Positions 1 through 64,000 of a DNA stretch of 64,000 nt are shown here, one piece after another. The translations under genes were made by a program, and so were the position numbers. The notes under the pieces were generated by a model. The model saw only the letters and a program-made list of their open reading frames with translations. It was not told where the DNA came from and made no database searches. Positions within the stretch are counted from its first letter, which is position 1. Each line of letters begins with the position of its first letter. This stretch comes from Methanobrevibacter millerae (lineage in GTDB: Archaea > Methanobacteriota > Methanobacteria > Methanobacteriales > Methanobacteriaceae), in contig NZ_CP011266.1 of assembly GCF_001477655.1 (NCBI RefSeq), positions 310,001 through 374,000 of the forward strand, written 5' to 3'.

Positions 1-1
1 T

Positions 2-1291
2 TCAGGGTTCTTTGTATACTTTAACACAACTTTGCCGGGTAAATTCATAAATATGATTTCATCCGGAAATAAAACGGCTAATGACACTGTTGAAGTTCGT
101 GACTTTGTATTTGACATTGAAAAAATAGCTGTTAATAAAGTTGTAAAATTAGGCGATCAGGTTATATTTGAAATCGTTGTTCACAACAGCGGTGAAATTC
201 CATTGAATAATGTTGTTGTTCGTGAAATTTTCTATGACGGATTAATCTATGATCATTATATTGATGAGAATGGTTTATGGAGTTATGATAATTTAACATG
301 GACATTAAATGATTTGCTTGTTCCTGGAGAATATTCTGTGTTTTCAGTTGTCTTCAACACTACTGAAGTTGGTAAATTTACAAATGTTGTAAGTTATGAT
401 AATAAGACGGCAAATGATACAGTTGAAGTGTTCACTCCAGAATATGAAATTGGCAAAGTCGCTTTGGAAAAAAGTGCTGTTGTTGGAGATGAAGTAACAT
501 TTGAAATCTATGTTCACAATACTGGTAAAGTAAATGTGGATAATATCACTATCAATGAATCATCCTTTGATGGTTTGGAATTTGTGAGTTTTGTCGATAA
601 TTCAGAATTCTGGGATTATGCGGGCAATTTATCATGGACTTTAAATAGATTCATCGCCCCTGGTGCATATGTGGGATTCTTTGTAACATTTAAAACCACA
701 AAATCTGGAGAATCAGTAAATGTTATTACTTCAGGCAATAAATCTGCAAATGACACTGTCGAAGTAAACAAACCGCAATACGAAATAGATAAAATAGTCT
801 TGAATAAAACAGTTCAAGTTGGTGAGCAAGTAATTTTTGAAATTGTTGTACATAACAGTGGAAAAGTTGCTATTGATAACATTACCGTAGTTGAGTCTTC
901 ATTTGTGGGTTTAGAATATGTTGGTTATTTGGATACCACTGGAAGGTGGATAAATAATGGCTTATCCTGGACATTAAGTGATACTTTAACTCCTGGTGAG
1001 TATATAGTATTCTTTGTAATATTCAATACTACTAGCGAAGGTAATTTTACAAATACAATTATTTCAGGTAATTTAACTGAAAATGATACTGTTGAAGTAC
1101 TTAAAAATGAAACTCCATCTGAAAACAAAACAACTCCTGATGTTCCTGAGGTTCCTAGTGAGGAAATTCCTGCTGAAGAAGTTGTTGTTGAGGATAAATC
1201 TGAGGTTAAAATCTCATCAGGAACTGGTAATCCAATTCTATTGATTTTATTAGTACTTTTAAATTTAGTAATTTTAAGACGCAGAAAATAA
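2..1291 (+). CDS. DUF11-repeat surface protein, 3' part (5' end outside window)
   Basis: The frame is already open at the window edge and reads into a periodic protein, so this is the C-terminal part of a larger secreted protein. It carries about three and a half copies of a ~112-residue module with the recurring elements VGxxVxFEIxVHNxG, a conserved Trp-Thr-Leu, PGxY, and a closing SGNxTxNDTVEV. This is the pattern of the DUF11/TIGR01451 conserved repeat of archaeal and bacterial cell-surface proteins (family knowledge). The last ~60 residues are a Pro/Glu/Val-rich spacer followed by a hydrophobic segment and the basic end RRRK, a typical C-terminal membrane anchor. The stop codon lies in the loop of a hairpin terminator. 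It differs from the other surface proteins in the window, which have no C-terminal transmembrane segment. The ligand is unknown. Confidence 0.85.
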   Translation, partial: SGFFVYFNTTLPGKFINMISSGNKTANDTVEVRDFVFDIEKIAVNKVVKLGDQVIFEIVVHNSGEIPLNNVVVREIFYDGLIYDHYIDENGLWSYDNLTWTLNDLLVPGEYSVFSVVFNTTEVGKFTNVVSYDNKTANDTVEVFTPEYEIGKVALEKSAVVGDEVTFEIYVHNTGKVNVDNITINESSFDGLEFVSFVDNSEFWDYAGNLSWTLNRFIAPGAYVGFFVTFKTTKSGESVNVITSGNKSANDTVEVNKPQYEIDKIVLNKTVQVGEQVIFEIVVHNSGKVAIDNITVVESSFVGLEYVGYLDTTGRWINNGLSWTLSDTLTPGEYIVFFVIFNTTSEGNFTNTIISGNLTENDTVEVLKNETPSENKTTPDVPEVPSEEIPAEEVVVEDKSEVKISSGTGNPILLILLVLLNLVILRRRK

Positions 1292-1312
1292 CCTGCGTCA
1301 TTTCTTCTTTTA
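1278..1312 (+). terminator. Hairpin terminator overlapping the end of the DUF11 gene
   Basis: A 7-bp perfect stem (GACGCAG / CTGCGTC) with an 8-nt loop holding the TAA stop is followed by a T-rich run. The stem therefore also encodes the last basic residues of the protein. Confidence 0.7.
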
Positions 1313-1471
1313 AATGAAATATTCATTCAATTATTTTTTGTGTTTTTGATTTTAATTAAATTTAATGAATCATTATTTTATAAATTATGGCTTTAATATT
1401 GAAGTTTATTTTTAATAGTTTGGTTCATCTACATGTAGTGGTTGAATTATGATTATTACATCATTTTAGCA

Positions 1472-1486
1472 AAAACTTAATATAAC
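1472..1486 (+). promoter_or_regulatory. Archaeal BRE/TATA promoter for the zinc-ribbon peptide
   Basis: An A-run followed by TTAATATAA resembles an archaeal BRE-TATA element. It lies about 40 nt upstream of the ATG at 1526, leaving room for a short leader containing the GGAGGT ribosome-binding site at 1514-1519. Confidence 0.45.
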
Positions 1487-1525
1487 TCTGTGTTTAAACT
1501 ATGATTATATGATGGAGGTATTGTC

Positions 1526-1639
1526 ATGTGGGAATGTGATGTATGCGGATACTTGAATGATGACTATGATGATGTATGTGAACAATGTTGGGCAGTACGT
1601 GGTGTAAACAACTTCATGGACTGGTCAGACGAAGCATGA
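1526..1639 (+). CDS. 37-aa zinc-ribbon/RanBP2-like peptide
   Basis: A short frame with an excellent GGAGGT site 7 nt upstream of its ATG. It encodes WECDVCGYLND, then an acidic stretch, then VCEQCWAVRG: two CxxC knuckles about 11 residues apart with a Trp just before the first Cys. This is the layout of a minimal zinc ribbon of the RanBP2/rubredoxin-like type. It has its own promoter-like sequence and ends about 50 nt before the next gene. Single-knuckle-pair peptides of this size usually bind RNA or protein, but no specific role can be read here. Confidence 0.75.
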   Translation: MWECDVCGYLNDDYDDVCEQCWAVRGVNNFMDWSDEA

Positions 1640-1691
1640 TTAATGATATGTTTTAAATGTATAAACAACATATTTATATTCGAGGTTTAAA

Positions 1692-2030
1692 ATGACTAGG
1701 GTATATGATGTTTTTGATAAGTTTTCAATTGTTGATATTATTTTTGGATTTCTTTTAGGGATTTATCTTGCTGTTTTCCATAACAATCCTGATTTATGGA
1801 TTCATGCTGTTCAATGGGTGCTCATATATTCCCTCGTTATTACGCTACTTCCTGTAGCGACATCAATTTATGCTAAACACAAATACTCCGAGTCAATCAA
1901 TCTCCGTGCCCTTATAGAGGCATTTCTTTTGAATGTTGCAATGACTGCAGTCAGTTTGGCATTCGGATTTGTAATCGGATCATTTATTGTAGGCAATTTC
2001 ATTCCTGATGAAGGAAAATTACCTTTATAA
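1692..2030 (+). CDS. Small membrane protein, three to four helices
   Basis: 112 residues starting at an ATG with GAGGT 6 nt upstream. After a short charged N-terminus come hydrophobic stretches at about residues 15-28, 35-57, 70-88 and 88-103, so it is an integral membrane protein. It ends 15 nt before the SNF2 helicase start, suggesting a shared transcript. I do not recognise the family, and a functional link to the helicase is not evident. Confidence 0.7.
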   Translation: MTRVYDVFDKFSIVDIIFGFLLGIYLAVFHNNPDLWIHAVQWVLIYSLVITLLPVATSIYAKHKYSESINLRALIEAFLLNVAMTAVSLAFGFVIGSFIVGNFIPDEGKLPL

Positions 2031-2045
2031 CTTCTTTTTGATAAC

Positions 2046-3542
2046 ATGAAAAAACAGTTTAAAAATCCTTCAGAATATAACAGGTTTAAAAAGCTTGTTA
2101 AGGAAACTAAAATCTATGATGAGCCTATTTCGTTAAACGGCGAGCTGAGGCCATATCAAAAGATTGGTTATTCATGGCTTGTTCAAAACATTAAATTCAA
2201 ATTCGGAAGCATCCTTGCAGATGATATGGGTCTTGGAAAAACCATTCAGATATTGACTGCAATTCTTTATTTTAATGAGCAAAACAGGCTTGATAACAGG
2301 CCGTCATTAATTATTGTTCCTCCAACATTAATATCAAACTGGGAAAATGAGATAAACAAGTTCACTCCGGAGCTTACCTATTATATCTATCATGGAACAA
2401 ACCGTACTTTCCCGATAGATGATTATGACATCATTCTGACTTCTTATGGTGTAGTTCGCCTTGATTTAGATCTGTTCATGGATGATGACTGGCTTTTATG
2501 TGTAATTGATGAAGCTCAAAACATTAAAAATCCGAACACTGAACAGACAAAAGCTATTAAAAGCATTCGTGCATCAACCAAGGTTGCTTTAACTGGAACT
2601 CCTATTGAAAATAAGCTGATGGACTATTGGTCAATATTTGATTTTGTAAATGAAGGATATCTTTCAACCAAGGATAATTTTAAAAGGGATTATGTTGTTC
2701 CTATTGAAAAGCTGGAAGATGAGGAAACTCTTGAAAACCTGAGAACTATTGCAAAGCCTTTTGTTATGAGGCGACTTAAAAGCGATGATGACATTAAAAA
2801 GGAGCTTCCAGAGAAATTCGTAAACGACATCTACTGCACATTGACCAAAAAGCAGATCAGGTTATACAATGCAATCTTGGATGAGATTTTCTTTGATATA
2901 GAAAATTCCAAGGGAATTCAAAGAAAAGGAATTATCCTTAAGATACTGACTGCATTAAAGCAGACCTGCAATCATCCTGCACAGTTTCTCGATATTAAAA
3001 AGCCTAAGATTTCCGAATCAGGCAAAATGGAACTGCTTGTCGATATTTTAAAAAACATTCTGGATGCCGATGAAAAGGTAATCATTTTCACACAGTATGT
3101 TGAGATGGGAAAGCTTATTCAGGAGCTTGTTTCAAAGAAGTTTAAAAAAGAAGTCCTGTTTTTGCACGGTTCACAAACACTTAAGGAAAAAACCCAAATC
3201 ATAGATACATTTCAAAATGACCCGAATTACAAAATATTCGTTGCAACATTAAAGACAGGTGGTACAGGATTGAACTTAACGGCTGCGCAGAATGTGATTC
3301 ATTATGATTTGTGGTGGAATCCTGCAGTGGAAAATCAGGCAACCGACAGGGTTCACAGAATCGGTCAGGAAAATGACGTGATGGTATACAGGTTCATCAC
3401 AAAAGGAACACTTGAAGAGACAATTAATGAAATAAGCAAGCATAAGATAGATTTGGCCAGCAAATCCATAAGCAATGATGAGACATTCATAACTGAAATG
3501 AGCAATGAGGAACTGAAAAGTGTTTTGGCATTGAGAATTTAG
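2046..3542 (+). CDS. SNF2-family DNA helicase/translocase
   Basis: 498 residues containing essentially only the SNF2 ATPase core. Motif I is DDMGLGKT at about residue 58, the Walker B box is DEAQ near 157, motif III is LTGTPIENK near 180, and the C-terminal lobe carries HGSQ, GGTGLNLTAAQ and the DRVHRIGQ arginine-finger motif VI near 440. These are diagnostic for Swi2/Snf2 double-stranded-DNA translocases. Bacterial and archaeal relatives are often ~1000 residues with a long N-terminal extension (SNF2_N/SWIM). This one lacks it, so it is a compact form or was trimmed at the front. No good ribosome-binding site precedes the ATG, and translation may be coupled to the preceding gene 15 nt away. 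The role is likely chromatin remodelling, repair or defence; the context does not decide. Confidence 0.9.
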   Translation: MKKQFKNPSEYNRFKKLVKETKIYDEPISLNGELRPYQKIGYSWLVQNIKFKFGSILADDMGLGKTIQILTAILYFNEQNRLDNRPSLIIVPPTLISNWENEINKFTPELTYYIYHGTNRTFPIDDYDIILTSYGVVRLDLDLFMDDDWLLCVIDEAQNIKNPNTEQTKAIKSIRASTKVALTGTPIENKLMDYWSIFDFVNEGYLSTKDNFKRDYVVPIEKLEDEETLENLRTIAKPFVMRRLKSDDDIKKELPEKFVNDIYCTLTKKQIRLYNAILDEIFFDIENSKGIQRKGIILKILTALKQTCNHPAQFLDIKKPKISESGKMELLVDILKNILDADEKVIIFTQYVEMGKLIQELVSKKFKKEVLFLHGSQTLKEKTQIIDTFQNDPNYKIFVATLKTGGTGLNLTAAQNVIHYDLWWNPAVENQATDRVHRIGQENDVMVYRFITKGTLEETINEISKHKIDLASKSISNDETFITEMSNEELKSVLALRI

Positions 3543-3547
3543 CTATT
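3529..3547 (+). repeat. 19-bp direct repeat, left copy
   Basis: CATTGAGAATTTAGCTATT spans the SNF2 stop codon. The identical 19 bp recur exactly 700 bp further on, across the stop codon of the histidine kinase (4229-4247). Confidence 0.8.
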
Positions 3548-3804
3548 TTGATATTTTTTTAATTATTTTCATTTTTTCTACATTAAATTTCTTTTTTTAT
3601 ACTAAAAGCAATATTTACTTGAGTTTGGACTAAATAAAAATTATTTATAGTGTTAAATCTAATATTAATAGTAATTAAACTCTTGATCCAAAAGGGGGTG
3701 ATATTATTCAGGACAAAATAATATTGCCAATAGTGGGGTTTAAATCGTGGATTTCAATCACTGTTGCTTTTGGTAAATCTATTGGCTTGAATGGAGGAAT
3801 CTTT

Positions 3805-3900
3805 GTGAAGATTCAAAAGAAATTTTGGATTTGGATGCTCATATATACTATAATCATATGGTGTTTAGCATTTTACATTATGTGGATTGTGTATAATTGA
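3805..3900 (+). CDS. Candidate 31-aa single-span membrane peptide
   Basis: A GTG start 7 nt after a GGAGGA ribosome-binding site opens a 31-codon frame. It encodes a basic N-terminus (KIQKK) followed by a Trp/Ile-rich hydrophobic span ending at VYN. The same frame is open back to about 3679 and runs over a second, even better, GGGGGTGAT site at 3694-3702. After that site the in-phase codons are ATT ATT, so a longer 60-65-residue form would need a non-standard ATT start. The composition looks like a real small transmembrane protein, but without homologues it remains a candidate. Confidence 0.4.
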   Translation: MKIQKKFWIWMLIYTIIIWCLAFYIMWIVYN

Positions 3901-4140
3901 TGGTGTGTCATGATTGATTTCTCCTTTAAATTGTAGGAATCCTCAAATATTATAATTATTGTTTTTCGATAGCCTTGTTTGGTTATGTTTGGGTTTGTTA
4001 GATTATAATTGACACTTCCTGCAGTTTAAAAATTAATAATAAACTTTATATATGATTTATTTTAAAATATTCATCAGAGTTTAAAATCCACATTTGGATA
4101 TAATTAAATTCTAAACTATTCGAGTGAATAGATTTTAATT

Positions 4141-4185
4141 CAATGTCTAATTGTCCCAACATGATTTTTCATGTTGTAGACATTG
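4141..4185. other. Long hairpin, possible structured RNA
   Basis: The outer stem CAATGTCTA / TAGACATTG (9 bp) encloses the inner stem CAACATGA / TCATGTTG (8 bp, TTTT loop), with a 7-nt bulge on the 5' side only. A second imperfect hairpin (CTATTC / GAATAG core) lies just upstream around 4113-4130. T-rich sequence follows on the + strand. This could be a terminator for the upstream transcript or a small structured RNA. Confidence 0.5.
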
Positions 4186-4220
4186 ATTTTATTTAATTCT
4201 TCTTTTTTTCTAAAAATAAT

Positions 4221-4247
4221 GAAATTCTCATTGAGAATTTAGCTATT
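4221..4247 (-). terminator. Inverted repeat at the end of the kinase gene, containing the second 19-bp repeat
   Basis: AAATTCTCA-T-TGAGAATTT is a perfect 9-bp inverted repeat immediately after the kinase stop on the minus strand, followed there by an A/T-rich tract. It also contains the right copy (4229-4247) of the 19-bp direct repeat. Confidence 0.5.
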
Positions 4248-6108
4248 CTGTTTCTTCTGTTTGAATAGGGAAAATCAATTCATAGCCCATTCCTTTTTCG
4301 GGCTGGATTAATCGGATATTTCCGCTCAGCTGCTTTGTCAGGCTTTTGATTATTTCGCATCCAAGATTTTTCGTGATTTTTTTGGTGTCTTCAATTCCCA
4401 CACCGTTGTCCGTAATTATTAAACAGGCAGTATTGTCATCCACTTTTAAAATCTTTTTGGTGATTTTCTTATCCTGCATTGATTTGTCCGGAAATGCATG
4501 CTTTATGGAATTCATTGTTATTTCATCAATGATTAAAAGCAGTGGAGTTATGTTGTCAATTGTCAGGTGGAGGTTTTCATCCACATAGGTTTCAAACTCA
4601 ATGTCTGTAGGTGAATCCATAAAGTTTCCTGTTTTTTCATCATAATCCTTCATATACTCCTTCAGATTTATGTTTTTAAAATCCTTGCTTCCGTAGGTTT
4701 TTTCATGAAGCAATGCAAGTGATGTAAGACGTGTTTGCATATGCTCAATTATTGTGTCGGGATCATTTCTGTATGCCCTTTTTTCAAGATTTAAAAAGCT
4801 GTTTAGAACCTGGAGATTGTTTTTTACTCTGTGGTGGATTTCCTTGATTAAAATCTTTTGAAGTTCATTTGCTTCCTTAAGCTGATTCTGTTCCCTTATC
4901 TCTTCGGTAATGTCTGTTAAAAATCCTAGGCTATGGACTTCATTATTGTATTCAAATCTTTCTATGTAGACATCAACAATCTTTTTCTTTTTGGGGTTTG
5001 CGTCAACTTCAAATGTTATTGTTTCATAGATTTTTTTTATTTCTCCCTGGTATAGCTGTTCAAACCTTTCGGCAGCGTCTTTTTCAACAATGTTGTCTAT
5101 GATTTTGAGGGAATGTTCATATTCTTCATAATCCTTTTCAATAATGTAGTAAAATCCTTTGGAGAACTTATAATGCTTTTTGTTTAAAGGCTCAATCAGC
5201 AAAGCCAATTTTCTGCTGTTCTTAAATCCGTCCATCAGGAAGTCAACCGGCTTGCTGGTTTCATAATGATGGTGCTGTGTAATGTCGTTGATTAAACCTT
5301 GGCGAATGATTATTCCGCTTTCATCAAAATAGGAATATATGTTGACTTCAAGAACTTTTATGGCTCCGTCACGGGTCATGATGCGAAGGATTTCATTGCA
5401 TTGTGAGGTTTCCTTGTTTGTTATAGTAAAAATCTTGTCAACTATGTGCTGGTCTTCAGGTATTGCCAAATCAAAAACGATGTTGTAAAAATCGTCCGCC
5501 TCTTCTTTAGGGCGGTTGATGATATTATATATTCCTTGAGACCAGGTATATTTTCCATTAAGATTATAATAGCTACCCGTTTGGGAAAAGCTTTCTATCA
5601 TGTTGCTTTTGTCTTCATCAAAGTGTTTATCTCCAATATCTTCTTCTTTATTGATGTTTGTATCCACATTGTTTGTTATTATGAATATTCTTTCCATATC
5701 ATAGACTATTCTTGCTGTGCTCAGTTTTGTCAATTTCTTTCCGTCGTAATAGACAAACCTTATATTTTTTGGTTTGCGCCTTGTATAAACGCCCAATAAA
5801 TCATCATGTAGAATATCATAAAATAGTGGTGAAAGCTTGCTTAACAGTCTGCCTTTTGCATCTTCCTGTGTGCTGTTGTATCTGTCAAGGGTGAAACTAC
5901 CTAAAGACTGGATGATGAAGTCTTCGCCGTCGTTATATGGGATGAAAGTGTGGATTTCTATTGGGAGGTTGTTGATGAATTCCTGGATTGGTATGTCTTC
6001 AATGTCAAATTCCTGTGGTGTTGGTTTATAAAAGTCTTTTTTTCTGGCATTATAAATTCGAATTTCATCAATGTTTTCTAGAAGCCTATATTCTTTTTCA
6101 ACTTTCAT
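4243..6108 (-). CDS. PAS-domain sensor histidine kinase, HisKA_2 type
   Basis: 621 residues. The C-terminal kinase core is clear: the HisKA_2 box EIHHRVKNNLQVL (phospho-acceptor His near residue 424) is followed by a GHKL ATPase with N box DEITMNSIKHAF, G1 box DNGVGI and a GYELIFP ending. Upstream are two PAS-like segments, about 195-300 and 310-420, each closing with a GxxxDIT(Q/E) signature, and an unassigned N-terminal ~190 residues with no membrane span, so it is a cytoplasmic sensor. The start has a strong AAGGTGATGAG site. No response regulator lies next to it, as is common for Methanobacteriales kinases of this class. The sensed signal is unknown. Confidence 0.9.
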   Translation of the reverse strand: MKVEKEYRLLENIDEIRIYNARKKDFYKPTPQEFDIEDIPIQEFINNLPIEIHTFIPYNDGEDFIIQSLGSFTLDRYNSTQEDAKGRLLSKLSPLFYDILHDDLLGVYTRRKPKNIRFVYYDGKKLTKLSTARIVYDMERIFIITNNVDTNINKEEDIGDKHFDEDKSNMIESFSQTGSYYNLNGKYTWSQGIYNIINRPKEEADDFYNIVFDLAIPEDQHIVDKIFTITNKETSQCNEILRIMTRDGAIKVLEVNIYSYFDESGIIIRQGLINDITQHHHYETSKPVDFLMDGFKNSRKLALLIEPLNKKHYKFSKGFYYIIEKDYEEYEHSLKIIDNIVEKDAAERFEQLYQGEIKKIYETITFEVDANPKKKKIVDVYIERFEYNNEVHSLGFLTDITEEIREQNQLKEANELQKILIKEIHHRVKNNLQVLNSFLNLEKRAYRNDPDTIIEHMQTRLTSLALLHEKTYGSKDFKNINLKEYMKDYDEKTGNFMDSPTDIEFETYVDENLHLTIDNITPLLLIIDEITMNSIKHAFPDKSMQDKKITKKILKVDDNTACLIITDNGVGIEDTKKITKNLGCEIIKSLTKQLSGNIRLIQPEKGMGYELIFPIQTEETE

Positions 6109-6385
6109 CTCATCACCTTATATAATATATTTATCGAATAATCTATTTAAATTTTGATAAGTAGGGGATTTACGTTTAAGTTTTTTTCTGAACTTTTTAA
6201 CATTTAATTGTTAAGAAATTTTCAATAGAATAATCTTTGAAATATTGATGGGTAATATTAAATATTTTGTTTAAATAAATATTACATATTATTATCATTT
6301 AAAATATTTTTTGTATAGATAATTCCTTAAATATGGTGTTATTAAGATATATTGTTAAGTAGTTGGTTGTTTGTGGTGTTTTTAA

Positions 6386-6547
6386 ATGCTTAAAAGAAAG
6401 ATGTTGAGGGATGTTAGTAACTATAAGGCTCAGTTCATATCCATTTTTTTAATGGCATTTATTGGGGTGTTTGTATTTACTGGAATGTATGTTGAGACAT
6501 CAAGTTTTGAAACAACAATTGACAAATACGTTGGAAAGTATTGTTAA
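6386..6547 (+). pseudogene. N-terminal stub of an FtsX-type ABC transporter permease
   Basis: 53 codons with their own ATG and a stop. The sequence (start MLKRKMLRDVSNYKAQF, then a first transmembrane helix through FIGVFVFTGMYVE and on to TTIDKY) reads like the N-terminus of the large MacB/FtsX-like permeases of methanogens, which run to several hundred residues (family knowledge). The frame breaks right after this segment and continues into unrelated HEAT-repeat sequence. I infer a rearrangement that fused a decapitated permease head to another locus. Confidence 0.65.
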
Positions 6548-6548
6548 A

Positions 6549-7316
6549 ATGGATATTGACGGCAAATTCTACTGTATTTTTTTAGATGATGCAAACCATG
6601 ATACAGTTGTAGTCTGCTGTAATGATAAAGATGTTGCCGTACATATGGCTCATTCAATAAATTACAAATAGAATTCAGATGCTGGAGAGCTTTCATCTGA
6701 TGATGATTTTATATTAAAGGATTTAAGAGATATAACAAAAAATAAGGAATGCTGGGCTGAAAATATTGATAATGTTGCAGCTATTTTAGATAAAGAGCAT
6801 TCCAATTCTGTTAAAGCAAAAGCATTGTGGATTTTAGGGGAGATGGGATTAAAACATCCTGCAGAAATTGAAAGGTATGTTGATACTATTGCTGGTTATT
6901 TGGATGATGATAATCCAAAATTGAGAGAAAGATCAGCCAATGCTATTGGAAGAATCGGAAGAGCTGATAAAAATTTAGTACTTTCTTATATGGACAGATT
7001 GATGGAAATGAGATTTGACGAATCCGAAAACGTTAGGCACGCATTCGTATGGGCTTGTGAAAACATTGCTTTAAATGCTCCGGAGCTATTTTGCGAAAAA
7101 CTGGAAATTTTTCTAGATATGATTTCAGATACATCACTAAAGGCTAGAATTGAATCTCCTGAAATATTCAGGGTAGTTGGAAAACGAAAACCTGAATGCG
7201 TAAAGCCTTATCTGGAAAAACTGGAATGGATTAGTCAAAATGATGAAAACTCCACTGTTCGAATCCACAGTGCAGGTGCAGTCCGTATTACTGAAAATTC
7301 ATTAAGAAAACATTAA
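6549..7316 (+). pseudogene. HEAT-repeat protein interrupted by an in-frame TAG
   Basis: One reading frame runs from the ATG at 6549 to the stop at 7316 but is interrupted by TAG at 6669-6671. The first 40 codons (start MDIDGKFYCIFLDDAN) form a small beta-rich unit. After the TAG the frame encodes alpha-helical HEAT-like repeats (AKALWILGEMGLKHP, RERSANAIGRIGRADK, VRHAFVWACENIALNAP), such as mediate protein-protein contacts. Between the TAG and codon 6825 (TTG) there is no ATG, GTG or TTG in phase, so the HEAT part has no credible independent start. It lies directly behind a truncated ABC permease head. The simplest reading is a decayed gene; a single sequence difference at the TAG would restore 255 codons. 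Confidence 0.6.
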
Positions 7317-7366
7317 AATATTATAATTTAAATAATATTAAATAGATTTTATCGGGAGGTGAAAAA

Positions 7367-7519
7367 ATGAAACTAAATATGCCCTATTTGATTGTTGGAA
7401 TAATTTGTTTAATAATTGGAATTGTTTTGTGTATACTGAATCAAAAAATTTCTGCAGGCAGTATCGCATCATTTATTCTAGCTATTATTGTTATAATTAA
7501 GGGATTAGGATTAAGATAA
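7367..7519 (+). CDS. 50-aa two-helix membrane peptide
   Basis: A strong GGGAGGTGA site stands 5 nt before the ATG. The 50 residues are two hydrophobic spans (start MKLNMPYLIVGIICL; then SIASFILAIIVIIK) around a short polar turn, ending GLGLR. The family is not recognised. It stands alone, tail to tail with the NAD(P)-binding gene. Confidence 0.65.
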   Translation: MKLNMPYLIVGIICLIIGIVLCILNQKISAGSIASFILAIIVIIKGLGLR

Positions 7520-7529
7520 TAATCTCTGT

Positions 7530-8120
7530 TCATTCTTTTTTTGTAATGCTGATGCTTTCGCGGGAATATAATTCAGGATTATCAATTATTTCCAATGCGA
7601 TTTTAATTACAGACTCGACAGTAGTGTTATGAGTTTTTACGCTTTCCCCTTTTTTTGTAATGACATAGTCATCTTCATCACCGTAGTCCATAAGGCCTAA
7701 TCTGAATATTGTGTAGTCCACATCACTGTTTTCAATCAGATCAACTGCATACTGGTTTGGAATTTGCAGCTGCTCGTTATCCACATTCAGATGGCTTGCA
7801 TTTTCAAGCTCATTGTAAATGCCGACAGTTGCCATAAATATTAGTCTTTTCGGATGGCAGTTTATGATATTGTCTGCAATGACTGGTATGAAATCTCCTG
7901 ATATCGCACAATAAACCAAATCCTGATTTTCTAAAGCCTTATTCAAATCCCTGATGTTGTTTGAAGCGTCAATGCTTTTAGATTTAATCCTATAGTTGTC
8001 TTCAAACTTATTGCCGGCATTTCTTGAAATCAGTGTTAAATTATGGTCTGTATATGCAAGCAATTTTGATGTTAGGGCAATTCCAAAGTTTCCTGTAGCA
8101 CCGAGAATAGCTATATTCAT
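7530..8120 (-). CDS. NAD(P)-binding Rossmann-fold protein (atypical SDR/NmrA-like)
   Basis: 196 residues beginning MNIAILGATGNFG, the glycine-rich GxxGxxG dinucleotide-binding loop right at the N-terminus. It continues with LTLISRN (end of strand 2, where the cofactor phosphate is read), an Asp/Ala strand-3 region, and a YTIFRLGLMDYGDEDDY segment like those of NmrA/YwnB-type atypical short-chain dehydrogenases. The YxxxK catalytic pair of classical SDRs is not evident, so it may be a sensor or reductase of unknown substrate. I place the start at this ATG because AGGTG lies at the proper distance before it; a GTG three codons upstream overlaps that site. Confidence 0.8.
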   Translation of the reverse strand: MNIAILGATGNFGIALTSKLLAYTDHNLTLISRNAGNKFEDNYRIKSKSIDASNNIRDLNKALENQDLVYCAISGDFIPVIADNIINCHPKRLIFMATVGIYNELENASHLNVDNEQLQIPNQYAVDLIENSDVDYTIFRLGLMDYGDEDDYVITKKGESVKTHNTTVESVIKIALEIIDNPELYSRESISITKKE

Positions 8121-8167
8121 ATTTTTCACCTGTATTTTGATTTGTCTTTCTAATTAGAAAAATCTTT

Positions 8168-8493
8168 TTAATCATGTGGTTTACAGTTCATGTTATTTTT
8201 CAGGTTATAATTTTTCAATAGTTCAATACAATCCTCTTCAAATAATTCATCATAATATTCTTTAAAAGTTTGTTTAGGAAGTTTTTGATAAGTATTATTC
8301 ATAATTTTTTCCCAAACCATATCTATTTGGGTTTTTGAATATATTTTCTTTTTCTTGTTAATTCGTCATATACTTTTTTTGGAAGTATTATTTTTGAGAA
8401 TAATTTTTGTAAAAATTCATATTCATCTATTTCTAAAAAACATACTAAAACATCCGAATCATAAAAAATTGGTTTATAATCTATGTTAATCAC
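8168..8493 (-). pseudogene. PIN-like toxin/nuclease partner, frameshifted and shortened
   Basis: A GTG start overlaps the last 8 nt of the XRE-ImmA gene, a classic coupled arrangement. The first ~45 residues (FYDSDVLVCFLEIDEYEFLQ, then KIILPKKVYDEL) match the start of a PIN-type nuclease with the acidic DSDVL motif. The frame stops at 8323, but after a shift in the A-rich stretch near 8345 it continues (QIDMVWEKIMNNTYQKLPKQTFKEYY in part) to a stop at 8168. Even joined, the product is only ~108 residues and lacks an obvious second acidic PIN motif, so both a frameshift and an internal deletion are likely. In this family an XRE-ImmA protein is the usual regulator/partner. Confidence 0.6.
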
Positions 8494-9517
8494 ATAAACT
8501 TTTATAAATAAGTTTTTCCTTATATAAATCAAGTAAAATGTCTTTTCTTTTCCCATTACCTATTTTTTCAGCATTCCATAATCTTTCTGTTAATGGTATC
8601 ATGTGGCCAATTGAGTAGTACTGTTTGTTTTCTGGTGATTCGTATAATTCTGTATCATAACCTAAACTATTGGCTTTTTGTGTGATGTTGAATGAAAATT
8701 CTGCAAATTGTGATCCGTCTATCAATTTTTCTGAATATAATCTTCTAATTAATTGGTGGTGGTCTATTTGAAAATACTGCTCACATTTAATAATTTCTTC
8801 AATCGTCCATTTGTCAATGTTGTTGGATTCTATAAAATCATATAATCCGTGTGGTGTCATTAGTAAATTTGATGCAAATTCATCTGCTTTTTCTTCTATT
8901 TTGTTTTCAAATCCTTCAGAGCATATATAGAAGTTTTCATCCTTGTTTAGCAAATGGTATAATTCATGTGCTAATGTAAAATTTTGACGGCCTCTTGAAT
9001 GTCGTGAGTTGATTAATATGATAAAATCAGAATTTTTATTAAAAAAGCATCCGCTTACGCTTCTTTTCATGGGAAATGAAACAATTGTTAAATTTTTAAT
9101 TTTTTGAGGAAGAATTGTAAATAGATTTATTGCACCGTATTCATCAATTCCAAGTTGTCTTCTTATATTGATGTTTGATTTGGGTAGTTTATCTTCTTGT
9201 GGTGTTGTATGTTTTCTTAATAGATTTAAATGTGATGCAAGTTTATTGATTTTGGCTATTGCATTTAAATCCATATCATTTCCAGATTTGAACATTATTT
9301 TTTGTCTTTCATACTCATCGCTTTGGCCTAAAAGATATTCTGGTGTGCAATTGTATAGGAAACATATTTTGTCTAATAATGTTAAATTTAAATTTCTTTT
9401 GTTATTTTCTATTTTTGATAAGTTGCTTTGGTCTATTTTTAAATATTCTGCAATTTGCATCTGTGAATATCCATGTTCTTTACGTAATCTTTTTAATTTA
9501 AATCCAATATCTGTCAT
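8486..9517 (-). CDS. XRE-family HTH plus ImmA/IrrE zinc peptidase
   Basis: 343 residues. The N-terminal XRE helix-turn-helix covers about residues 3-60 (GFKLKRLRKEHGYSQ, then DQSNLSKIENNKRNL). The second half is an ImmA/IrrE (COG2856) metallopeptidase with the zinc motif LAHELYHLL (HExxH) near residue 185 and the downstream EEKADEFASNLLM helix that supplies the third ligand. Such proteins bind DNA and cleave a repressor or antitoxin, and pair with toxins or mobile elements. Here the stop overlaps the start of a PIN-type gene now broken by a frameshift. An ATG nine codons further upstream is possible, but this start gives the normal family N-terminus. Confidence 0.88.
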   Translation of the reverse strand: MTDIGFKLKRLRKEHGYSQMQIAEYLKIDQSNLSKIENNKRNLNLTLLDKICFLYNCTPEYLLGQSDEYERQKIMFKSGNDMDLNAIAKINKLASHLNLLRKHTTPQEDKLPKSNINIRRQLGIDEYGAINLFTILPQKIKNLTIVSFPMKRSVSGCFFNKNSDFIILINSRHSRGRQNFTLAHELYHLLNKDENFYICSEGFENKIEEKADEFASNLLMTPHGLYDFIESNNIDKWTIEEIIKCEQYFQIDHHQLIRRLYSEKLIDGSQFAEFSFNITQKANSLGYDTELYESPENKQYYSIGHMIPLTERLWNAEKIGNGKRKDILLDLYKEKLIYKSLCD

Positions 9518-9664
9518 ATTAATCCCATATATAATAATTGTCATATTAATTATTTAAAATTATCTTATTTTTTTAGGTCAAAGATGTGTTAATTTAAATA
9601 TATGTCATATTTCTTTTTTTTAAGATGGAGTGTTCTTTGATTAAATATTGTTGTTATGTGCAAC

Positions 9665-9674
9665 TATTTATATG
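9665..9674 (+). promoter_or_regulatory. TATA box of the alpha/beta hydrolase gene
   Basis: TATTTATATG lies about 35-40 nt upstream of the ATG at 9707. Transcription starting ~25 nt downstream of it would give a short leader that just includes the AAGGTGAT ribosome-binding site (9697-9703). Confidence 0.45.
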
Positions 9675-9706
9675 ATTAATTAAAAAATATTAATTAAGGT
9701 GATTAA

Positions 9707-10675
9707 ATGAGTAATCTTGAAATAACAGATAAATGGGATAAAGTTTTTCCTAAAAGCGATAAAGTAGATCATAAAAAAGTAACATTCAAAAACAGATATG
9801 GATTCACTTTGGTTGCAGATTTATACAAACCAAAAGATTCAACAGATAAATTGCCTGCAATTGCATGTGCAGGACCATTCGGTGCTGTAAAAGAACAGGT
9901 TTCAGGTCTCTATGCACAGACATTAGCCGAAATGGGCTTTTTGACAATAGCTTTTGACCCTTCATTTACTGGTGAAAGTTCAGGCGAGCCTCGGGACATG
10001 GCATCTCCCGACATCAACACTGAAGATTTCCAGGCTGCAGTAGACTACCTTGTAACATCAGATGATGTTGACGGTGAAAGGGTTGGAATCTGTGGAATCT
10101 GCGGATGGGGAGGAATGGCTTTAAACGCCGCATCCATTGATACCCGTATTAAGGCAACTGTAACATCAACAATGTATAACATGACCCGTATCAATGCAAA
10201 AGGCTACTATGATGCAGATGACAATGCTGATGCAAGATATGAAATGAAGGTTGCCCTAAACAACCAGAGAACTGAAGACTTTAAAAACGGCCAATATGCA
10301 AAGGCCGGCGGTGTTATAAAAGAAGTTACTGATGACCTGCCTCAGTTCGTAAAGGATTATCATGACTTCTATATTGAGCCTTTAGGTTATCATCCAAGAT
10401 CTCCTGGTTCAAATGACGGATGGAACGTAACCGGATGTATGTCATTTATTTCCCAGCCGATAATTGCTTATTCAGATGAAATCAGAACTCCAATTTTGAT
10501 AATTCACGGTGAAAAGGCTCACTCAAGATATTTCTCAGAAGACGAGTTTGCAAAACTGACTGGAGACAATAAGGAATTGATGATTGTTCCTGATGCGGTT
10601 CACACTGACCTGTATTACAAAACAGATGTAATTCCTTTTGAAAAAATTGCTGAATTTTTCCGTGAAAACCTTTAA
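9707..10675 (+). CDS. Alpha/beta hydrolase of the dienelactone-hydrolase type
   Basis: 322 residues, cytoplasmic, with a perfect AAGGTGAT site. The nucleophile elbow reads VGICGICGWGG (about residues 126-136), so the usual GxSxG is GxCxG: a cysteine nucleophile as in dienelactone hydrolases and related YcjY-type proteins. The acid region follows LIIHGEKAHSRYF, and the catalytic His sits in VPDAVHTDLYYK near the C-terminus. The N-terminal strand pair KVTFKNRYGFTLVADLYKP is standard for the family. The substrate cannot be read; small esters or thioesters are usual. It is a single-gene unit ended by a strong terminator. Confidence 0.88.
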   Translation: MSNLEITDKWDKVFPKSDKVDHKKVTFKNRYGFTLVADLYKPKDSTDKLPAIACAGPFGAVKEQVSGLYAQTLAEMGFLTIAFDPSFTGESSGEPRDMASPDINTEDFQAAVDYLVTSDDVDGERVGICGICGWGGMALNAASIDTRIKATVTSTMYNMTRINAKGYYDADDNADARYEMKVALNNQRTEDFKNGQYAKAGGVIKEVTDDLPQFVKDYHDFYIEPLGYHPRSPGSNDGWNVTGCMSFISQPIIAYSDEIRTPILIIHGEKAHSRYFSEDEFAKLTGDNKELMIVPDAVHTDLYYKTDVIPFEKIAEFFRENL

Positions 10676-10707
10676 GTTACTTTTTTAAGTAACTTTCTTT
10701 CTTTTTT
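10674..10707 (+). terminator. Strong intrinsic-type terminator
   Basis: A 9-bp perfect stem AAGTTACTT / AAGTAACTT with a TTTT loop begins in the hydrolase stop codon and is followed by a T/C-rich run. Confidence 0.8.
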
Positions 10708-10920
10708 ACAATAAAAGTAAATTTTTTACTTGTCGTGACTATTGTCTGGAAAGTGCTAAGTACGAAATTTATCTTATCTCTTTTAGACTGTATAAACTTA
10801 CAAATCATCACCGGCTAGAGATTTAGCTGTTGTCTTTTTCATCCACTTCTTTTACCATTTGATGATTCATTCAAAATAATTAATTACTGTTCTTGGACTA
10901 TATCATTTCCTTAAAAATGT

Positions 10921-10957
10921 AAAATAAAAAAAAGTTGAGAAGTATTTAAACTTCTCA
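10921..10957 (-). terminator. Terminator of the 1583-aa adhesin
   Basis: An 8-bp perfect stem TGAGAAGT / ACTTCTCA with a 6-nt loop is followed on the minus strand by an uninterrupted T run, just past the adhesin stop. Confidence 0.8.
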
Positions 10958-10961
10958 TGTT

Positions 10962-13900
10962 TTAAGCTGTTACGGTTACAGTATTAGAGATTCTTGCTTG
11001 TCCGTAAGAAGCAGTAATAATGTATTTTCCAGCTTGCAAGTTAATGTTTAATTTTGCAACACCATTAGCATCGGTTGTACGTTGATACATTACACCGTTT
11101 ATGTTGAACTCTATTTTTTGGTTAGCGTATGCTTTACCTTGACCGTCAACTAATTTTGCTTCGTAAGCACCAGATTGACCGTATTTCTTGGTAAGGTCAT
11201 TACCAGTTAATGTTGGTAAAACAGTAACATTGTGAGCAACCTTACATCCTTTATACTCAGCAGTAATAATGTAAGTTTTAGGAGGCAAGTTGATGCTAAG
11301 TTTTACATGACCTGTTGCATTGGTTGTACGGTTGTAGAATACACCGTTGATGTTGTAGGTGACAATTTCACCAGCTTTAGCAGGGTTACCATTATCATCT
11401 AAAACTTTTAAGACATACTGACTGTCATTGCGGAAGTATTTCACTAAATCTGAATCTTCAGTAAATCTAGGCAATACAGTAATAGTATTTGTTACACTTT
11501 CATTGGTAACAGGGTTTGTAGTCTTAATAGAGTATGTACCCGGTACCAAATTAATGTTCATTCCAGCCTTACCGTTTGCATCGGTGGTTCTGGTATAAGT
11601 AATATCATTTAATCCAAAAGTAACATCCTTATTAGCCAAAGCATTACCATCACTATCAGTGAATACAGCTTCAAATCTATCAGGTGCCTTTTCAATTTTA
11701 GTTAAATTCTCACTAACAACAGTAATGATTTCTTTTTCAACAGTTACGGTCTTATTAGTAGTAGCAGGTTTGTATTTATCATCCCCAGTGTATGTAACTG
11801 TGACTGTGTGATTTCCAGGAGCCAATTCAGGTAAATCAATTGATGCTTTACCGTCTTTTACAGGTGCATAGTATCCTTTACCGTCAACATCAACTAATAC
11901 ATAACCGGTTGCATCTTTTGGTAATTCAACGTTAACTGCATCATCAGAAATGTTAATGTCTGCTTTTGGATCAACAGGTTCAGGTGTTGGTTCTTCATCC
12001 TCAGGAACAGTTACACTAGCAGGTTTGGTTGCATTGGTGTATTTGTCATCACCAGCATATGTTACAGTTGCAGGATAGGTTCCTTCATCTAAACCGATTA
12101 CGTTGACTGTTGCTTTACCGTCTTTTACAGGAGCATAGTAACCTTGACCGTTTACATCAACCAATACGTTACCTGTAGCGTCTTTTGGTAAAGTTACTTC
12201 AATGGTTGTGTTTGTAACTTTAACAGTCATTTCAGGAGTTACAGGTTCAGGGATTGGTTCGTCTTCTTCAGGAATGCTTACAGCAACGCTGCTTGTGTTT
12301 GCTTTGTAGTTATCATCACCAGTGTATGTTACTGTAGCAGTGTAGTTACCGGCATCTAAACCAGCAACATCAACAGTTGCCTTACCGTCAGTTACTTTTG
12401 CATAGTATCCTTTACCGTCAACATCAACTAAAACATAACCTGTTGCATCTTCAGGCAATTCAACAGTAATTGTGGAATTGGTTGAATCAACAGTCATGCT
12501 AGCATCTTCAGGTTCAATTTCTTCCTCTTTAGGAACACTGATTTTAACAGTAGTCTCATCTTCAGTGAAGTTATCATCACCAGTATAGATTACGGTTGCA
12601 GTGTAGTTTTCACCTGCTTCTAAGCCTTTAACATCGATTATTGCTTGGCCGTCTTTGATTTCTGCATAGTAGCTTGTTCCGTCAACGTCTACTATTACAC
12701 CACCTGTTGCATCTTTGTTTACATTAACAGTTACAGTAGTGTTTTCTGCGGTTGCTTTGAGTTCAGGATCTTTTGGTTCAACTATTGGTTCAGCAGGGAT
12801 ACTGATTTCAACTGTGGTTTCATCTTCTGTGAAATTATCATCACCAGTATAGATTACGGTTGCAGTGTAGTTTTCACCAGCTTCCAAGCCTTTAACATCA
12901 ATAACTGCCTGACCATCCTTAATCTCAGCATAGTAACTTGTACCATCGATATCTACAACAACACCACCAGTAGCATCTTTATTAACAGATACAGTAATAG
13001 TCGTATTATCTGCAGTTGCTTTTAATTCAGGATCTTTTGGTTCAATTACAGGTTCTTCTGGAATATTTAATGGAACTTCAAATGAAGCATTATTATAGTT
13101 ATCATCACCAAGGTATGTTATTTCGGCAGTGTAATTTCCAGGTTCTAAATTAGGAATTGAAATAACTGCTTCACCATCTTTTACAGGAGCATAATAACCG
13201 GTTCCATTAACATCAGCTAAAACATAACCAGTTGCATCATCAGGTAAATCTAAAGTAATTGTTGATTGATCAGCATCAGCAACAACATCTGGAATGATTA
13301 TAGCATCAGCTTTAGTAATTTCCAATTTTTCAGTATCATTTACCGCTTCATTATAGATTTCATCTTCATTGTAAGTTACAGTAACATCATATACACCTAT
13401 TGGTAATACAGGTAAAGTAAATTCTTCACCAATAACAACATCGTCAAATGTTTCTTCACCAACTTTAACAGTAACATTACCTTTACAGTTAGTAGAAGTT
13501 ACTGTAATTGTAGCATTGGTAAATACTGTTCCATTGTTAATGTTTACACTTAATTCAGGAGTTACTTTTGATACAGTGAAATTTGCATTTTCACTTGCTT
13601 CAGCATAATATGTATTTCCACCATATTTTGCAGTAACATTGTATGTTCCTTCTTTTAAGTTAGCTATATTTAAAATAGCTTTACCATCAGCAACAGTCTT
13701 GTTAGTAGTATTTTCATAACCATTATCTGAAACAATAATGAATGTTATGTTTTCACCATCAAAAGTAGAGTTCATATTTGCAGTTATGCTAATCTCATCA
13801 AGAGTAGTGAATTCATCTTCAACTTCTAAAGTTAATTCAGTTTCATTTTTATAACCTAATGCATAAAGGGTGTCTGCAGTTACTGCATAGATTACACCAT

Positions 13901-15713
13901 TTTTATCCATTGCTAATTGTCCTTTAATTTCTGAATTTAATTCAAGACTCCACACTAATTTTTCATTTTGGAAAGCCCAGAGCATACCTTTTGAATCTCC
14001 AATATATAAAATACCATTTCCATCAACAATCATGGTAGTAGCATTTGCACCTATATCATATATTTCTGCTTCATTACCATTTTCTTCAGTATTATAACTA
14101 TATAGTATACCACTATTATCAACTGAATACAATAAACCATTTTCATTATCAATTGCCATTACAGATCCAATACCATTATTTACTGTTATATTCCAAAGTG
14201 GACCTTCATTATTTAAAGCATTGATTGTATTGTCTTTACCAAATACATATACAATATTATTTTCATCAATTACTGGACGACCAATAGTACCCACATCAGA
14301 AAGTGATAAAATTATTTTATCTGAAGAAATAATATCAACAGCACGAATACCTTCAACTGTATTTACATATAATATATTGTTATCATCAAAAACAGGCATT
14401 GAAATTGGTTGTTTATCTATTACAACATTACCATAGGTTATTTGATTTGATGTTTCATCAAAGTTCAACATGGTAACATATTTGCCCTGATTAGGTTGTG
14501 CATCATTATCTGCAGCAACTGAAAGATATATTCTTCCATCAGGACCTTTTATTACAGGATATTTACTGTTTGTATACCATTGAACTCGGGAATCACTTGT
14601 TCCCATACCAGAAAAAGTATTAACATCAAAAGCTACTATATTTGACCATGGCCTTACATAGGATAATATATGATCATCAATTAAAGATACAGCACCTCTA
14701 CTACCACCGTCCCGAGTGGTTTTTAAAGTACCATTATTATAGAATATTTTAACATTGCTATTGTCTGCAATATAAATATTGCCTTTGGAATCAATCACAA
14801 CTGAAGAAATTGGATTATTTACAGATGCATTCCAAGCAACATATGCATTATTTAAACGAGTATATTCGGAATTTCCGGAATTTTTATTATCAAATCCAGG
14901 TACTCCCCATTGTGATGCATTATAAATAGTTGCAGTAGATTTATATTCCATATCATCAAAATTACCATCAGTATAACTAACAATCACCTCATAATTATCT
15001 GCAGCTAAACCAGAAATAGTAGTTGTTTGCACATCACCATTTAAAGTCAATTTAGATTTTTCCTCACCATTTAATTTTATGCTAATGTTACCAGTAACAC
15101 TATTTCCACTACCATCAACACTAACAGTAATGCTGTCACTACCTGTTGAAACAGATGTTGTGAAAGGCAATACTAAAATAGGAACATGTAAATCTAAAGG
15201 ATTATAATTATCATCACCAGGATATGATATAGTCAATCCATAACTTCCAGGGTTTATTGGATTATAGACATATACATAAATACAACTACCATCATACCAC
15301 CAGTCAGCCATACCATAATTTCCAAAATTTTCACTCATTTGAATGTTAATATTGCCTTGATTAGCGGAACCATAATTCACATTATACTTGTGTGCTGGTT
15401 CCATTTCGTCATGATATCCAACAGGCAAATAAATTGTTTCTGGAATATCCACTATAATATCTGATTTTTCACCATCACCCATTACATCATCATCACTAAC
15501 CCCCAACAATTGAGAGCTGGATGAGTCATTTACAACTATGTTTTTATTCAAAACATAGTTATTGTCACTAGTTTCCACATTTAAGTCAGAACTATCTAAA
15601 GTGGAAACATCTGTATTTAAATCATTTTCTACATCAATATCGGCTGCACTGGCCGCGCCAATGCATAAAACCAATACCAACATAGCACAAATTAATGAAA
15701 ATTTAAATTTCAT
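10962..15713 (-). CDS. Giant adhesin-like protein with beta-propeller and Ig-like repeats
   Basis: 1583 residues with a Sec signal peptide (hydrophobic core LICAMLVLVLCIGAA, cleavage after ASA near residue 23). Residues ~190-265 are Ig-like. Residues ~285-625 are blades of a PQQ/quinoprotein-like beta-propeller (recurring IDxxGxIYxAD, DxNGILYIGDSKG, WAFQNEKLVWS). Residues ~630-1330 are seven or more Ig-like modules ending in ATVxYTGDDNY, separated by Pro/Glu linkers. The last three ~85-residue modules carry the INGVxYxRTTxxxG and LNINLxxGKYIIT signatures common to the other adhesins here. There is no transmembrane anchor or LPXTG-like sorting signal. It is presumably displayed on the pseudomurein wall for contact with host or partner cells (inference). 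A propeller N-terminal to Ig repeats distinguishes it from the beta-helix adhesins nearby. AAGGTA precedes the start. Confidence 0.88.
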   Translation of the reverse strand: MKFKFSLICAMLVLVLCIGAASAADIDVENDLNTDVSTLDSSDLNVETSDNNYVLNKNIVVNDSSSSQLLGVSDDDVMGDGEKSDIIVDIPETIYLPVGYHDEMEPAHKYNVNYGSANQGNINIQMSENFGNYGMADWWYDGSCIYVYVYNPINPGSYGLTISYPGDDNYNPLDLHVPILVLPFTTSVSTGSDSITVSVDGSGNSVTGNISIKLNGEEKSKLTLNGDVQTTTISGLAADNYEVIVSYTDGNFDDMEYKSTATIYNASQWGVPGFDNKNSGNSEYTRLNNAYVAWNASVNNPISSVVIDSKGNIYIADNSNVKIFYNNGTLKTTRDGGSRGAVSLIDDHILSYVRPWSNIVAFDVNTFSGMGTSDSRVQWYTNSKYPVIKGPDGRIYLSVAADNDAQPNQGKYVTMLNFDETSNQITYGNVVIDKQPISMPVFDDNNILYVNTVEGIRAVDIISSDKIILSLSDVGTIGRPVIDENNIVYVFGKDNTINALNNEGPLWNITVNNGIGSVMAIDNENGLLYSVDNSGILYSYNTEENGNEAEIYDIGANATTMIVDGNGILYIGDSKGMLWAFQNEKLVWSLELNSEIKGQLAMDKNGVIYAVTADTLYALGYKNETELTLEVEDEFTTLDEISITANMNSTFDGENITFIIVSDNGYENTTNKTVADGKAILNIANLKEGTYNVTAKYGGNTYYAEASENANFTVSKVTPELSVNINNGTVFTNATITVTSTNCKGNVTVKVGEETFDDVVIGEEFTLPVLPIGVYDVTVTYNEDEIYNEAVNDTEKLEITKADAIIIPDVVADADQSTITLDLPDDATGYVLADVNGTGYYAPVKDGEAVISIPNLEPGNYTAEITYLGDDNYNNASFEVPLNIPEEPVIEPKDPELKATADNTTITVSVNKDATGGVVVDIDGTSYYAEIKDGQAVIDVKGLEAGENYTATVIYTGDDNFTEDETTVEISIPAEPIVEPKDPELKATAENTTVTVNVNKDATGGVIVDVDGTSYYAEIKDGQAIIDVKGLEAGENYTATVIYTGDDNFTEDETTVKISVPKEEEIEPEDASMTVDSTNSTITVELPEDATGYVLVDVDGKGYYAKVTDGKATVDVAGLDAGNYTATVTYTGDDNYKANTSSVAVSIPEEDEPIPEPVTPEMTVKVTNTTIEVTLPKDATGNVLVDVNGQGYYAPVKDGKATVNVIGLDEGTYPATVTYAGDDKYTNATKPASVTVPEDEEPTPEPVDPKADINISDDAVNVELPKDATGYVLVDVDGKGYYAPVKDGKASIDLPELAPGNHTVTVTYTGDDKYKPATTNKTVTVEKEIITVVSENLTKIEKAPDRFEAVFTDSDGNALANKDVTFGLNDITYTRTTDANGKAGMNINLVPGTYSIKTTNPVTNESVTNTITVLPRFTEDSDLVKYFRNDSQYVLKVLDDNGNPAKAGEIVTYNINGVFYNRTTNATGHVKLSINLPPKTYIITAEYKGCKVAHNVTVLPTLTGNDLTKKYGQSGAYEAKLVDGQGKAYANQKIEFNINGVMYQRTTDANGVAKLNINLQAGKYIITASYGQARISNTVTVTA

Positions 15714-16772
15714 AAAACTTTACCTTCTTGAATTTAATAATAATCAATTATAAAAATTAATGTTTATTTAAAAATCAATTCAAATAAAATTTAAATTAAC
15801 AAATATATAATTGATTATATTAGATATTTCTAATAACTATTATATAATGGTTATTAATGCAGTGTTGCATACTCGTCGGAAAATACATTAAACATTTAAT
15901 TCTTTCTGTATAATTTGATCCAGGATTAAAATAATCTTCCCATAATGGTCGGAAATTATGATTGCACTACTATCACTGCATTGATACTTTCGTTTATAAA
16001 CAGAAGTAGTGTCATTTATTTCAAAGTTATCTTTTCCTTCCCTATAAAGTTTAGATTAACATTTTAGAGATTTTTCTATCTCAGATACAATTAAAAAATT
16101 ATTTTTGATTGTTTTATTTTTCACTGCATAAATGATAAATAATGAATCTATATCATCACTAAATTCAATGAAACCTTTTTTTATTAATGCAAAAACTTAA
16201 TAATTTATCTAACCAATTTAAATCTGTGGTGGTTTTTTGGATTATACTATTATTTATACTCCACTCAATCTTTAACCATTACTATGACTTTAAAATTACT
16301 ATTAAACTCATTAAAAGTTTTAAAATATTTCTTTTTTTGAAATATCATTTTTTGGATTTAAAAATTTAGTGTATAACATATTATAGTTTAAAAGAAGAAT
16401 GATACGATTAAATTGATTTTAATCTTGTTACTTGTATTTTAATTAAGTCTCTATGGCATTAAAATTTGATAAATAGTTTTAGTATTTATTATTTTTTATT
16501 ATATTTGTTGTTGTATATAAATTAAAGTATAATTTAAAAATAGAAATAAATTTAGACATTTTCCGACGAGTATGCAATACTGCTAATTATATTGGGGAAA
16601 TAATATCAAAAGCATATAAAAGAAAGTATGGAACTAAAGAATCAATAATTAATCAAATTAATGGAAAGGGTTGGATTAAAAACCAAAAAAAATCAACAAA
16701 CATAATACTAAATTATTTAAATCATATTTGATATATATTAACATAATTCTAAAAAATAATTGAGTTGAAAAA
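15714..16772. other. 1-kb intergenic region between divergent adhesin genes
   Basis: Very AT-rich, with no intact gene. It contains a ~725-bp segment framed by 26-bp inverted repeats and short coding-like remnants: on the minus strand near 15890-16010 a frame containing VYKRKYQCSDSSA, and on the + strand near 16555-16730 a frame containing YIGEIISKAYKRKYG. The TATA-like sequence at 16728-16740 probably belongs to the 2284-aa adhesin. Confidence 0.6.
15859..16583. repeat. Segment bounded by 26-bp inverted repeats (possible element relic)
   Basis: The 26 bp at 15859-15884 and at 16558-16583 are inverted copies with one mismatch (core TTGCATACTCGTCGGAAAAT). Both contain a GC-rich CGTCGG core that stands out in this AT-rich gap. 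The enclosed DNA has no open frame of useful length but shows coding remnants. I could not identify a clear target duplication outside the repeats. It could be a decayed insertion sequence, a MITE, or an inverted duplication of a gene fragment, since the right copy lies in a short open frame. Confidence 0.5.
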
Positions 16773-19700
16773 ATGAATTTAAAGAAAAGAATAATGTTTA
16801 TATTAATTATCTCTTTGAGCTTAATGATATTTTTATCACCAACATATGCAAGTGAAATAAATACTAATATGAGTATTGATAATTCAGATTTTCCACTAAA
16901 AATTAGCAATACTGAAGATATTCATGATGAAATTATTGCTAAATACCCTGTTGGTATTGGCAACACATACTATAATGGTGATTATAAAAATGAATATGGT
17001 GATTATGAATATAATGATAGTTACTATGATTATACTAAAGATTCATCTATAGATTATCCTATTACAGGAGTATATCATGGTCCCTATGTCGAACCTGGGC
17101 TGGTAATAAAAGAATTTAATATTAGTGCAGAAGATATTGATTCAAATAATTATGTAACAATTAATGTAAAATTTAATGGAACAATATGCAGCAATATTTT
17201 TTCTTTAGAAAGATACCCTGTAAAAATACTGGAAAATGATAAAATAATTGGAATAATAGCAGAAAACACTGTTTCAAATACAGATTATCCTAGAAGCCCT
17301 GAGGATTCTTCGTGGTCTACATTAGAACCAAATTATGCATTTACAACATCATTTAAATACAAATTAAAAGATGACACTACTGAATTAAGATTAATATTAT
17401 GTAGTTTTTCATCAAATACACTTGTATTTCACGGATTGACAAAAATTCCATTAACTAATTTAAATGAAAACTCGATTAGAATTTTAAATAATAATAAAGT
17501 ACATACTTCCAATTCCTCCTGGTTAAACAATGTCGAATCTTTGAATAAAGCACTTGAATTAGTAGAAGAAAATGGAACAATCATTTTAAATAATACTGAC
17601 TTTTATATTAACTCAAAAATAAACATCAATAAAAACATTTCAATAATTGGAAATAATGTTACAATCAATGCTTTGGAAAATCCAGAAATATTTGAAATTA
17701 TATCTGATGTAAAATTAACAAATATTACTTTTAAAAATGCTTCAGATTATATGTTAAATATTAAAAATGTAAATTGCATATTAGAAAACTGTATTTTCAC
17801 GCAAACCAATGGAAAAATTATTAATAACACAGGAAATCTTAAAATAATCAATTCATCATTTAAGGACATTGATGGAATAAAAACATTCAACAAAATGAAG
17901 GTGAATAATAATACATATACTTTAATTTATAATCAGAATACTATTGAAATAAAAAACACAACATATGCAAATATAAAATTACCAAGATATATTGAATTAG
18001 ACAATCAAATAGTAAATTCAAGTTATTTAATTTATAATTTAAAAAATTCCTTAATAAAAATAGACGATAGTAATTATAATAATGTATCCGCCAAAATAAT
18101 CCACAATGATGGAAGTATGCATCTTAAAAATACAAATATCACAAATAACAATATTGAATTACCCATACTGAAAACAACATCATATCATAAAAAACTCAAC
18201 AACACAGAATTAATTTCATCATACATTAAAACCTTTGATCCTAGTACCATTACTGGATTAATAGATAACTCATGTGAAATGAATATCTCAAATTGCAATA
18301 TTGAAAACCTAACCTGGGTAGGGAAAAATGGAACAGGTAATCCCCTTCATGATTCATACTATATATTCTTTTATATCAAAAATCCATATGAAGTATATGG
18401 AGTATATGGTGTCCCATCAACAAGCTTTTCAACAAAAGCAGGAGCAATATACAATACAGGAAAACTAAACATCAACACAACAACATTCAAAAACCTCAAA
18501 GCAACCAATTCCGGAGCAATAGAAAATGAAGGAACACTCACAATAAACAATACCCTATTTGAAAACACCAAATCAGACAGGAATGGTGGAGCAATAACAA
18601 ATAAAAAAACACTGACTGTTGAAAACACATTGTTTAACCATACAACAGCAGGATTAGGTGATAATGGTGATGGTGGAGCAATATACACAACAGGAAACGC
18701 AACAATAAACAAAAGCAACTTCACATACTGCGAAGGTACTTACGGCCAGGCAATAGTCAACTACGGAAACATAGCGGTAAACGGCTCAATATTCGACAGG
18801 TCAAAAGACAACAGCAGATTAAACCGAAACGGAGGAGTGCTGTACAACGGAGAAGACGGAACATTCACATTAACTAATTCAGTTATTGAAAATACCAGAT
18901 TCAAACAATCATCAATATGGCCTACAATGTTTTACGGTGTTGTAATAAATGAAGGAGACATGACACTAACCAGAAACGTATTCAACAACAACACACCAAC
19001 ATCATACCAAAACATCATAGGAACATATAACCTATACAATACAGGAAAAATGAATGCTACTTTCAACATATTTACAAATACCATGAGGTCACATTATACA
19101 CAAACGACTTATTTATATGCATTCAACAACAATAATGGTGAATTTTATATGAATCACAATTATTTTGACTACAACAAAGATCCATATAAAAACCACACCA
19201 ACATGGAAGTCAACCAGTTCTTTGTCCTAAACTTCGAACCTAATTACATGCCATTGGAAATCGGAGAAAACACAACATTGAAAGTTACTCTAAAACAAAA
19301 TAACGGTAAATTCTATTCAGATTATTCCAAACTGCCGGAAATGAACATTATATTGGACGTTAACGGTACAGTCATGACCAAAAAATTAGTTGATGGTGAA
19401 ACATCAATCAACATAAACAACACACAAAATAAAGGAACATACTATGTAACCGCATATTATGGTGAATGGAACCAGACTGTGCAGATAGATATCGGAAAAG
19501 AAAACTCAAGTCTTGAAGTTGAAGCAGAAGAAATCTATTATGGTGATGATGCGAAATTCTACATGACCGTAACTGGAAACTATACGCACCAGCCAACCGG
19601 GAACATTACAATAATCGTTGACGGAAAGGAATACACAGCAAAAATCAAAGACACCAAAGCTGAATTGACAATCCCCGGAATGATACCAAAAACATATGAT

Positions 19701-22700
19701 TTGGTAATACGCTATGAAGGTGATGAGGATTACTTCAAGGCGTTCTTCCATGAAAACTATACTGTGCACAAATATCCTACACAGATGAACATTTCAATTG
19801 AACCTATATATTATGGACAAAACGGAGTAGTTTTAGTTAGCCTATCACCAAGCGGTTTTACAAATCAGGCATACATGTACGTCACAGGACAAAATCAAAA
19901 AACAGTATATGTGCGTGACGGCAGTAAATTGCCTTTAAAGAACTTTGCAGCAGGAGAATATAACGTTACAATCGTAACATGGGATCACTCCAAATACGAA
20001 GCATGCAACGCATCAGCAGTATTCATTGTTAAAAAATACGAAACCAACCTTACAGTAAACACATCAGACATTATGGCCGGCGAAACAGCATATCTTAACA
20101 TAACATTAGCTCCTGAAGGTGAAGTTGCAGGAGAGGCTAACTTAACAATAAACAATAAAACAGAAACAATTTATCTAAAAAACGGAAACAATACCGTTAA
20201 ATTGGAAAACCTCACCGGAGGATCATACAACATAACAATTTTCTTCCCTGGAGATAAAAAATATTCAAACTCATCTGCAAATACAGTTTTAAACGTCAAA
20301 AAACACAACACAACAATGGATGTGACTGTTGAAGAGGATAAAATCACAGTTAAAGTCAATCCGTCAAATGCAACCGGAACAGTAAACTTATATATTAACG
20401 ATCAATTGCAGCAATTAAACCTGACCAATGGAACTGCAACATTTGCTCCAAACTATAACAGATTCAACAACAGCATATTCGTCTACTACGAAGGAGATGA
20501 CTACTATAACTACACTACATTCAACGCAACATATGAAAACAACAAATTGGCTAATCTAACAGGTTATGATGTATTGACTTATGATGGAGAAAGCGGAACA
20601 ATTTATGTAACGTTAACTGATGAAAGCGGATATGGAATTTTCGGAAAAAACATTACAATAAGCATTAACAACAAAAAATACACTCATACAACCAATCAAT
20701 CAGGAATAGCATCACTGACGCTGACACTTCCGATTGGAAATTACACAATAACATCAAAATATGATAATTACACAGCAGAAAATACTTTCACAGTGCTTAA
20801 AAATATAAACATGACTACTGTAGGAGATATTGAAGTATATGACAATGAAAGATTCCAATATTATGTTAAGTTAACTGACGGAAGAAACAACAATATCAAA
20901 AATGCAGAGGTTACATTCACTGTTAACGGCCAAAAATACATCAACAAAACTAATAATAACGGTATTGCAAGAATATTTTTAACACTAAACAAAGGAAACT
21001 ACACAATTACTGCCAAATACAAAACAGAAACCTTAACAAATAAAATTAATGTTCGGGAAAACGATAATTACACATTAACTGCTAATGATTTGGAGATGTA
21101 TTATCGTGACGGATCTGCATTTAATGTAACACTGAAAGACGGAAACGACAACACACTAAGCGGCAGAATAATCACATTCACAATCAATAATAACACATAC
21201 CAAAGAACAACTGATAAAAATGGTGTGGCATCCATCCAAATAAACTTAGCACCAGGAAAATATGAAATAAAAACAACATACATAGACACATCAACTACCA
21301 ATAAAATATTGATTAAAGACTATCCAGTTATCATCACTGGTGAAGATGTGGAAATGTATTATCGTGACGGTACCAACTACACTGTCAGCTTAAAAGACAC
21401 AAGAGGAATCGCATTAACTAATGTCAATGTAATATTTACTGTTGATGGTGAAAACTACACAAGAACTACTAATAAAGATGGTATCGCATCCATTGCAATC
21501 AACCTGCCGGAAGGAACATACACAATAACAGCAACTTATAAAAATGCATCAACAACCAATAAAATTGTTGTTAAAGATTATGCACCAGTAATTACAGGAA
21601 ACGATGTGGAAATGTATTATCGTGATGGTACAAACTACACTATCACATTGAAAAATACTAAAGGAGCACCACTAATTAATGTCGATGTAACATTCACAAT
21701 AGATGGTGAAAACTACACAAGATCAACTAATTCTCAAGGTATCGCATCCATTACAATCAACCTGCCGGAAGGAACATACACAATAACTGCAACATATAAA
21801 AACGCTTCAACAACAAATAAAATTGTTGTTAAAGACTACGAACCGGTAATCACTGGAAGCGACATTGAAATGTATTATCGTGATGGAACAAACTACACAA
21901 TCACATTGAAAAATACGCAGGGAACTCCGATTTCCAATGCTGATGTGATTTTCAATATCAACAACAGAAACTACACCAGAATAACCGATTCCAACGGTAT
22001 TGCAAGAATAACAATCAACCTGCCGGCAGGAACATACACTATAAAAGCAACATATAAAAACGCTTCAACAACCAACAAAGTTACTGTTAAAGACTACGAA
22101 CCGGTAATAACCGGAATAGATGTGGAAATGTATTATCGTGACGGTACTAATTACACAATCACATTGAAAAACAGTAAAGGCGATATCCTATCAAATAAAG
22201 TGGTTACATTCAATGTTGATGGTGATGACTATAACAGAACTACCAACAGCAATGGTGAAGCATCAGTGACAATTAACCTGCCAGCAGGAACATACACAAT
22301 TAAAACAACATATAAAAATGTATCAACAACAAACAGGATTACAGTGAAAGAATATCCTCCAGTATTAACAACTGAGGACTTGGAAATGTATTTCCATGAC
22401 AATTCAACATTCAAAGCAACCTTAACCAATACAAACGGTGATGTATTAACAAACAGGAAAGTTACATTCACAATTGGAAATGAAACATACACGGGAACTA
22501 CTAATAATCAGGGTGTAGCATCTATTGCAATTAATTTGGCTCCTGGAAACTACACAATAAAAACAGCATACCAAAACTTAACTAAAACAAACAACATTGA
22601 AATCAGGACAAACTACAATCTTGAAACAAAAGATTTAGTCATGATTTACAAGGACGGATCAAGGTTTACTGCAAAACTGACTGACAAAAACGGTAACACT

Positions 22701-23627
22701 CTTAAAAATGCAACAGTTTTATTTACAATCAACGGACAGCTATACACAAGAAAAACCAATGATGAAGGAATTGCATCAATAGCAATCAATTTAAACAGCG
22801 GAATACATACAATCACAACAAGATACCAGGAAGAGTTTAAAACAAACAATATAACAATCAAAGCTACAGTTGAAGCAAAAGATGTTGTTAAAGTCTATAG
22901 AAACGCAACACAGTATTATGCGAAATTCACTGACAATGCTGGAAAAGTACTTAAAAATACGCAGGTCACATTCAACATCAATGGTGTCTATTACACAAGA
23001 ACAACTAATGAATCTGGTGTTGCAAAACTAAACCTAAACCTCCAACAAGGAAAATATATACTAACAGCAATCAACCCAATAACCGGAGAAAACGCAGCAA
23101 ACAACATCACAATACTGCCAACAATAACAGAAAACAGAGACATTACAAAATACTACAAGAACGCGACACAGTACACTGTCAAACTAATAAAACCTGATGG
23201 AAGCATTGCAGGAGCAGGAGAAAAAGTAACATTCAACATAAACGGAGTATACTACGAAAGAACAACCAACGAATCAGGAATCGCAAAAATGAACATAAAC
23301 TTAAACCCTGGAGATTATATAATAACCGCTGAATATGCTGGTTGTAAAGTATCAAACAACATCAAAGTACTTCCAACAATAAAAGCACAGGATTTGACTA
23401 AAAAATATGGTGTTTCCAGCCCATTTACTGCAACGCTGCTTGACGGTACAGGAAAAGCACTTGCAAACGAAAAAGTAACATTCAACATCAATGGTGTATT
23501 CTATACAAGAACAACTGATGCTGATGGTATTGCAAAATTGAATATTAATTTGCAGGCTGGAAAATATATAATAACTTCAAGCTACAATGGACTGAATGTG
23601 GCAAACACCGTAACCGTACAAAGCTAA
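16773..23627 (+). CDS. Giant beta-helix adhesin-like protein with tandem Ig-like modules
   Basis: 2284 residues. The signal peptide has the core IMFILIISLSLMIFL and cleavage near YAS-EI (residue ~27). Residues ~30-210 are unassigned and Tyr/Asp-rich. Residues ~210-800 form a right-handed parallel beta-helix (repeating NSxFxNxxxxxGGAIxNxGxLxIxN rungs). Residues ~810-1260 are Ig-like modules (YYGDDAKFYMTV, GNITIIVDGKEY, YEGDEDYF). From ~1265 to the end come about a dozen ~86-residue modules with MYYRDGxxYTxxLK, FTINGxxYxRTTNxxGIAS and INLPxGTYTIxATYKN. The last three are the INGVxYxRTT/LNINL type shared with the other adhesins. There is no membrane anchor. A 258-bp repeat is almost identical at DNA level in the middle of this region. 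It diverges from the 1583-aa adhesin across the preceding gap. Function as a surface adhesin is inferred from architecture. Confidence 0.9.
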   Translation: MNLKKRIMFILIISLSLMIFLSPTYASEINTNMSIDNSDFPLKISNTEDIHDEIIAKYPVGIGNTYYNGDYKNEYGDYEYNDSYYDYTKDSSIDYPITGVYHGPYVEPGLVIKEFNISAEDIDSNNYVTINVKFNGTICSNIFSLERYPVKILENDKIIGIIAENTVSNTDYPRSPEDSSWSTLEPNYAFTTSFKYKLKDDTTELRLILCSFSSNTLVFHGLTKIPLTNLNENSIRILNNNKVHTSNSSWLNNVESLNKALELVEENGTIILNNTDFYINSKININKNISIIGNNVTINALENPEIFEIISDVKLTNITFKNASDYMLNIKNVNCILENCIFTQTNGKIINNTGNLKIINSSFKDIDGIKTFNKMKVNNNTYTLIYNQNTIEIKNTTYANIKLPRYIELDNQIVNSSYLIYNLKNSLIKIDDSNYNNVSAKIIHNDGSMHLKNTNITNNNIELPILKTTSYHKKLNNTELISSYIKTFDPSTITGLIDNSCEMNISNCNIENLTWVGKNGTGNPLHDSYYIFFYIKNPYEVYGVYGVPSTSFSTKAGAIYNTGKLNINTTTFKNLKATNSGAIENEGTLTINNTLFENTKSDRNGGAITNKKTLTVENTLFNHTTAGLGDNGDGGAIYTTGNATINKSNFTYCEGTYGQAIVNYGNIAVNGSIFDRSKDNSRLNRNGGVLYNGEDGTFTLTNSVIENTRFKQSSIWPTMFYGVVINEGDMTLTRNVFNNNTPTSYQNIIGTYNLYNTGKMNATFNIFTNTMRSHYTQTTYLYAFNNNNGEFYMNHNYFDYNKDPYKNHTNMEVNQFFVLNFEPNYMPLEIGENTTLKVTLKQNNGKFYSDYSKLPEMNIILDVNGTVMTKKLVDGETSININNTQNKGTYYVTAYYGEWNQTVQIDIGKENSSLEVEAEEIYYGDDAKFYMTVTGNYTHQPTGNITIIVDGKEYTAKIKDTKAELTIPGMIPKTYDLVIRYEGDEDYFKAFFHENYTVHKYPTQMNISIEPIYYGQNGVVLVSLSPSGFTNQAYMYVTGQNQKTVYVRDGSKLPLKNFAAGEYNVTIVTWDHSKYEACNASAVFIVKKYETNLTVNTSDIMAGETAYLNITLAPEGEVAGEANLTINNKTETIYLKNGNNTVKLENLTGGSYNITIFFPGDKKYSNSSANTVLNVKKHNTTMDVTVEEDKITVKVNPSNATGTVNLYINDQLQQLNLTNGTATFAPNYNRFNNSIFVYYEGDDYYNYTTFNATYENNKLANLTGYDVLTYDGESGTIYVTLTDESGYGIFGKNITISINNKKYTHTTNQSGIASLTLTLPIGNYTITSKYDNYTAENTFTVLKNINMTTVGDIEVYDNERFQYYVKLTDGRNNNIKNAEVTFTVNGQKYINKTNNNGIARIFLTLNKGNYTITAKYKTETLTNKINVRENDNYTLTANDLEMYYRDGSAFNVTLKDGNDNTLSGRIITFTINNNTYQRTTDKNGVASIQINLAPGKYEIKTTYIDTSTTNKILIKDYPVIITGEDVEMYYRDGTNYTVSLKDTRGIALTNVNVIFTVDGENYTRTTNKDGIASIAINLPEGTYTITATYKNASTTNKIVVKDYAPVITGNDVEMYYRDGTNYTITLKNTKGAPLINVDVTFTIDGENYTRSTNSQGIASITINLPEGTYTITATYKNASTTNKIVVKDYEPVITGSDIEMYYRDGTNYTITLKNTQGTPISNADVIFNINNRNYTRITDSNGIARITINLPAGTYTIKATYKNASTTNKVTVKDYEPVITGIDVEMYYRDGTNYTITLKNSKGDILSNKVVTFNVDGDDYNRTTNSNGEASVTINLPAGTYTIKTTYKNVSTTNRITVKEYPPVLTTEDLEMYFHDNSTFKATLTNTNGDVLTNRKVTFTIGNETYTGTTNNQGVASIAINLAPGNYTIKTAYQNLTKTNNIEIRTNYNLETKDLVMIYKDGSRFTAKLTDKNGNTLKNATVLFTINGQLYTRKTNDEGIASIAINLNSGIHTITTRYQEEFKTNNITIKATVEAKDVVKVYRNATQYYAKFTDNAGKVLKNTQVTFNINGVYYTRTTNESGVAKLNLNLQQGKYILTAINPITGENAANNITILPTITENRDITKYYKNATQYTVKLIKPDGSIAGAGEKVTFNINGVYYERTTNESGIAKMNINLNPGDYIITAEYAGCKVSNNIKVLPTIKAQDLTKKYGVSSPFTATLLDGTGKALANEKVTFNINGVFYTRTTDADGIAKLNINLQAGKYIITSSYNGLNVANTVTVQS
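21345..22376 (+). repeat. Four tandem 258-bp repeat units inside the adhesin
   Basis: Successive GATGTGGAAATGTATTATCG-like starts fall at 21345, 21603, 21861, 22119 and 22377, an exact 258-bp (86-codon) spacing. Neighbouring units share long identical blocks, including the TACACAATAACAGCAAC region and the DGTNYT segment. The repeat keeps the frame, so unequal exchange would add or remove whole modules. Confidence 0.85.
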
Positions 23628-23810
23628 AAACATCTATAACCATCACCATTTTTAAATATATAATCAAAAAGGAAGTCTACGAAAAATTGTATAGTTACTA
23701 TCTTATCTGGATTTAGGCAATCATGAATTTCATTTTTGAAGTAAATATATTTTTTAAATTTTATTTACATACAGTGAATACTAAATTTTTTGAATAGTTA
23801 TCCAATTCTA

Positions 23811-23820
23811 AAAAAAAATA
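23811..23820. repeat. Target-site duplication, left copy
   Basis: The 10 bp AAAAAAAATA directly abut the left end of the insertion sequence and recur at 25703-25712 directly after its right end. Confidence 0.8.
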
Positions 23821-25702
23821 CAATGCCGTCAACCTAATTTTTAATTTCATATTTTTTTCCTTTTATGTTGGTCTGTAATTCAGATTGAATTTTCTCTGTT
23901 TTTTAGGGTTTCTTTTTGTTGTCTGTTTTTTCGTGGATTTGTTTGGGGATTTCGTGCAGGAAATTATCAGATTTTTTGTGTAAGTTCGTATTATTTCTGG
24001 TGTTGGGTTTAAAATCATTATAGGCAAATATTTTTTTAATTTTCGAATTAAGTGTGCTTGATTTACCTTGAAGAGTCCAAGTTTTCCTTTTTGTCGTTGC
24101 GTTCTGTTTATTAGTAGGTTGAAGTAGTTTTCGTAATGTTGAAAGACGTTATATTTTAGGAATTTTGAATATATGTCTTGTTCTATTGTTATTCTTTTTT
24201 TGCCGCTGTAATTTTCGATGTTTAGTCTGTTTTTCATTGTATTGTAGTTGGTTTCGATTCCCCAGCGTAAATTATAGAGTTCTTTAAAATCTTCGATTTG
24301 GAACTCTTTATTGAAAATGTTTGTTAATAATGTTTCTGTTTTTCCATTATCTAGTTCAATGGTTAGTATTCTTAGATTTAGATGTTCTTCTTTTCCATAT
24401 TCTTCTTTTAATGAGGGGTTGTGGAATTTTTTTATTCTGTCTTTGGTTAGTTTGATTTTGATTTCGGAGTCGTTTTCTTTAATTGTGTACCGTTCGTCTA
24501 TGTAGCTTTTATCCTTTAATCTGACTATAAAATAACTATTTATGGACATTATGTGTGCGTATAGTTCCATGGCATTGTATCCTCTGTCAAATATGAAAAT
24601 TGATTTTTCTGGGATTATTAAGTCTTGAATGTTGTCAAGATTTTGGTGCATGAGTGGTAATTCTGCTTGTTTGTAGTTTCCTATGATTCCATCGAGTATA
24701 AATCCGTTTAATAAGTCCATTATTGATGAAAATTTGGCTATTGCAGGTTTTCTGTATTTTGGTGTGTCTTTGATTCCAAAATCTCTTCGCACTTCTTCAA
24801 AATCAGGAATTTCAAAATCAGATTCGTCACCACCATACAAACGAAAACCTTTGTATTCCTTAAAAAAGTGATTATTTCTATTATAACCAATTAAACGTAA
24901 ATATTCTTTACTTATTTCTTTAAATACTAGTGGATTTATGAATACTCTTTGTTTGGATAGTGCTTGTCTTGTTATTGTTTCGAGATTGTTGGTGAAATCA
25001 TCTTCGATGAAATCTTCAAGATCTGCTTGATTGGAAGTGCCTTTGTTTACGCAAAAGAAAGTCACATAATCTTTGAATGAAAATTTACTATCTCTTGTAA
25101 ATCTTTTTTCATCAATTACAAAGAATGATGCTGGTTTTACAATATTATCAATTGCTGATTTAAAATAAGAAAACATGAAGCATCACAACACCATACTGGG
25201 ATGAAAAAACATTAAAAATACTGTTTATTTCATTTTTTAAACATTTTACAGCAACTTTCAAAAATTCTATTTTTTCGCAAAAAATAGAAAGATTAATTAA
25301 TTTGTTACCCCAATATAGTATTGAGGGTTTGTTATTTTCTCGCATAATATATAATATACCCTCAATCCTTAATAAAACTATCCATACTGCTTCAATACTG
25401 TTTTTAAAATCAAATTACTATACTATAAATTAACAAATTCATGAATATCACTCGATTGAAAATCAACATGATTACATGATAGTACGAGCAAAATAAAAGG
25501 ACCTTTGATTAAATCGGATTTTAATAGTAAAGTTTAAATAATAATGGAGCATAAATATTCATTTAAATGAAGTATACTAGTTAAAAACAAACTTATTTTA
25601 AAAATAAAGAAAAATAAACACCATATAAAGACAATAAATTAATAATATATTAATAATAACTAAAATAAGACAAATTAGAAAAAATTAGGTTGACGGCATT
25701 GA
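23821..25702. mobile_element. Complete IS4-type insertion sequence, 1882 bp
   Basis: Perfect 22-bp terminal inverted repeats, beginning CAATGCCGTCAACC, occupy 23821-23842 and 25681-25702. They are flanked by the 10-bp direct repeat AAAAAAAATA. One transposase gene fills most of the element. The 0.5 kb between its start and the right end (25177-25680) is non-coding and contains an inverted repeat (TATTGAGGGT / ACCCTCAATC around 25319-25365). Ends starting CA and a 10-bp duplication fit IS4-group elements. Everything appears intact, suggesting recent movement. Confidence 0.9.
23863..25176 (-). CDS. IS4-family DDE transposase
   Basis: 437 residues. The C-terminal catalytic block YNLRWGIETNYNTMK is the Y-x2-R-x3-E-x6-K (YREK) signature of IS4 transposases and supplies the catalytic Glu. 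The second Asp lies in IFIFDRGYNAMEL near residue 200, and the first is probably in the LDGIIGNYKQAE region near 158. A Lys/Arg-rich tail follows. It performs cut-and-paste transposition using the 22-bp ends. No frameshift or stop is visible, so it is potentially active. It lies 17 bp downstream of the HEPN stop without damaging it. Confidence 0.9.
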   Translation of the reverse strand: MFSYFKSAIDNIVKPASFFVIDEKRFTRDSKFSFKDYVTFFCVNKGTSNQADLEDFIEDDFTNNLETITRQALSKQRVFINPLVFKEISKEYLRLIGYNRNNHFFKEYKGFRLYGGDESDFEIPDFEEVRRDFGIKDTPKYRKPAIAKFSSIMDLLNGFILDGIIGNYKQAELPLMHQNLDNIQDLIIPEKSIFIFDRGYNAMELYAHIMSINSYFIVRLKDKSYIDERYTIKENDSEIKIKLTKDRIKKFHNPSLKEEYGKEEHLNLRILTIELDNGKTETLLTNIFNKEFQIEDFKELYNLRWGIETNYNTMKNRLNIENYSGKKRITIEQDIYSKFLKYNVFQHYENYFNLLINRTQRQKGKLGLFKVNQAHLIRKLKKYLPIMILNPTPEIIRTYTKNLIISCTKSPNKSTKKQTTKRNPKKQRKFNLNYRPT

Positions 25703-25712
25703 AAAAAAATAA
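25703..25712. repeat. Target-site duplication, right copy
   Basis: AAAAAAAATA follows the right terminal repeat and is identical to the left flank at 23811-23820. Confidence 0.8.
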
Positions 25713-25728
25713 AAAGATCAACAAATAA

Positions 25729-26097
25729 TTATAAAAATTTTTTAGCTTCATTCATGAATTCTTCAGCCTTATTGATACAATCATTGGCAATAGTTTGATC
25801 AATATCATCAACAGCATCATAATCAGCGGCTTCTCTTAAAGATTGTGTGCTTGACAAATATTTAGAGATTTTTCTGTCAAAAGAGTCATTCAAAACATAC
25901 TCTTGACCAAATAATGAGATCACGCCAGTATGCGTTTTAGGTTTGAATCCTTTTTTAATCAGTAATGTTTTAGCAACATTGAACATGCAATAATAACATG
26001 CACTAACACTGGTGGAAAATTGATCAACATCATACAATGCCTTAGCGGAAATCAATTTATCATTTGCTTTGTTCATATACTCCTCAATTTCAGACAA
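25729..26097 (-). CDS. HEPN-domain toxin (HepT-like)
   Basis: 122 residues, wholly alpha-helical, with the HEPN (PF05168) pattern: AKALYDVDQFSTSVSACYY, then FNVAKTLLIKKGFKPKTH, then a long C-terminal helix KAEEFMNEAKKFL. HEPN proteins paired with MNT nucleotidyltransferases act as RNA-cleaving or otherwise toxic partners (family knowledge). A clear RxxxxH ribonuclease motif is not visible here; the nearest is KPKTH, so nuclease activity is uncertain. The TTG start overlaps the MNT stop by 8 nt with GGAGAGG before it. An ATG seven codons later with GAGGAG is an alternative. Confidence 0.82.
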   Translation of the reverse strand: MSEIEEYMNKANDKLISAKALYDVDQFSTSVSACYYCMFNVAKTLLIKKGFKPKTHTGVISLFGQEYVLNDSFDRKISKYLSSTQSLREAADYDAVDDIDQTIANDCINKAEEFMNEAKKFL

Positions 26098-26395
26098 GTA
26101 CCTCTCCCTCCGCTAAAACATTTGATAAAAATGAATAATCTTGTGTTGTATTGAATCTATCTGTACTCATTATGTGAGCAGAAATCAATTCCTGTTTCTC
26201 AAGAACAAACTCTCCAATCATATCTACAATATCATCCCAGATTTCACTGCGATAATCAGATATTATTAAAATGTCTATGTCTGAATTTTCAGTGTCATCG
26301 CCACGAGCAACGGAACCAAATAATATAATTTTCACGATTTTATCGGAATTTATTGACTCTGCAAACTCACGAGCAATCTCAAATCTATTATTCAT
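26090..26395 (-). CDS. MNT-type minimal nucleotidyltransferase (antitoxin)
   Basis: 101 residues with the polymerase-beta nucleotidyltransferase signature LFGSVARGDDTENSDIDILI (GSxARG plus two Asp) at about residues 29-48. It is the upstream partner of the HEPN gene, with overlapping ends. In MNT/HEPN modules the MNT protein neutralises HEPN, in studied cases by AMP transfer to it. I take the ATG with GGTG seven nt upstream as the start; a TTG two codons earlier is also open. An 18-bp palindrome lies about 85 bp upstream. Confidence 0.88.
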   Translation of the reverse strand: MNNRFEIAREFAESINSDKIVKIILFGSVARGDDTENSDIDILIISDYRSEIWDDIVDMIGEFVLEKQELISAHIMSTDRFNTTQDYSFLSNVLAEGEVLV

Positions 26396-26477
26396 AAACA
26401 AACACCAACGATTATTCTTATAATATCCTATTTCAATTTCATTAATAATAAATATTTTTGAAGTGTGACTTTGTGTG

Positions 26478-26495
26478 AAAACACAATTGTGTTTT
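26478..26495. promoter_or_regulatory. 18-bp palindrome upstream of the MNT/HEPN pair
   Basis: AAAACACAATTGTGTTTT is a perfect palindrome in the region upstream of the MNT start. It could be an operator for autoregulation or a terminator arm for the broken Bro-N gene; both are inferences. Confidence 0.4.
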
Positions 26496-26697
26496 TATAT
26501 TGGGGTGTCTGCCAAAATTAATTTTTGAATTTTGCGAAAAAACTTTCCTTTACATATATCTGACAACCAACAATATCTTACACACCACTTCAAGTGCATA
26601 TATATCGGTAGACCATAGTGCAGAGTAGATGAAACCCCATTAATAGTGCATAATCAGCCGGCATCTGAAATTTTTACTTGAAAATGCATGCTTGCAG

Positions 26698-27534
26698 CTA
26701 CTTTAAATTTTCATCCAATAGCCTTGGATTTTTAGAATTTTTACTGCTCACAATTTTTCGTCCAGTTCGCTCTTCCAATTCCCTTAAAGCATTGCCTGCA
26801 ATGTTTCCTCCATCTCTTGCAACTATTTTACTTTCTTTAAAACCTTTTGGATTTTCAGTTTTGCTAATTTCAGTAGTGGCCAACTCACCCAACATGTTAA
26901 TAACCAATTCCGCATTAGTCATATTGTCACGAAGGTTCTCTTTTTTCAATCCTTTAATCTTTTTATGTTCTCCTGTTGTTATGCCAAAAGATGCTTGACT
27001 AATCTCATTGGTGAGTATTGCATATTCCCTTCCTTTTTTAACACCTGCCATATCCCATTCAGAAGTTAAATCCTTTCTTATTTCAATACTCCTTAATCTT
27101 TGGGTGATTCATTCTTCACTATATCCTTTTTCACGGTAAGTGGCAACTGCCCTTTCAATAGCTATTTCAGGGTCTGCTATCTCATCAAGTCTTTCACTGC
27201 CCACTTGAGCTAACCATTGTTTAAATGGTTCAGCATTTGGTGAAGGTATTGATTGAATGATACGGAATAACTGTTTTGCTGTAGCAACATCTGTTTTATA
27301 CATTTTACCGTCTTTATGTGATGGTAATTTCAGTTGGTTACAAATTGTAACCAACTCAACACCTTCATATTTAAGTCTTTTTTTCAATACTTTCCAATAA
27401 TTATTTGGATTTTTACTTTCACTAAGAATTCCAACAACGTCCACTACTGAAAAATAGTACTCTTCTATTTCATCATCCCATTTCAGCCTTACTTCCTGAT
27501 TTTGAAATAACTTAATTTTTGTTTCATCAGCCAT
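26698..27534 (-). pseudogene. Bro-N family antirepressor-like gene with one nonsense codon
   Basis: A single frame of 279 codons including the stop is interrupted only by TGA at 27109-27111. The N-terminal half (YYFSVVDVVGILSESKNPN, WKVLKKRL, DVATAKQLFRIIQSIPSPNA, WLAQVGSERLDEIADPE) is a Bro-N domain as in phage antirepressors. The second half (RLRSIEIRKDLTSEW, GLKKENLRDNMTNAELVINM) is its usual C-terminal extension. The TGA sits where relatives carry Trp (NWI/xRL context), so one TGG-to-TGA change explains it. The start has AAAGGAG. It was probably acquired from phage or a mobile island, now inactive unless read through. Confidence 0.78.
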
Positions 27535-28175
27535 TTTCTTTCTCCTTTAATTTATTGTCCCCATTTCATAATATTATGTGAAAAACTAATCAGTAAGACG
27601 AATATCATATGAATAATTAAATTGACAATGGTATTTTTAGTGAAAATCCTATTTAAATTAAATGAGAGACCATTTGAAAAGTATTGATTATATGATAATA
27701 AACCCTCCAAATTAGTTTTAATAGTTACTATATGAAATTCCATTATGCACAAACATGAAAAAGATTTATCATTGATGAAAAAAAATAGATTATTTACAAA
27801 TTATCCAAGTGGTAAGTACACGAAATTCAAACTACCTACTTTTTGTTTGTCAAAATCAAAATGACCTTCCTGAAGAACATAATAATTATGAATAAGCATT
27901 GCTGAAGCACTAATTAAAGGATTTGGATTGGGATAAATAATCCATATTTAATTTTAATAGTATAAATAATTTTTATTTAGTTCAAAATCAACTAAAAATT
28001 GCTTTTATTGGGTAAAAAAATAATTAATGATAAAATATTTAAGCAATCTTATGAATTTCCAATTAGTAATTTCAGATATGCTGATGAATTTTTAAATCAT
28101 AAGAAACATAAGAATCATAAAATTTTTTTATGTTCTTTAGTTTCTGAAGATTAAAACTTTTTTTGAAAACAAATT
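27535..28175. other. Gap with direct repeat and decayed coding fragments
   Basis: It contains the left copy of the ~112-bp direct repeat (27712-27824). After this come fragments that read like worn-out protein: around 27850-27935 in one frame LPEEHNNYE, then after stops ALLKH and LKDLDWDK; and around 28020-28154 an open tail containing YEFPISNFRYADEFLNHKKH that ends in SEDxx-stop. I do not recognise either fragment. No intact gene is visible. Confidence 0.5.
27712..27824 (+). repeat. ~112-bp direct repeat bracketing the DUF4143 ATPase, left copy
   Basis: It matches 30245-30356 with only a few substitutions and two 1-nt indels, and shares blocks such as GAAATTCCATTATGCACAAA and GATTATTTACAAATTATCCA. 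Both copies are in the same orientation, 2.5 kb apart, one on either side of the ATPase gene and its upstream minisatellite. Confidence 0.85.
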
Positions 28176-29627
28176 TCATAAAAATGAAAATGTCATTGGA
28201 GGTATGTAGATTACATTTTCTTTCCTTTTTATTGTTTTTGTATTATTTGCAACAACTATTCCATATTCACAATCATATCTGTTAATGGCATCTTCAATTT
28301 GATATTTCTTTTTCTTTCCACGACCCACTTCAATTGGAATGATGTTTTCGGTTTCCTCCTGGATTAAAAAATCGACATTAGTTTTTTTGTTTGCATCATA
28401 GTATATTGTGAAATTGGTGAATCTCCTGTTGGACAGATTAAAGAGATTTGATGCTATTAGATTTTCTAATAGAAGTCCTTCATAATCATCGCTTCCAAGT
28501 AATGGGTTTCCAACTTTTCTTGACAGTGCGTGTCTGATGCTAGGTGTTGCAAAATAATATTTCCATGATTTTTTAACCCTTTTGGCTGAACCTCCATATG
28601 CTTCGCAATGGAAAATCAGATGGGTTTTTTCAAGCAGATCCAATATTTTATTGACATTTGCAGTGGATGTTTTTAAATAATTCGCAAGATTTGCATGTGT
28701 TAACTCACCAGGCTGTTGGAGGGCAAAATATCTTAATATTCGTTTTGCATTTGATTGATTAGCGGATGAGAGTTCTTTTATCTGGGACAGGTCTTTAGTA
28801 ATGACTCTTTCTGTTATTTCAACTAAATCTTCACATATCTCCCTGTGTGTCTTTTTATCAAAAAGTATTGGAAAAGCACCGAATTTAAAATATTCATCCC
28901 AGTCATTAGAATTGTATTTTATGCAATTAGTCAGCATACTGTTGGTTTCAAATTCTGATTTGACGGCACTATCTATATTTCCGGTAAATATCAGATTTCT
29001 TAAATCATCCGATAGGTTAAATGTATTTAAGTCATATTTTAATTTAAGGTGTTGTGTGTAGTTTAAGGGAGTTATTGATTTTTTACGCATTCTCCTTGCA
29101 AGATCATCATTTTGTTCCAGATGGAGTGCTGATGAACCTGTAAATATGACGAATATATTATATGATTTATCATAGATGATTTTTCCGGTCTTTGCCCATT
29201 TCTTATCGATTTGTGATTCATCGATGAATATGAAAACCTTTTCGTTTAAAGTTCTTAAGTTCTCATTAAACACGTCCTTTAAATATATTTCAACCATTTC
29301 ACGAATGCTGCATTCAACAAAATCATTTAAATCATCAAAAGACATGTATAAGATATTTTTGGGAGGAATGTTCTTTTCTTTCATTAAATATTCATAAAGC
29401 TGCAGAATCAGGGTTGTTTTGCCAACTCCTCTCAGGCCAGGTAAAACTACAATCTTATTTGATGTATCTTCATTTAAAAAAGTATCAACATATCCTTTTA
29501 GTTCATTTAATTCATCCCTTGCATTGAATTTTTTATTATTTTTAGATAAATCTCTGCTTAAAACATTAGGAACATCATTCAATTCATTTTTAATAAAATT
29601 AGAAATTAATTCTTCTTTTTTTAACAT
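28176..29627 (-). CDS. AAA ATPase with DUF4143 domain
   Basis: 483 residues. The Walker A box LPGLRGVGKTTL lies near residue 60 and Walker B VFIFIDESQ near 130. A sensor-like FVIFTGSSA and an AAA_14-type lid follow, then a winged-helix segment (LTHANLANYLKTSTANVNKI) and a C-terminal DUF4143/nuclease-like part with FLIQEETENIIPIEVGRG, where the E-x-x(K/R)-like strand resembles PD-(D/E)XK folds. Such ATPases are abundant and often mobile in archaea and gut bacteria; their function is unsettled. I use the ATG after AAGGAG (at 29637-29642). A TTG 12 codons upstream would start inside a palindrome. The gene is bracketed by a long direct repeat, suggesting insertion as a unit. Confidence 0.85.
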   Translation of the reverse strand: MLKKEELISNFIKNELNDVPNVLSRDLSKNNKKFNARDELNELKGYVDTFLNEDTSNKIVVLPGLRGVGKTTLILQLYEYLMKEKNIPPKNILYMSFDDLNDFVECSIREMVEIYLKDVFNENLRTLNEKVFIFIDESQIDKKWAKTGKIIYDKSYNIFVIFTGSSALHLEQNDDLARRMRKKSITPLNYTQHLKLKYDLNTFNLSDDLRNLIFTGNIDSAVKSEFETNSMLTNCIKYNSNDWDEYFKFGAFPILFDKKTHREICEDLVEITERVITKDLSQIKELSSANQSNAKRILRYFALQQPGELTHANLANYLKTSTANVNKILDLLEKTHLIFHCEAYGGSAKRVKKSWKYYFATPSIRHALSRKVGNPLLGSDDYEGLLLENLIASNLFNLSNRRFTNFTIYYDANKKTNVDFLIQEETENIIPIEVGRGKKKKYQIEDAINRYDCEYGIVVANNTKTIKRKENVIYIPPMTFSFL

Positions 29628-29657
29628 TATGTGCAACTCCTTAATCCAATACTTTCT

Positions 29658-29743
29658 ATTCAAATATTTGAATTATCTTATATATAATATTATTCAAATA
29701 ATTAAACAATTATATATAAATAATTGTTCATATATTTGAACAA
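29658..29743. promoter_or_regulatory. Cluster of TTCAAA palindromes upstream of the ATPase
   Basis: ATTCAAATATTTGAAT (29658-29673) is a perfect 16-bp palindrome just upstream of the ATPase start. TTGTTCA / TGAACAA (29724-29743) repeats the half-site in inverted form, with a further ATTCAAATAATT between them. The layout resembles a multi-site operator over the promoter. The ATPase contains a winged-helix segment, so autoregulation is possible but unproven. Confidence 0.45.
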
Positions 29744-29898
29744 ATGGAATTATATTTATTTTTACAAATAAAATATATTAACATTTAAATCTATAAAATT
29801 ACTCATTTAATCATAATATTAAAGAAAAAACTAGTTATTTATAATTTATTCCAAACAGATCTCATTAAATAGGATTTATTAAATTTTTTCATTGATAT

Positions 29899-30097
29899 AC
29901 TTTACAATTTTTCCAATTTTTACTTTACAATTTTTCCAATTTTTACTTTACAATTTTTCCAATTTTTACTTTACAATTTTTCCAATTTTTACTTTACAAT
30001 TTTTCCAATTTTTACTTTACAATTTTTCCAATTTTTACTTTACAATTTTTCCAATTTTTACTTTACAATTTTTCCAATTTTTACTTTACAATTTTTT
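29899..30097. repeat. 23-bp minisatellite, 8.6 copies
   Basis: Eight identical head-to-tail units start every 23 bp from 29899 (unit core ACTTTACAATTTTTCCAATT), and a partial ninth begins at 30083. Three units equal 69 bp, so an apparent open frame with a 23-residue Phe-rich period runs through it, but that is a by-product. There are no spacers, so it is not a CRISPR. It lies between the ATPase promoter and the right copy of the ~112-bp repeat. Confidence 0.95.
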
Positions 30098-30244
30098 CCC
30101 CAAACATTTTTTATTAAAAATACCATATAACATTAAATTAATCATTAAATATCAATTTAAAAATAAAATCAAAAATGCATGATTTTTTTATTCATTCAAA
30201 TTTTACATTAGTTTTTAATGGATACTATATGATTTTAAGTGGTC

Positions 30245-30356
30245 TTAGTTTTAATGGTTAGTATATGAAATTCCATTATGCACAAACATGAAAAAGATTT
30301 ATCATTGATGAAAAAAATAGATTATTTACAAATTATCCAAAGTGGTAAGTACATGA
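30245..30356 (+). repeat. ~112-bp direct repeat bracketing the DUF4143 ATPase, right copy
   Basis: Near-identical to 27712-27824. It ends 30 bp before the start of the four-helix membrane protein at 30387 and so probably contains that gene's promoter or 5' leader. A short frame starting MHKHEKDLSLMKK is open through this copy to 30373. Confidence 0.85.
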
Positions 30357-30386
30357 AAATAAATTACTTTTAGGAGGTGTTGGCAA

Positions 30387-30791
30387 ATGGTAAATTTTGA
30401 CTTAAAAAGATTGATAATAGGAAGTGTGGCAGGATTAGTCATTTCCTTGGTCATTGGGCTTGTTATATTCTGGCTGACTTTGGGAAGTGTTAAGCTATAC
30501 GATGCTGGAGTTTATTCTACAGGATTCACTGAGTTTAGTTTTGTTGTTGGAGTAGTGATTGCAGCTGCTTTGTTTGGATCAATGGAAAGGGACATAGTCT
30601 CTGCAGGAATTGTAGGTTTCATCATCGGCCTTTTGACCTGTTTGATTGAAGGATTTGTTTTAAGTCTCTTTTTTGCACCAATGACTGTACAAATCATCAC
30701 TGGCTGGTGGGGAAGTCAAACTATCCTAATTTTTGCTGGTGTAATAGTAGCTGTTATCTTCAATATGATTTTTTCAAAAAAATCGAACTAA
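30387..30791 (+). CDS. Four-helix membrane protein
   Basis: 134 residues with an AGGAGGTG site ideally placed. Four hydrophobic spans (about residues 9-33, 48-65, 70-95 and 105-128) with Gly-rich small-residue faces (SVAGLVISLVIGLVIFW, AGIVGFIIGLLTCLIEGF) and a Lys-rich C-terminus. It is similar in style to the DUF5518-like proteins of methanogens, but I cannot confirm a family. It is convergent with the TMEM175-type gene. Confidence 0.75.
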   Translation: MVNFDLKRLIIGSVAGLVISLVIGLVIFWLTLGSVKLYDAGVYSTGFTEFSFVVGVVIAAALFGSMERDIVSAGIVGFIIGLLTCLIEGFVLSLFFAPMTVQIITGWWGSQTILIFAGVIVAVIFNMIFSKKSN

Positions 30792-30813
30792 CAAAAAAAT
30801 ATAAGTTACTTTT

Positions 30814-31590
30814 TTAACTATCATTACCATAAATGCTTTCTCTGATATTTTCTAATAATTCCTTTTCATCATCAGTTAATTCGAGGTCATTCAACTTGTC
30901 TTTTGATGTACGTCTCATACGGATTACAAATCTTAAAATCAATATCAATACGAATGATAATATGCTTGCCAGAGGTGAAAAGAATGCTAGGATAAGGGAT
31001 ATGACTGAACTGAGAACAGGCGTCATCAATATGTAGAACAGTGTCAGCATAACTCCTCTGAAATATAATTTTAAATTGTCTAATTCAACTCCATCATTAT
31101 ATGTTTCATTCACAGTAGCCTTTATTTCGTCTTTTTTTTCGAAATACTTTTTAAAATTGTCTCTGACAAGCAACATGAACATTAGTATGTATAATAGACT
31201 GATTATTAAAACCAGCAATGAAAAGAATATATTTACATTAGTATAATTGTAGAATTTAAAGAGAAATCCTGTTGCAAATGGTATTAAACATACAGATGCC
31301 ATTGTAAGCATATTTAATGTTAGTATGCTGTCTTTTATCTTTTTAAATTGAAAAAGAAGTGTTGTGTTTTCCCAAAAATTGTAAACAATATAAAAACTTA
31401 TGAAATAAATCAGGATTGACGGCAATAGATACGTCATGAAATATTCATTTAAAGCAACCCCTGAAGATATTTCAGATATTGTCGGGACTGCAATTTCCAA
31501 AACAAGAATCGTCATTGCGATTGCAAAAACACCGTCGGTTATTGCAACATGCCTGTCTTTTAAATTATTTAAAATGTTATTGTTTGTCAT
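30814..31590 (-). CDS. TMEM175-family (DUF1211) ion channel
   Basis: 258 residues. The N-terminus contains RHVAITDGVFAIAMTILVLEI, which carries the family signature (F/I)(S/T)DGVFAIAxTLLxLEI in the first helix; its hydrophobic residues line the pore of prokaryotic TMEM175 potassium channels (family knowledge). About six hydrophobic segments follow, then a basic linker and an acidic C-terminal tail. Bacterial and archaeal TMEM175 proteins have one such 6-helix unit and assemble as tetramers. A role in potassium or general cation leak is inferred. Confidence 0.85.
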   Translation of the reverse strand: MTNNNILNNLKDRHVAITDGVFAIAMTILVLEIAVPTISEISSGVALNEYFMTYLLPSILIYFISFYIVYNFWENTTLLFQFKKIKDSILTLNMLTMASVCLIPFATGFLFKFYNYTNVNIFFSLLVLIISLLYILMFMLLVRDNFKKYFEKKDEIKATVNETYNDGVELDNLKLYFRGVMLTLFYILMTPVLSSVISLILAFFSPLASILSFVLILILRFVIRMRRTSKDKLNDLELTDDEKELLENIRESIYGNDS

Positions 31591-31644
31591 CGATATAATT
31601 AGAGTTTTCTTTTTATTTAATGTTTTTTGTTGTTATTTTTAAGT

Positions 31645-31687
31645 TTTTTTAAAAAATAAAATGTGTTAAAGAATATTGATTCTTTAA
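31645..31687 (-). terminator. Terminator of the truncated peptidase/adhesin gene
   Basis: A 9-bp perfect stem TTAAAGAAT / ATTCTTTAA with an ATTG loop is followed on the minus strand by a T-rich tract. It overlaps the stop codon. Confidence 0.75.
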
Positions 31688-33147
31688 TTTTTGATGGTTA
31701 TTCTGTTTGATGTTGCAGCGCCGTTTTCATAAGTGGATGTTATGATGTATTCTCCGGCCATTAGGTTGATATTCAGTTTTGCAGTTCCATTTTCGTCAGT
31801 TGTTCTGTTGTAGAATACTCCGTTTACGTTGAATGTTATTGTCACGCCTGTTAATGGGTTTCCTTTACCGTCAAGGAGTGTTGCTTTGAACTGTGATCCG
31901 TCTTTGTAGGTCATATCCAAATCTTCGGCGCTTAATGTTGGCAGTACTGTTATGTTGTATGACATTTGAAGGCCTGTTAATGGGTCAATTGCAGTTAATG
32001 TGTATTTGCCTGGATTTAGGTTGATGTTTAGTTTTGCTGTTCCGTTTTCATTGGTGGTTCTGTTGTAGAACACTCCGTTGATGTTCATTGTAATTGTGGT
32101 GTTAGGAATAGCATTTCCTTCGCCGTCAATTAATGTGATGTAGAACTGTGATTCGTTTCTGAAGTATTTAACCAAATTATCTGCTATTAATGTAGGCAAT
32201 ATTGTAATGGTATTTTCAACAGTTGTTCCATTATATGTTGTTTTAATTGAATACTCGCCCGGTTTAAGATTAATGTTTATGCGTGCAGTACCATTTGCAT
32301 CACTGGTTCTTGTATAATTATTGCCATTGATTTCAAATGTTATTGTTTGGTTCGCTTCACCTACATCAACTTCAAATTGTGATTCATTTTTATATATTTT
32401 AACTAAATCTTCGCTTATTATTGGGGTGTTGGACTCTTTTGTATATACTTTAAGGCACACTGTTTGGTTTTGTTTTGAAAGATCGCTCCATGTGTTCCCG
32501 TCACTGCTTACATAAGACATTCCGGACAATAGGTGTTGTCTTGTTTCATCCTGATAAGGTACATTATTGCTTTTGAATACGACTTTGAATGTGTCATTTT
32601 CTTTGATTGGAATGTTTTTATTTAATTTTATTGTCTTGAATCCTGCAAATGGGCTTGTTCCGTTTTGTGTTAGTTTTAAATTATCATTTACATATATCTT
32701 GAATTCGTAGTCAACTCCTGTGTCGTTGAAGTAGGTTCCGACAGCTGCTATGTCTGCTTTTTCAACAGCTTTAAATTCATTGCTGTAGAACGTATAGTTA
32801 TTTGTGAAATCCTCGAGACATGTAAAATCTGTCTGGTAATTGTATGTGTAGTTTTCAGTGTTTTCTATTATGAATGAGAATGTATAATCAATACTTTCTT
32901 CTTTAGGATAAACTGATGTATCGTAATATGATATGTATGCATATCCTTTTTCTCCCCAGTTATCTGCCCAACTGTTTTTTATTATCCATGCTCCGTTACC
33001 TAGTGGGGTTATTTTAAAGTTTTCCTTAGGATAATTGTCATCCCAGCCTATTACAGCAACATCATGATTTGCTTCGTATGTGTTGTTGTGATATACTGAA
33101 TTTGTTTTTTCATTGAAATATTCAGTTTCAGCATCAAAACTTATTAA
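31684..33147 (-). pseudogene. Truncated papain-type (C1A) peptidase with adhesin C-terminal modules
   Basis: The frame is open for 487 codons up to a TGA at 33148-33150 and has no proper start. Its first part holds the second half of a papain-family peptidase: the catalytic His in ANHDVAVIGWDDNYP and the catalytic Asn in WIIKNSWADNWGEKGYAYIS. A lectin-like beta-domain typical of archaeal and clostridial C1A surface peptidases follows. The last three ~85-residue modules are the same INGVxYxRTT/LNINL type that ends the giant adhesins. The N-terminal lobe with the catalytic Cys and the signal peptide is missing. Homology stops within a few bases of an iron-sulfur-subunit fragment on the other strand, marking a rearrangement junction at ~33140-33150. 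It cannot be an active peptidase. Confidence 0.78.
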
Positions 33148-33334
33148 TCAGGAAAGTGATGAAAAGCACCTGAAAAGCATAAAGAACAATTATAAGAAAA
33201 GATTCTTTTCACATTGCGTCAAGTCAACGTCCTGTGAGGATGTCTGTCCTATGGAAATTCCAACCCAAAGGGCCATTTCAAAGATGAATAGAAAATCAGT
33301 CTGGAGAATCTGGCAGCTGCTGCATCTTGATTGA
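33140..33334 (+). pseudogene. C-terminal fragment of a fumarate-reductase-type iron-sulfur subunit
   Basis: About 64 codons containing RFFSHCVKSTSCEDVCPMEI, followed by PTQRAISKMNRKSVWRIWQL: the second 4Fe-4S cluster region of TfrB/SdhB/HdrC-like proteins. The canonical CxxCxxCxxxCP cluster motif has lost its second cysteine (CVKST instead of CVKCT). The N-terminal ~400 residues expected for TfrB are absent. The fragment abuts, head to head, the truncated peptidase on the other strand, so both were probably cut by the same rearrangement. Confidence 0.65.
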
Positions 33335-33345
33335 GGGTGGTTAAT

Positions 33346-33549
33346 TTATTCTTCATAGGTGAAGACATCTTCGACATATTTTTGGTTTAGAGATTTGGTT
33401 ATTTTAAATGCATGTATTAAATTTGGGCTCATGCGGTCATTTTCTATAGCATTTATGGCCTGACGTGAAATTCCAACTCTTTTTGCCAATTCCTCTTGGG
33501 TAAATCCATTTGATTTTCTCAAAACTTTAATGTTGTTTTTCATTTTCAT
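33346..33549 (-). CDS. Small XRE-family transcriptional regulator
   Basis: 67 residues, a single helix-turn-helix domain (IKVLRKSNGFTQEELAKRVG, then SRQAINAIENDRMSPNLI), like the compact YozG-type regulators. Such 65-70-residue proteins usually sit beside a small membrane-protein gene they repress. No such partner remains here, and the neighbouring sequence is debris. The gene looks intact. Confidence 0.88.
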   Translation of the reverse strand: MKMKNNIKVLRKSNGFTQEELAKRVGISRQAINAIENDRMSPNLIHAFKITKSLNQKYVEDVFTYEE

Positions 33550-33902
33550 ACCAAATATTTTATTGTTATTATTTTTTAAAAGCTCATAAATATAGTTTTA
33601 GTTAGATGTAAATCTATCTTGATATTTTAATGGTAAATAGATTTCTTTCATTTACTATTTGATTAAAAAAAGAAAAATGGATGATTTATTTTACATAATG
33701 ATATTGAAGTTGGCACTTTTTTAATTTGAAATTATCTTTTGTTTATTTTTCAGCTATTATGCAAATCCATTCGTTCATCTTGTCTGGAGAGAATTTTTCT
33801 TACATTAATGTATTTTTGGTGAGGTTTAAAAAAAATATAATATTTTGAAAATTATGAAATTATTAAAAAAGAGCTATTCATAATCTTCATTTAAAAAATC
33901 AT
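33550..33902. other. Intergenic region, no gene seen
   Basis: About 350 bp of AT-rich sequence downstream of the small basic peptide and upstream of the XRE regulator. I see no open frame with a ribosome-binding site and no strong hairpin. Confidence 0.5.
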
Positions 33903-34028
33903 TTAGGTTTTGTCTTTGCAGCATCCGAAAAAGAAGTTTTTAACTTTTTTGACTTTGGATTTTTTGTCTCTTTCCTTTTTCGCATTACGTGCATGCATAT
34001 TATTTCTTGCTTCTACGATATTATCCAT
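33903..34028 (-). CDS. 41-aa basic peptide ending in a Cys pair
   Basis: An ATG with a GGGAGATGAT ribosome-binding sequence 5 nt upstream opens 41 codons. The N-terminal part (MDNIVEARNNMHARNAKK) is polar, the middle is strongly basic (KERDKKSKVKKVK), and the C-terminus is aromatic with a Cys pair (NFFFGCCKDKT). The well-placed ribosome-binding site and biased composition argue that it is real. It may bind nucleic acid or membrane; the role is unknown. Confidence 0.55.
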   Translation of the reverse strand: MDNIVEARNNMHARNAKKERDKKSKVKKVKNFFFGCCKDKT

Positions 34029-34223
34029 AGATATCATCTCCCGTTATATTATTTAGGTATGTCTAAAAATATATATAAAGTTATCTGATTCTAAATTATG
34101 AAAATATTACTGATTGGCTTGATTATTGATTTAAGAAAGTTTTATTGTTTAAATTAAAAACAAATAATTTACAACGATTAAATTAAATATTCACTTGTTA
34201 ATAACATTAAAGAGGCATTTGCA

Positions 34224-34295
34224 ATGACAGAACATTTTAAAGATCGCAGTTTCAAGCGACTAACAGACACATTTCCAGTGCCTATGCTAAAATAG
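34224..34295 (+). other. Short start-like remnant
   Basis: AGAGG followed by ATG opens only 23 codons (start MTEHFKDRSFKRLTDTF) before TAG. It may be the beginning of a decayed gene. The following ~140 bp to the Rpn fragment hold no frame I can recognise. Confidence 0.3.
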
Positions 34296-34438
34296 CTGCA
34301 TGTTCGCCATGACATGACAAAACCATACTAAGCAACACTGGAAATCACTAACAACAACAAGCAATTTCTTGATTTTGTATATTGAAATCACCTACCTGAC
34401 TGTGGCTTTATTTATGAAATCCGATTTGTCCACTCTGA

Positions 34439-34661
34439 ATTGCTTTTAAAAATTGTGAATTAACCAATCACGTTAAAGGTTTGAGTAATGAAGAGATTTA
34501 TGAAATTAAAGTTTTTCAAAAAGCATTTATGGAAAAATTCATATCTGATGAGGATGAACTGGAGAAGATAGATATCAATAACCGCAATGGAAGAAATGAA
34601 ACAAATATTTCCAAAAGAAACTCAAAAAATAATGGAAGAAGGAATGGAAAAAGTGGATTAA
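34439..34661 (+). pseudogene. C-terminal remnant of an Rpn/PD-(D/E)XK-nuclease transposase-like gene
   Basis: An open fragment containing LSNEEIYEIKVFQKAFMEKF, then an acidic stretch ELEKIDIN. It must shift frame near 34585 to continue as MEEMKQIFPKETQKIMEEGM to a stop at 34661. This helical tail is typical of Rpn/YhgA-like recombination-promoting nucleases. It lacks a start and the nuclease core, so it is a relic of a mobile gene. Confidence 0.5.
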
Positions 34662-34716
34662 ATTATTTATTATATTAATTATAAAGTAATACTTAACAAA
34701 CAACTTGGAGGATAAT

Positions 34717-35181
34717 ATGAAAAAAAGGAATATTATAATTATTGTCATAATCATTATTGTTATTGCGATAGTTGGATTATATTCAATGGGATTCCTGAAA
34801 GATAATCATACAAATGATCCTACAGTATATGCTAATTCAATCAAGGATGTGGGAACATTCAATTCAACCGGTGTAACTAACTTCACAATGGACAATTCAA
34901 CCACAAACAATATTTCAACCGATTATGTGGCAAATGATAATCTCACAAAGCTTTCCGTAACAAATGATACCAATCTGGTTAATGCAACAACTTCCGGTGC
35001 ATCCAGACTTAATGAAACCGTCAAGGCACATGCAATCTATAAGGATACTCTTACTGACGGACCTCATAAAGGTGAAACAAGATACTTGTCAGTATTGACA
35101 GATAACAATAAATTTGTTATAATCAGCACTCCTGATTATAATCTAACTTCTATTATGGCAGATACATTCAAATTTGCTTAG
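34717..35181 (+). CDS. Membrane-anchored extracytoplasmic protein, paralogue A
   Basis: 154 residues starting at an ATG with GGAGG 8 nt upstream. The N-terminal basic KKR is followed by an Ile-rich span of ~22 residues (signal anchor), then a Thr/Asn/Asp-rich extracellular part with the elements VGTFNSTGVTNFT, a HAIYKDT strand, HKGETRYLS, and a closing DYNLTSIMADTFKF. It is a clear paralogue of the protein at 42969-43436 with the same element order. The two genes flank the 2040-aa adhesin and end in near-identical terminators. Function unknown; possibly a surface or wall-associated helper. Confidence 0.8.
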   Translation: MKKRNIIIIVIIIIVIAIVGLYSMGFLKDNHTNDPTVYANSIKDVGTFNSTGVTNFTMDNSTTNNISTDYVANDNLTKLSVTNDTNLVNATTSGASRLNETVKAHAIYKDTLTDGPHKGETRYLSVLTDNNKFVIISTPDYNLTSIMADTFKFA

Positions 35182-35182
35182 T

Positions 35183-35215
35183 TTGGATTTTATCCAAGCT
35201 ATTTTTTTTATTTTT
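35183..35215 (+). terminator. Terminator of paralogue A
   Basis: Stem TTGGAT / ATCCAA with a TTT loop, followed by GCTATTTTTTTTATTTTT. The same layout, including the GCTATTTT tail, ends paralogue B. Confidence 0.7.
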
Positions 35216-35598
35216 AAATATTAATCGAATGTTTTCAAATAGCTTTTTTTATTTATTTTTCCTTTTATTTCATAAAAACTAAATCCTCTAAAAAAGAAAA
35301 AACCAAAGAAAACTATAAAACCTCATGCAAAACTGGGCATCAAACACTTGAACTTAACAAACGAAAGAGATAACCACATTGATTCCTTCCATTATATAGT
35401 ACCATACACTGGTTAATATCCAATTTGAACAAAAAAATTTGGATATTACATATTTATATCATTGTTATATTTTAATTCATTTAATATAATTATAATTCTA
35501 GTTATATTTATATACTATATAAATTAAAATATCAATAACTGTTTTAAAAAATTTGTTAATAATATAAATTTGTATAATTTTTTTAGGTGCGGATAAAA
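35216..35598 (+). promoter_or_regulatory. Promoter region of the 2040-aa adhesin
   Basis: About 380 bp without a gene. A TATA-rich stretch around 35503-35521 lies ~80-95 bp before the ATG, implying a leader of ~60 nt. AGGTG at 35585-35589 is the ribosome-binding site. Slightly more GC-rich sequence around 35325-35420 shows no clear coding potential. Confidence 0.4.
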
Positions 35599-38500
35599 AT
35601 GAAAAAGATTTTTGCAGTATCAGTACTTCTCGTATTGTTTCTGCTTTTGGGGTCGGCATATGCTACCGAGGGCAATGAAACTCAAACTTTGAAACTGGAT
35701 AATGAAGAGCACATTAGTGTTCCAAATGATGAAAGCACTTTTTCTCAACTTAAAAATGAAATCTCCTCTGGAGGAGATATAAATCTGTCACACTCATCAT
35801 ATAAATTCGATTCAGGCACAACTATAGAAATTACTAATCCCGGAACAATTGATGGAAAAGGAGCTGTCATTGACATGGTCGGTTCCTGGGATGTTTGCGT
35901 CTTTAAAGTATATTGTGACGGTGTGATAATTAAAAACATGACTTTTAAAAATGCCCATTCAACCTATTATGGTTCTGCCATTTATTTTAACTCTTCAGGC
36001 ACTGTAGTTGACTGTAATTTCATCAGCAATACTGCTGATGCTGCCGGCGCAGTTTTCTTTGAAAATACAGGAACTATAAAAAGATCCAACTTTACACAAA
36101 ACCAAGCGTCCATTGGTTATGGTGGTGCAGCATACTTTTATAGTTCAGGCATCGTTGAAGATTGCATATTTACAGACAACAAAGCCACATCTGGTGGTGC
36201 CATTTATTTTGGTGAATATGGCCATGTGAAAAATTCTACTTTTGATCATAATTCAGCAGCTTCCCAAGGTGGTGCAATTAATGAATACGGATATGTGCTG
36301 ATAGAGGAATCTAATTTCACTGACAATTCTGCAGATAGGGGTGGCACAGTTTATTCCCGTAATGGAGGAGAACTGTCAGGATGCAATTTTATAAATAATT
36401 CAGCTACATATGGGGGAGCAGTCTATTTTATTGAAGAAGCTACCCTAAATAAGTGTAATTTCACAGAAAATAAAGCCAGTGCGGGAGGAGTGGCCTATTT
36501 CTATTATATGGGAAAAGTAAATCTATGTAATTTCACTGCAAACTCTGCAACAAACGGTGGAGCAATTTATTTTAGAGGCGAAGGAATAATAAATCTATGT
36601 AATTTCACTGTAAACTCCGCAACAAACGGTGGAGCAATGTATTTTGAAGGAAATGGTAATGTTAATGACTGTAATTTAACAGCAAACACTGCAACAAATG
36701 GTGGAGCAATATATTTCAATAAATTTGCAACCATGAACAACAATTATTTCACGGAAAATGAGGCTAAACATTATGGTGGCGCATTATACCTTGTCCAATC
36801 AAACACTATTGAAAAATCTTATTTCACATCAAATAAAGCTCAGGTCGGCGGTGCTTTTTATATTTCTGCAGATGGGACTGTTAAAAATAGTGAATTCAAA
36901 AATAATACAGCAAATTACGGCGCAGCATTTTTTCTGGGTTATGATAGTTCAATTTTGATTGAAGATACCGATGACGATATTGCCTCATCCGATTCAGATT
37001 CTTTTCATGCTGTACATGCAACTAAAAAATATGAAAAAAGCATTTTGGGTGATGATGAAGCTACAGTTGAACCTGTTCCAGAACCTTCAGGAACTGTTGA
37101 AAAGTGTATTTTTATTGAAAATACTGCAAAAAAGCTGGGTACAGTATATTTCAACATGCGAGGCAAAGTCTATGATTCATATTTCACAAATAATTCTGCA
37201 TCAGAAAAAGGGGGAGCAATATATTTTATAGCAGACGGAAACATTGAAAATTCCGAATTTAAAAATAATTCTGCAAGAAACGGGGGTGCAGTCTACTTTG
37301 ACCAGTCATCATCGTACGTTGAAGTTAATAAATGTATATTCACATTGAACAGGGCAGTAAACGGAGGAGCAATTTATACAAACGCAAAAACAAATATTAA
37401 AAACAGCAATTTCACTGAAAATATAGCAAAATATGCTAGCGATGCAATATACATATTTCATGATGGGGGAGCTATTTTTGCAGCATCCTCATCTAATGTG
37501 AATATAGAAAAATGTACATTCACATCCAACACTGCATCCGGGCATGGGGGTGCAGTATCACTTTACGGTACAGGCACTGTCACTTACTCCAATTTTATTG
37601 GAAATTCCGCATCAGGATACGGCGGTGCAATTTATAGTGAAAACAAATTTGATATTGACAATTCCCTATTCGAATACAATGCTGCAGCAATTGGATCTGC
37701 AATATATCTTAAATCTGTTGATTGCACACTTTCAAATTCTGTTCTTCTAAACAATCGGGCCAATTCATACATGATAATAATAACAAAGACAGGATTCAAC
37801 ATTGAAATCGAATTTCAGGGAAATGACAACATGATTAACGCAATCTATTCTTATAACGCAGATGCGCTTACATGTACAAATGTGACCTACTGGGGCGAAT
37901 ATGGACTAATGAACACAGGAAACAGTCCAGTTAAGACCCAAAGAAGCAATCTTGAAAAAGGTCAGAATATAAGTATAACTGTTTATGACAATGACATATT
38001 AATATTGAACACAACAAAAGTCACTGATGCAAACGGTAAGGTGGCTTTGAATGTTGTTGCAGGAAACATGACAGTAACTGCCCGCCACAACGATGATTCA
38101 TATTATCGTGCAATTGAAAAAACTGAAAAATTTGAAACTGACGGCATTCAAACAGTTATGAAACTAGAAATTGACAATGATACTGCAAATGCAAAAATCA
38201 GCACAGTCTCAGGCGATAAGATTTCAGGACACATAACATTCACAGTTTCAAATGAAAGCGGAATCATAACAACTGAAAGCATATCCATATCAAACAATAC
38301 TGCCGCTATGGATTTGACCAAACTGGACTTTGGAAAATACAATATAACTGTATTATTCAACGGAAATCTCAATTATTATCCAAGTACAGCCAATGAAAGC
38401 TATGAAAAAATCCTTCTGGATTCCATCATGGATATTAACGTTTCAGATATTACAGACTCACAAAAAGAAATTATCAATATCACAGTCAACGGCAAAAAAG

Positions 38501-41500
38501 ACGAAAAAATCACAGTTTATGTAAACACTAAAGAATACTTAGTGACTGATGGTACATTGATACTGGAGGGACTTGAAGAAGGTATATATAACGTAGTGGC
38601 ATATTATGATGGCAATGGATCATATTCCAAAGTATCAAACAGCACACAGTTCAAAGTTATCAGAGATTTGGCCTATTATGTTGAAATATCTAACTTTACA
38701 TCAACTGAAAGAAGTATCAATATAACTGCAAAATCGAATATAAACAACAATCTAATAAATGGAAAACTTTATTTCATCCTGCCTGACTCATCAAAAATCG
38801 AAGCGCAATACACGAATGGAATATGGTGGGTGGAAAAAGCATTCAATGATGCTGGAGACTATTTAATAGATGCGGAATTTGTCGGCTTGGACAATGTTGA
38901 AATAATTAAGGCCAATGTTTCCATAAGGAATTTATCCCCATTTAAAATCACTGCCTGTGATGCATGTTATGGTCAAAATCTCTCAGTCGAAATCACACTT
39001 CCAGGCAAGGCATCCGGAAATATTACCCTATATATTGGAAATGAAAGCTATATAATCCAATTAAATGATTCCCGCCCCGATGTATTTAATTATACCATTT
39101 CCAATCTCCCAGTAGGAAATTACGCAATTTATGCTGTATACAGCGGAAACGTTAAATATCTGTCAAACACATCTGCAGACACATTTGAAATTTATACGGC
39201 ATCTTCATTAATTAAAATAGATTTGAAAGATGTTTATCTTGTTGGGGAGGATATTTTAATTTCATTAACTCCAGTTAACTCAACAGGAACAATTGATCTT
39301 TCAATAAACGGCAAAAATTATGTTGTAGTTAACAATCAGGTTTTAATAAACGGAGGATTGTCATATGGGGAATATAACGTTAATGTTAAACTAAATGCTG
39401 ATTCAAACCATCTTGAATCTGCTAACAGCACCATATTTGAAGTGAAGAAAGTTAATGACTATATTTTCCAAGCGAATGCAACAGACACTGTTGTGGGAGA
39501 TAAATCAGTTCTAAATATAAACCTGCCTAATGACGCCAAAGGTAATCTGATAATAAACAGCAAAACCTATGCAATTAATAAAACAATTTCCCTGGATTTG
39601 GAATTGACAGCAGGCCACAAATCAGTTAACGTCACATACAGTGGGGACGACAAATATGCCGCCAAATCAATAATTGTCAATTATGCAGTTGATAAAGGCT
39701 CTTCAGCAATTAACATTGACATTAACGACATTTACTTAGTTGGCGATGATATATTAATTATATTAACAGCAATTAACTCAACAGGAACAGTTGATCTTTC
39801 AATCAACAGTACAGAATACACTGTCGTTAACAATCAGGTTTTAATAAAAGACGGATTGAAATATGGCAAATACGTCATTAATGCCAAACTAAATAATGAT
39901 TCAAACTACTATGGATCAACCAATACTGCAGAATTCGAAGTAATAAAAATAAACGACTATATATTTGAAGTTATTGCATCAGACACCACTGTAGGAGACA
40001 ATTCCGTCCTAAATATAAGTTTACCTCACGATGCCCGAGGCAATTTGACAATTAACGGAAAAATCTATGCAATCAATAAAACAATAACATTAAATAATGA
40101 ATTAACTGCAGGAAATAAATATGTTAACGTCAAATACAGTGGAGACGACAAATATGTCGGCAAATCATTAACTGCAAATTATTTTGTCAATAAAGCTCCA
40201 TCTTCAATTACAATTAGCTTAAATGGGAGTTATTATGTGGATGATGAAATTGTAATAGAATTATCTCCAGTTAACTCCACAGGAACTGTTGATTTATACA
40301 TAAATGGTGAAAAATATGTGGTTAGCGATAATCAGGTAATCATTAAAGAGGGATTAATCTATGGCAGCTATACTGTTTTAGCTATTTTAAACGGCGACGA
40401 CAACTATCTTGAATCATCAGACATCGCAGTATTCAATGTTTATAAAATTACACCGGAAATTACAGCAGCAGACATTGAAATTCTTCCGGGATTCGATGCA
40501 ATAATTAAAATAACAAGCAAGGACGATATTACAGGAATAGTTAATGTGAAAGTTAACGGCAAAACATATCTCTTTGATGTAAATGACAATATTATCATTT
40601 CAGATTTGGATTCGGGAAATTATTCTGTGATGATTTCATATCTTGGTGATGAGAGATACTCTCCTGCCAACACTACTTCAAACATTTATGTAAAAGATGG
40701 TGACCTGATTAGAATAAGCACTGAAAATGTTATTAAGTACTATTCCGGGCCTGAAAGACTCCATGTTATCATAACCAATCATTCGATAGGAATTTCAGGC
40801 AAATCTGTATCAATCACAATCAATGGCATCACATACAACAGAACTACCAATGAAGAGGGAATCGCTTCAATTGCAGTTAACTTGAACAGCGGAAACTATA
40901 CTGCCATTGTCAATGTTGAGGAGTATAATTTCATGAAAGAAGTTGATGTATTGATACTGGCGACTATACATGCAGAAGATGTTGTTAAAGTATTTAGAAA
41001 TAAGACTCAATATTATGCATCATTCACTGATGCAGAGGGTAACTTGTTAAAAAATACGTCTGTTTCCTTTAACATAAACGGCATATTCTATGAGAGAATT
41101 ACCAACGAACACGGAGTTGCGAAATTGAACATCAATCTCGAATCAGGCGAGTATATCCTTACTGCAAGAAATCCTAAAACTGGTGAGACAAAATCAAATA
41201 AAATTGTGGTTTTAAGTAAAATTGAATCTTCAGACCTAACAAAATACTATAAAAATGACTCCCAGTTTATAGTTCGTGTAATTGATGATTATGGAAATCC
41301 TACAGGTAGTGGCGAGAATGTGACTTTCAACATCAACGGAGTATTTTACACAAGATCCACAAATCAGACAGGACATGCGAAGCTGAACATTAACTTGGCG
41401 CCAGGTAAATACATCATTACCAGCTATTACGGCGATTGTGCTGAAAGCAATGAGATTGAAGTCCTGCCTGTTTTAACTGCAGATAATATGGAGATGACCT

Positions 41501-41721
41501 ACAAGGACGGATCCAAATTTATAGCAAAATTGCTTGACGGTAAAGGCAGACCTCTTGCAGGCAGCAATGTTACTTTTAACATTAACGGAGTTTTCTATAA
41601 TCGCATAACTGATGTAAATGGCGAAGCCAAGCTCAATATTAACCTGATGCCTGGTGAATACATTATAACATCAATTTATGATGGTGCAATGATTTCAAAT
41701 ACAATTAAAATCAATAAATAA
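35599..41721 (+). CDS. Giant parallel-beta-helix adhesin-like protein
   Basis: 2040 residues. The signal peptide runs MKKIFAVSVLLVLFLLLGSA with cleavage near YAT (residue ~22). Residues ~35-690 form a right-handed beta-helix of ~24-25-residue rungs (NCNFTxNxAxxGGAIYF), like Pmp/adhesin-like repeats. Residues ~700-830 are a transition, and ~830-1700 Ig-like modules include three long near-duplicate units (VGDDILIxLTxINSTGTVDL, YSGDDKY). From ~1710 the familiar modules appear, the last four with INGVxYxRTT and LNINLxxGxYIIT. There is no transmembrane anchor. I start at this ATG because AGGTG precedes it; the GTG four codons upstream lies in that site. A surface-adhesion role is inferred from architecture. 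Flanked by paralogous small surface proteins. Confidence 0.9.
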   Translation: MKKIFAVSVLLVLFLLLGSAYATEGNETQTLKLDNEEHISVPNDESTFSQLKNEISSGGDINLSHSSYKFDSGTTIEITNPGTIDGKGAVIDMVGSWDVCVFKVYCDGVIIKNMTFKNAHSTYYGSAIYFNSSGTVVDCNFISNTADAAGAVFFENTGTIKRSNFTQNQASIGYGGAAYFYSSGIVEDCIFTDNKATSGGAIYFGEYGHVKNSTFDHNSAASQGGAINEYGYVLIEESNFTDNSADRGGTVYSRNGGELSGCNFINNSATYGGAVYFIEEATLNKCNFTENKASAGGVAYFYYMGKVNLCNFTANSATNGGAIYFRGEGIINLCNFTVNSATNGGAMYFEGNGNVNDCNLTANTATNGGAIYFNKFATMNNNYFTENEAKHYGGALYLVQSNTIEKSYFTSNKAQVGGAFYISADGTVKNSEFKNNTANYGAAFFLGYDSSILIEDTDDDIASSDSDSFHAVHATKKYEKSILGDDEATVEPVPEPSGTVEKCIFIENTAKKLGTVYFNMRGKVYDSYFTNNSASEKGGAIYFIADGNIENSEFKNNSARNGGAVYFDQSSSYVEVNKCIFTLNRAVNGGAIYTNAKTNIKNSNFTENIAKYASDAIYIFHDGGAIFAASSSNVNIEKCTFTSNTASGHGGAVSLYGTGTVTYSNFIGNSASGYGGAIYSENKFDIDNSLFEYNAAAIGSAIYLKSVDCTLSNSVLLNNRANSYMIIITKTGFNIEIEFQGNDNMINAIYSYNADALTCTNVTYWGEYGLMNTGNSPVKTQRSNLEKGQNISITVYDNDILILNTTKVTDANGKVALNVVAGNMTVTARHNDDSYYRAIEKTEKFETDGIQTVMKLEIDNDTANAKISTVSGDKISGHITFTVSNESGIITTESISISNNTAAMDLTKLDFGKYNITVLFNGNLNYYPSTANESYEKILLDSIMDINVSDITDSQKEIINITVNGKKDEKITVYVNTKEYLVTDGTLILEGLEEGIYNVVAYYDGNGSYSKVSNSTQFKVIRDLAYYVEISNFTSTERSINITAKSNINNNLINGKLYFILPDSSKIEAQYTNGIWWVEKAFNDAGDYLIDAEFVGLDNVEIIKANVSIRNLSPFKITACDACYGQNLSVEITLPGKASGNITLYIGNESYIIQLNDSRPDVFNYTISNLPVGNYAIYAVYSGNVKYLSNTSADTFEIYTASSLIKIDLKDVYLVGEDILISLTPVNSTGTIDLSINGKNYVVVNNQVLINGGLSYGEYNVNVKLNADSNHLESANSTIFEVKKVNDYIFQANATDTVVGDKSVLNINLPNDAKGNLIINSKTYAINKTISLDLELTAGHKSVNVTYSGDDKYAAKSIIVNYAVDKGSSAINIDINDIYLVGDDILIILTAINSTGTVDLSINSTEYTVVNNQVLIKDGLKYGKYVINAKLNNDSNYYGSTNTAEFEVIKINDYIFEVIASDTTVGDNSVLNISLPHDARGNLTINGKIYAINKTITLNNELTAGNKYVNVKYSGDDKYVGKSLTANYFVNKAPSSITISLNGSYYVDDEIVIELSPVNSTGTVDLYINGEKYVVSDNQVIIKEGLIYGSYTVLAILNGDDNYLESSDIAVFNVYKITPEITAADIEILPGFDAIIKITSKDDITGIVNVKVNGKTYLFDVNDNIIISDLDSGNYSVMISYLGDERYSPANTTSNIYVKDGDLIRISTENVIKYYSGPERLHVIITNHSIGISGKSVSITINGITYNRTTNEEGIASIAVNLNSGNYTAIVNVEEYNFMKEVDVLILATIHAEDVVKVFRNKTQYYASFTDAEGNLLKNTSVSFNINGIFYERITNEHGVAKLNINLESGEYILTARNPKTGETKSNKIVVLSKIESSDLTKYYKNDSQFIVRVIDDYGNPTGSGENVTFNINGVFYTRSTNQTGHAKLNINLAPGKYIITSYYGDCAESNEIEVLPVLTADNMEMTYKDGSKFIAKLLDGKGRPLAGSNVTFNINGVFYNRITDVNGEAKLNINLMPGEYIITSIYDGAMISNTIKINK

Positions 41722-41752
41722 TGAATCCATATTCATTATTTTTCTTATTTTT
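41719..41752 (+). terminator. Terminator of the 2040-aa adhesin
   Basis: A 7-bp perfect stem AATGAAT / ATTCATT with a CCAT loop directly at the stop codon, followed by a T-rich run. Confidence 0.75.
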
Positions 41753-41876
41753 TTAAATTAAATAATCATAGGCATAATATATTTTTATATTAAAAAACTA
41801 AATCATTGATAAAGCCCTTAAAATTAATTTCAGGTGATGGTTTAGGTAATGCTTTTGTTTTCAATCGACTTTTTTT

Positions 41877-42797
41877 TTATTTGTGCTGTTTAAAAAGCCA
41901 ATCCCGTACGGGCTCGAGATTATATGCATAGTCAAATGATGCCATATGTTCTCCTGCACCCATTTTGTTGTCTGTTGAGTTTCCGGTTACAGTGCCCTGC
42001 TTAAATGATATGAAATTGATGTTGCTGTTTTTGCCAATCATCTCATTGATTTTATTGTCATTGTCACCTGATTGTGCATCAATGCCTTCTAAAACTTCAT
42101 ATTTGACACTTTTATTGTCAAGCATCTGTTTAACTTCTTTTTGACCTGTAGATGCTTTTTGATCTCCTTCAGACACTATATAAAAGAATTTTTGTGAATC
42201 CAGATTGCTTAATTCATTAATGTCCCATTGGCATGAAACAAACATTTCGGCCGCAAATAAATCAGGATATTGGCTTGCCAGATACAGGATTGTCATTCCT
42301 CCCATGGACTGGCCGGTACCATAAATTCTGTTTGCATCGATGCTGTAGCTGGTTGAGACGTTATCAATCAAATTCTTTGTCGCATTCAAGTATTCGCTTT
42401 TTTCATTTCCCTGCATATCATCAATGATTACATCCGAATATGTCGGAACCAGTACAATACATTCCTCCTTGCTGTTTTTTGAATCGTTTGCCCAGATTAT
42501 ACCTCCCAATCCCTGTTCAAGTGAGGCTTTCTCACCCTTTCCAACAAGGCTTGAATCCGCAATAAAAACCACTAGGGGATAATTTTTGTTTTTGTCATAA
42601 TTGTCCGGCAGGTAAATGTTGTATGGTATTTCCAGGCCGGTTTTTGAATCATTAAATGTCTTCTGCTCAAATTTGTCTTCCACATTCTTTAAAATTCCGT
42701 CAACATCTGAACTGCTGTCAATACTGTATGCAGCACCAATTATCAGACATGCCAGAATGAGAATTGCTGATATTAATATTATCTTTTTTATGTTCAT
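41877..42797 (-). CDS. Membrane-anchored or secreted alpha/beta-hydrolase (esterase/PHB-depolymerase-like)
   Basis: 306 residues. The N-terminal signal/anchor (NIKKIILISAILILACLIIG) is followed by a mature domain whose start, IPYNIYLPDNYDKNKNYPLV, is typical of polyhydroxyalkanoate-depolymerase and feruloyl-esterase-like hydrolases. The nucleophile elbow is YGTGQSMGGMTIL (GxSxG, Ser near residue 167), and the catalytic His lies near the C-terminus in GAGEHMASFDYAYN. It acts outside the membrane on an unknown ester, possibly dietary or wall-linked. It is convergent with the big adhesin and has no strong ribosome-binding site. Confidence 0.85.
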   Translation of the reverse strand: MNIKKIILISAILILACLIIGAAYSIDSSSDVDGILKNVEDKFEQKTFNDSKTGLEIPYNIYLPDNYDKNKNYPLVVFIADSSLVGKGEKASLEQGLGGIIWANDSKNSKEECIVLVPTYSDVIIDDMQGNEKSEYLNATKNLIDNVSTSYSIDANRIYGTGQSMGGMTILYLASQYPDLFAAEMFVSCQWDINELSNLDSQKFFYIVSEGDQKASTGQKEVKQMLDNKSVKYEVLEGIDAQSGDNDNKINEMIGKNSNINFISFKQGTVTGNSTDNKMGAGEHMASFDYAYNLEPVRDWLFKQHK

Positions 42798-42968
42798 GAT
42801 ATTATTAAATGATTTATTGGATAAATATTTTGATGTTGGTAGGACATATCCTAAAAAGCAAAAATGTTTAGGTTATCCAATTCAATTTCTGGTAAATCCT
42901 TGAGCCTCACCGGCTTTATGATAATTTTTAATAATATGTTAAACACAATATTAGTTAATGGTGAAATT

Positions 42969-43436
42969 ATGGACAAGAAAAATATAATAATTATTGTTCT
43001 GGCTATTGTAATCATTGCATTAATTGCAGTTGTTGCAAGCAGTTTTGTGAACTTAAGCTCTGAAAAGGGACCTGTTGTTTATAACAATACAATTGAGGGA
43101 TTGGGAACTTTCAATACAACAAATGTGACCAATTTTACATTAAATGAATCAAGCAACAGTGTTCAAAACAATTATGTGGGAAATGATACGATTGCTCAAG
43201 TAACTACAACATCAAGTAGTTCCGCTGTTGATATAACAATTTCAGAAGCAGATAGAGTTAATGATTCAGCAAAAGGCCATACCATCTATAAGACCACGGC
43301 CAATATTGGTATTCATAAAGGGGAAGTCAGATATTTCTCCATATTGAAAGACCAGGATAATCAGAGATATGTTATGATTAGTACGGGTGATTATAATCTG
43401 ACCTCTATGATGGTTGATTCATTTAAATTTTATTAG
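42969..43436 (+). CDS. Membrane-anchored extracytoplasmic protein, paralogue B
   Basis: 155 residues from an ATG preceded by GGTGA. Same plan as the protein at 34717-35181: a basic N-terminus, one Ile/Val-rich span, a Thr/Asn-rich linker, GLGTFNTTNVTNFT, HTIYKTT, HKGEVRYFS, and a C-terminal DYNLTSMMVDSFKF. I reject the longer frame opening at 42864 because its first 35 residues have no counterpart in the paralogue. The two copies, 8 kb apart, and their matching terminators suggest duplication around the adhesin gene. Confidence 0.8.
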   Translation: MDKKNIIIIVLAIVIIALIAVVASSFVNLSSEKGPVVYNNTIEGLGTFNTTNVTNFTLNESSNSVQNNYVGNDTIAQVTTTSSSSAVDITISEADRVNDSAKGHTIYKTTANIGIHKGEVRYFSILKDQDNQRYVMISTGDYNLTSMMVDSFKFY

Positions 43437-43437
43437 T

Positions 43438-43470
43438 TTGGAGTTTTTCCAAGCTATTTTATTTTTTTGA
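43438..43470 (+). terminator. Terminator of paralogue B
   Basis: Stem TTGGA / TCCAA with a GTTTT loop and a GCTATTTTATTTTTTT tail, matching the terminator of paralogue A. Confidence 0.7.
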
Positions 43471-43578
43471 TTATATTTTAATTTTCATGATATTCTATTT
43501 CCTAATTTAAATTTAATTTGTTATTCATTAGAATAATAATTGATTTTTTTTAAACGATCGTTATTTTTTAATATGTGT

Positions 43579-43591
43579 ATGTATATATATT
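43579..43591 (+). promoter_or_regulatory. TATA box of the McrB-led operon
   Basis: ATGTATATATATTG is a good archaeal TATA sequence. Initiation ~25 nt downstream falls near 43612, just before the in-frame ATGs at 43630 and 43645. This argues against the earlier possible start at 43540. Confidence 0.5.
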
Positions 43592-43644
43592 GTATTAAAG
43601 ACATTGTATTTTTAACGTGTTTTATTATTATGTTGGGTTTTAGT

Positions 43645-45480
43645 ATGGTAGAAACAAAATCAAAAGGAATTTCATTTTATAATTATCTTATTAATAATGG
43701 GTATTATTTTAATAAAGAATTAATAGAAAATTATCTTTTATCATTAAAAGTTAAACCTTTTGTGATTTTTACAGGTAATTCGGGAACAGGTAAAACAAAA
43801 TTGTCCCAATTATTTGCTAAGTATATATCTTCTTTTGGTGATTTAAATGATGATTCATTAGATATTTTTGAAAGTGATGATCGTTCTGATACAATTTCGG
43901 ATGAATTTGTTGTTGTTAAAGCCAAAACTAATTATTCTTCTTGGAAAAATAAAGGTTGGACTTTGGGTAAAGATGATTTTAAAAATATTTTACCAATTAG
44001 GGAATGTGAAACAAAGTTTAATATGATTGTTGATGGAATTTCTGCAATTGGATCAATTAATTTAGGCTTTCAATTGTATTATGAAAGTAATGAAATTCAA
44101 AATTATTTTAAAGAGTTATATGAAGATGACGATTCTCAAGTAGTTGATTTAAAAATAGATTGTGAATCTTTGCGTAATTTTATTTCTGATGATTATTTGG
44201 AGCCAAATGGGTCAATTATTATCACTCAAAAGTCAAATAAATCTTCTTACAATGAAAGACAATGGATGATGAATAAAGATATTTTTAAATATCTTCCTTT
44301 CCATAATGGCTATTTTGAATGTAATGTTGATGTAAATGACATTAAATCTAAAGCAAAATTTAGGATTGTTCCTAAATTATCATTTAGTCCAAATGATGAA
44401 TTGCAGAATTATCTTCAAAAAAATCATGGGAAGATTGTTAATATAGAGCTTAAAATTGATAAATTTGATTTTGATAATTTTGAACAAAAATTTGATAATA
44501 ATGAAGATAATTTAAAAGAAACAAATGAGTTAATTTCTAGTAATCCTATAACTCCTAAATATGCAATTATTCCGGTAGGTGCTAATTGGACAGATAATTC
44601 TAATATTTTGGGTTATTTTAATGCTATCACTGAAAAATATCAAACAACTCCTGCTTATGACTTAATTTATGAAGCGAGTTCTGATAATTATAATTCATAT
44701 TTCTTAATTCTTGATGAAATGAATTTGTCTCATGTTGAACGTTATTTTTCTGATTTTTTATCAGCTATTGAAAGTAAAGAATCAATTCCTTTATATGGTG
44801 GCTCACAACTAAAATTAACACTTCCAGATAATTTATTCATAATTGGTACAGTTAATGTTGATGAGACAACATACATGTTCTCTCCAAAAGTTTTGGATAG
44901 GGCTAATACTATAGAATTTGATACATTGTCTGTATCAGATTATATTAATTTGAATTTGGATAATGATGATTTTAAGGGAGATATTAATTATCTTCAGTCT
45001 CCATTAATTGATTCAGATATTTCAAATTTAAACATTGTTGATTTAAAAGAAATTTTATCTGAAATTTCATGCACTGGTGGAAATTTATTGCAAGTCTTAA
45101 CAAATGAGCTCAATTCTTTCCAATCAAAACTTAAACCTGCTGGCTTTGATTTTGGATTTAGGGTCATTAATGAAATTTTAAGGTTTATGGTTGTTGCCTG
45201 GAGATATGAAAATTCGCCAGATAATTGGGATAATTGGCAGAGATATTTTGATGCTCAAATTAAGCAAAAAATACTTCCTAAACTTCATGGATCTCAAAAA
45301 GCTATTGGTAATGTATTGAATGATTTATTTAACTCATGTTTGATTAATTCAGATAATAATGAACAAGCAAAATTATTTGATTTATCTGAAAATAATTGTA
45401 AATATTATACTTCAGCTTTAAAGCTTCAAAACATGGCTAAAGTATTGTCTGATCAAAGATATGTTTCATTTATTAATTAG
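43645..45480 (+). CDS. mcrB: McrB-like AAA+ GTPase/ATPase with a duplicated insert
   Basis: 611 residues from this ATG (an ATG five codons earlier is equally possible). Walker A GNSGTGKT is at residues 44-51. The McrB-type continuation PVGANWTDNSNILGYFN does not appear until ~310. Walker B LILDEMNLSHVERYFSDFL lies near 353-371, and the sensor/finger region GTVNVDETTYMFSPKVLDRA near 400. The segment between Walker A and the WTDN motif is normally ~50 residues. Here it holds about 190 extra residues made of two similar ~85-residue units (about 87-172 and 188-273), each opening with xxKxNxSSxxxxxW and closing with IVxxxLKID-like strands. McrB proteins form hexameric NTP-driven motors that feed a partner nuclease (family knowledge). 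The next gene, 6 nt away, is such a nuclease. The inserts may be a target-recognition module (inference). Confidence 0.85.
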   Translation: MVETKSKGISFYNYLINNGYYFNKELIENYLLSLKVKPFVIFTGNSGTGKTKLSQLFAKYISSFGDLNDDSLDIFESDDRSDTISDEFVVVKAKTNYSSWKNKGWTLGKDDFKNILPIRECETKFNMIVDGISAIGSINLGFQLYYESNEIQNYFKELYEDDDSQVVDLKIDCESLRNFISDDYLEPNGSIIITQKSNKSSYNERQWMMNKDIFKYLPFHNGYFECNVDVNDIKSKAKFRIVPKLSFSPNDELQNYLQKNHGKIVNIELKIDKFDFDNFEQKFDNNEDNLKETNELISSNPITPKYAIIPVGANWTDNSNILGYFNAITEKYQTTPAYDLIYEASSDNYNSYFLILDEMNLSHVERYFSDFLSAIESKESIPLYGGSQLKLTLPDNLFIIGTVNVDETTYMFSPKVLDRANTIEFDTLSVSDYINLNLDNDDFKGDINYLQSPLIDSDISNLNIVDLKEILSEISCTGGNLLQVLTNELNSFQSKLKPAGFDFGFRVINEILRFMVVAWRYENSPDNWDNWQRYFDAQIKQKILPKLHGSQKAIGNVLNDLFNSCLINSDNNEQAKLFDLSENNCKYYTSALKLQNMAKVLSDQRYVSFIN

Positions 45481-45486
45481 ATTTCA

Positions 45487-47367
45487 ATGATTGAACAAAA
45501 GGTTATTATTCATTTAAAAGATGAGTTTTCAAATGATATTGGGACTTTAACTGTTAGTTCTATTGATTATAGGAATGATTATGGATCATTCTATCAAATA
45601 TCTGATTCAATGGTCTTGGAAAATATTGATTTGGTTGATGAAGCGGATAATTTAACTCCTATTCAATATTATAATAAAGAATCTTCTCAATTTGCACATT
45701 TGATGCTTTTGGAAGAAACAGAATATCAAGTTTTATTCGAATCCGATGATATTAATGCTACTTATGATGTTTTATATTCCTTGAATAAAATTAATAAAAG
45801 TCATTTTAAAAAGTTTAGATTTGATTTAGGTAATGATAATAAATTTAAACTTGCAGGAACATTAAACTTTAGAAGTTATGTAGGTAAATCATTTTTAGAT
45901 GTTAAAAAAGGTAATCTGAAATCAATTCCAATACCTATTGAGGTCAGGTCTAAAAAAATTGATTATTTTAATCAATATTCGGCAATGATTGCTGATTTAT
46001 CACAACATGCATTAAGTTTAATTTTTGAAGTTAATTCACCATTATATCAAGAATTTGAATTGACTGATAGCGAAAAATTAACTTATTATGAAGATTTCAT
46101 GTTTTTAGAATATTTGTTTAGACAAGATAATTTACCTTCGGTTTTTGAGTATTTATCAAAAAACTTACATTCTCAATTGATAAATCATGATGAAAGTATT
46201 CCTATTTCTTTAGCCAATAATTTAAATTCATCTTCTTTAAACAATATCGTTTCAAGACCAAATAAACTATTTAAAATAGATTCTCCAATCAAAATGGCTG
46301 AAAAGTTAAATGGTTACTTGCCGTATACAATTAATCAGACTAAACATGAAGATTCAATTGACACTCCTGAAAATCAATTTTTAAAATATTTTTTGAAAAT
46401 GCTTCAAAATTTAGTTCAAAAATTATTGTTTAGTTCTAAAAAAGGTTATATTCAGGATAAATTAAAATATTTCAATGAAGAAGTTAGTTATTACTTGTCT
46501 TATAAATTTTTTAATCAAATCTCAACAATGGAATATGTACCGTTTAATTCTCAGGTATTGCAGAAAAAAGAAGGGTATAGAGACATTTTCCAATATTTCT
46601 TAATGCTTGAATTTTCATTTAGATTAAGTTGGGATGAATTGAATAATAAATTTAAAGGATTTGAAAAGAGACTGTCAGAATTATATGAATATTGGTGTTA
46701 TTTTGAAATTTTAAAAGTTTTAAATGATTTAAGTATTACTAAGATTAATTTTGAAGATGTTTTTGAAGTAAATAAAACTAATTGGAAAGTTAATGTTATC
46801 AAAGGTAAACGTTCATCTAAAAAATTCAAATTAAATGTTCGTGGACATGAAGTTAATATAGAATTGTTCTATAATTTAACATTTTCAGATAAATCCGATT
46901 ATAGGTCATATTCTCTTGCTTTTAAACCAGATTATACATTGTTAATTACCACTCCAGTAAAGCAACATTTTATTCATTTTGATGCAAAATATCGCTCTGA
47001 ATTGGAAATCATTGATTTTTATGAAAAAATAGGTGAAAAATCCAATTCTGAAATTGAAAAAGAAATTGATAAAAGAGATGCTCTTGAAGAAAAAGAATAT
47101 GTTTTTAAAGATGCTGACATTTATAAAATGCATACATACAAGGATTCAATATTACTAAGTTCCGGTGCTTATGTATTATATCCTGGAACCAAATCACAAT
47201 ATTTCTTGCAGGAAGATTTGGTAATTCCTTCTGTTGGAGCATTTTCATTAACTCCTGGAAATACTGAAATTGAAGAAGATAACCTAACTAAATTTATTAA
47301 AATAGTTATTGAAACATTATTGTTCCAAGATGGATTAATAATTAAAGAATGGGTAAGTTCTAATTAA
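45487..47367 (+). CDS. DUF2357 / PD-(D/E)XK nuclease, McrC-type partner
   Basis: 626 residues. The middle region (IPIEVRSKKIDYFNQYSAMI, then TPENQFLKYFLKML) is the DUF2357 helical domain found next to McrB-like ATPases. The C-terminal third is a PD-(D/E)XK nuclease: the acidic residue in SLAFKPDYTLLI (~480) and FDAKYR (D-x-K, ~497), with a preceding Glu in EVNIELFYNL. The start is 6 nt after the mcrB stop with no ribosome-binding site, so translation is probably coupled. By analogy with McrBC it would cut modified or otherwise recognised foreign DNA when driven by the AAA motor. Confidence 0.82.
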   Translation: MIEQKVIIHLKDEFSNDIGTLTVSSIDYRNDYGSFYQISDSMVLENIDLVDEADNLTPIQYYNKESSQFAHLMLLEETEYQVLFESDDINATYDVLYSLNKINKSHFKKFRFDLGNDNKFKLAGTLNFRSYVGKSFLDVKKGNLKSIPIPIEVRSKKIDYFNQYSAMIADLSQHALSLIFEVNSPLYQEFELTDSEKLTYYEDFMFLEYLFRQDNLPSVFEYLSKNLHSQLINHDESIPISLANNLNSSSLNNIVSRPNKLFKIDSPIKMAEKLNGYLPYTINQTKHEDSIDTPENQFLKYFLKMLQNLVQKLLFSSKKGYIQDKLKYFNEEVSYYLSYKFFNQISTMEYVPFNSQVLQKKEGYRDIFQYFLMLEFSFRLSWDELNNKFKGFEKRLSELYEYWCYFEILKVLNDLSITKINFEDVFEVNKTNWKVNVIKGKRSSKKFKLNVRGHEVNIELFYNLTFSDKSDYRSYSLAFKPDYTLLITTPVKQHFIHFDAKYRSELEIIDFYEKIGEKSNSEIEKEIDKRDALEEKEYVFKDADIYKMHTYKDSILLSSGAYVLYPGTKSQYFLQEDLVIPSVGAFSLTPGNTEIEEDNLTKFIKIVIETLLFQDGLIIKEWVSSN

Positions 47368-47423
47368 TTATCATCAACTTTATAACGTCAGCTGCATAAT
47401 ATTTAATTAGAGGTTTTAATTAA

Positions 47424-47732
47424 ATGTTGTGCAATATATCCATTTCAACCATAAATAACAATCTATCCACTTTTTATAAAACTAATTATAATGTTAACTT
47501 ATTTTATCCCTTTTTAGATAGATTGATGGAGTTTGACTTGGATAAAGATTTTTTGCATGATGAATTCAACATTCTTTTAACAAAAGATGATTTGGATTCA
47601 ATTGACAGAAACAATATAAAAAATGAAGATATTAATTTTATTAACGAACTGGATAATTTATTCAAAACCAGTAAACAGATAGAAATCGAAGGCAGATTTC
47701 GCCGATTCATTAAAATAGAGGAATTAAATTGA
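47424..47732 (+). CDS. 102-aa protein of unknown function in the defence operon
   Basis: It starts with an ATG after AGAGG and overlaps the next gene by 4 nt (ATTGA), so it is a genuine operon member. The sequence is Asn/Asp/Leu-rich and probably helical (NLFYPFLDRLMEFDLDKDF, then an acidic KDDLDSIDRNNIKNED), ending in a basic patch GRFRRFIKIEEL. No motif recognised. Its position between the nuclease and the NUDIX gene makes it a candidate adaptor, inhibitor or sensor for either. Confidence 0.65.
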   Translation: MLCNISISTINNNLSTFYKTNYNVNLFYPFLDRLMEFDLDKDFLHDEFNILLTKDDLDSIDRNNIKNEDINFINELDNLFKTSKQIEIEGRFRRFIKIEELN

Positions 47733-48298
47733 AAACTTTAAATGTTGTTGCAGCTATTATTCACAAAGACGATAAAATCCTGGCCACCAAAAGGGGCTAT
47801 GGTGAGTTCATCAACCAGTGGGAGTTTCCCGGAGGCAAAATCGAAGATGGAGAAAGCAAAGAGGAAGCTCTTAAAAGGGAAATCAAAGAGGAGCTGAACA
47901 TTGAAATTGATATCAAAAACTTCGCTTTGGACATTGAGTATCAATACCCTACTTTTTATCTGAAAATGAGCTGTTTTGACTGTACAATCAAAAGCGGAAC
48001 TCCAGAGCTTATTGAACATAATGATGCCAAATGGCTAACCAAACATGATTTGGACTCTGTTAACTGGATTCCTGCAGACTTGGATGCTGTGAGCTATTTA
48101 AAGGAGACCATGTTTGAAAGCGAAATCATGGAAAAGATGAAAAGAATTGATGAAGAGATGCAGAAGTGTAACTATGATTTGGATAAGCTAAAGGAGCTTT
48201 ATGACAAGACTGAAGACAAGTTTGAAAGGCAAATGATTTATGCAGAAATCAGAAGCATTGAAATCTCAAACATGATTATTGTTGATAAAAATGATTAA
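47729..48298 (+). CDS. NUDIX hydrolase (MutT-like) with C-terminal helical extension
   Basis: 189 residues. A TTG start with GAGG upstream overlaps the preceding stop. It carries a complete NUDIX box, GGKIEDGESKEEALKREI followed by KEELNIEI (Gx5Ex7REUxEExGU), after the typical VVAAIIHKDDKILATKRG strand. The core (~128 residues) resembles 8-oxo-dGTP/(d)CTP pyrophosphohydrolases. The last ~60 residues form a charged coiled-coil-like tail (EKMKRIDEEMQKCNYDLDKL). The tail may tether the enzyme to the helicase encoded next, whose start overlaps this stop by 8 nt. A NUDIX gene upstream of a PLD-helicase-DUF3427 gene is a recurrent pair in bacteria. Confidence 0.88.
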   Translation: MKTLNVVAAIIHKDDKILATKRGYGEFINQWEFPGGKIEDGESKEEALKREIKEELNIEIDIKNFALDIEYQYPTFYLKMSCFDCTIKSGTPELIEHNDAKWLTKHDLDSVNWIPADLDAVSYLKETMFESEIMEKMKRIDEEMQKCNYDLDKLKELYDKTEDKFERQMIYAEIRSIEISNMIIVDKND

Positions 48299-51176
48299 TG
48301 AGGATATTTTAAACGGGGCTAGAACTGCGTTCATTGATGAGCATATTTCATCCAGTCCTGATTTTAAGCCTAAACTGCTTTTCAATTCCCCAAACACTAA
48401 GGTAAGAAATGAACTGATAGATAACCTTAGAAATTGTGATGAATTTATTATTTCAACTGCTTTTATTACTTTAGGGGGAATTGTACCTCTTTTGGAGGAA
48501 TTTAAAAACCTTGAATCTAGAAACATTAAAGGAAAAATCTTAACAACTGATTATCTTAATTTCACAGAACCTAAGGCTTTAGAAAAACTTCAAAGCTTTA
48601 AAAACATTGAAGTGAAGATGTTTACTACTGAAAGTGAGGGTTTTCACACTAAGGGATATATCTTTAAAAAGGGAGATAACTATTCAGCTATTGTGGGAAG
48701 TTCCAACTTAACCGAAGCCGCTTTAGTTAAAAACAAGGAATGGAATGTCGGTTTTACTACAACCAAAGATGGAGAAATCATCAACAATTTATTAAATGAA
48801 TTCAACCAGTTGTGGGACAAATCAAAAGAGCTTTCAGATATCCTTCCTGCTTATGAAAAATTATACAATGACAATCTGAACTTTAAGCAGCTTAGAAAAA
48901 CCACCGAAGAATTAAAGAAAAAGAACATCACTGATCTGGTTCCAAACTCCATGCAGGAGCAGTTTTTAACAAACATCAGAAATCTTATCAAATCAGATGA
49001 AAAAAGAGCCATTCTTGTTTCAGCAACAGGTACAGGTAAGACCTATGCTTCTGCTTTTGCAGTTAAGGATTTCAATCCTAAACGATTTTTATTCATTGTT
49101 CATCGTGAACAAATCGCAAAGCAGTCAATTAATGCCTATAAAAACGTTATCAAAGATAAAACCTTTGGGCTTTTGACAGGTAATAAAAAAGACTTCAATG
49201 CAGACTATATTTTTGCAACGATTCAGACTTTATCGAAAGATGACATTTACACCAAATTTGAAAAAGATGAATTTGACTATATTATTATTGATGAGGTTCA
49301 CAAAGCCGGTGCTTTAAGCTATCAAAAGATTTTTGAGTATTTCAAGCCTAAATTCTATTTGGGTATGACTGCTTCACCGGAGCGTACTGACGGTTTTGAT
49401 ATTTATGAACTCTTTGATCACAATATTGCTCATGAAATCAGACTTCAGGAAGCATTGGAAGAGGATTTGTTATGTCCATTCCATTATTTCGGTATTCATG
49501 ACGTAAAATTTGATGATGAGGAAATAAACGATGATTTTAGGGATTTCAATTATCTTGCATCAAATAAAAGAGTTGATTATCTTTTAGAAAAGTCAGAGTT
49601 TTACGGATATTCTGGTGATAGAATAAAGGCTCTGGTATTCTGTTCTAGAAAAGATGAAGCCAAACTTCTTTCCCAAGAATTCAATAAGCGTGGACATCCT
49701 TCAGTTGTGTTAACTGGAGATGATTCACAGGCCAAAAGGCTTGATGCAATTGACAGATTAACTAATGACGATAATCCAAACAAGTTAGAATATATTTTTA
49801 CTGTTGACATTTTCAATGAGGGTGTTGACATTCCTGAAATCAATCAGGTTCTGCTTGTAAGGCCGACTGAATCTCCAATTATTTTCATCCAGCAGCTTGG
49901 AAGAGGTTTAAGAAAGTTTAAAAACAAGGATTTTGTTGTAATTCTGGATTTCATCGGAAACTATAAAAACAATTATATGATTCCGTTGGCATTGTCCGGT
50001 GACAGATCTTATGATAAGGATAAGTTAAGACGTTATTTAATGGAAGGAAATAAAATTATTCCTGGTGTTTCTTCAATTAACTTTGATGAGGTATCCAAGC
50101 AAAAAATCTATGAATCAATTAACAACACTTCCTTTTCGAGAGTTGCACTTTTTAAGGAAAAATACAATAATTTGAAGTTCAAATTAGGAAAGATTCCTCT
50201 ATTGTGTGATTTTTACAATAATGCTGATTTCAATCCTGAACTTATATTGGCCCATAATCAGTTTCCTTGTTATCATTTATTTTTAAATAAGGTTGAGGAT
50301 GACTATTTGGACACTTTAAGTGATGATGAGATCAATTCACTTGTTTTCATTTCACAGAATCTGGCCAATGGAAAAAGGCCTCATGAAATATTGATTCTTA
50401 AATGCCTGATGGCCAACAATTGCTTTGATGTGGATAAAATCAGTAATCTGCTCTTTAAAATGTATGGTATTGAAGATGATTTAAAATCAATCGAGTCAGC
50501 TATTAACATTTTAAAGTTGGACTTCTTTGTAGATAAGGAAAAGGCAAAATATGGCATTACAACATTTTTTGATGAGAATAATAGAATTTCTAACCAATTT
50601 AAAAATTTTATCAGCCATGATTCATATAGAAAGCATTTGGATGATGTTTTGGATTATGCTCTTTTAAAATATGAAAATGTTTATTTGGGCCAGAATGAAG
50701 GAGTCAACCTTAAGCTCTTTGAGAAATACTCCAGAAAAGATGCATGCAGGCTATTAAACTGGCCTCATGACGATTCATCAACAATGTATGGATATAGAAT
50801 AAAGCATGGAACATGCCCTATTTTTGTAACCTATGATAAAAACGAAGACATTTCAGAAAGTACCAAATACAAGGATGAGTTCATATCAAAAGAAGCTTTT
50901 TCATGGATGACAAGATCAAAGGTCAAACTGGAAAGCAAGGAGGCTCAGGCAATTATAAAAGATAAGGATTTAAAAATTCATATGTTTGTTAAAAAGTCAG
51001 ATGATGAGGGTCGTGACTTTTACTATATTGGGCAGGCAACTCCTGTGGAATGGCATCAGACAACAATTAAAAACGATAAGGGCCAAATTCTACCTATTGT
51101 TAATTTTAAGTATTCTCTTCACAATATTGTTGGTGATGAGCTGTATGATTATTTTACAAAGGATTTTGAAGACTAA
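48291..51176 (+). CDS. PLD nuclease-SF2 helicase-DUF3427 protein
   Basis: 961 residues. The N-terminal phospholipase-D-type nuclease domain carries HTKGYIFKKGD and GSSNLTEAAL (HxKx(n)D-GSxN) near residue 117. An SF2 helicase core follows: SATGTGKT (~243), IIIDEVHKAG (DEVH, ~333), GMTASPERTDG and the motif VI region IQQLGRGLRK (~530). The C-terminal ~250 residues match DUF3427 (ACRLLNWPHDDSSTMYGYRI, GRDFYYIGQATP). This COG3886/COG1061 fusion is a predicted defence component in bacteria. The ATG overlaps the NUDIX stop (ATGATTAA), so the two proteins are made together. A single-chain nuclease-helicase acting on foreign or damaged DNA is the likely role. Confidence 0.9.
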   Translation: MINEDILNGARTAFIDEHISSSPDFKPKLLFNSPNTKVRNELIDNLRNCDEFIISTAFITLGGIVPLLEEFKNLESRNIKGKILTTDYLNFTEPKALEKLQSFKNIEVKMFTTESEGFHTKGYIFKKGDNYSAIVGSSNLTEAALVKNKEWNVGFTTTKDGEIINNLLNEFNQLWDKSKELSDILPAYEKLYNDNLNFKQLRKTTEELKKKNITDLVPNSMQEQFLTNIRNLIKSDEKRAILVSATGTGKTYASAFAVKDFNPKRFLFIVHREQIAKQSINAYKNVIKDKTFGLLTGNKKDFNADYIFATIQTLSKDDIYTKFEKDEFDYIIIDEVHKAGALSYQKIFEYFKPKFYLGMTASPERTDGFDIYELFDHNIAHEIRLQEALEEDLLCPFHYFGIHDVKFDDEEINDDFRDFNYLASNKRVDYLLEKSEFYGYSGDRIKALVFCSRKDEAKLLSQEFNKRGHPSVVLTGDDSQAKRLDAIDRLTNDDNPNKLEYIFTVDIFNEGVDIPEINQVLLVRPTESPIIFIQQLGRGLRKFKNKDFVVILDFIGNYKNNYMIPLALSGDRSYDKDKLRRYLMEGNKIIPGVSSINFDEVSKQKIYESINNTSFSRVALFKEKYNNLKFKLGKIPLLCDFYNNADFNPELILAHNQFPCYHLFLNKVEDDYLDTLSDDEINSLVFISQNLANGKRPHEILILKCLMANNCFDVDKISNLLFKMYGIEDDLKSIESAINILKLDFFVDKEKAKYGITTFFDENNRISNQFKNFISHDSYRKHLDDVLDYALLKYENVYLGQNEGVNLKLFEKYSRKDACRLLNWPHDDSSTMYGYRIKHGTCPIFVTYDKNEDISESTKYKDEFISKEAFSWMTRSKVKLESKEAQAIIKDKDLKIHMFVKKSDDEGRDFYYIGQATPVEWHQTTIKNDKGQILPIVNFKYSLHNIVGDELYDYFTKDFED

Positions 51177-51871
51177 TTATTCCTTTCTTCAAGAATTTCT
51201 CTTTGAACATTTTCATCTTTCAACTTTCCAAAAGCGCTTTCATAGACTATTGCTTCACTTTCATTAATGGCAATTTCTTTTAAATGATTTTCATCATTAA
51301 TCTTTTCAACTATATCCCATCGGTTGAATACGTTATCTTCTACTTTATATAAATCAAACAATGTTTCTTCATCGTCAATCTGGTTAATTGCAGTTCTTCT
51401 AATGTCCGGATTGAGGTCGTTTTTGGCGATGTCTGCTAAAAGAGTTTTATCTGTAATGTATGTGACCTTTTTTTGCCTGCGGGTGGTAATTATCTTTTCA
51501 ACTTTCTCATCGTTGTCCATACTGTCCATCATTTTCAGGATATCGGCATCATAAATCTTTTCAGCTATTGTTTCTTTAAGGGATGTGTCCTTTTCGTTTA
51601 AAAATAGTTTGTATAAAACATCTTCATCGTCAATCTGGCTTATGCAGTATTCGCGAATGGGAGTGAATGAGTCGTTTATTGCAATGTTGGCTAAAATGTC
51701 CTTGTTGTGTATAAGTCTTGCAGCATTCAGTCTGACCTGCCAGTGCGGGTCTTCAAATGCGATTTTACTTAGAAGTTCCAAATCACTGTCTATTTCTTTC
51801 AGGCCTTCGATTCGAATTTCATAATCTTCATGCTGCCATTTCTGTTTTTTCAATCTGTCAAAGACTCCCAT
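51173..51871 (-). CDS. HEAT-like repeat protein
   Basis: 232 residues, all helical, made of ~22-30-residue repeats such as DPHWQVRLNAARLIHNKDIL, IREYCISQIDDEDVLYKLF and IRRTAINQIDDEETLFDLYK, the irregular HEAT/PBS-lyase-like solenoid style. The N-terminus MGVFDRLKKQKW is soluble. The stop overlaps the helicase stop by 4 nt in convergent orientation, so this is not part of the defence operon, although the two mRNAs would be complementary at their ends. A scaffold role is inferred. Confidence 0.75.
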   Translation of the reverse strand: MGVFDRLKKQKWQHEDYEIRIEGLKEIDSDLELLSKIAFEDPHWQVRLNAARLIHNKDILANIAINDSFTPIREYCISQIDDEDVLYKLFLNEKDTSLKETIAEKIYDADILKMMDSMDNDEKVEKIITTRRQKKVTYITDKTLLADIAKNDLNPDIRRTAINQIDDEETLFDLYKVEDNVFNRWDIVEKINDENHLKEIAINESEAIVYESAFGKLKDENVQREILEERNN

Positions 51872-52076
51872 CCTATCACATTAATTATTATGTAGTTCTG
51901 ACATATTATTTCTTTGCATTTTAATTAATTGCTCAGATAATCTTTTGACTACTTTTATAATTTCATCATCAAATTATCATAACATTAATTAATATAATCA
52001 ATCTCTGGTGTAAATTTATTTTATTTTTGATTCGATAGCTACCATCAATAACTAAAAAATTTACTTTTATACACAA

Positions 52077-52088
52077 CTTTTATATACT
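52077..52088 (+). promoter_or_regulatory. TATA box of a leaderless gene
   Basis: CTTTTATATACT is centred ~27 nt before the ATG at 52110, and no ribosome-binding site precedes the start: the classic arrangement for a leaderless archaeal mRNA. Confidence 0.6.
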
Positions 52089-52109
52089 TCTTAAACACAA
52101 TATATTATC

Positions 52110-52685
52110 ATGGAATTTGAAGCTTTCAGATTAAGGGAATGTATTTCAAAAGACAAATCAAGAATTGACAAATTTCGTTTTGATGATTTTGTAGTTAATT
52201 TAATCGGGGAAAATGCACTGGTCATTGTCAGATACTACAAATATGAAGCCATCGTTAAGGACTCTGATATAAGTCAAAGACAATTGCATGAGATGATTTC
52301 TGCCGATTCTATTTTTGGACGCCAGTTAAAGGATGAAGCATTCTATAATAGGTATAATCTTTACGACCAAAAGATTGATCTTGAATATGCAGGAGATTCA
52401 TATTCTTTTGAAATCAAGGGCGTTGGTCCGCAGGCAATTCAGCTTTCCAGAAATTTCACTTACGAAGATATTGTAAATGCTGATGATTCACTATCTCTAA
52501 GGTTAAATAGTATTATTCAGGAAAAATATTTGGGTTTTCTCAAGGATAAACGTTTATCAAATTCTTTATATGAAACCTGGCAAAAAGAGGAATTGGAACG
52601 AGAAAAACGCATGAAACAAATTCTGGAAGAAGAAAGAATTAGGATTAAAAAACAGCAGGAACTTGAAGAATTCCTAAATTCATAA
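52110..52685 (+). CDS. 191-aa protein of unknown function with C-terminal coiled coil
   Basis: The first ~150 residues are a mixed alpha/beta domain (VVNLIGENALVIVRYYKYEAI, YSFEIKGVGPQAIQLSRNFT) with no motif that I recognise. The last ~40 are a Glu/Lys/Arg-rich helix (ELEREKRMKQILEEERIRIK) predicted as a coiled coil, suggesting self-association or a partner. It is transcribed from a leaderless promoter as a single gene and faces the CPBP protease genes. Confidence 0.65.
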   Translation: MEFEAFRLRECISKDKSRIDKFRFDDFVVNLIGENALVIVRYYKYEAIVKDSDISQRQLHEMISADSIFGRQLKDEAFYNRYNLYDQKIDLEYAGDSYSFEIKGVGPQAIQLSRNFTYEDIVNADDSLSLRLNSIIQEKYLGFLKDKRLSNSLYETWQKEELEREKRMKQILEEERIRIKKQQELEEFLNS

Positions 52686-52719
52686 AATAAAAAAGTTGAT
52701 TATTCCAAAGGGAATAATC
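52685..52719 (-). terminator. Terminator of the first CPBP protease gene
   Basis: A 9-bp perfect stem GATTATTCC / GGAATAATC with an AAAG loop is followed on the minus strand by a T-rich run. It lies between convergent genes and may serve both. Confidence 0.75.
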
Positions 52720-53587
52720 ATACAGGTTCATTGATTTCACTGAACCAGTCTGTTTTTGTAATTGCAAGATACATTATAACAAATATCACTACTTCCATAA
52801 TGATTCCGAGTATTGTGTCGGTAGTGGATATTGTTGATGTGGTCATTTCAAGTCCAAACATAACTGCGAGGGCTGAACTTAAGTTGTTGATGGTATGCAC
52901 TGCGGAGCTTATTTCTATACCGTTGGTTTTCCAAGCGAAAAATCCCATAACTAGTCCTGAGATAAAAATAATGAGGACTCCTAGGTTATTGTAACCATGT
53001 AATGCTGCAAAGATTATTGCCTGAATAACAATTGTCAGAACAGGTATTTTAACCCATGATCCTATGCTTTGCATAATCAAACCACGGAAAGCAAATTCTT
53101 CAGAGATGCACTGCAGAGGCACTAAAATAAGGCATACAATAAAGAACGGTATTGAAAAATGATTTGTTCCTTTTATTCCAACAGTAAAAATGTTTATTAT
53201 TTCAAAGATTACGTATATGATAATTGGAATTAATAATGCCTTGAAGTAAAGTCTGTAATTAAATCCTCCGCGTGAGGATGCATATGATGAAAGAGGTCTG
53301 TCTTTTATGACTTTTGTTGCAACATAGAGTGCCGGGAGTATAATGATAATTCCCAAATCACTATAAATTTGTCCTGCTTCTGTATTCATTACTTCATATC
53401 CGCCAAACACAATGGAACTTATCATATTTTGTCCAAATATTGCATAAAAGATTAATGTAATAATACCATTTAATATAAGATACATTATTGCTGTAACAAT
53501 GAAAACTAGTATTGGCTTATACCATTTGTAGTTTTCAAATGTTGTCGGAAATGTAATAAATTCAGATATTTTATTTTTTTCTGTCAT
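52718..53587 (-). CDS. CPBP-family intramembrane protease (Abi/CAAX-like), copy 1
   Basis: 289 residues with seven or eight hydrophobic spans. Motif 1 is CISEEFAFRG (EExxxR), and motif 2 lies in AIIFAALHGYNNLG (conserved His), with a further VHTIN His/Asn region: the active-site layout of CPBP glutamic intramembrane proteases related to Rce1. I start at the ATG that aligns with the neighbouring paralogue (MTEK); the TTG eight codons upstream is unlikely. In bacteria such proteins process peptides or give bacteriocin self-immunity; the substrate here is unknown. It is a tandem duplicate of the next gene. Confidence 0.87.
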   Translation of the reverse strand: MTEKNKISEFITFPTTFENYKWYKPILVFIVTAIMYLILNGIITLIFYAIFGQNMISSIVFGGYEVMNTEAGQIYSDLGIIIILPALYVATKVIKDRPLSSYASSRGGFNYRLYFKALLIPIIIYVIFEIINIFTVGIKGTNHFSIPFFIVCLILVPLQCISEEFAFRGLIMQSIGSWVKIPVLTIVIQAIIFAALHGYNNLGVLIIFISGLVMGFFAWKTNGIEISSAVHTINNLSSALAVMFGLEMTTSTISTTDTILGIIMEVVIFVIMYLAITKTDWFSEINEPV

Positions 53588-53708
53588 GTTATTATGTTTT
53601 TGATTAGTCAATATATGTATTTTACCATATTTTTAAAAATAGTGCTGTGATGGTCTTTAAATAATAGTTTAAGAAAAAAAGTTGATTACTCCGAAGAATA
53701 ATCATAAT

Positions 53709-54560
53709 TTAATTTTCAATTTCGCCGAACCAGTTGGTTTTCTGGCCCACATAATACATTACAGCGAAAAGTATTATTTCCAAAACTATTGCTAATATGA
53801 CGTCATTTAATTTTGCTGTTGATGAGGTCATTTCAAGTCCAAACATCACTGTCAATGCAACAATCATGTTGTTTACAGTATGCAGTGCTGCACCTACTTC
53901 TAGACCGTTGGTTTTCCATGCAAAGAATCCCATAACAAGACCTGAAACAAATACTTCAAAGATTCCTAAGCTGTTGTATCCGTGTGCTGCTGCAAAGATT
54001 ATGGCTTGGATGACTAGTACTAAAATAGGATTTTTAAACCATGATCCGAATGACTGCATTATTAAACCACGGAATATGTATTCTTCAGCAATACACTGCA
54101 AAGGCACCAGTACAATGCATATGAAAAGAAACAGCAATGAAAAATGATTTGTTCCTTTTGCACCATTAATGGCGAGGCTTATCGCTTCAAAGATTATGTA
54201 TATGATAAATGGAATTATCATAGCTTTGAAATAGAGCTTGTAGTTCCATCCTCCACGTGAAGAGGAGTATGATGAAAACGGTCTGTCTTTCACGATTTTT
54301 GTGGCGACAAATAGTGATGGAATCAGGATGATTACGGCTAAATCAGTGAATATCTGTCCCATTTCGGTATTCATAACCTCATAGCCATGAGTCATGGACA
54401 ATATGAAGTTCCATCCATAGATTGAACTGAATACAGCTATTAGTATTCCACTAAATATTGCAAACATTACTATGGTTGCAATTATAACAAGAATCGGCTT
54501 ATACCATTTGTAGTTTTCAAATGATGCCGGTAATGTAATAAAATCTGATTTTTCTGTCAT
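53709..54560 (-). CDS. CPBP-family intramembrane protease, copy 2
   Basis: 283 residues, closely related throughout to copy 1 (shared N-terminus with the ENYKWYKPILV element and the KDRPxSSYxSSRGG loop). Motif 1 is CIAEEYIFRG, and motif 2 is AIIFAAAHGYNSLG. Both catalytic motifs are intact. The pair arose by tandem duplication with ~120 bp between them, and both end near a GATTA...TAATC inverted repeat. Confidence 0.87.
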   Translation of the reverse strand: MTEKSDFITLPASFENYKWYKPILVIIATIVMFAIFSGILIAVFSSIYGWNFILSMTHGYEVMNTEMGQIFTDLAVIILIPSLFVATKIVKDRPFSSYSSSRGGWNYKLYFKAMIIPFIIYIIFEAISLAINGAKGTNHFSLLFLFICIVLVPLQCIAEEYIFRGLIMQSFGSWFKNPILVLVIQAIIFAAAHGYNSLGIFEVFVSGLVMGFFAWKTNGLEVGAALHTVNNMIVALTVMFGLEMTSSTAKLNDVILAIVLEIILFAVMYYVGQKTNWFGEIEN

Positions 54561-54619
54561 AATGATATGTATTTATTTAAGTTATATATTATTTTTTTTA
54601 TCTAAATGATGCAAGAATA

Positions 54620-54642
54620 CCACAACTTCTGTAAAGTTGTGG
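54620..54642 (+). other. Left-end subterminal hairpin of the IS605 element
   Basis: A 9-bp perfect stem CCACAACTT / AAGTTGTGG with a CTGTA loop. In this family TnpA recognises such imperfect palindromes as single strands. Confidence 0.8.
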
Positions 54643-54711
54643 ATGAATTGCAAGTTGGGTATACTATTATTTTTTTAATTTTTAAATAGTTATTTTCTTA
54701 TAATAATTATT

Positions 54712-55116
54712 ATGAGCAGTAATTTGAATAGGAATCAGCATTCAGTATACATATTAACTTATCATTTAGTATTGGTGATTAAATATCGTAGAAAGGTAAT
54801 TAATGAAGATATATTCGATTCATTAATGGTTATTTTTGATAATATTGGTTTTAAATATGGTATTCAAGTTAAAGAAGCGAATTGGGAGGTTGATCATATT
54901 CATATTTTATTTGAAGCCAAACCAAGTACAAATTTGGTTAAATTCATTAATTCTTATAAAAGTGCAAGTAGCAGAATAATAAAGAAACAATATCCAGTTT
55001 TAAAAAAGAGTTTATGGAAAGGTGCATTTTGGAAAACAGGTTATTTTATTACAACAACTGGTGGAGCAAATATTGAAACAATCCGTCAGTATATTGAACG
55101 ACAACGAGAAAAATAA
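54712..55116 (+). CDS. tnpA: IS200/IS605 transposase TnpA (Y1 HUH endonuclease)
   Basis: 134 residues. The HUH metal-binding motif is DHIHILFE (~residues 63-70), and the catalytic tyrosine lies in the C-terminal helix IRQYIERQREK. SLWKGAFWKTGYFITTTG is the conserved core strand. It performs single-strand peel-and-paste transposition. It appears intact. Confidence 0.93.
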   Translation: MSSNLNRNQHSVYILTYHLVLVIKYRRKVINEDIFDSLMVIFDNIGFKYGIQVKEANWEVDHIHILFEAKPSTNLVKFINSYKSASSRIIKKQYPVLKKSLWKGAFWKTGYFITTTGGANIETIRQYIERQREK

Positions 55117-55208
55117 TATAATTAATCAATAATTTTCATTTGAAATGATTAGTTTTCAAATGCTCTCTCACTTTCTTTATATAGGTGTTGTTTTCTAATA
55201 TATTAAAC

Positions 55209-56477
55209 ATGTCAAGTCGTATTGATGAAAATAACTATCATGGGGGAGAACAAGATGTAACTGAAGCAATCAAGATTAGATTATATCCTACCGATGAGCA
55301 GAAAAAGATAATTAATCAAAATATTGGAAATAGGGGCTTTATTTGGAATAAAATGCTTGTAAAAATCAAATATGAAAATGTGAAACCAACACAGAAAACA
55401 TTAAACAATATCCTTAAAGAACTAAGAAGTGAATATCCGTTCCTTGAAAAAAGCGAATCCAGCAGCCGGCAACAGGTTTACCGGGATCTTATAAAAGCAT
55501 ATAATAAACATAAAAAAGAAGGTGCTGGATTTCCCAAGTTCAAATCAGAAAAAAATCCTAATATTTCATTTAGAATACAAGCCAACAACAATAACATCCA
55601 CTTAAATGAACGAAAAAACAGAATACAAATACCAAAAATTGGTAAAATCAAATTCAAAACCAGCAAAGAACATAAACAAAAAATACAGGAATCCAAAATC
55701 AACAACATAACAATCAAACACGAAAACGGCATATACACAGGAATAATAAACATCAACACAAATCATACTCCCTTGGAACACAGTTTTGAAGCAGTAGGCA
55801 TTGACATAGGCATCAGAAGACCATTAACCTGTAGCAACGGTTTAAAAATCGAAGAATTTGATTTAACACGAGAAGAAAAAAACGTTAAATATTATCAGCG
55901 TGAAATGAGCAAAAAACAACCGGGAAGCAAACGATATCGTATAGCTCAAAAAAGATACTGGAAAGCATTGAACAAGAAAATCAACAAGAAAAACGACCAA
56001 TATCACAAAATCACACACCATATAGTAAAAAACAATCAGGTAATAGCACTAGAAACACTAAACATAAAAGGATGGTTTAAAAATAAGCATTGGGCTCCAA
56101 AATTACAACGCATATCATTATACGAGATACTAAGACAATTAAAATACAAATCAGAGCGTAACAATCGTAAAATAATTCAAGTGGGAAGATTTTTCCCTTC
56201 AAGCCAAAAATGCAGCAACTGCGGATACCAATATCATGATTTAGGATTAAGTGAAGAAGAATGGATCTGTCCGGAATGTGGAAAACATCATGATAGAGAC
56301 TTAAACGCAAGTATTAATATAAAAAATGAAGGATTAAGATTAATCCGAGAAAAAATAATAAAGACAATTTCATATTGGGATTGTCATGGCCTGCGGTGCG
56401 CGGGTATCGGCTCGAAAGTATTAACATTCCACTCAACAAGGGGCATGTTAAAAAATCGAGAATCCCCAACTTCTTAA
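55209..56477 (+). CDS. tnpB: RNA-guided nuclease TnpB (OrfB)
   Basis: 422 residues. The RuvC acidic residues appear intact: GIDIGIRRPLTC (Asp, motif I), VIALETLNIKGW (Glu, motif II) and HHDRDLNASINI (Asp, motif III). The zinc ribbon CSNCGYQYHD / CPECGKHHDRD is complete. The N-terminal MSSRID... start has no strong ribosome-binding site. The frame opens eight codons earlier with TTG, but this ATG fits the family. The stop codon lies inside the right-end hairpin. TnpB uses a guide RNA overlapping the 3' end of its own gene plus the right end, so adjacent host sequence serves as guide. It appears functional. Confidence 0.93.
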   Translation: MSSRIDENNYHGGEQDVTEAIKIRLYPTDEQKKIINQNIGNRGFIWNKMLVKIKYENVKPTQKTLNNILKELRSEYPFLEKSESSSRQQVYRDLIKAYNKHKKEGAGFPKFKSEKNPNISFRIQANNNNIHLNERKNRIQIPKIGKIKFKTSKEHKQKIQESKINNITIKHENGIYTGIININTNHTPLEHSFEAVGIDIGIRRPLTCSNGLKIEEFDLTREEKNVKYYQREMSKKQPGSKRYRIAQKRYWKALNKKINKKNDQYHKITHHIVKNNQVIALETLNIKGWFKNKHWAPKLQRISLYEILRQLKYKSERNNRKIIQVGRFFPSSQKCSNCGYQYHDLGLSEEEWICPECGKHHDRDLNASINIKNEGLRLIREKIIKTISYWDCHGLRCAGIGSKVLTFHSTRGMLKNRESPTS

Positions 56478-56483
56478 AGTTGG
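56466..56483 (+). other. Right-end hairpin and putative omega-RNA (reRNA) 3' region
   Basis: The stem CCAACTT / AAGTTGG with a CTTA loop contains the tnpB stop. The conserved-looking GCGGAAGTTCAATC follows. A guide RNA would read through this and continue into flanking sequence from about 56497 onwards. Confidence 0.6.
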
Positions 56484-56566
56484 CGGAAGTTCAATCAATA
56501 AGTACTTGCGATATGAATTTTAATATTTCATAATATTTTTATGGAATGTCCATCATATTTTATATC

Positions 56567-58093
56567 ATGAAAAAAATCATTTTTGTCTTGACATTAATCA
56601 TGTTTTTATCAATAGCCGCTGTCAGTGCAGATGATTTAAATTGCACTGATGAATCTTTTGTTGACTTTGATGCTGCTGATGATTCGCTGCCGTCATTTGA
56701 TGATGAATCTGGAAATGGAAATATTCATCAAAAGGAAAATTATACTCCCTCTTCTAATTGGGAAAATAGTACTCCTTTTTACTATCATAATCAAAATATT
56801 GAGGACTGGTTTAGTGAAATCTATAACAAATACAAAAATGATGTCCTGGTTTTGGAAAATGGTAGTCTTCATTTAAGTGTTGAAGATTGGCCTGCTGATT
56901 ATTATGGCCCTGAGAATCCTCCTGTTATTCCGGATTATATTTTGAATGATCCAAGAATTTGGAATAGTTCTAATCTTTGGCCTGCTGATTATTATGATCC
57001 TGAGAATCCTCCTGTTATTCCGGATTATATTTTGAATGATCCAAGAATTTGGAATAGTTCTAATCCGTGCGCCAGGCCTGGAATGACTTTGAAGTTCATA
57101 CGGGCTGATGATTTGGTTAAATATTATGGCGAAGCGAAAAACTTTGATGTATGGGCTTTTGCTATTGATTCAGACTATGTGGTATTCACCATTAACAATC
57201 AGGAATATCGAAGGACCATTGTTAATGGTTCTGCTTCATTGCCGATTAATATGGGTCCTGGAATGTATAACATCACCTCCTCTTATCCAAGGGTAAATCA
57301 GTCCATTAAAAATACTATAACTGTACTTTCAACTATAGAATCAAATGACCTGGTCAAATATTATAAAAATGCAAGCCAATTTGAAGTCAGACTTCTTGAT
57401 AGCAATGGAAACCACACAAACTCATCCAAAAAGGTTACATTCAACATTAACGGAGTATTTTACACAAGACAAATCAATGATGATGGCATTGCCAGATTAA
57501 ACATCAATTTAAACCCTGGCCAATACATCATAACCACCAATAATCCTTTCACTGGTGAAAACAAATCAAATGTGGTGACTGTTCTTCCATACATTGAAAG
57601 CCATGACTTGGTAAAGTATTATATGAATGATTCTCAGTTTGTTGTTCGTATAACTGATGAAAAAGGAAACTATGTTGGTGCAGGCGAGGAAGTGACATTC
57701 AATATCAACGGTGTTTTCTATACCAGACATACCAACGCAACGGGTTATGTCAAATTGAATGTTAACTTAAATCCTGATGATTATATTATAACTACTCAAT
57801 ATGGAGGTTGCTCTGTAAGTAATAACATTAAGGTTTTATCTGTTTTAAATGCAAGTGACTTGGAAATGTCTTATCATGACGGATCTAAATTTACTGTTAA
57901 TTTGCTTGATAATGCAGGAAATCCTTATTCAAATCAAATTGTCACTTTCAACATTAATGGTGTGTTCTATAATCGCACAACTGATGCTTATGGTGATGCA
58001 AAACTTAATATTAACTTGCAGGCTGGGGAATACATAATAACTTCAAGTTATAATGGTTCAAACATAGCAAATACTATAATAATTTATGCTTAG
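56567..58093 (+). CDS. Short adhesin-like secreted protein
   Basis: 508 residues with a signal peptide (MKKIIFVLTLIMFLSIAAVSA) cut near residue 21. Residues ~25-105 are acidic and Ser/Asn-rich. Residues ~108-167 are two copies of a 30-residue unit with WPADYYxPENPPVIPDYIL. The rest is about five ~85-residue modules, the last four with the FNINGVFYxRxT and LNINLxxGxYIIT signature shared with the giant adhesins. It is in effect an N-terminal cap directly on the common C-terminal module array, without beta-helix or Ig region. I start at the ATG beginning MKKII, not the earlier one at 56546. An IS605 element sits directly upstream and may have replaced its promoter. Confidence 0.85.
   Translation: MKKIIFVLTLIMFLSIAAVSADDLNCTDESFVDFDAADDSLPSFDDESGNGNIHQKENYTPSSNWENSTPFYYHNQNIEDWFSEIYNKYKNDVLVLENGSLHLSVEDWPADYYGPENPPVIPDYILNDPRIWNSSNLWPADYYDPENPPVIPDYILNDPRIWNSSNPCARPGMTLKFIRADDLVKYYGEAKNFDVWAFAIDSDYVVFTINNQEYRRTIVNGSASLPINMGPGMYNITSSYPRVNQSIKNTITVLSTIESNDLVKYYKNASQFEVRLLDSNGNHTNSSKKVTFNINGVFYTRQINDDGIARLNINLNPGQYIITTNNPFTGENKSNVVTVLPYIESHDLVKYYMNDSQFVVRITDEKGNYVGAGEEVTFNINGVFYTRHTNATGYVKLNVNLNPDDYIITTQYGGCSVSNNIKVLSVLNASDLEMSYHDGSKFTVNLLDNAGNPYSNQIVTFNINGVFYNRTTDAYGDAKLNINLQAGEYIITSSYNGSNIANTIIIYA
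56888..57067 (+). repeat. Two tandem 90-bp units in the short adhesin
   Basis: Units start at 56888 and 56978 and differ by only a few bases. They encode the WPADYYxPENPPVIPDYIL segment twice. Confidence 0.9.
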
Positions 58094-58131
58094 TGGATGG
58101 ATAATATTCATTCACTCTTTTTTTATTTTTC
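58093..58131 (+). terminator. Terminator of the short adhesin
   Basis: A 10-bp stem GTGGATGGAT / ATTCATTCAC (two G-U pairs) with an AAT loop, then TCTTTTTTTATTTTT. Confidence 0.75.
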
Positions 58132-58150
58132 CTGTTAAAATACATTAAAG

Positions 58151-58261
58151 CATAAAATAAGTAATTTAAGGAATTTAAAAATACTTAATCATCAACCATA
58201 TTAATGAATTCATTATTCATTTGGCACTGTCAAATAAATAGTTATATAAAATATCAGTTTA
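58151..58261 (+). repeat. ~110-bp direct repeat bracketing the second ATPase, left copy
   Basis: It matches 59737-59845 with scattered substitutions and short gaps, sharing blocks such as CATAAAATAAGTAATTTAA and ATGAATTCATTATTCATTTG. The copies face the same way, with the ATPase gene alone between them. Confidence 0.85.
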
Positions 58262-58377
58262 TGAACTTAGGTGTATGGTGAAAATGGAATATAAAAGACT
58301 CTAATTGTGATAAGTTTGTTAGTTTGACGGTTTTATATTTTGTTTGGCTCATTTTGAAACCAAAGAAGATGTGGGAT

Positions 58378-59559
58378 TTATAATGGATAAATTCCATATA
58401 CTTCTTTTTCATAGTTTAACCATGTTTTAAGCATTTCATCTTCGATTGAATATTTTTTGTTTCTGTAACTTATTATTCCTTTATCTTTGAGGCTTGTTAG
58501 ATATTTATTAAATGTTCCTCTTGAAATATTTGTTTTTTTTAGTAATTCGCTCCAGGTTAGTGAATCTTCTTCAACTAATTGTTCGACTATGTTTTTTTCG
58601 TTGTTGTTTAAGCTGCTCCAAATTTTTATCCACATTATTAGGATTTGTTCCATGTTTGTGAAAAATGTTTTTTTAACTATTTCTGGTGTGTATATTTGAT
58701 TGCTGTCCATTACATTGTAAAAACTGTTTATATATAATGGTATTCCTCTTGTGCATTTGTAAAATCTTTCGAATCCTTCTTCTGTGAATTTTATTTCGCT
58801 CATTTTGTCTTTAAAGTATGCTTTTGTTTCTTCTTTACTGAATGGATTAATTGTTATTTGTTGTAATCTTCCACCAAATGCTCCGCTTTCACCATTTAAT
58901 TCGTTTATAATATCTGAACTTCTTGATATTGATCCGGTAAATATGTAGCTCACATTATGTTGTGTTTGGTTGTAACTTCGAATTAACCAAAAGAATTTGT
59001 CAAGATGATTTATTTTTCTTAACATTTGGAATTCATCTATGATTATTACGAATCCATTTAATTCATCCAGTTCATCTACTATTTTTTGAGGAAACTCCAT
59101 TACAAATTGACTTAATTTTCCGTAGTTGGTTTCAGTTTTAGGTATGGGCATGTCTAGTATGGTGGTTATGTCATGGAAATCATATTTTTTGAGTTTTAGG
59201 TTATTAATTAATTCAGTTATTTTTGCTTTGTACTTATTTTTGTAGTTATTTGCTTGTATGTTTTGATTCATTTCTTTTAATAGTTCTATAAGCACTGTTT
59301 CTATTGTTAATTCTTCCTTTGTTCGTGCATAAAGTTTTGCGATATCAATGTATGTGCATATTATATTGGGTTCTATTTCGGTCATTATTTTTTTTAGAAG
59401 ATAGGTTTTTCCTACTCCCCTGTATCCGGTTAATAATATCTGTTGGGGTAAGGAGTAATTTAGGGAATCTATTTGGTATTTGAGTTTTTTGATATCTTCT
59501 TTTCTGTTGTAGAAATATTCATCTAAATTGTTGTGTAAAAATAATGGTTTTGAATTCAT
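58378..59559 (-). CDS. Archaeal AAA ATPase (ATPase_2-like) with winged-helix C-terminus
   Basis: 393 residues. Walker A TGYRGVGKTYLLKK lies near residue 45, Walker B FVIIIDEFQMLRKI near 175, and sensor 1 SYIFTGSISRSS near 205. The C-terminal ~80 residues are a winged helix (LTWSELLKKTNISRGTFNKY). This is the ATPase_2 (PF01637) family common in archaea, distantly related to Orc/Cdc6-type STAND ATPases; its roles are poorly known. The start has GGTGA. It sits alone between two adhesin genes on the opposite strand and is bracketed by a ~110-bp direct repeat. Confidence 0.85.
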   Translation of the reverse strand: MNSKPLFLHNNLDEYFYNRKEDIKKLKYQIDSLNYSLPQQILLTGYRGVGKTYLLKKIMTEIEPNIICTYIDIAKLYARTKEELTIETVLIELLKEMNQNIQANNYKNKYKAKITELINNLKLKKYDFHDITTILDMPIPKTETNYGKLSQFVMEFPQKIVDELDELNGFVIIIDEFQMLRKINHLDKFFWLIRSYNQTQHNVSYIFTGSISRSSDIINELNGESGAFGGRLQQITINPFSKEETKAYFKDKMSEIKFTEEGFERFYKCTRGIPLYINSFYNVMDSNQIYTPEIVKKTFFTNMEQILIMWIKIWSSLNNNEKNIVEQLVEEDSLTWSELLKKTNISRGTFNKYLTSLKDKGIISYRNKKYSIEDEMLKTWLNYEKEVYGIYPL

Positions 59560-60002
59560 TTAATTCACCTATTAGTTTATTTATTTATACTAGTATATTA
59601 AATTATACTTTATTATATAGTATAAAAAATTATACTTATCTGGTGGAGTATAAAGATTTATACTTGTTAATTTTTTCATCAAAATATTAATCATCAACCA
59701 ACGCCTTTTTTTATTTTTCATTAAAACTCTTTAAATCATAAAATAAGTAATTTAATGAATTTAAAAAATTTAATCATCAACCATATTGATGAATTCATTA
59801 TTCATTTGTCACTGTCAAATCAATGGGTATATAAATATCAGTTTATCTGCCCCCGTTCTTCAAAATCGTTATATATTTATATATTGGTGGATAGACTTTT
59901 AGTCATGTTTTAGAAGTTTTAAACAAAGGACATGTATTTTTATGATTGTTTGAATGAAATAAAACATTTTTATTATACAATTTTCAGGAGTTCGGGGAGA
60001 AA
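59560..60002 (+). promoter_or_regulatory. Upstream region of the last adhesin, with right direct repeat
   Basis: 440 bp without a gene. It holds divergent AT-rich sequence for the ATPase promoter, the right direct-repeat copy (59737-59845), a TATA-like tract TTATATATTTATATATTGG at 59869-59887, and a leader of ~100 nt ending in a GGGGAG ribosome-binding site 4 nt before the ATG at 60003. Confidence 0.5.
59737..59845 (+). repeat. ~110-bp direct repeat bracketing the second ATPase, right copy
   Basis: Counterpart of 58151-58261. Similarity extends weakly upstream into the preceding TTATTTTTC and TTAAA-containing stretch. Confidence 0.85.
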
Positions 60003-63000
60003 ATGAAATACAAGAAAATAATGTTCATGCTGGTGCTTGCTGTTTTTCTATTAAGTATAACTTGTGTTAGTGCAAGTGAAATAGATGATACTTTAGCAAG
60101 TGAGGATACAAATACTATTGGGTTATCCGTTGATAAGGATATTATTGAGGATAATCTGCAAACAAGTGAAGAAAACGATGAATTGGCTTCAACTGATTAT
60201 GATGAGGCTATTGCGCAAACTGATACTGAGGTATTGGGTGCGGATTCAGCTACATATTTTGATTTGGCTGAAGAAATTGGCCAGCCAGGAAACATTAATT
60301 TAATCCATAAAAACTATACTTACGATGGGGGTGAACCCATTACTATCCTTGAGGACAATAAAGTCATTGATGGTAACGGTGCAGTCATTGACATGAACGG
60401 ATCAACAATCAGGGCATTTTATATTAGTGGTTCAGGCGTAACAATTAAAAACCTAACCATTAAAAATGTTAATTCTGATGGTGGTGGAGGAGCAATTTAC
60501 TTTTATAGTACTGGTACTGTGACAAATTGTAATTTTACTGATAACATTGCTTCAATTGGTGGTGCCATCACGATGTATTCTGGTACTGTGACAAATTGTA
60601 ATTTTACTGGCAACACTGCAACTGTAAATGGTGGTGCAGTTTACTTCAACAGTACTGGTAATGTGACAAATTGTAATTTTACTGGCAACACTGCAACTGT
60701 AAATGGTAGTGCTGTTTTCTTCTACAGTACTGGTAATGTGACAAATTGTAATTTTACTAACAACACTGCAAATAGAGATGGTGGTGCAGTTTACTTCAAT
60801 AGCAATGGTGAAGTGACAAATTGTAATTTTACTGGCAACACTGCAAATAGAGATGGTGGTGCTGTTTACTTCAATAGCAATGGTGAAGTGACAAATTGTA
60901 ATTTTACTAACAACAAAGCAACTGGAACTGGCACTTATGATGGTGGTGGTGCAGTTCACCTCCAAGGTACTGGTACTGTGACAAATTGTAATTTTACTAA
61001 CAACACTGCAAATAGAGAGGGTGGTGCAGTTTACTTCTTTAATCAAGGTACTGTGTCAAATTGTAATTTTACTGGCAACACTGCAAATAGATATGGTGGT
61101 GCAGTTTACTTCCAGAGTACTAGTACTGTGGCAAATTGTAATTTTACTGGCAACACTGCAACTGGAGATGGTGGTGCTGTTTTCTTTAATGGTAAGGGTG
61201 ATGTGGCAAATTGTAATTTTACTAACAACAAAGCAACTGGAGATGGTGGTGCTGTTTTCTTTAATGGTAAGGGTGATGTGACAAATTGTAATTTTACTAA
61301 CAACAAAGCAACTGGTACTGACTCTCGGGGTGGTGCTATCACGATGTCTTTTGGTACTGTGACAAATTGTAATTTTACTAACAACACCGCAACATCTAAT
61401 GGTGGTGCAATTATTAGTGGCACAGGTACTGTGGCAAATTGTAATTTTGTTAATAACTCTGCAACTGGTGAAGGCAGTTGGGGTGGTGCCATCAGGATGT
61501 ATTCTGGTACTGTGACAAATTGTAATTTTACTGGCAACACTGCTGGTGAGGGTGGTGCAGTTTACTTCTTTAATACGGGTAGTGTGTCAAATTGTAATTT
61601 TACTGACAACTCTGCTTATCGTGGAGGTGCAGTTTACTTTAATGAGACTGGTACTGTGTCAAATTGTAATTTTACTGACAACTCTGCTTATCGTGGAGGT
61701 GCAGTTTACTTCCAGAGTACTGGTAATGTGACAAATTGTAATTTTACTAACAACACTGCAACTGGAGATGGTGGTGCAGTTTACTTTAATGAGACTGGTA
61801 CTGTGACAAATTGTAATTTTACTGGCAACACTGCAACCTATAAGGGTGGTGCAGTTTACTTCACTAGTACTGGTAATGTGACAAATTGTAATTTTACTAA
61901 CAACACTGCAAATGATGATGGTGGTGCAGTTTACTTTAATGATAATGGTGATGTGACAAATTGTAATTTTATTAATAATACTGCTTCCAGTCATGGAGGT
62001 GCTATTTGGATATCTTCCGGCCGTGTAGAAAATTGTAATTTTACTGATAACAGAGCAACAGGTGACGGGGGCGCAATTAGGTTCAGTTCTTCAAGCAGTA
62101 CTGTGTCAAATTGTAATTTTACTCATAACTCTGCTAATCATGGTAGTGCCGTTTACTTTGACAATTCAGGCCGTATTGAGAATTGTAATCTTTTTAATAA
62201 CAGTGCAACAAGAACTGGAGGGGCAATTTACTTTAGGGGCAGTAATGCTTTTGTGACAAATTGTAATCTTGTTGACAACAGGGCAATTGGTAGTGATGGT
62301 GGTGGTGCTATCTGGATGAATTCAGGAAAAATAGTAAATTGTAATTTTACCAACAACAATGCTTTTGGTGATGATGGTGGTGCTGTTGTGTTGTTTGCTG
62401 GTGATGTTGAAAATTGTAATTTTATCAACAACCAAGCAATCAACGGCAATGGTGGTGCTATCTGGATGTCAACTGGCAGTGTAACAAATTCTAATTTTGT
62501 TAACCATAATGCTAGCTATAATGGTGGTGCTATCTGGATGGGTTCTGGTAAAATAGACAATTGTAATTTTACAGGCAATAATGCGACTGCCGGTTCTGCA
62601 ATTTTCATATACAGTACATCAGACTCTAAAAATGTTTCCAATTCCTGTTTTTTAAACAATAGAGCAAATGCAGAAAATCTAGATGTTACTATAAATGAAA
62701 ATAATATCATTACAATTACTTTCACAGGTAATGATAATCTTTTAAATGCAATTTATTCTAATGGAGATGTTGATTTTTCCAATGTGACTTATTGGGGAGC
62801 GAATAGAATTGCAAACACTGATGATTCTCCTGTAGTCAGGTCCAAAAATGAAGCCGGTCAAAACATCACTGTGGTTGGAGTTGTCAATGGCAATATCATG
62901 AATATAACTAAAGTCACAGATTCAGATGGTAAATTTGTTCTAGAAGATATTGTTGGTGATTATTGCATTATTGTTCGCCATAATACAGATTCTTACTATA

Positions 63001-64000
63001 CTGAAGCTGAAAAAATAAGTACAAACATGAAATTATATGCAAATGTTACTCCTCAGACAACCAACAACAGGACAGTAAACATCACTGCAAAGTCCAACAT
63101 TCCAAATGAAGTCATAAATGGTAAATTACTATTTATCTTACTAGATGGTACTGCCGATGGCATGGTAATTGAAGCAAATTATTCAGGTAATGGTACCTGG
63201 TGGGCTAAATATACATTTGCTGATTATGGTGAATATAAAGTCAATGCAACCTATGTTGGACTTGACAATGTCACTATCAACAATGGAACTATAACAATCA
63301 ATAAAGTCAATTCAACAATAACACTTGATGATGTTACTTTAGATTATGGCGAATCCAAAAATGTTACTGTAACAACTACCGGAGCCACTGGAATCAAAGC
63401 TAATATCAATGGAACTAATGTTACTGTGATTAATAATTATACTATTCTGATTTCTGATTTAGCTGCAGGAAACTACACATTAACCGTTACAACAATCCCT
63501 GATAAGGATCATAATCCTGTAACCGCAACATCTAAAATTACTATAAATAAAGTAGAATCCACATTAACAGTTGATAATATCGAATTTGATTATAATAGTG
63601 AAGGTTCTTGTGATGTTTCTTTCACTGGTGCAAGTCAAGTTATTGCTAATGTTGTTAATCAGTCTTCTGCTGTTGTTAGTGTAAATGGTAAAAAGATTAC
63701 TGTTTCTGGTTTGGCTGCTGGAACTTATACTTTGAATGTTACTACAGTTCCTGATGAAAACCATACTGCTGTAACAGAAACCGCTGGAATTACTGTTAAT
63801 AAAATTAACTCTACTTTAACATTAGAGGATGTTGAATTGGATTATGGTGAAAGTAAAAACATTACTGTGGCTGCTGAAGGAGCAACAGGTATTACTGGTA
63901 AGATTGATGGCGTTGATGTAACTGTCAATAATTATACTATTCCAATTTCAGGTTTAGGTGCAGGAAATTACACATTGACTGTAACAACAATAGCTGACAA
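60003..64000 (+). CDS. Giant beta-helix adhesin-like protein (3' end outside window)
   Basis: I traced the frame from the ATG at 60003 and found no stop before the window ends: at least 1332 codons. The signal peptide has the core MFMLVLAVFLLSIT with cleavage near VSAS (residue ~25). After an acidic stretch, a beta-helix begins with DGNGAVIDMNGS and the first rung at residue ~150. From 60480 to 62600 about 28 rungs of ~25 residues follow the pattern GxVTNCNFTxNTAxxxGGAVYF. Residues ~930-1040 form a transition domain (VTYWGANRIANT), then Ig-like modules (TLDDVTLDYGESKNVTVTT, LAAGNYTLTVTT) run to the window edge. The same domain order as the 2040-aa adhesin makes the shared C-terminal modules likely beyond the window. 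Confidence 0.88.
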   Translation, partial: MKYKKIMFMLVLAVFLLSITCVSASEIDDTLASEDTNTIGLSVDKDIIEDNLQTSEENDELASTDYDEAIAQTDTEVLGADSATYFDLAEEIGQPGNINLIHKNYTYDGGEPITILEDNKVIDGNGAVIDMNGSTIRAFYISGSGVTIKNLTIKNVNSDGGGGAIYFYSTGTVTNCNFTDNIASIGGAITMYSGTVTNCNFTGNTATVNGGAVYFNSTGNVTNCNFTGNTATVNGSAVFFYSTGNVTNCNFTNNTANRDGGAVYFNSNGEVTNCNFTGNTANRDGGAVYFNSNGEVTNCNFTNNKATGTGTYDGGGAVHLQGTGTVTNCNFTNNTANREGGAVYFFNQGTVSNCNFTGNTANRYGGAVYFQSTSTVANCNFTGNTATGDGGAVFFNGKGDVANCNFTNNKATGDGGAVFFNGKGDVTNCNFTNNKATGTDSRGGAITMSFGTVTNCNFTNNTATSNGGAIISGTGTVANCNFVNNSATGEGSWGGAIRMYSGTVTNCNFTGNTAGEGGAVYFFNTGSVSNCNFTDNSAYRGGAVYFNETGTVSNCNFTDNSAYRGGAVYFQSTGNVTNCNFTNNTATGDGGAVYFNETGTVTNCNFTGNTATYKGGAVYFTSTGNVTNCNFTNNTANDDGGAVYFNDNGDVTNCNFINNTASSHGGAIWISSGRVENCNFTDNRATGDGGAIRFSSSSSTVSNCNFTHNSANHGSAVYFDNSGRIENCNLFNNSATRTGGAIYFRGSNAFVTNCNLVDNRAIGSDGGGAIWMNSGKIVNCNFTNNNAFGDDGGAVVLFAGDVENCNFINNQAINGNGGAIWMSTGSVTNSNFVNHNASYNGGAIWMGSGKIDNCNFTGNNATAGSAIFIYSTSDSKNVSNSCFLNNRANAENLDVTINENNIITITFTGNDNLLNAIYSNGDVDFSNVTYWGANRIANTDDSPVVRSKNEAGQNITVVGVVNGNIMNITKVTDSDGKFVLEDIVGDYCIIVRHNTDSYYTEAEKISTNMKLYANVTPQTTNNRTVNITAKSNIPNEVINGKLLFILLDGTADGMVIEANYSGNGTWWAKYTFADYGEYKVNATYVGLDNVTINNGTITINKVNSTITLDDVTLDYGESKNVTVTTTGATGIKANINGTNVTVINNYTILISDLAAGNYTLTVTTIPDKDHNPVTATSKITINKVESTLTVDNIEFDYNSEGSCDVSFTGASQVIANVVNQSSAVVSVNGKKITVSGLAAGTYTLNVTTVPDENHTAVTETAGITVNKINSTLTLEDVELDYGESKNITVAAEGATGITGKIDGVDVTVNNYTIPISGLGAGNYTLTVTTIAD
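60480..62600 (+). repeat. ~75-bp tandem coding repeats (beta-helix rungs)
   Basis: GTGACAAATTGTAATTTTAC recurs, usually every 75 bp (for example 60588, 60663, 60738, 60813), with occasional longer units. Neighbouring units around 60740-60960 and 61130-61310 are nearly identical. The frame is kept throughout. Confidence 0.9.

Follow-up and report, generated by a model that had tools for sequence, protein, structure and literature searches.

A long direct repeat around a DUF4143 ATPase gene of Methanobrevibacter millerae is probably a remnant of provirus attachment sites of the arsA leader

The locus described here raises the question of how a direct repeat of more than 100 bp came to bracket an ATPase gene in the methanogen Methanobrevibacter millerae. 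The window, i.e., the whole stretch of 64,000 nucleotides that was analyzed, comprises bases 310001-374000 of a single 2,543,538-base contig. Two copies of the repeat (27712-27850 and 30203-30373, both on the + strand) were found in it, with 94% identity over 124 bases. A sequence-only reading of this DNA had reported near-identical copies in the same direction at 27712-27824 and 30245-30356, and these were recovered as the core of the alignment (73 nt at 97% plus 30 nt at 100%; spacing 2532-2533 from start to start), with the right copy exceeding the length given there and showing family similarity from ~30203. A whole-genome search returned just these two copies, and the next-best match in the genome was 19 bases long (E 0.0066); the pair is therefore far beyond chance and undispersed in its own genome.

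As had also been read from the sequence, the copies enclose the ATPase gene, its palindromic upstream region, a tandem array and some gene debris, and the right copy adjoins the start of a + strand gene. The AAA_14/DUF4143 ATPase (28176-29627, - strand; 483 aa) also matches the PADLOC candidate family PDC-S01 (E 5.7e-37, with six further PDC-S01 models matched) and is predicted to be a candidate member of a defence family. Together with the palindromic region upstream of it (29657-29743), the gene forms a module (28168-29779, - strand) that is common to G013, G011, G010 and G014, where it stands in other surroundings with 84-91% DNA identity and with the repeat absent from the stretches fetched. 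In G010 the module lies directly upstream of arsA, and in G023 a copy of the repeat family and the ATPase 3' region match the window in their order and direction. Two copies of the module in G011 set no ends for it because their flanks are shared (99.98% over 5.4 kb). The 23-bp array (29898-30096, + strand; 8.7 copies, 100% match) is located between the ATPase promoter and the right copy. Part of the debris (28094-28173, + strand) was identified as a remnant of a third, diverged family member; it matches the part adjoining the repeat in G064, G049 and G019 and stops where the ATPase module starts. The right copy ends in TTACTTTTAG directly 5' of the ribosome-binding region of a 134-aa ORF (start 30387), for which no protein relatives were confirmed in genome contigs.

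The left copy is located in the upstream region of a Bro-N gene that we take to be dinD-like (26698-27534, - strand), which has one in-frame stop at 27109-27111 and intact relatives elsewhere (278 aa in G057). Both G057 and G060 have a family copy at the corresponding position. The broader surroundings form a mosaic whose modules occur singly elsewhere, including an MNT/HEPN module (25702-26487), the dinD module (26698-27735) and a TMEM175 module (30821-31621), and PADLOC candidate families were matched by the MNT protein (PDC-S09) and the intact dinD-like protein of G057 (PDC-S13) as well as by the ATPase. The matches listed for the locus were to separate modules, and among them there was neither a syntenic relative of the window locus nor an intermediate stage of its arrangement. 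The end region beside a DDE transposase gene (25200-25734), which meets the MNT/HEPN module at ~25702, has stretches of 98-99% identity in the same genome at G000:C1:270107-270642 and 2056649-2057156.

The repeat belongs to a ~160-bp non-coding family with matches in 25 of 67 genomes of the genus, its own included (E<=0.01). The right copy served as the first query, followed by a sequence-only model built on 15 members, 13 of them from other genomes, the seeds being matches by construction. The model search gave 36 rows, 31 with E<1e-4, consisting of the two window copies and 29 copies in other genomes. Among these 29, 17 share a contig with arsA (three in G063, two each in G060 and G015, and one each in G020, G057, G053, G050, G040, G021, G013, G019, G056 and G036), and all 17 are upstream of arsA, on the opposite strand and in one orientation, 16 of them within ~12 kb and one (G020) at 51 kb. 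The remaining 12 either have arsA on a different contig or come from a genome in which it was not found (G051). The five rows above the threshold (E>1e-4) and the two copies of the window were excluded from this tally; among the excluded rows, G020 67843-67959 lies on the arsA strand, where an attR arm would be expected. The association with arsA is partly built in because the model holds the seeds and has arsA-leader positions in its tail, and among the non-seed rows 11 of 16 were on the arsA contig under the same rule of position and strand. No near DNA relatives were found in the plasmid collection. Occurrence at many loci as an unrelated dispersed element had been named beforehand as the outcome that would speak against an insertion-related repeat, and this applies by half: the family does occur in other genomes, often beside arsA, but it is undispersed in its own. 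A structured RNA as the nature of the repeat was rejected on the absence of consensus pairs over the 15 family members and on an Rfam search of 26000-32000 with nothing near the gathering score.

In several family members the far end runs into a TATA box followed by TTTAGTAACTAAAAGTA, a string that is the arsA 5' leader and could be read in most of the arsA loci fetched. From 66 genomes with arsA, 60 leaders were fetched, three of which were too short for sorting; the 57 others comprised 43 native leaders, 10 with an arm by pattern and four classed as other, those four showing an arm by eye and two of the leaders sorted as native (G037, G027) appearing altered by eye. The gap between nadE and arsA is short in some genomes (e.g., G001, G002 and G038), and others have inserted genes there. 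Across the other genomes (loci L120-L179) this gap is an insertion hotspot whose contents differ by genome and include Panacea-type antitoxin, IrrE-type peptidase, ATPase_2, dinD-like and DUF4143 ATPase genes.

The most complete case was found in G020, where the family copy (16418-16613; arsA start at 67976, both contig positions) makes up the virus half of attL for a head-tailed provirus of ~51 kb that occupies the arsA 5' leader and has a tyrosine integrase and attR at its far end, beside arsA. The attL and attR have ACTAAAAGTAA in common directly and an 18-base arm in common inversely, and joining the two flanks restores the leader of provirus-free genomes, a result obtained for G020 only. 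The genes read between attL and attR include those for the large terminase, a tail-fibre protein, a pseudomurein endoisopeptidase and an MCM-type helicase, as well as a second recombinase gene (L181 2020-3069) that is near adhesin- and fibre-like genes and is possibly an inversion module. The integrase matches phrog_1 (E 2e-12), its match to Pfam Phage_integrase (E 4.5e-5) being below the cut-off. Nine loci with related integrases were read, and in four of them (G020, G023, G042, G032) the integrase is beside the arm, the core and the arsA start; the other five are at different places. The arm motif GTWASTATATGAAA is exact on both sides of the core in G042 and G023, so that arm sites flank the core on both sides in this family; in G020 it is exact in attR with two mismatches in attL, and the G020 arm is diverged (96 of 144 columns against the left copy of the window). 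The proposal from the sequence that the repeat is tied to insertion or recombination is supported. A search for a free virus carrying the arm or a close integrase found none; relatives of the G020 integrase were not confirmed in viral contigs, and the arm DNA of G042 had no match in the phage collection.

In the 64-kb window, all four GTWASTATATGAAA matches fall in the repeat, two per copy. They start at 27724 (no mismatch) and 27812 (two mismatches) in the left copy (27724-27825, + strand) and at 30257 (no mismatch) and 30345 (one mismatch) in the right copy (30257-30358, + strand). Their placement and not their number is the evidence here because ten shuffled windows gave 2-10 matches each compared to the four in the real window. 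The window copies are the same arm twice and no attL/attR pair, the arsA promoter half is absent from both by alignment, and a paired attL/attR with an integrase was not found at this locus. The arsA gene of this genome is ~125 kb from the copies and has a native leader; the copies share its strand, opposite to the orientation of the 17 copies on arsA contigs elsewhere. Relatives of the G020-type integrase in this genome have 38% identity at most. The left copy has a chimeric start, the join with the dinD-side flank lying within an iteron; compared with G057, identity drops from 95% (as far as 27735) to ~78% (27747 onwards). Because the switch sits inside the iteron and the sequence beyond it is right-copy-like (read by eye), the left copy is taken to be a recombinant.

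We consider it probable (roughly 0.62) that the repeat is the arm part of the chromosomal attachment site of tyrosine-recombinase proviruses and that the window copies are decayed arms of successive integration or recombination. We propose that the repeat brackets foreign genes because it is left over from the docking sequence of a virus. Since neither an integrase relative nor arsA was found within the 64-kb window, we can only infer integrase action as the origin of these two copies; they would have been transferred from an arsA-type hotspot, and the order of events in the window would have been the following. In the intact cases, the integrase would recognize the short core ACTAAAAGTAA in the arsA 5' leader and would also use GTTASTATATGAAA-like arm sites near the virus ends. 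After integration, one end consists of the arsA promoter, the core and a ~160-bp arm, and the other of an arm, the core and the arsA ribosome-binding site. In the window, related elements probably integrated or recombined successively with the loss of most of each, which would leave two arms in the same direction plus part of a third. An ATPase module that moves separately would have ended up between the two arms, and the left copy would be the recombinant beside the dinD-like gene. Homologous recombination between arms may have done much of the reshuffling, as the left-copy junction points to it, and an arm may also have been duplicated or converted between the left and right places.

An integrase would be unneeded if the repeat were a promoter/leader cassette carried along by homologous recombination with single genes, dinD-like ones among them; capture of the arsA promoter would then account for the likeness of its tail to that promoter. 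This is unlikely in our judgement, but it accommodates three observations: a dinD-like gene has the repeat on its upstream side in the window as well as in G057 and G060, G040 carries the repeat just upstream of arsA where a provirus is absent, and the junction of the left copy is a homologous-type switch between iterons. It does not accommodate the dinD-like genes of G016 and G052, which lack the repeat, and the same sequence is a provirus end in G020, G023 and G042, accompanied by the integrase, the arm motifs and the core at arsA. We regard as improbable the suggestion of the sequence-only reading that the left copy is a duplicate, here a recent one, of the right copy and so of the upstream region of the 30387 gene. 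The two copies are nearer to each other (94%) than to any other family copy found (84% at best), as a recent duplication would have it; the left copy, however, retains a stretch, AACTACCTACTTTT, that is partly missing from the right copy, its start meets the dinD flank at a different iteron, and the family occurs without the 30387 gene, a relative of which in G004 has no repeat sequence upstream. The left copy instead stands at the dinD-like gene. That the repeat is a small mobile element of the non-autonomous kind (solo or MITE-like), copied twice at this locus, is very improbable despite the family copies without a neighboring integrase in several genomes, since its own genome holds two copies only, the copy ends vary, the alignments show no target duplication, the copies cluster at one chromosomal site in a single orientation, and the repeat is found at the provirus ends in G020. 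Target duplication by an insertion sequence, set aside from the outset, fails to explain a repeat of 112-160 bp with 94% identity and no transposase ORF between its copies in the ORF list.

Upstream of the dinD-like gene and beside the left copy is a promoter box, AATACTTTTCAAATGGTCTC (27666-27685, - strand), which fits the pattern AWTASTTNYCAAATGCTCTC with one mismatch; a second site in the window is at 55148-55167. The genome has 34 box sites (<=2 mismatches) compared to none for the reversed pattern, and the 67 genomes of the genus have 1582 in total compared to six in control columns. Outside the genus the distribution is uneven, with at least one site in 127 of 138 genomes of the family and none in 10 of 20 genomes of genus g12. 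The reverse form (<=3 mismatches) was detected at all nine integrase loci scanned and upstream of the dinD-like genes of G057, G060, G016 and G052, and was absent from the dinD-like loci of G018 (contig end) and G005. The target, defined as the longest ORF starting within 260 bases, was read for 30 of the 34 own sites. Nine of these ORFs are TnpB-like (three checked by Pfam), and the box count is inflated because some TnpB targets are copies of one element. Targets supported by Pfam include a UvrD-type helicase, Top6B, an OB-fold RPA-like protein, two DEAD-type helicases, DUF763, MCM, UvrA and the anaerobic ribonucleotide reductase. Among the box-target proteins are some that we presume to be Hef, Hel308 and a MutS-like protein, the latter with no Pfam match. 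In G038, 13 of 17 box sites precede relatives of the 30 ORFs, as do 8 of 26 in G085, which belongs to another genus, and the targets also include Hjc (G038 and G085) and NurA (G085). Judged by these sequence matches, the box set looks like a candidate DNA-damage regulon of Methanobrevibacter and some related genera. A literature search found no published description of the box in these archaea; papers on Orc1-2 reportedly concern the Sulfolobales. More tentatively, and at somewhat less than even odds, the island may be a piece of a damage-responsive mobile-gene network in which the arsA leader is a recurrent dock for virus arms and defence modules and one promoter box, ATTACTTTTCAAATGCTCTC ahead of a TATA-like sequence, marks an SOS-like regulon in which the integrases and the dinD-like gene are joined by uvrA, MCM, Top6B, several helicases of repair type, and genes for Hjc, NurA and RPA-like proteins.

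With the repeat understood as an attachment-site arm, a long repeat becomes a readable trace of provirus integration, the arsA leader of these methanogens is indicated as a hotspot at which viruses and candidate defence genes insert, and the attachment-site sequences are now open to testing. An SOS-like response in these archaea would become directly testable through a box common to DNA-repair genes, integrases and the dinD-like gene.

The repeat family is best read as attachment sites of a known type, those of tyrosine-integrase proviruses, placed here at the arsA 5' leader. A literature search, with most subscription journals beyond its reach, found no published description of an attachment site in the arsA leader, and arsA is not mentioned in the accessible part of PMC11705971. 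The target-site duplication of an insertion sequence is similar in being a direct repeat around foreign DNA, whereas the window repeat is longer than 100 bp, has diverged ends and belongs to a family that extends beyond the locus. The available portion of PMC8371274 reports both intergenic and coding attachment sites as well as tandem integration of archaeal mobile elements. Such accretion resembles the window in having several attachment-type sequences in the same direction with foreign genes between them, and differs in that the window retains no complete element. Msmi-Pro1 of M. smithii is likewise a provirus of a gut Methanobrevibacter, and the same portion of that paper names a coding gene, for heavy-metal cation efflux, as its target, compared to the arsA leader here. 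Closest are the sites of MSTV1, vir080 and psiM2/psiM100, which also belong to head-tailed Methanobacteriales proviruses with a related tyrosine integrase; the G020 integrase has 38-39% identity to those of MSTV1 and vir080 and 28-29% to those of psiM100 and psiM2. According to the sections available, psiM100 uses an intergenic AT-rich site (PMC8371274) and the MSTV1 integrase carries out excision at the attachment sites of that provirus (PMC12134362). Compared to these, the present family has its site in the arsA 5' leader, and the copies in the window are remnants that are unpaired and stand without an integrase.
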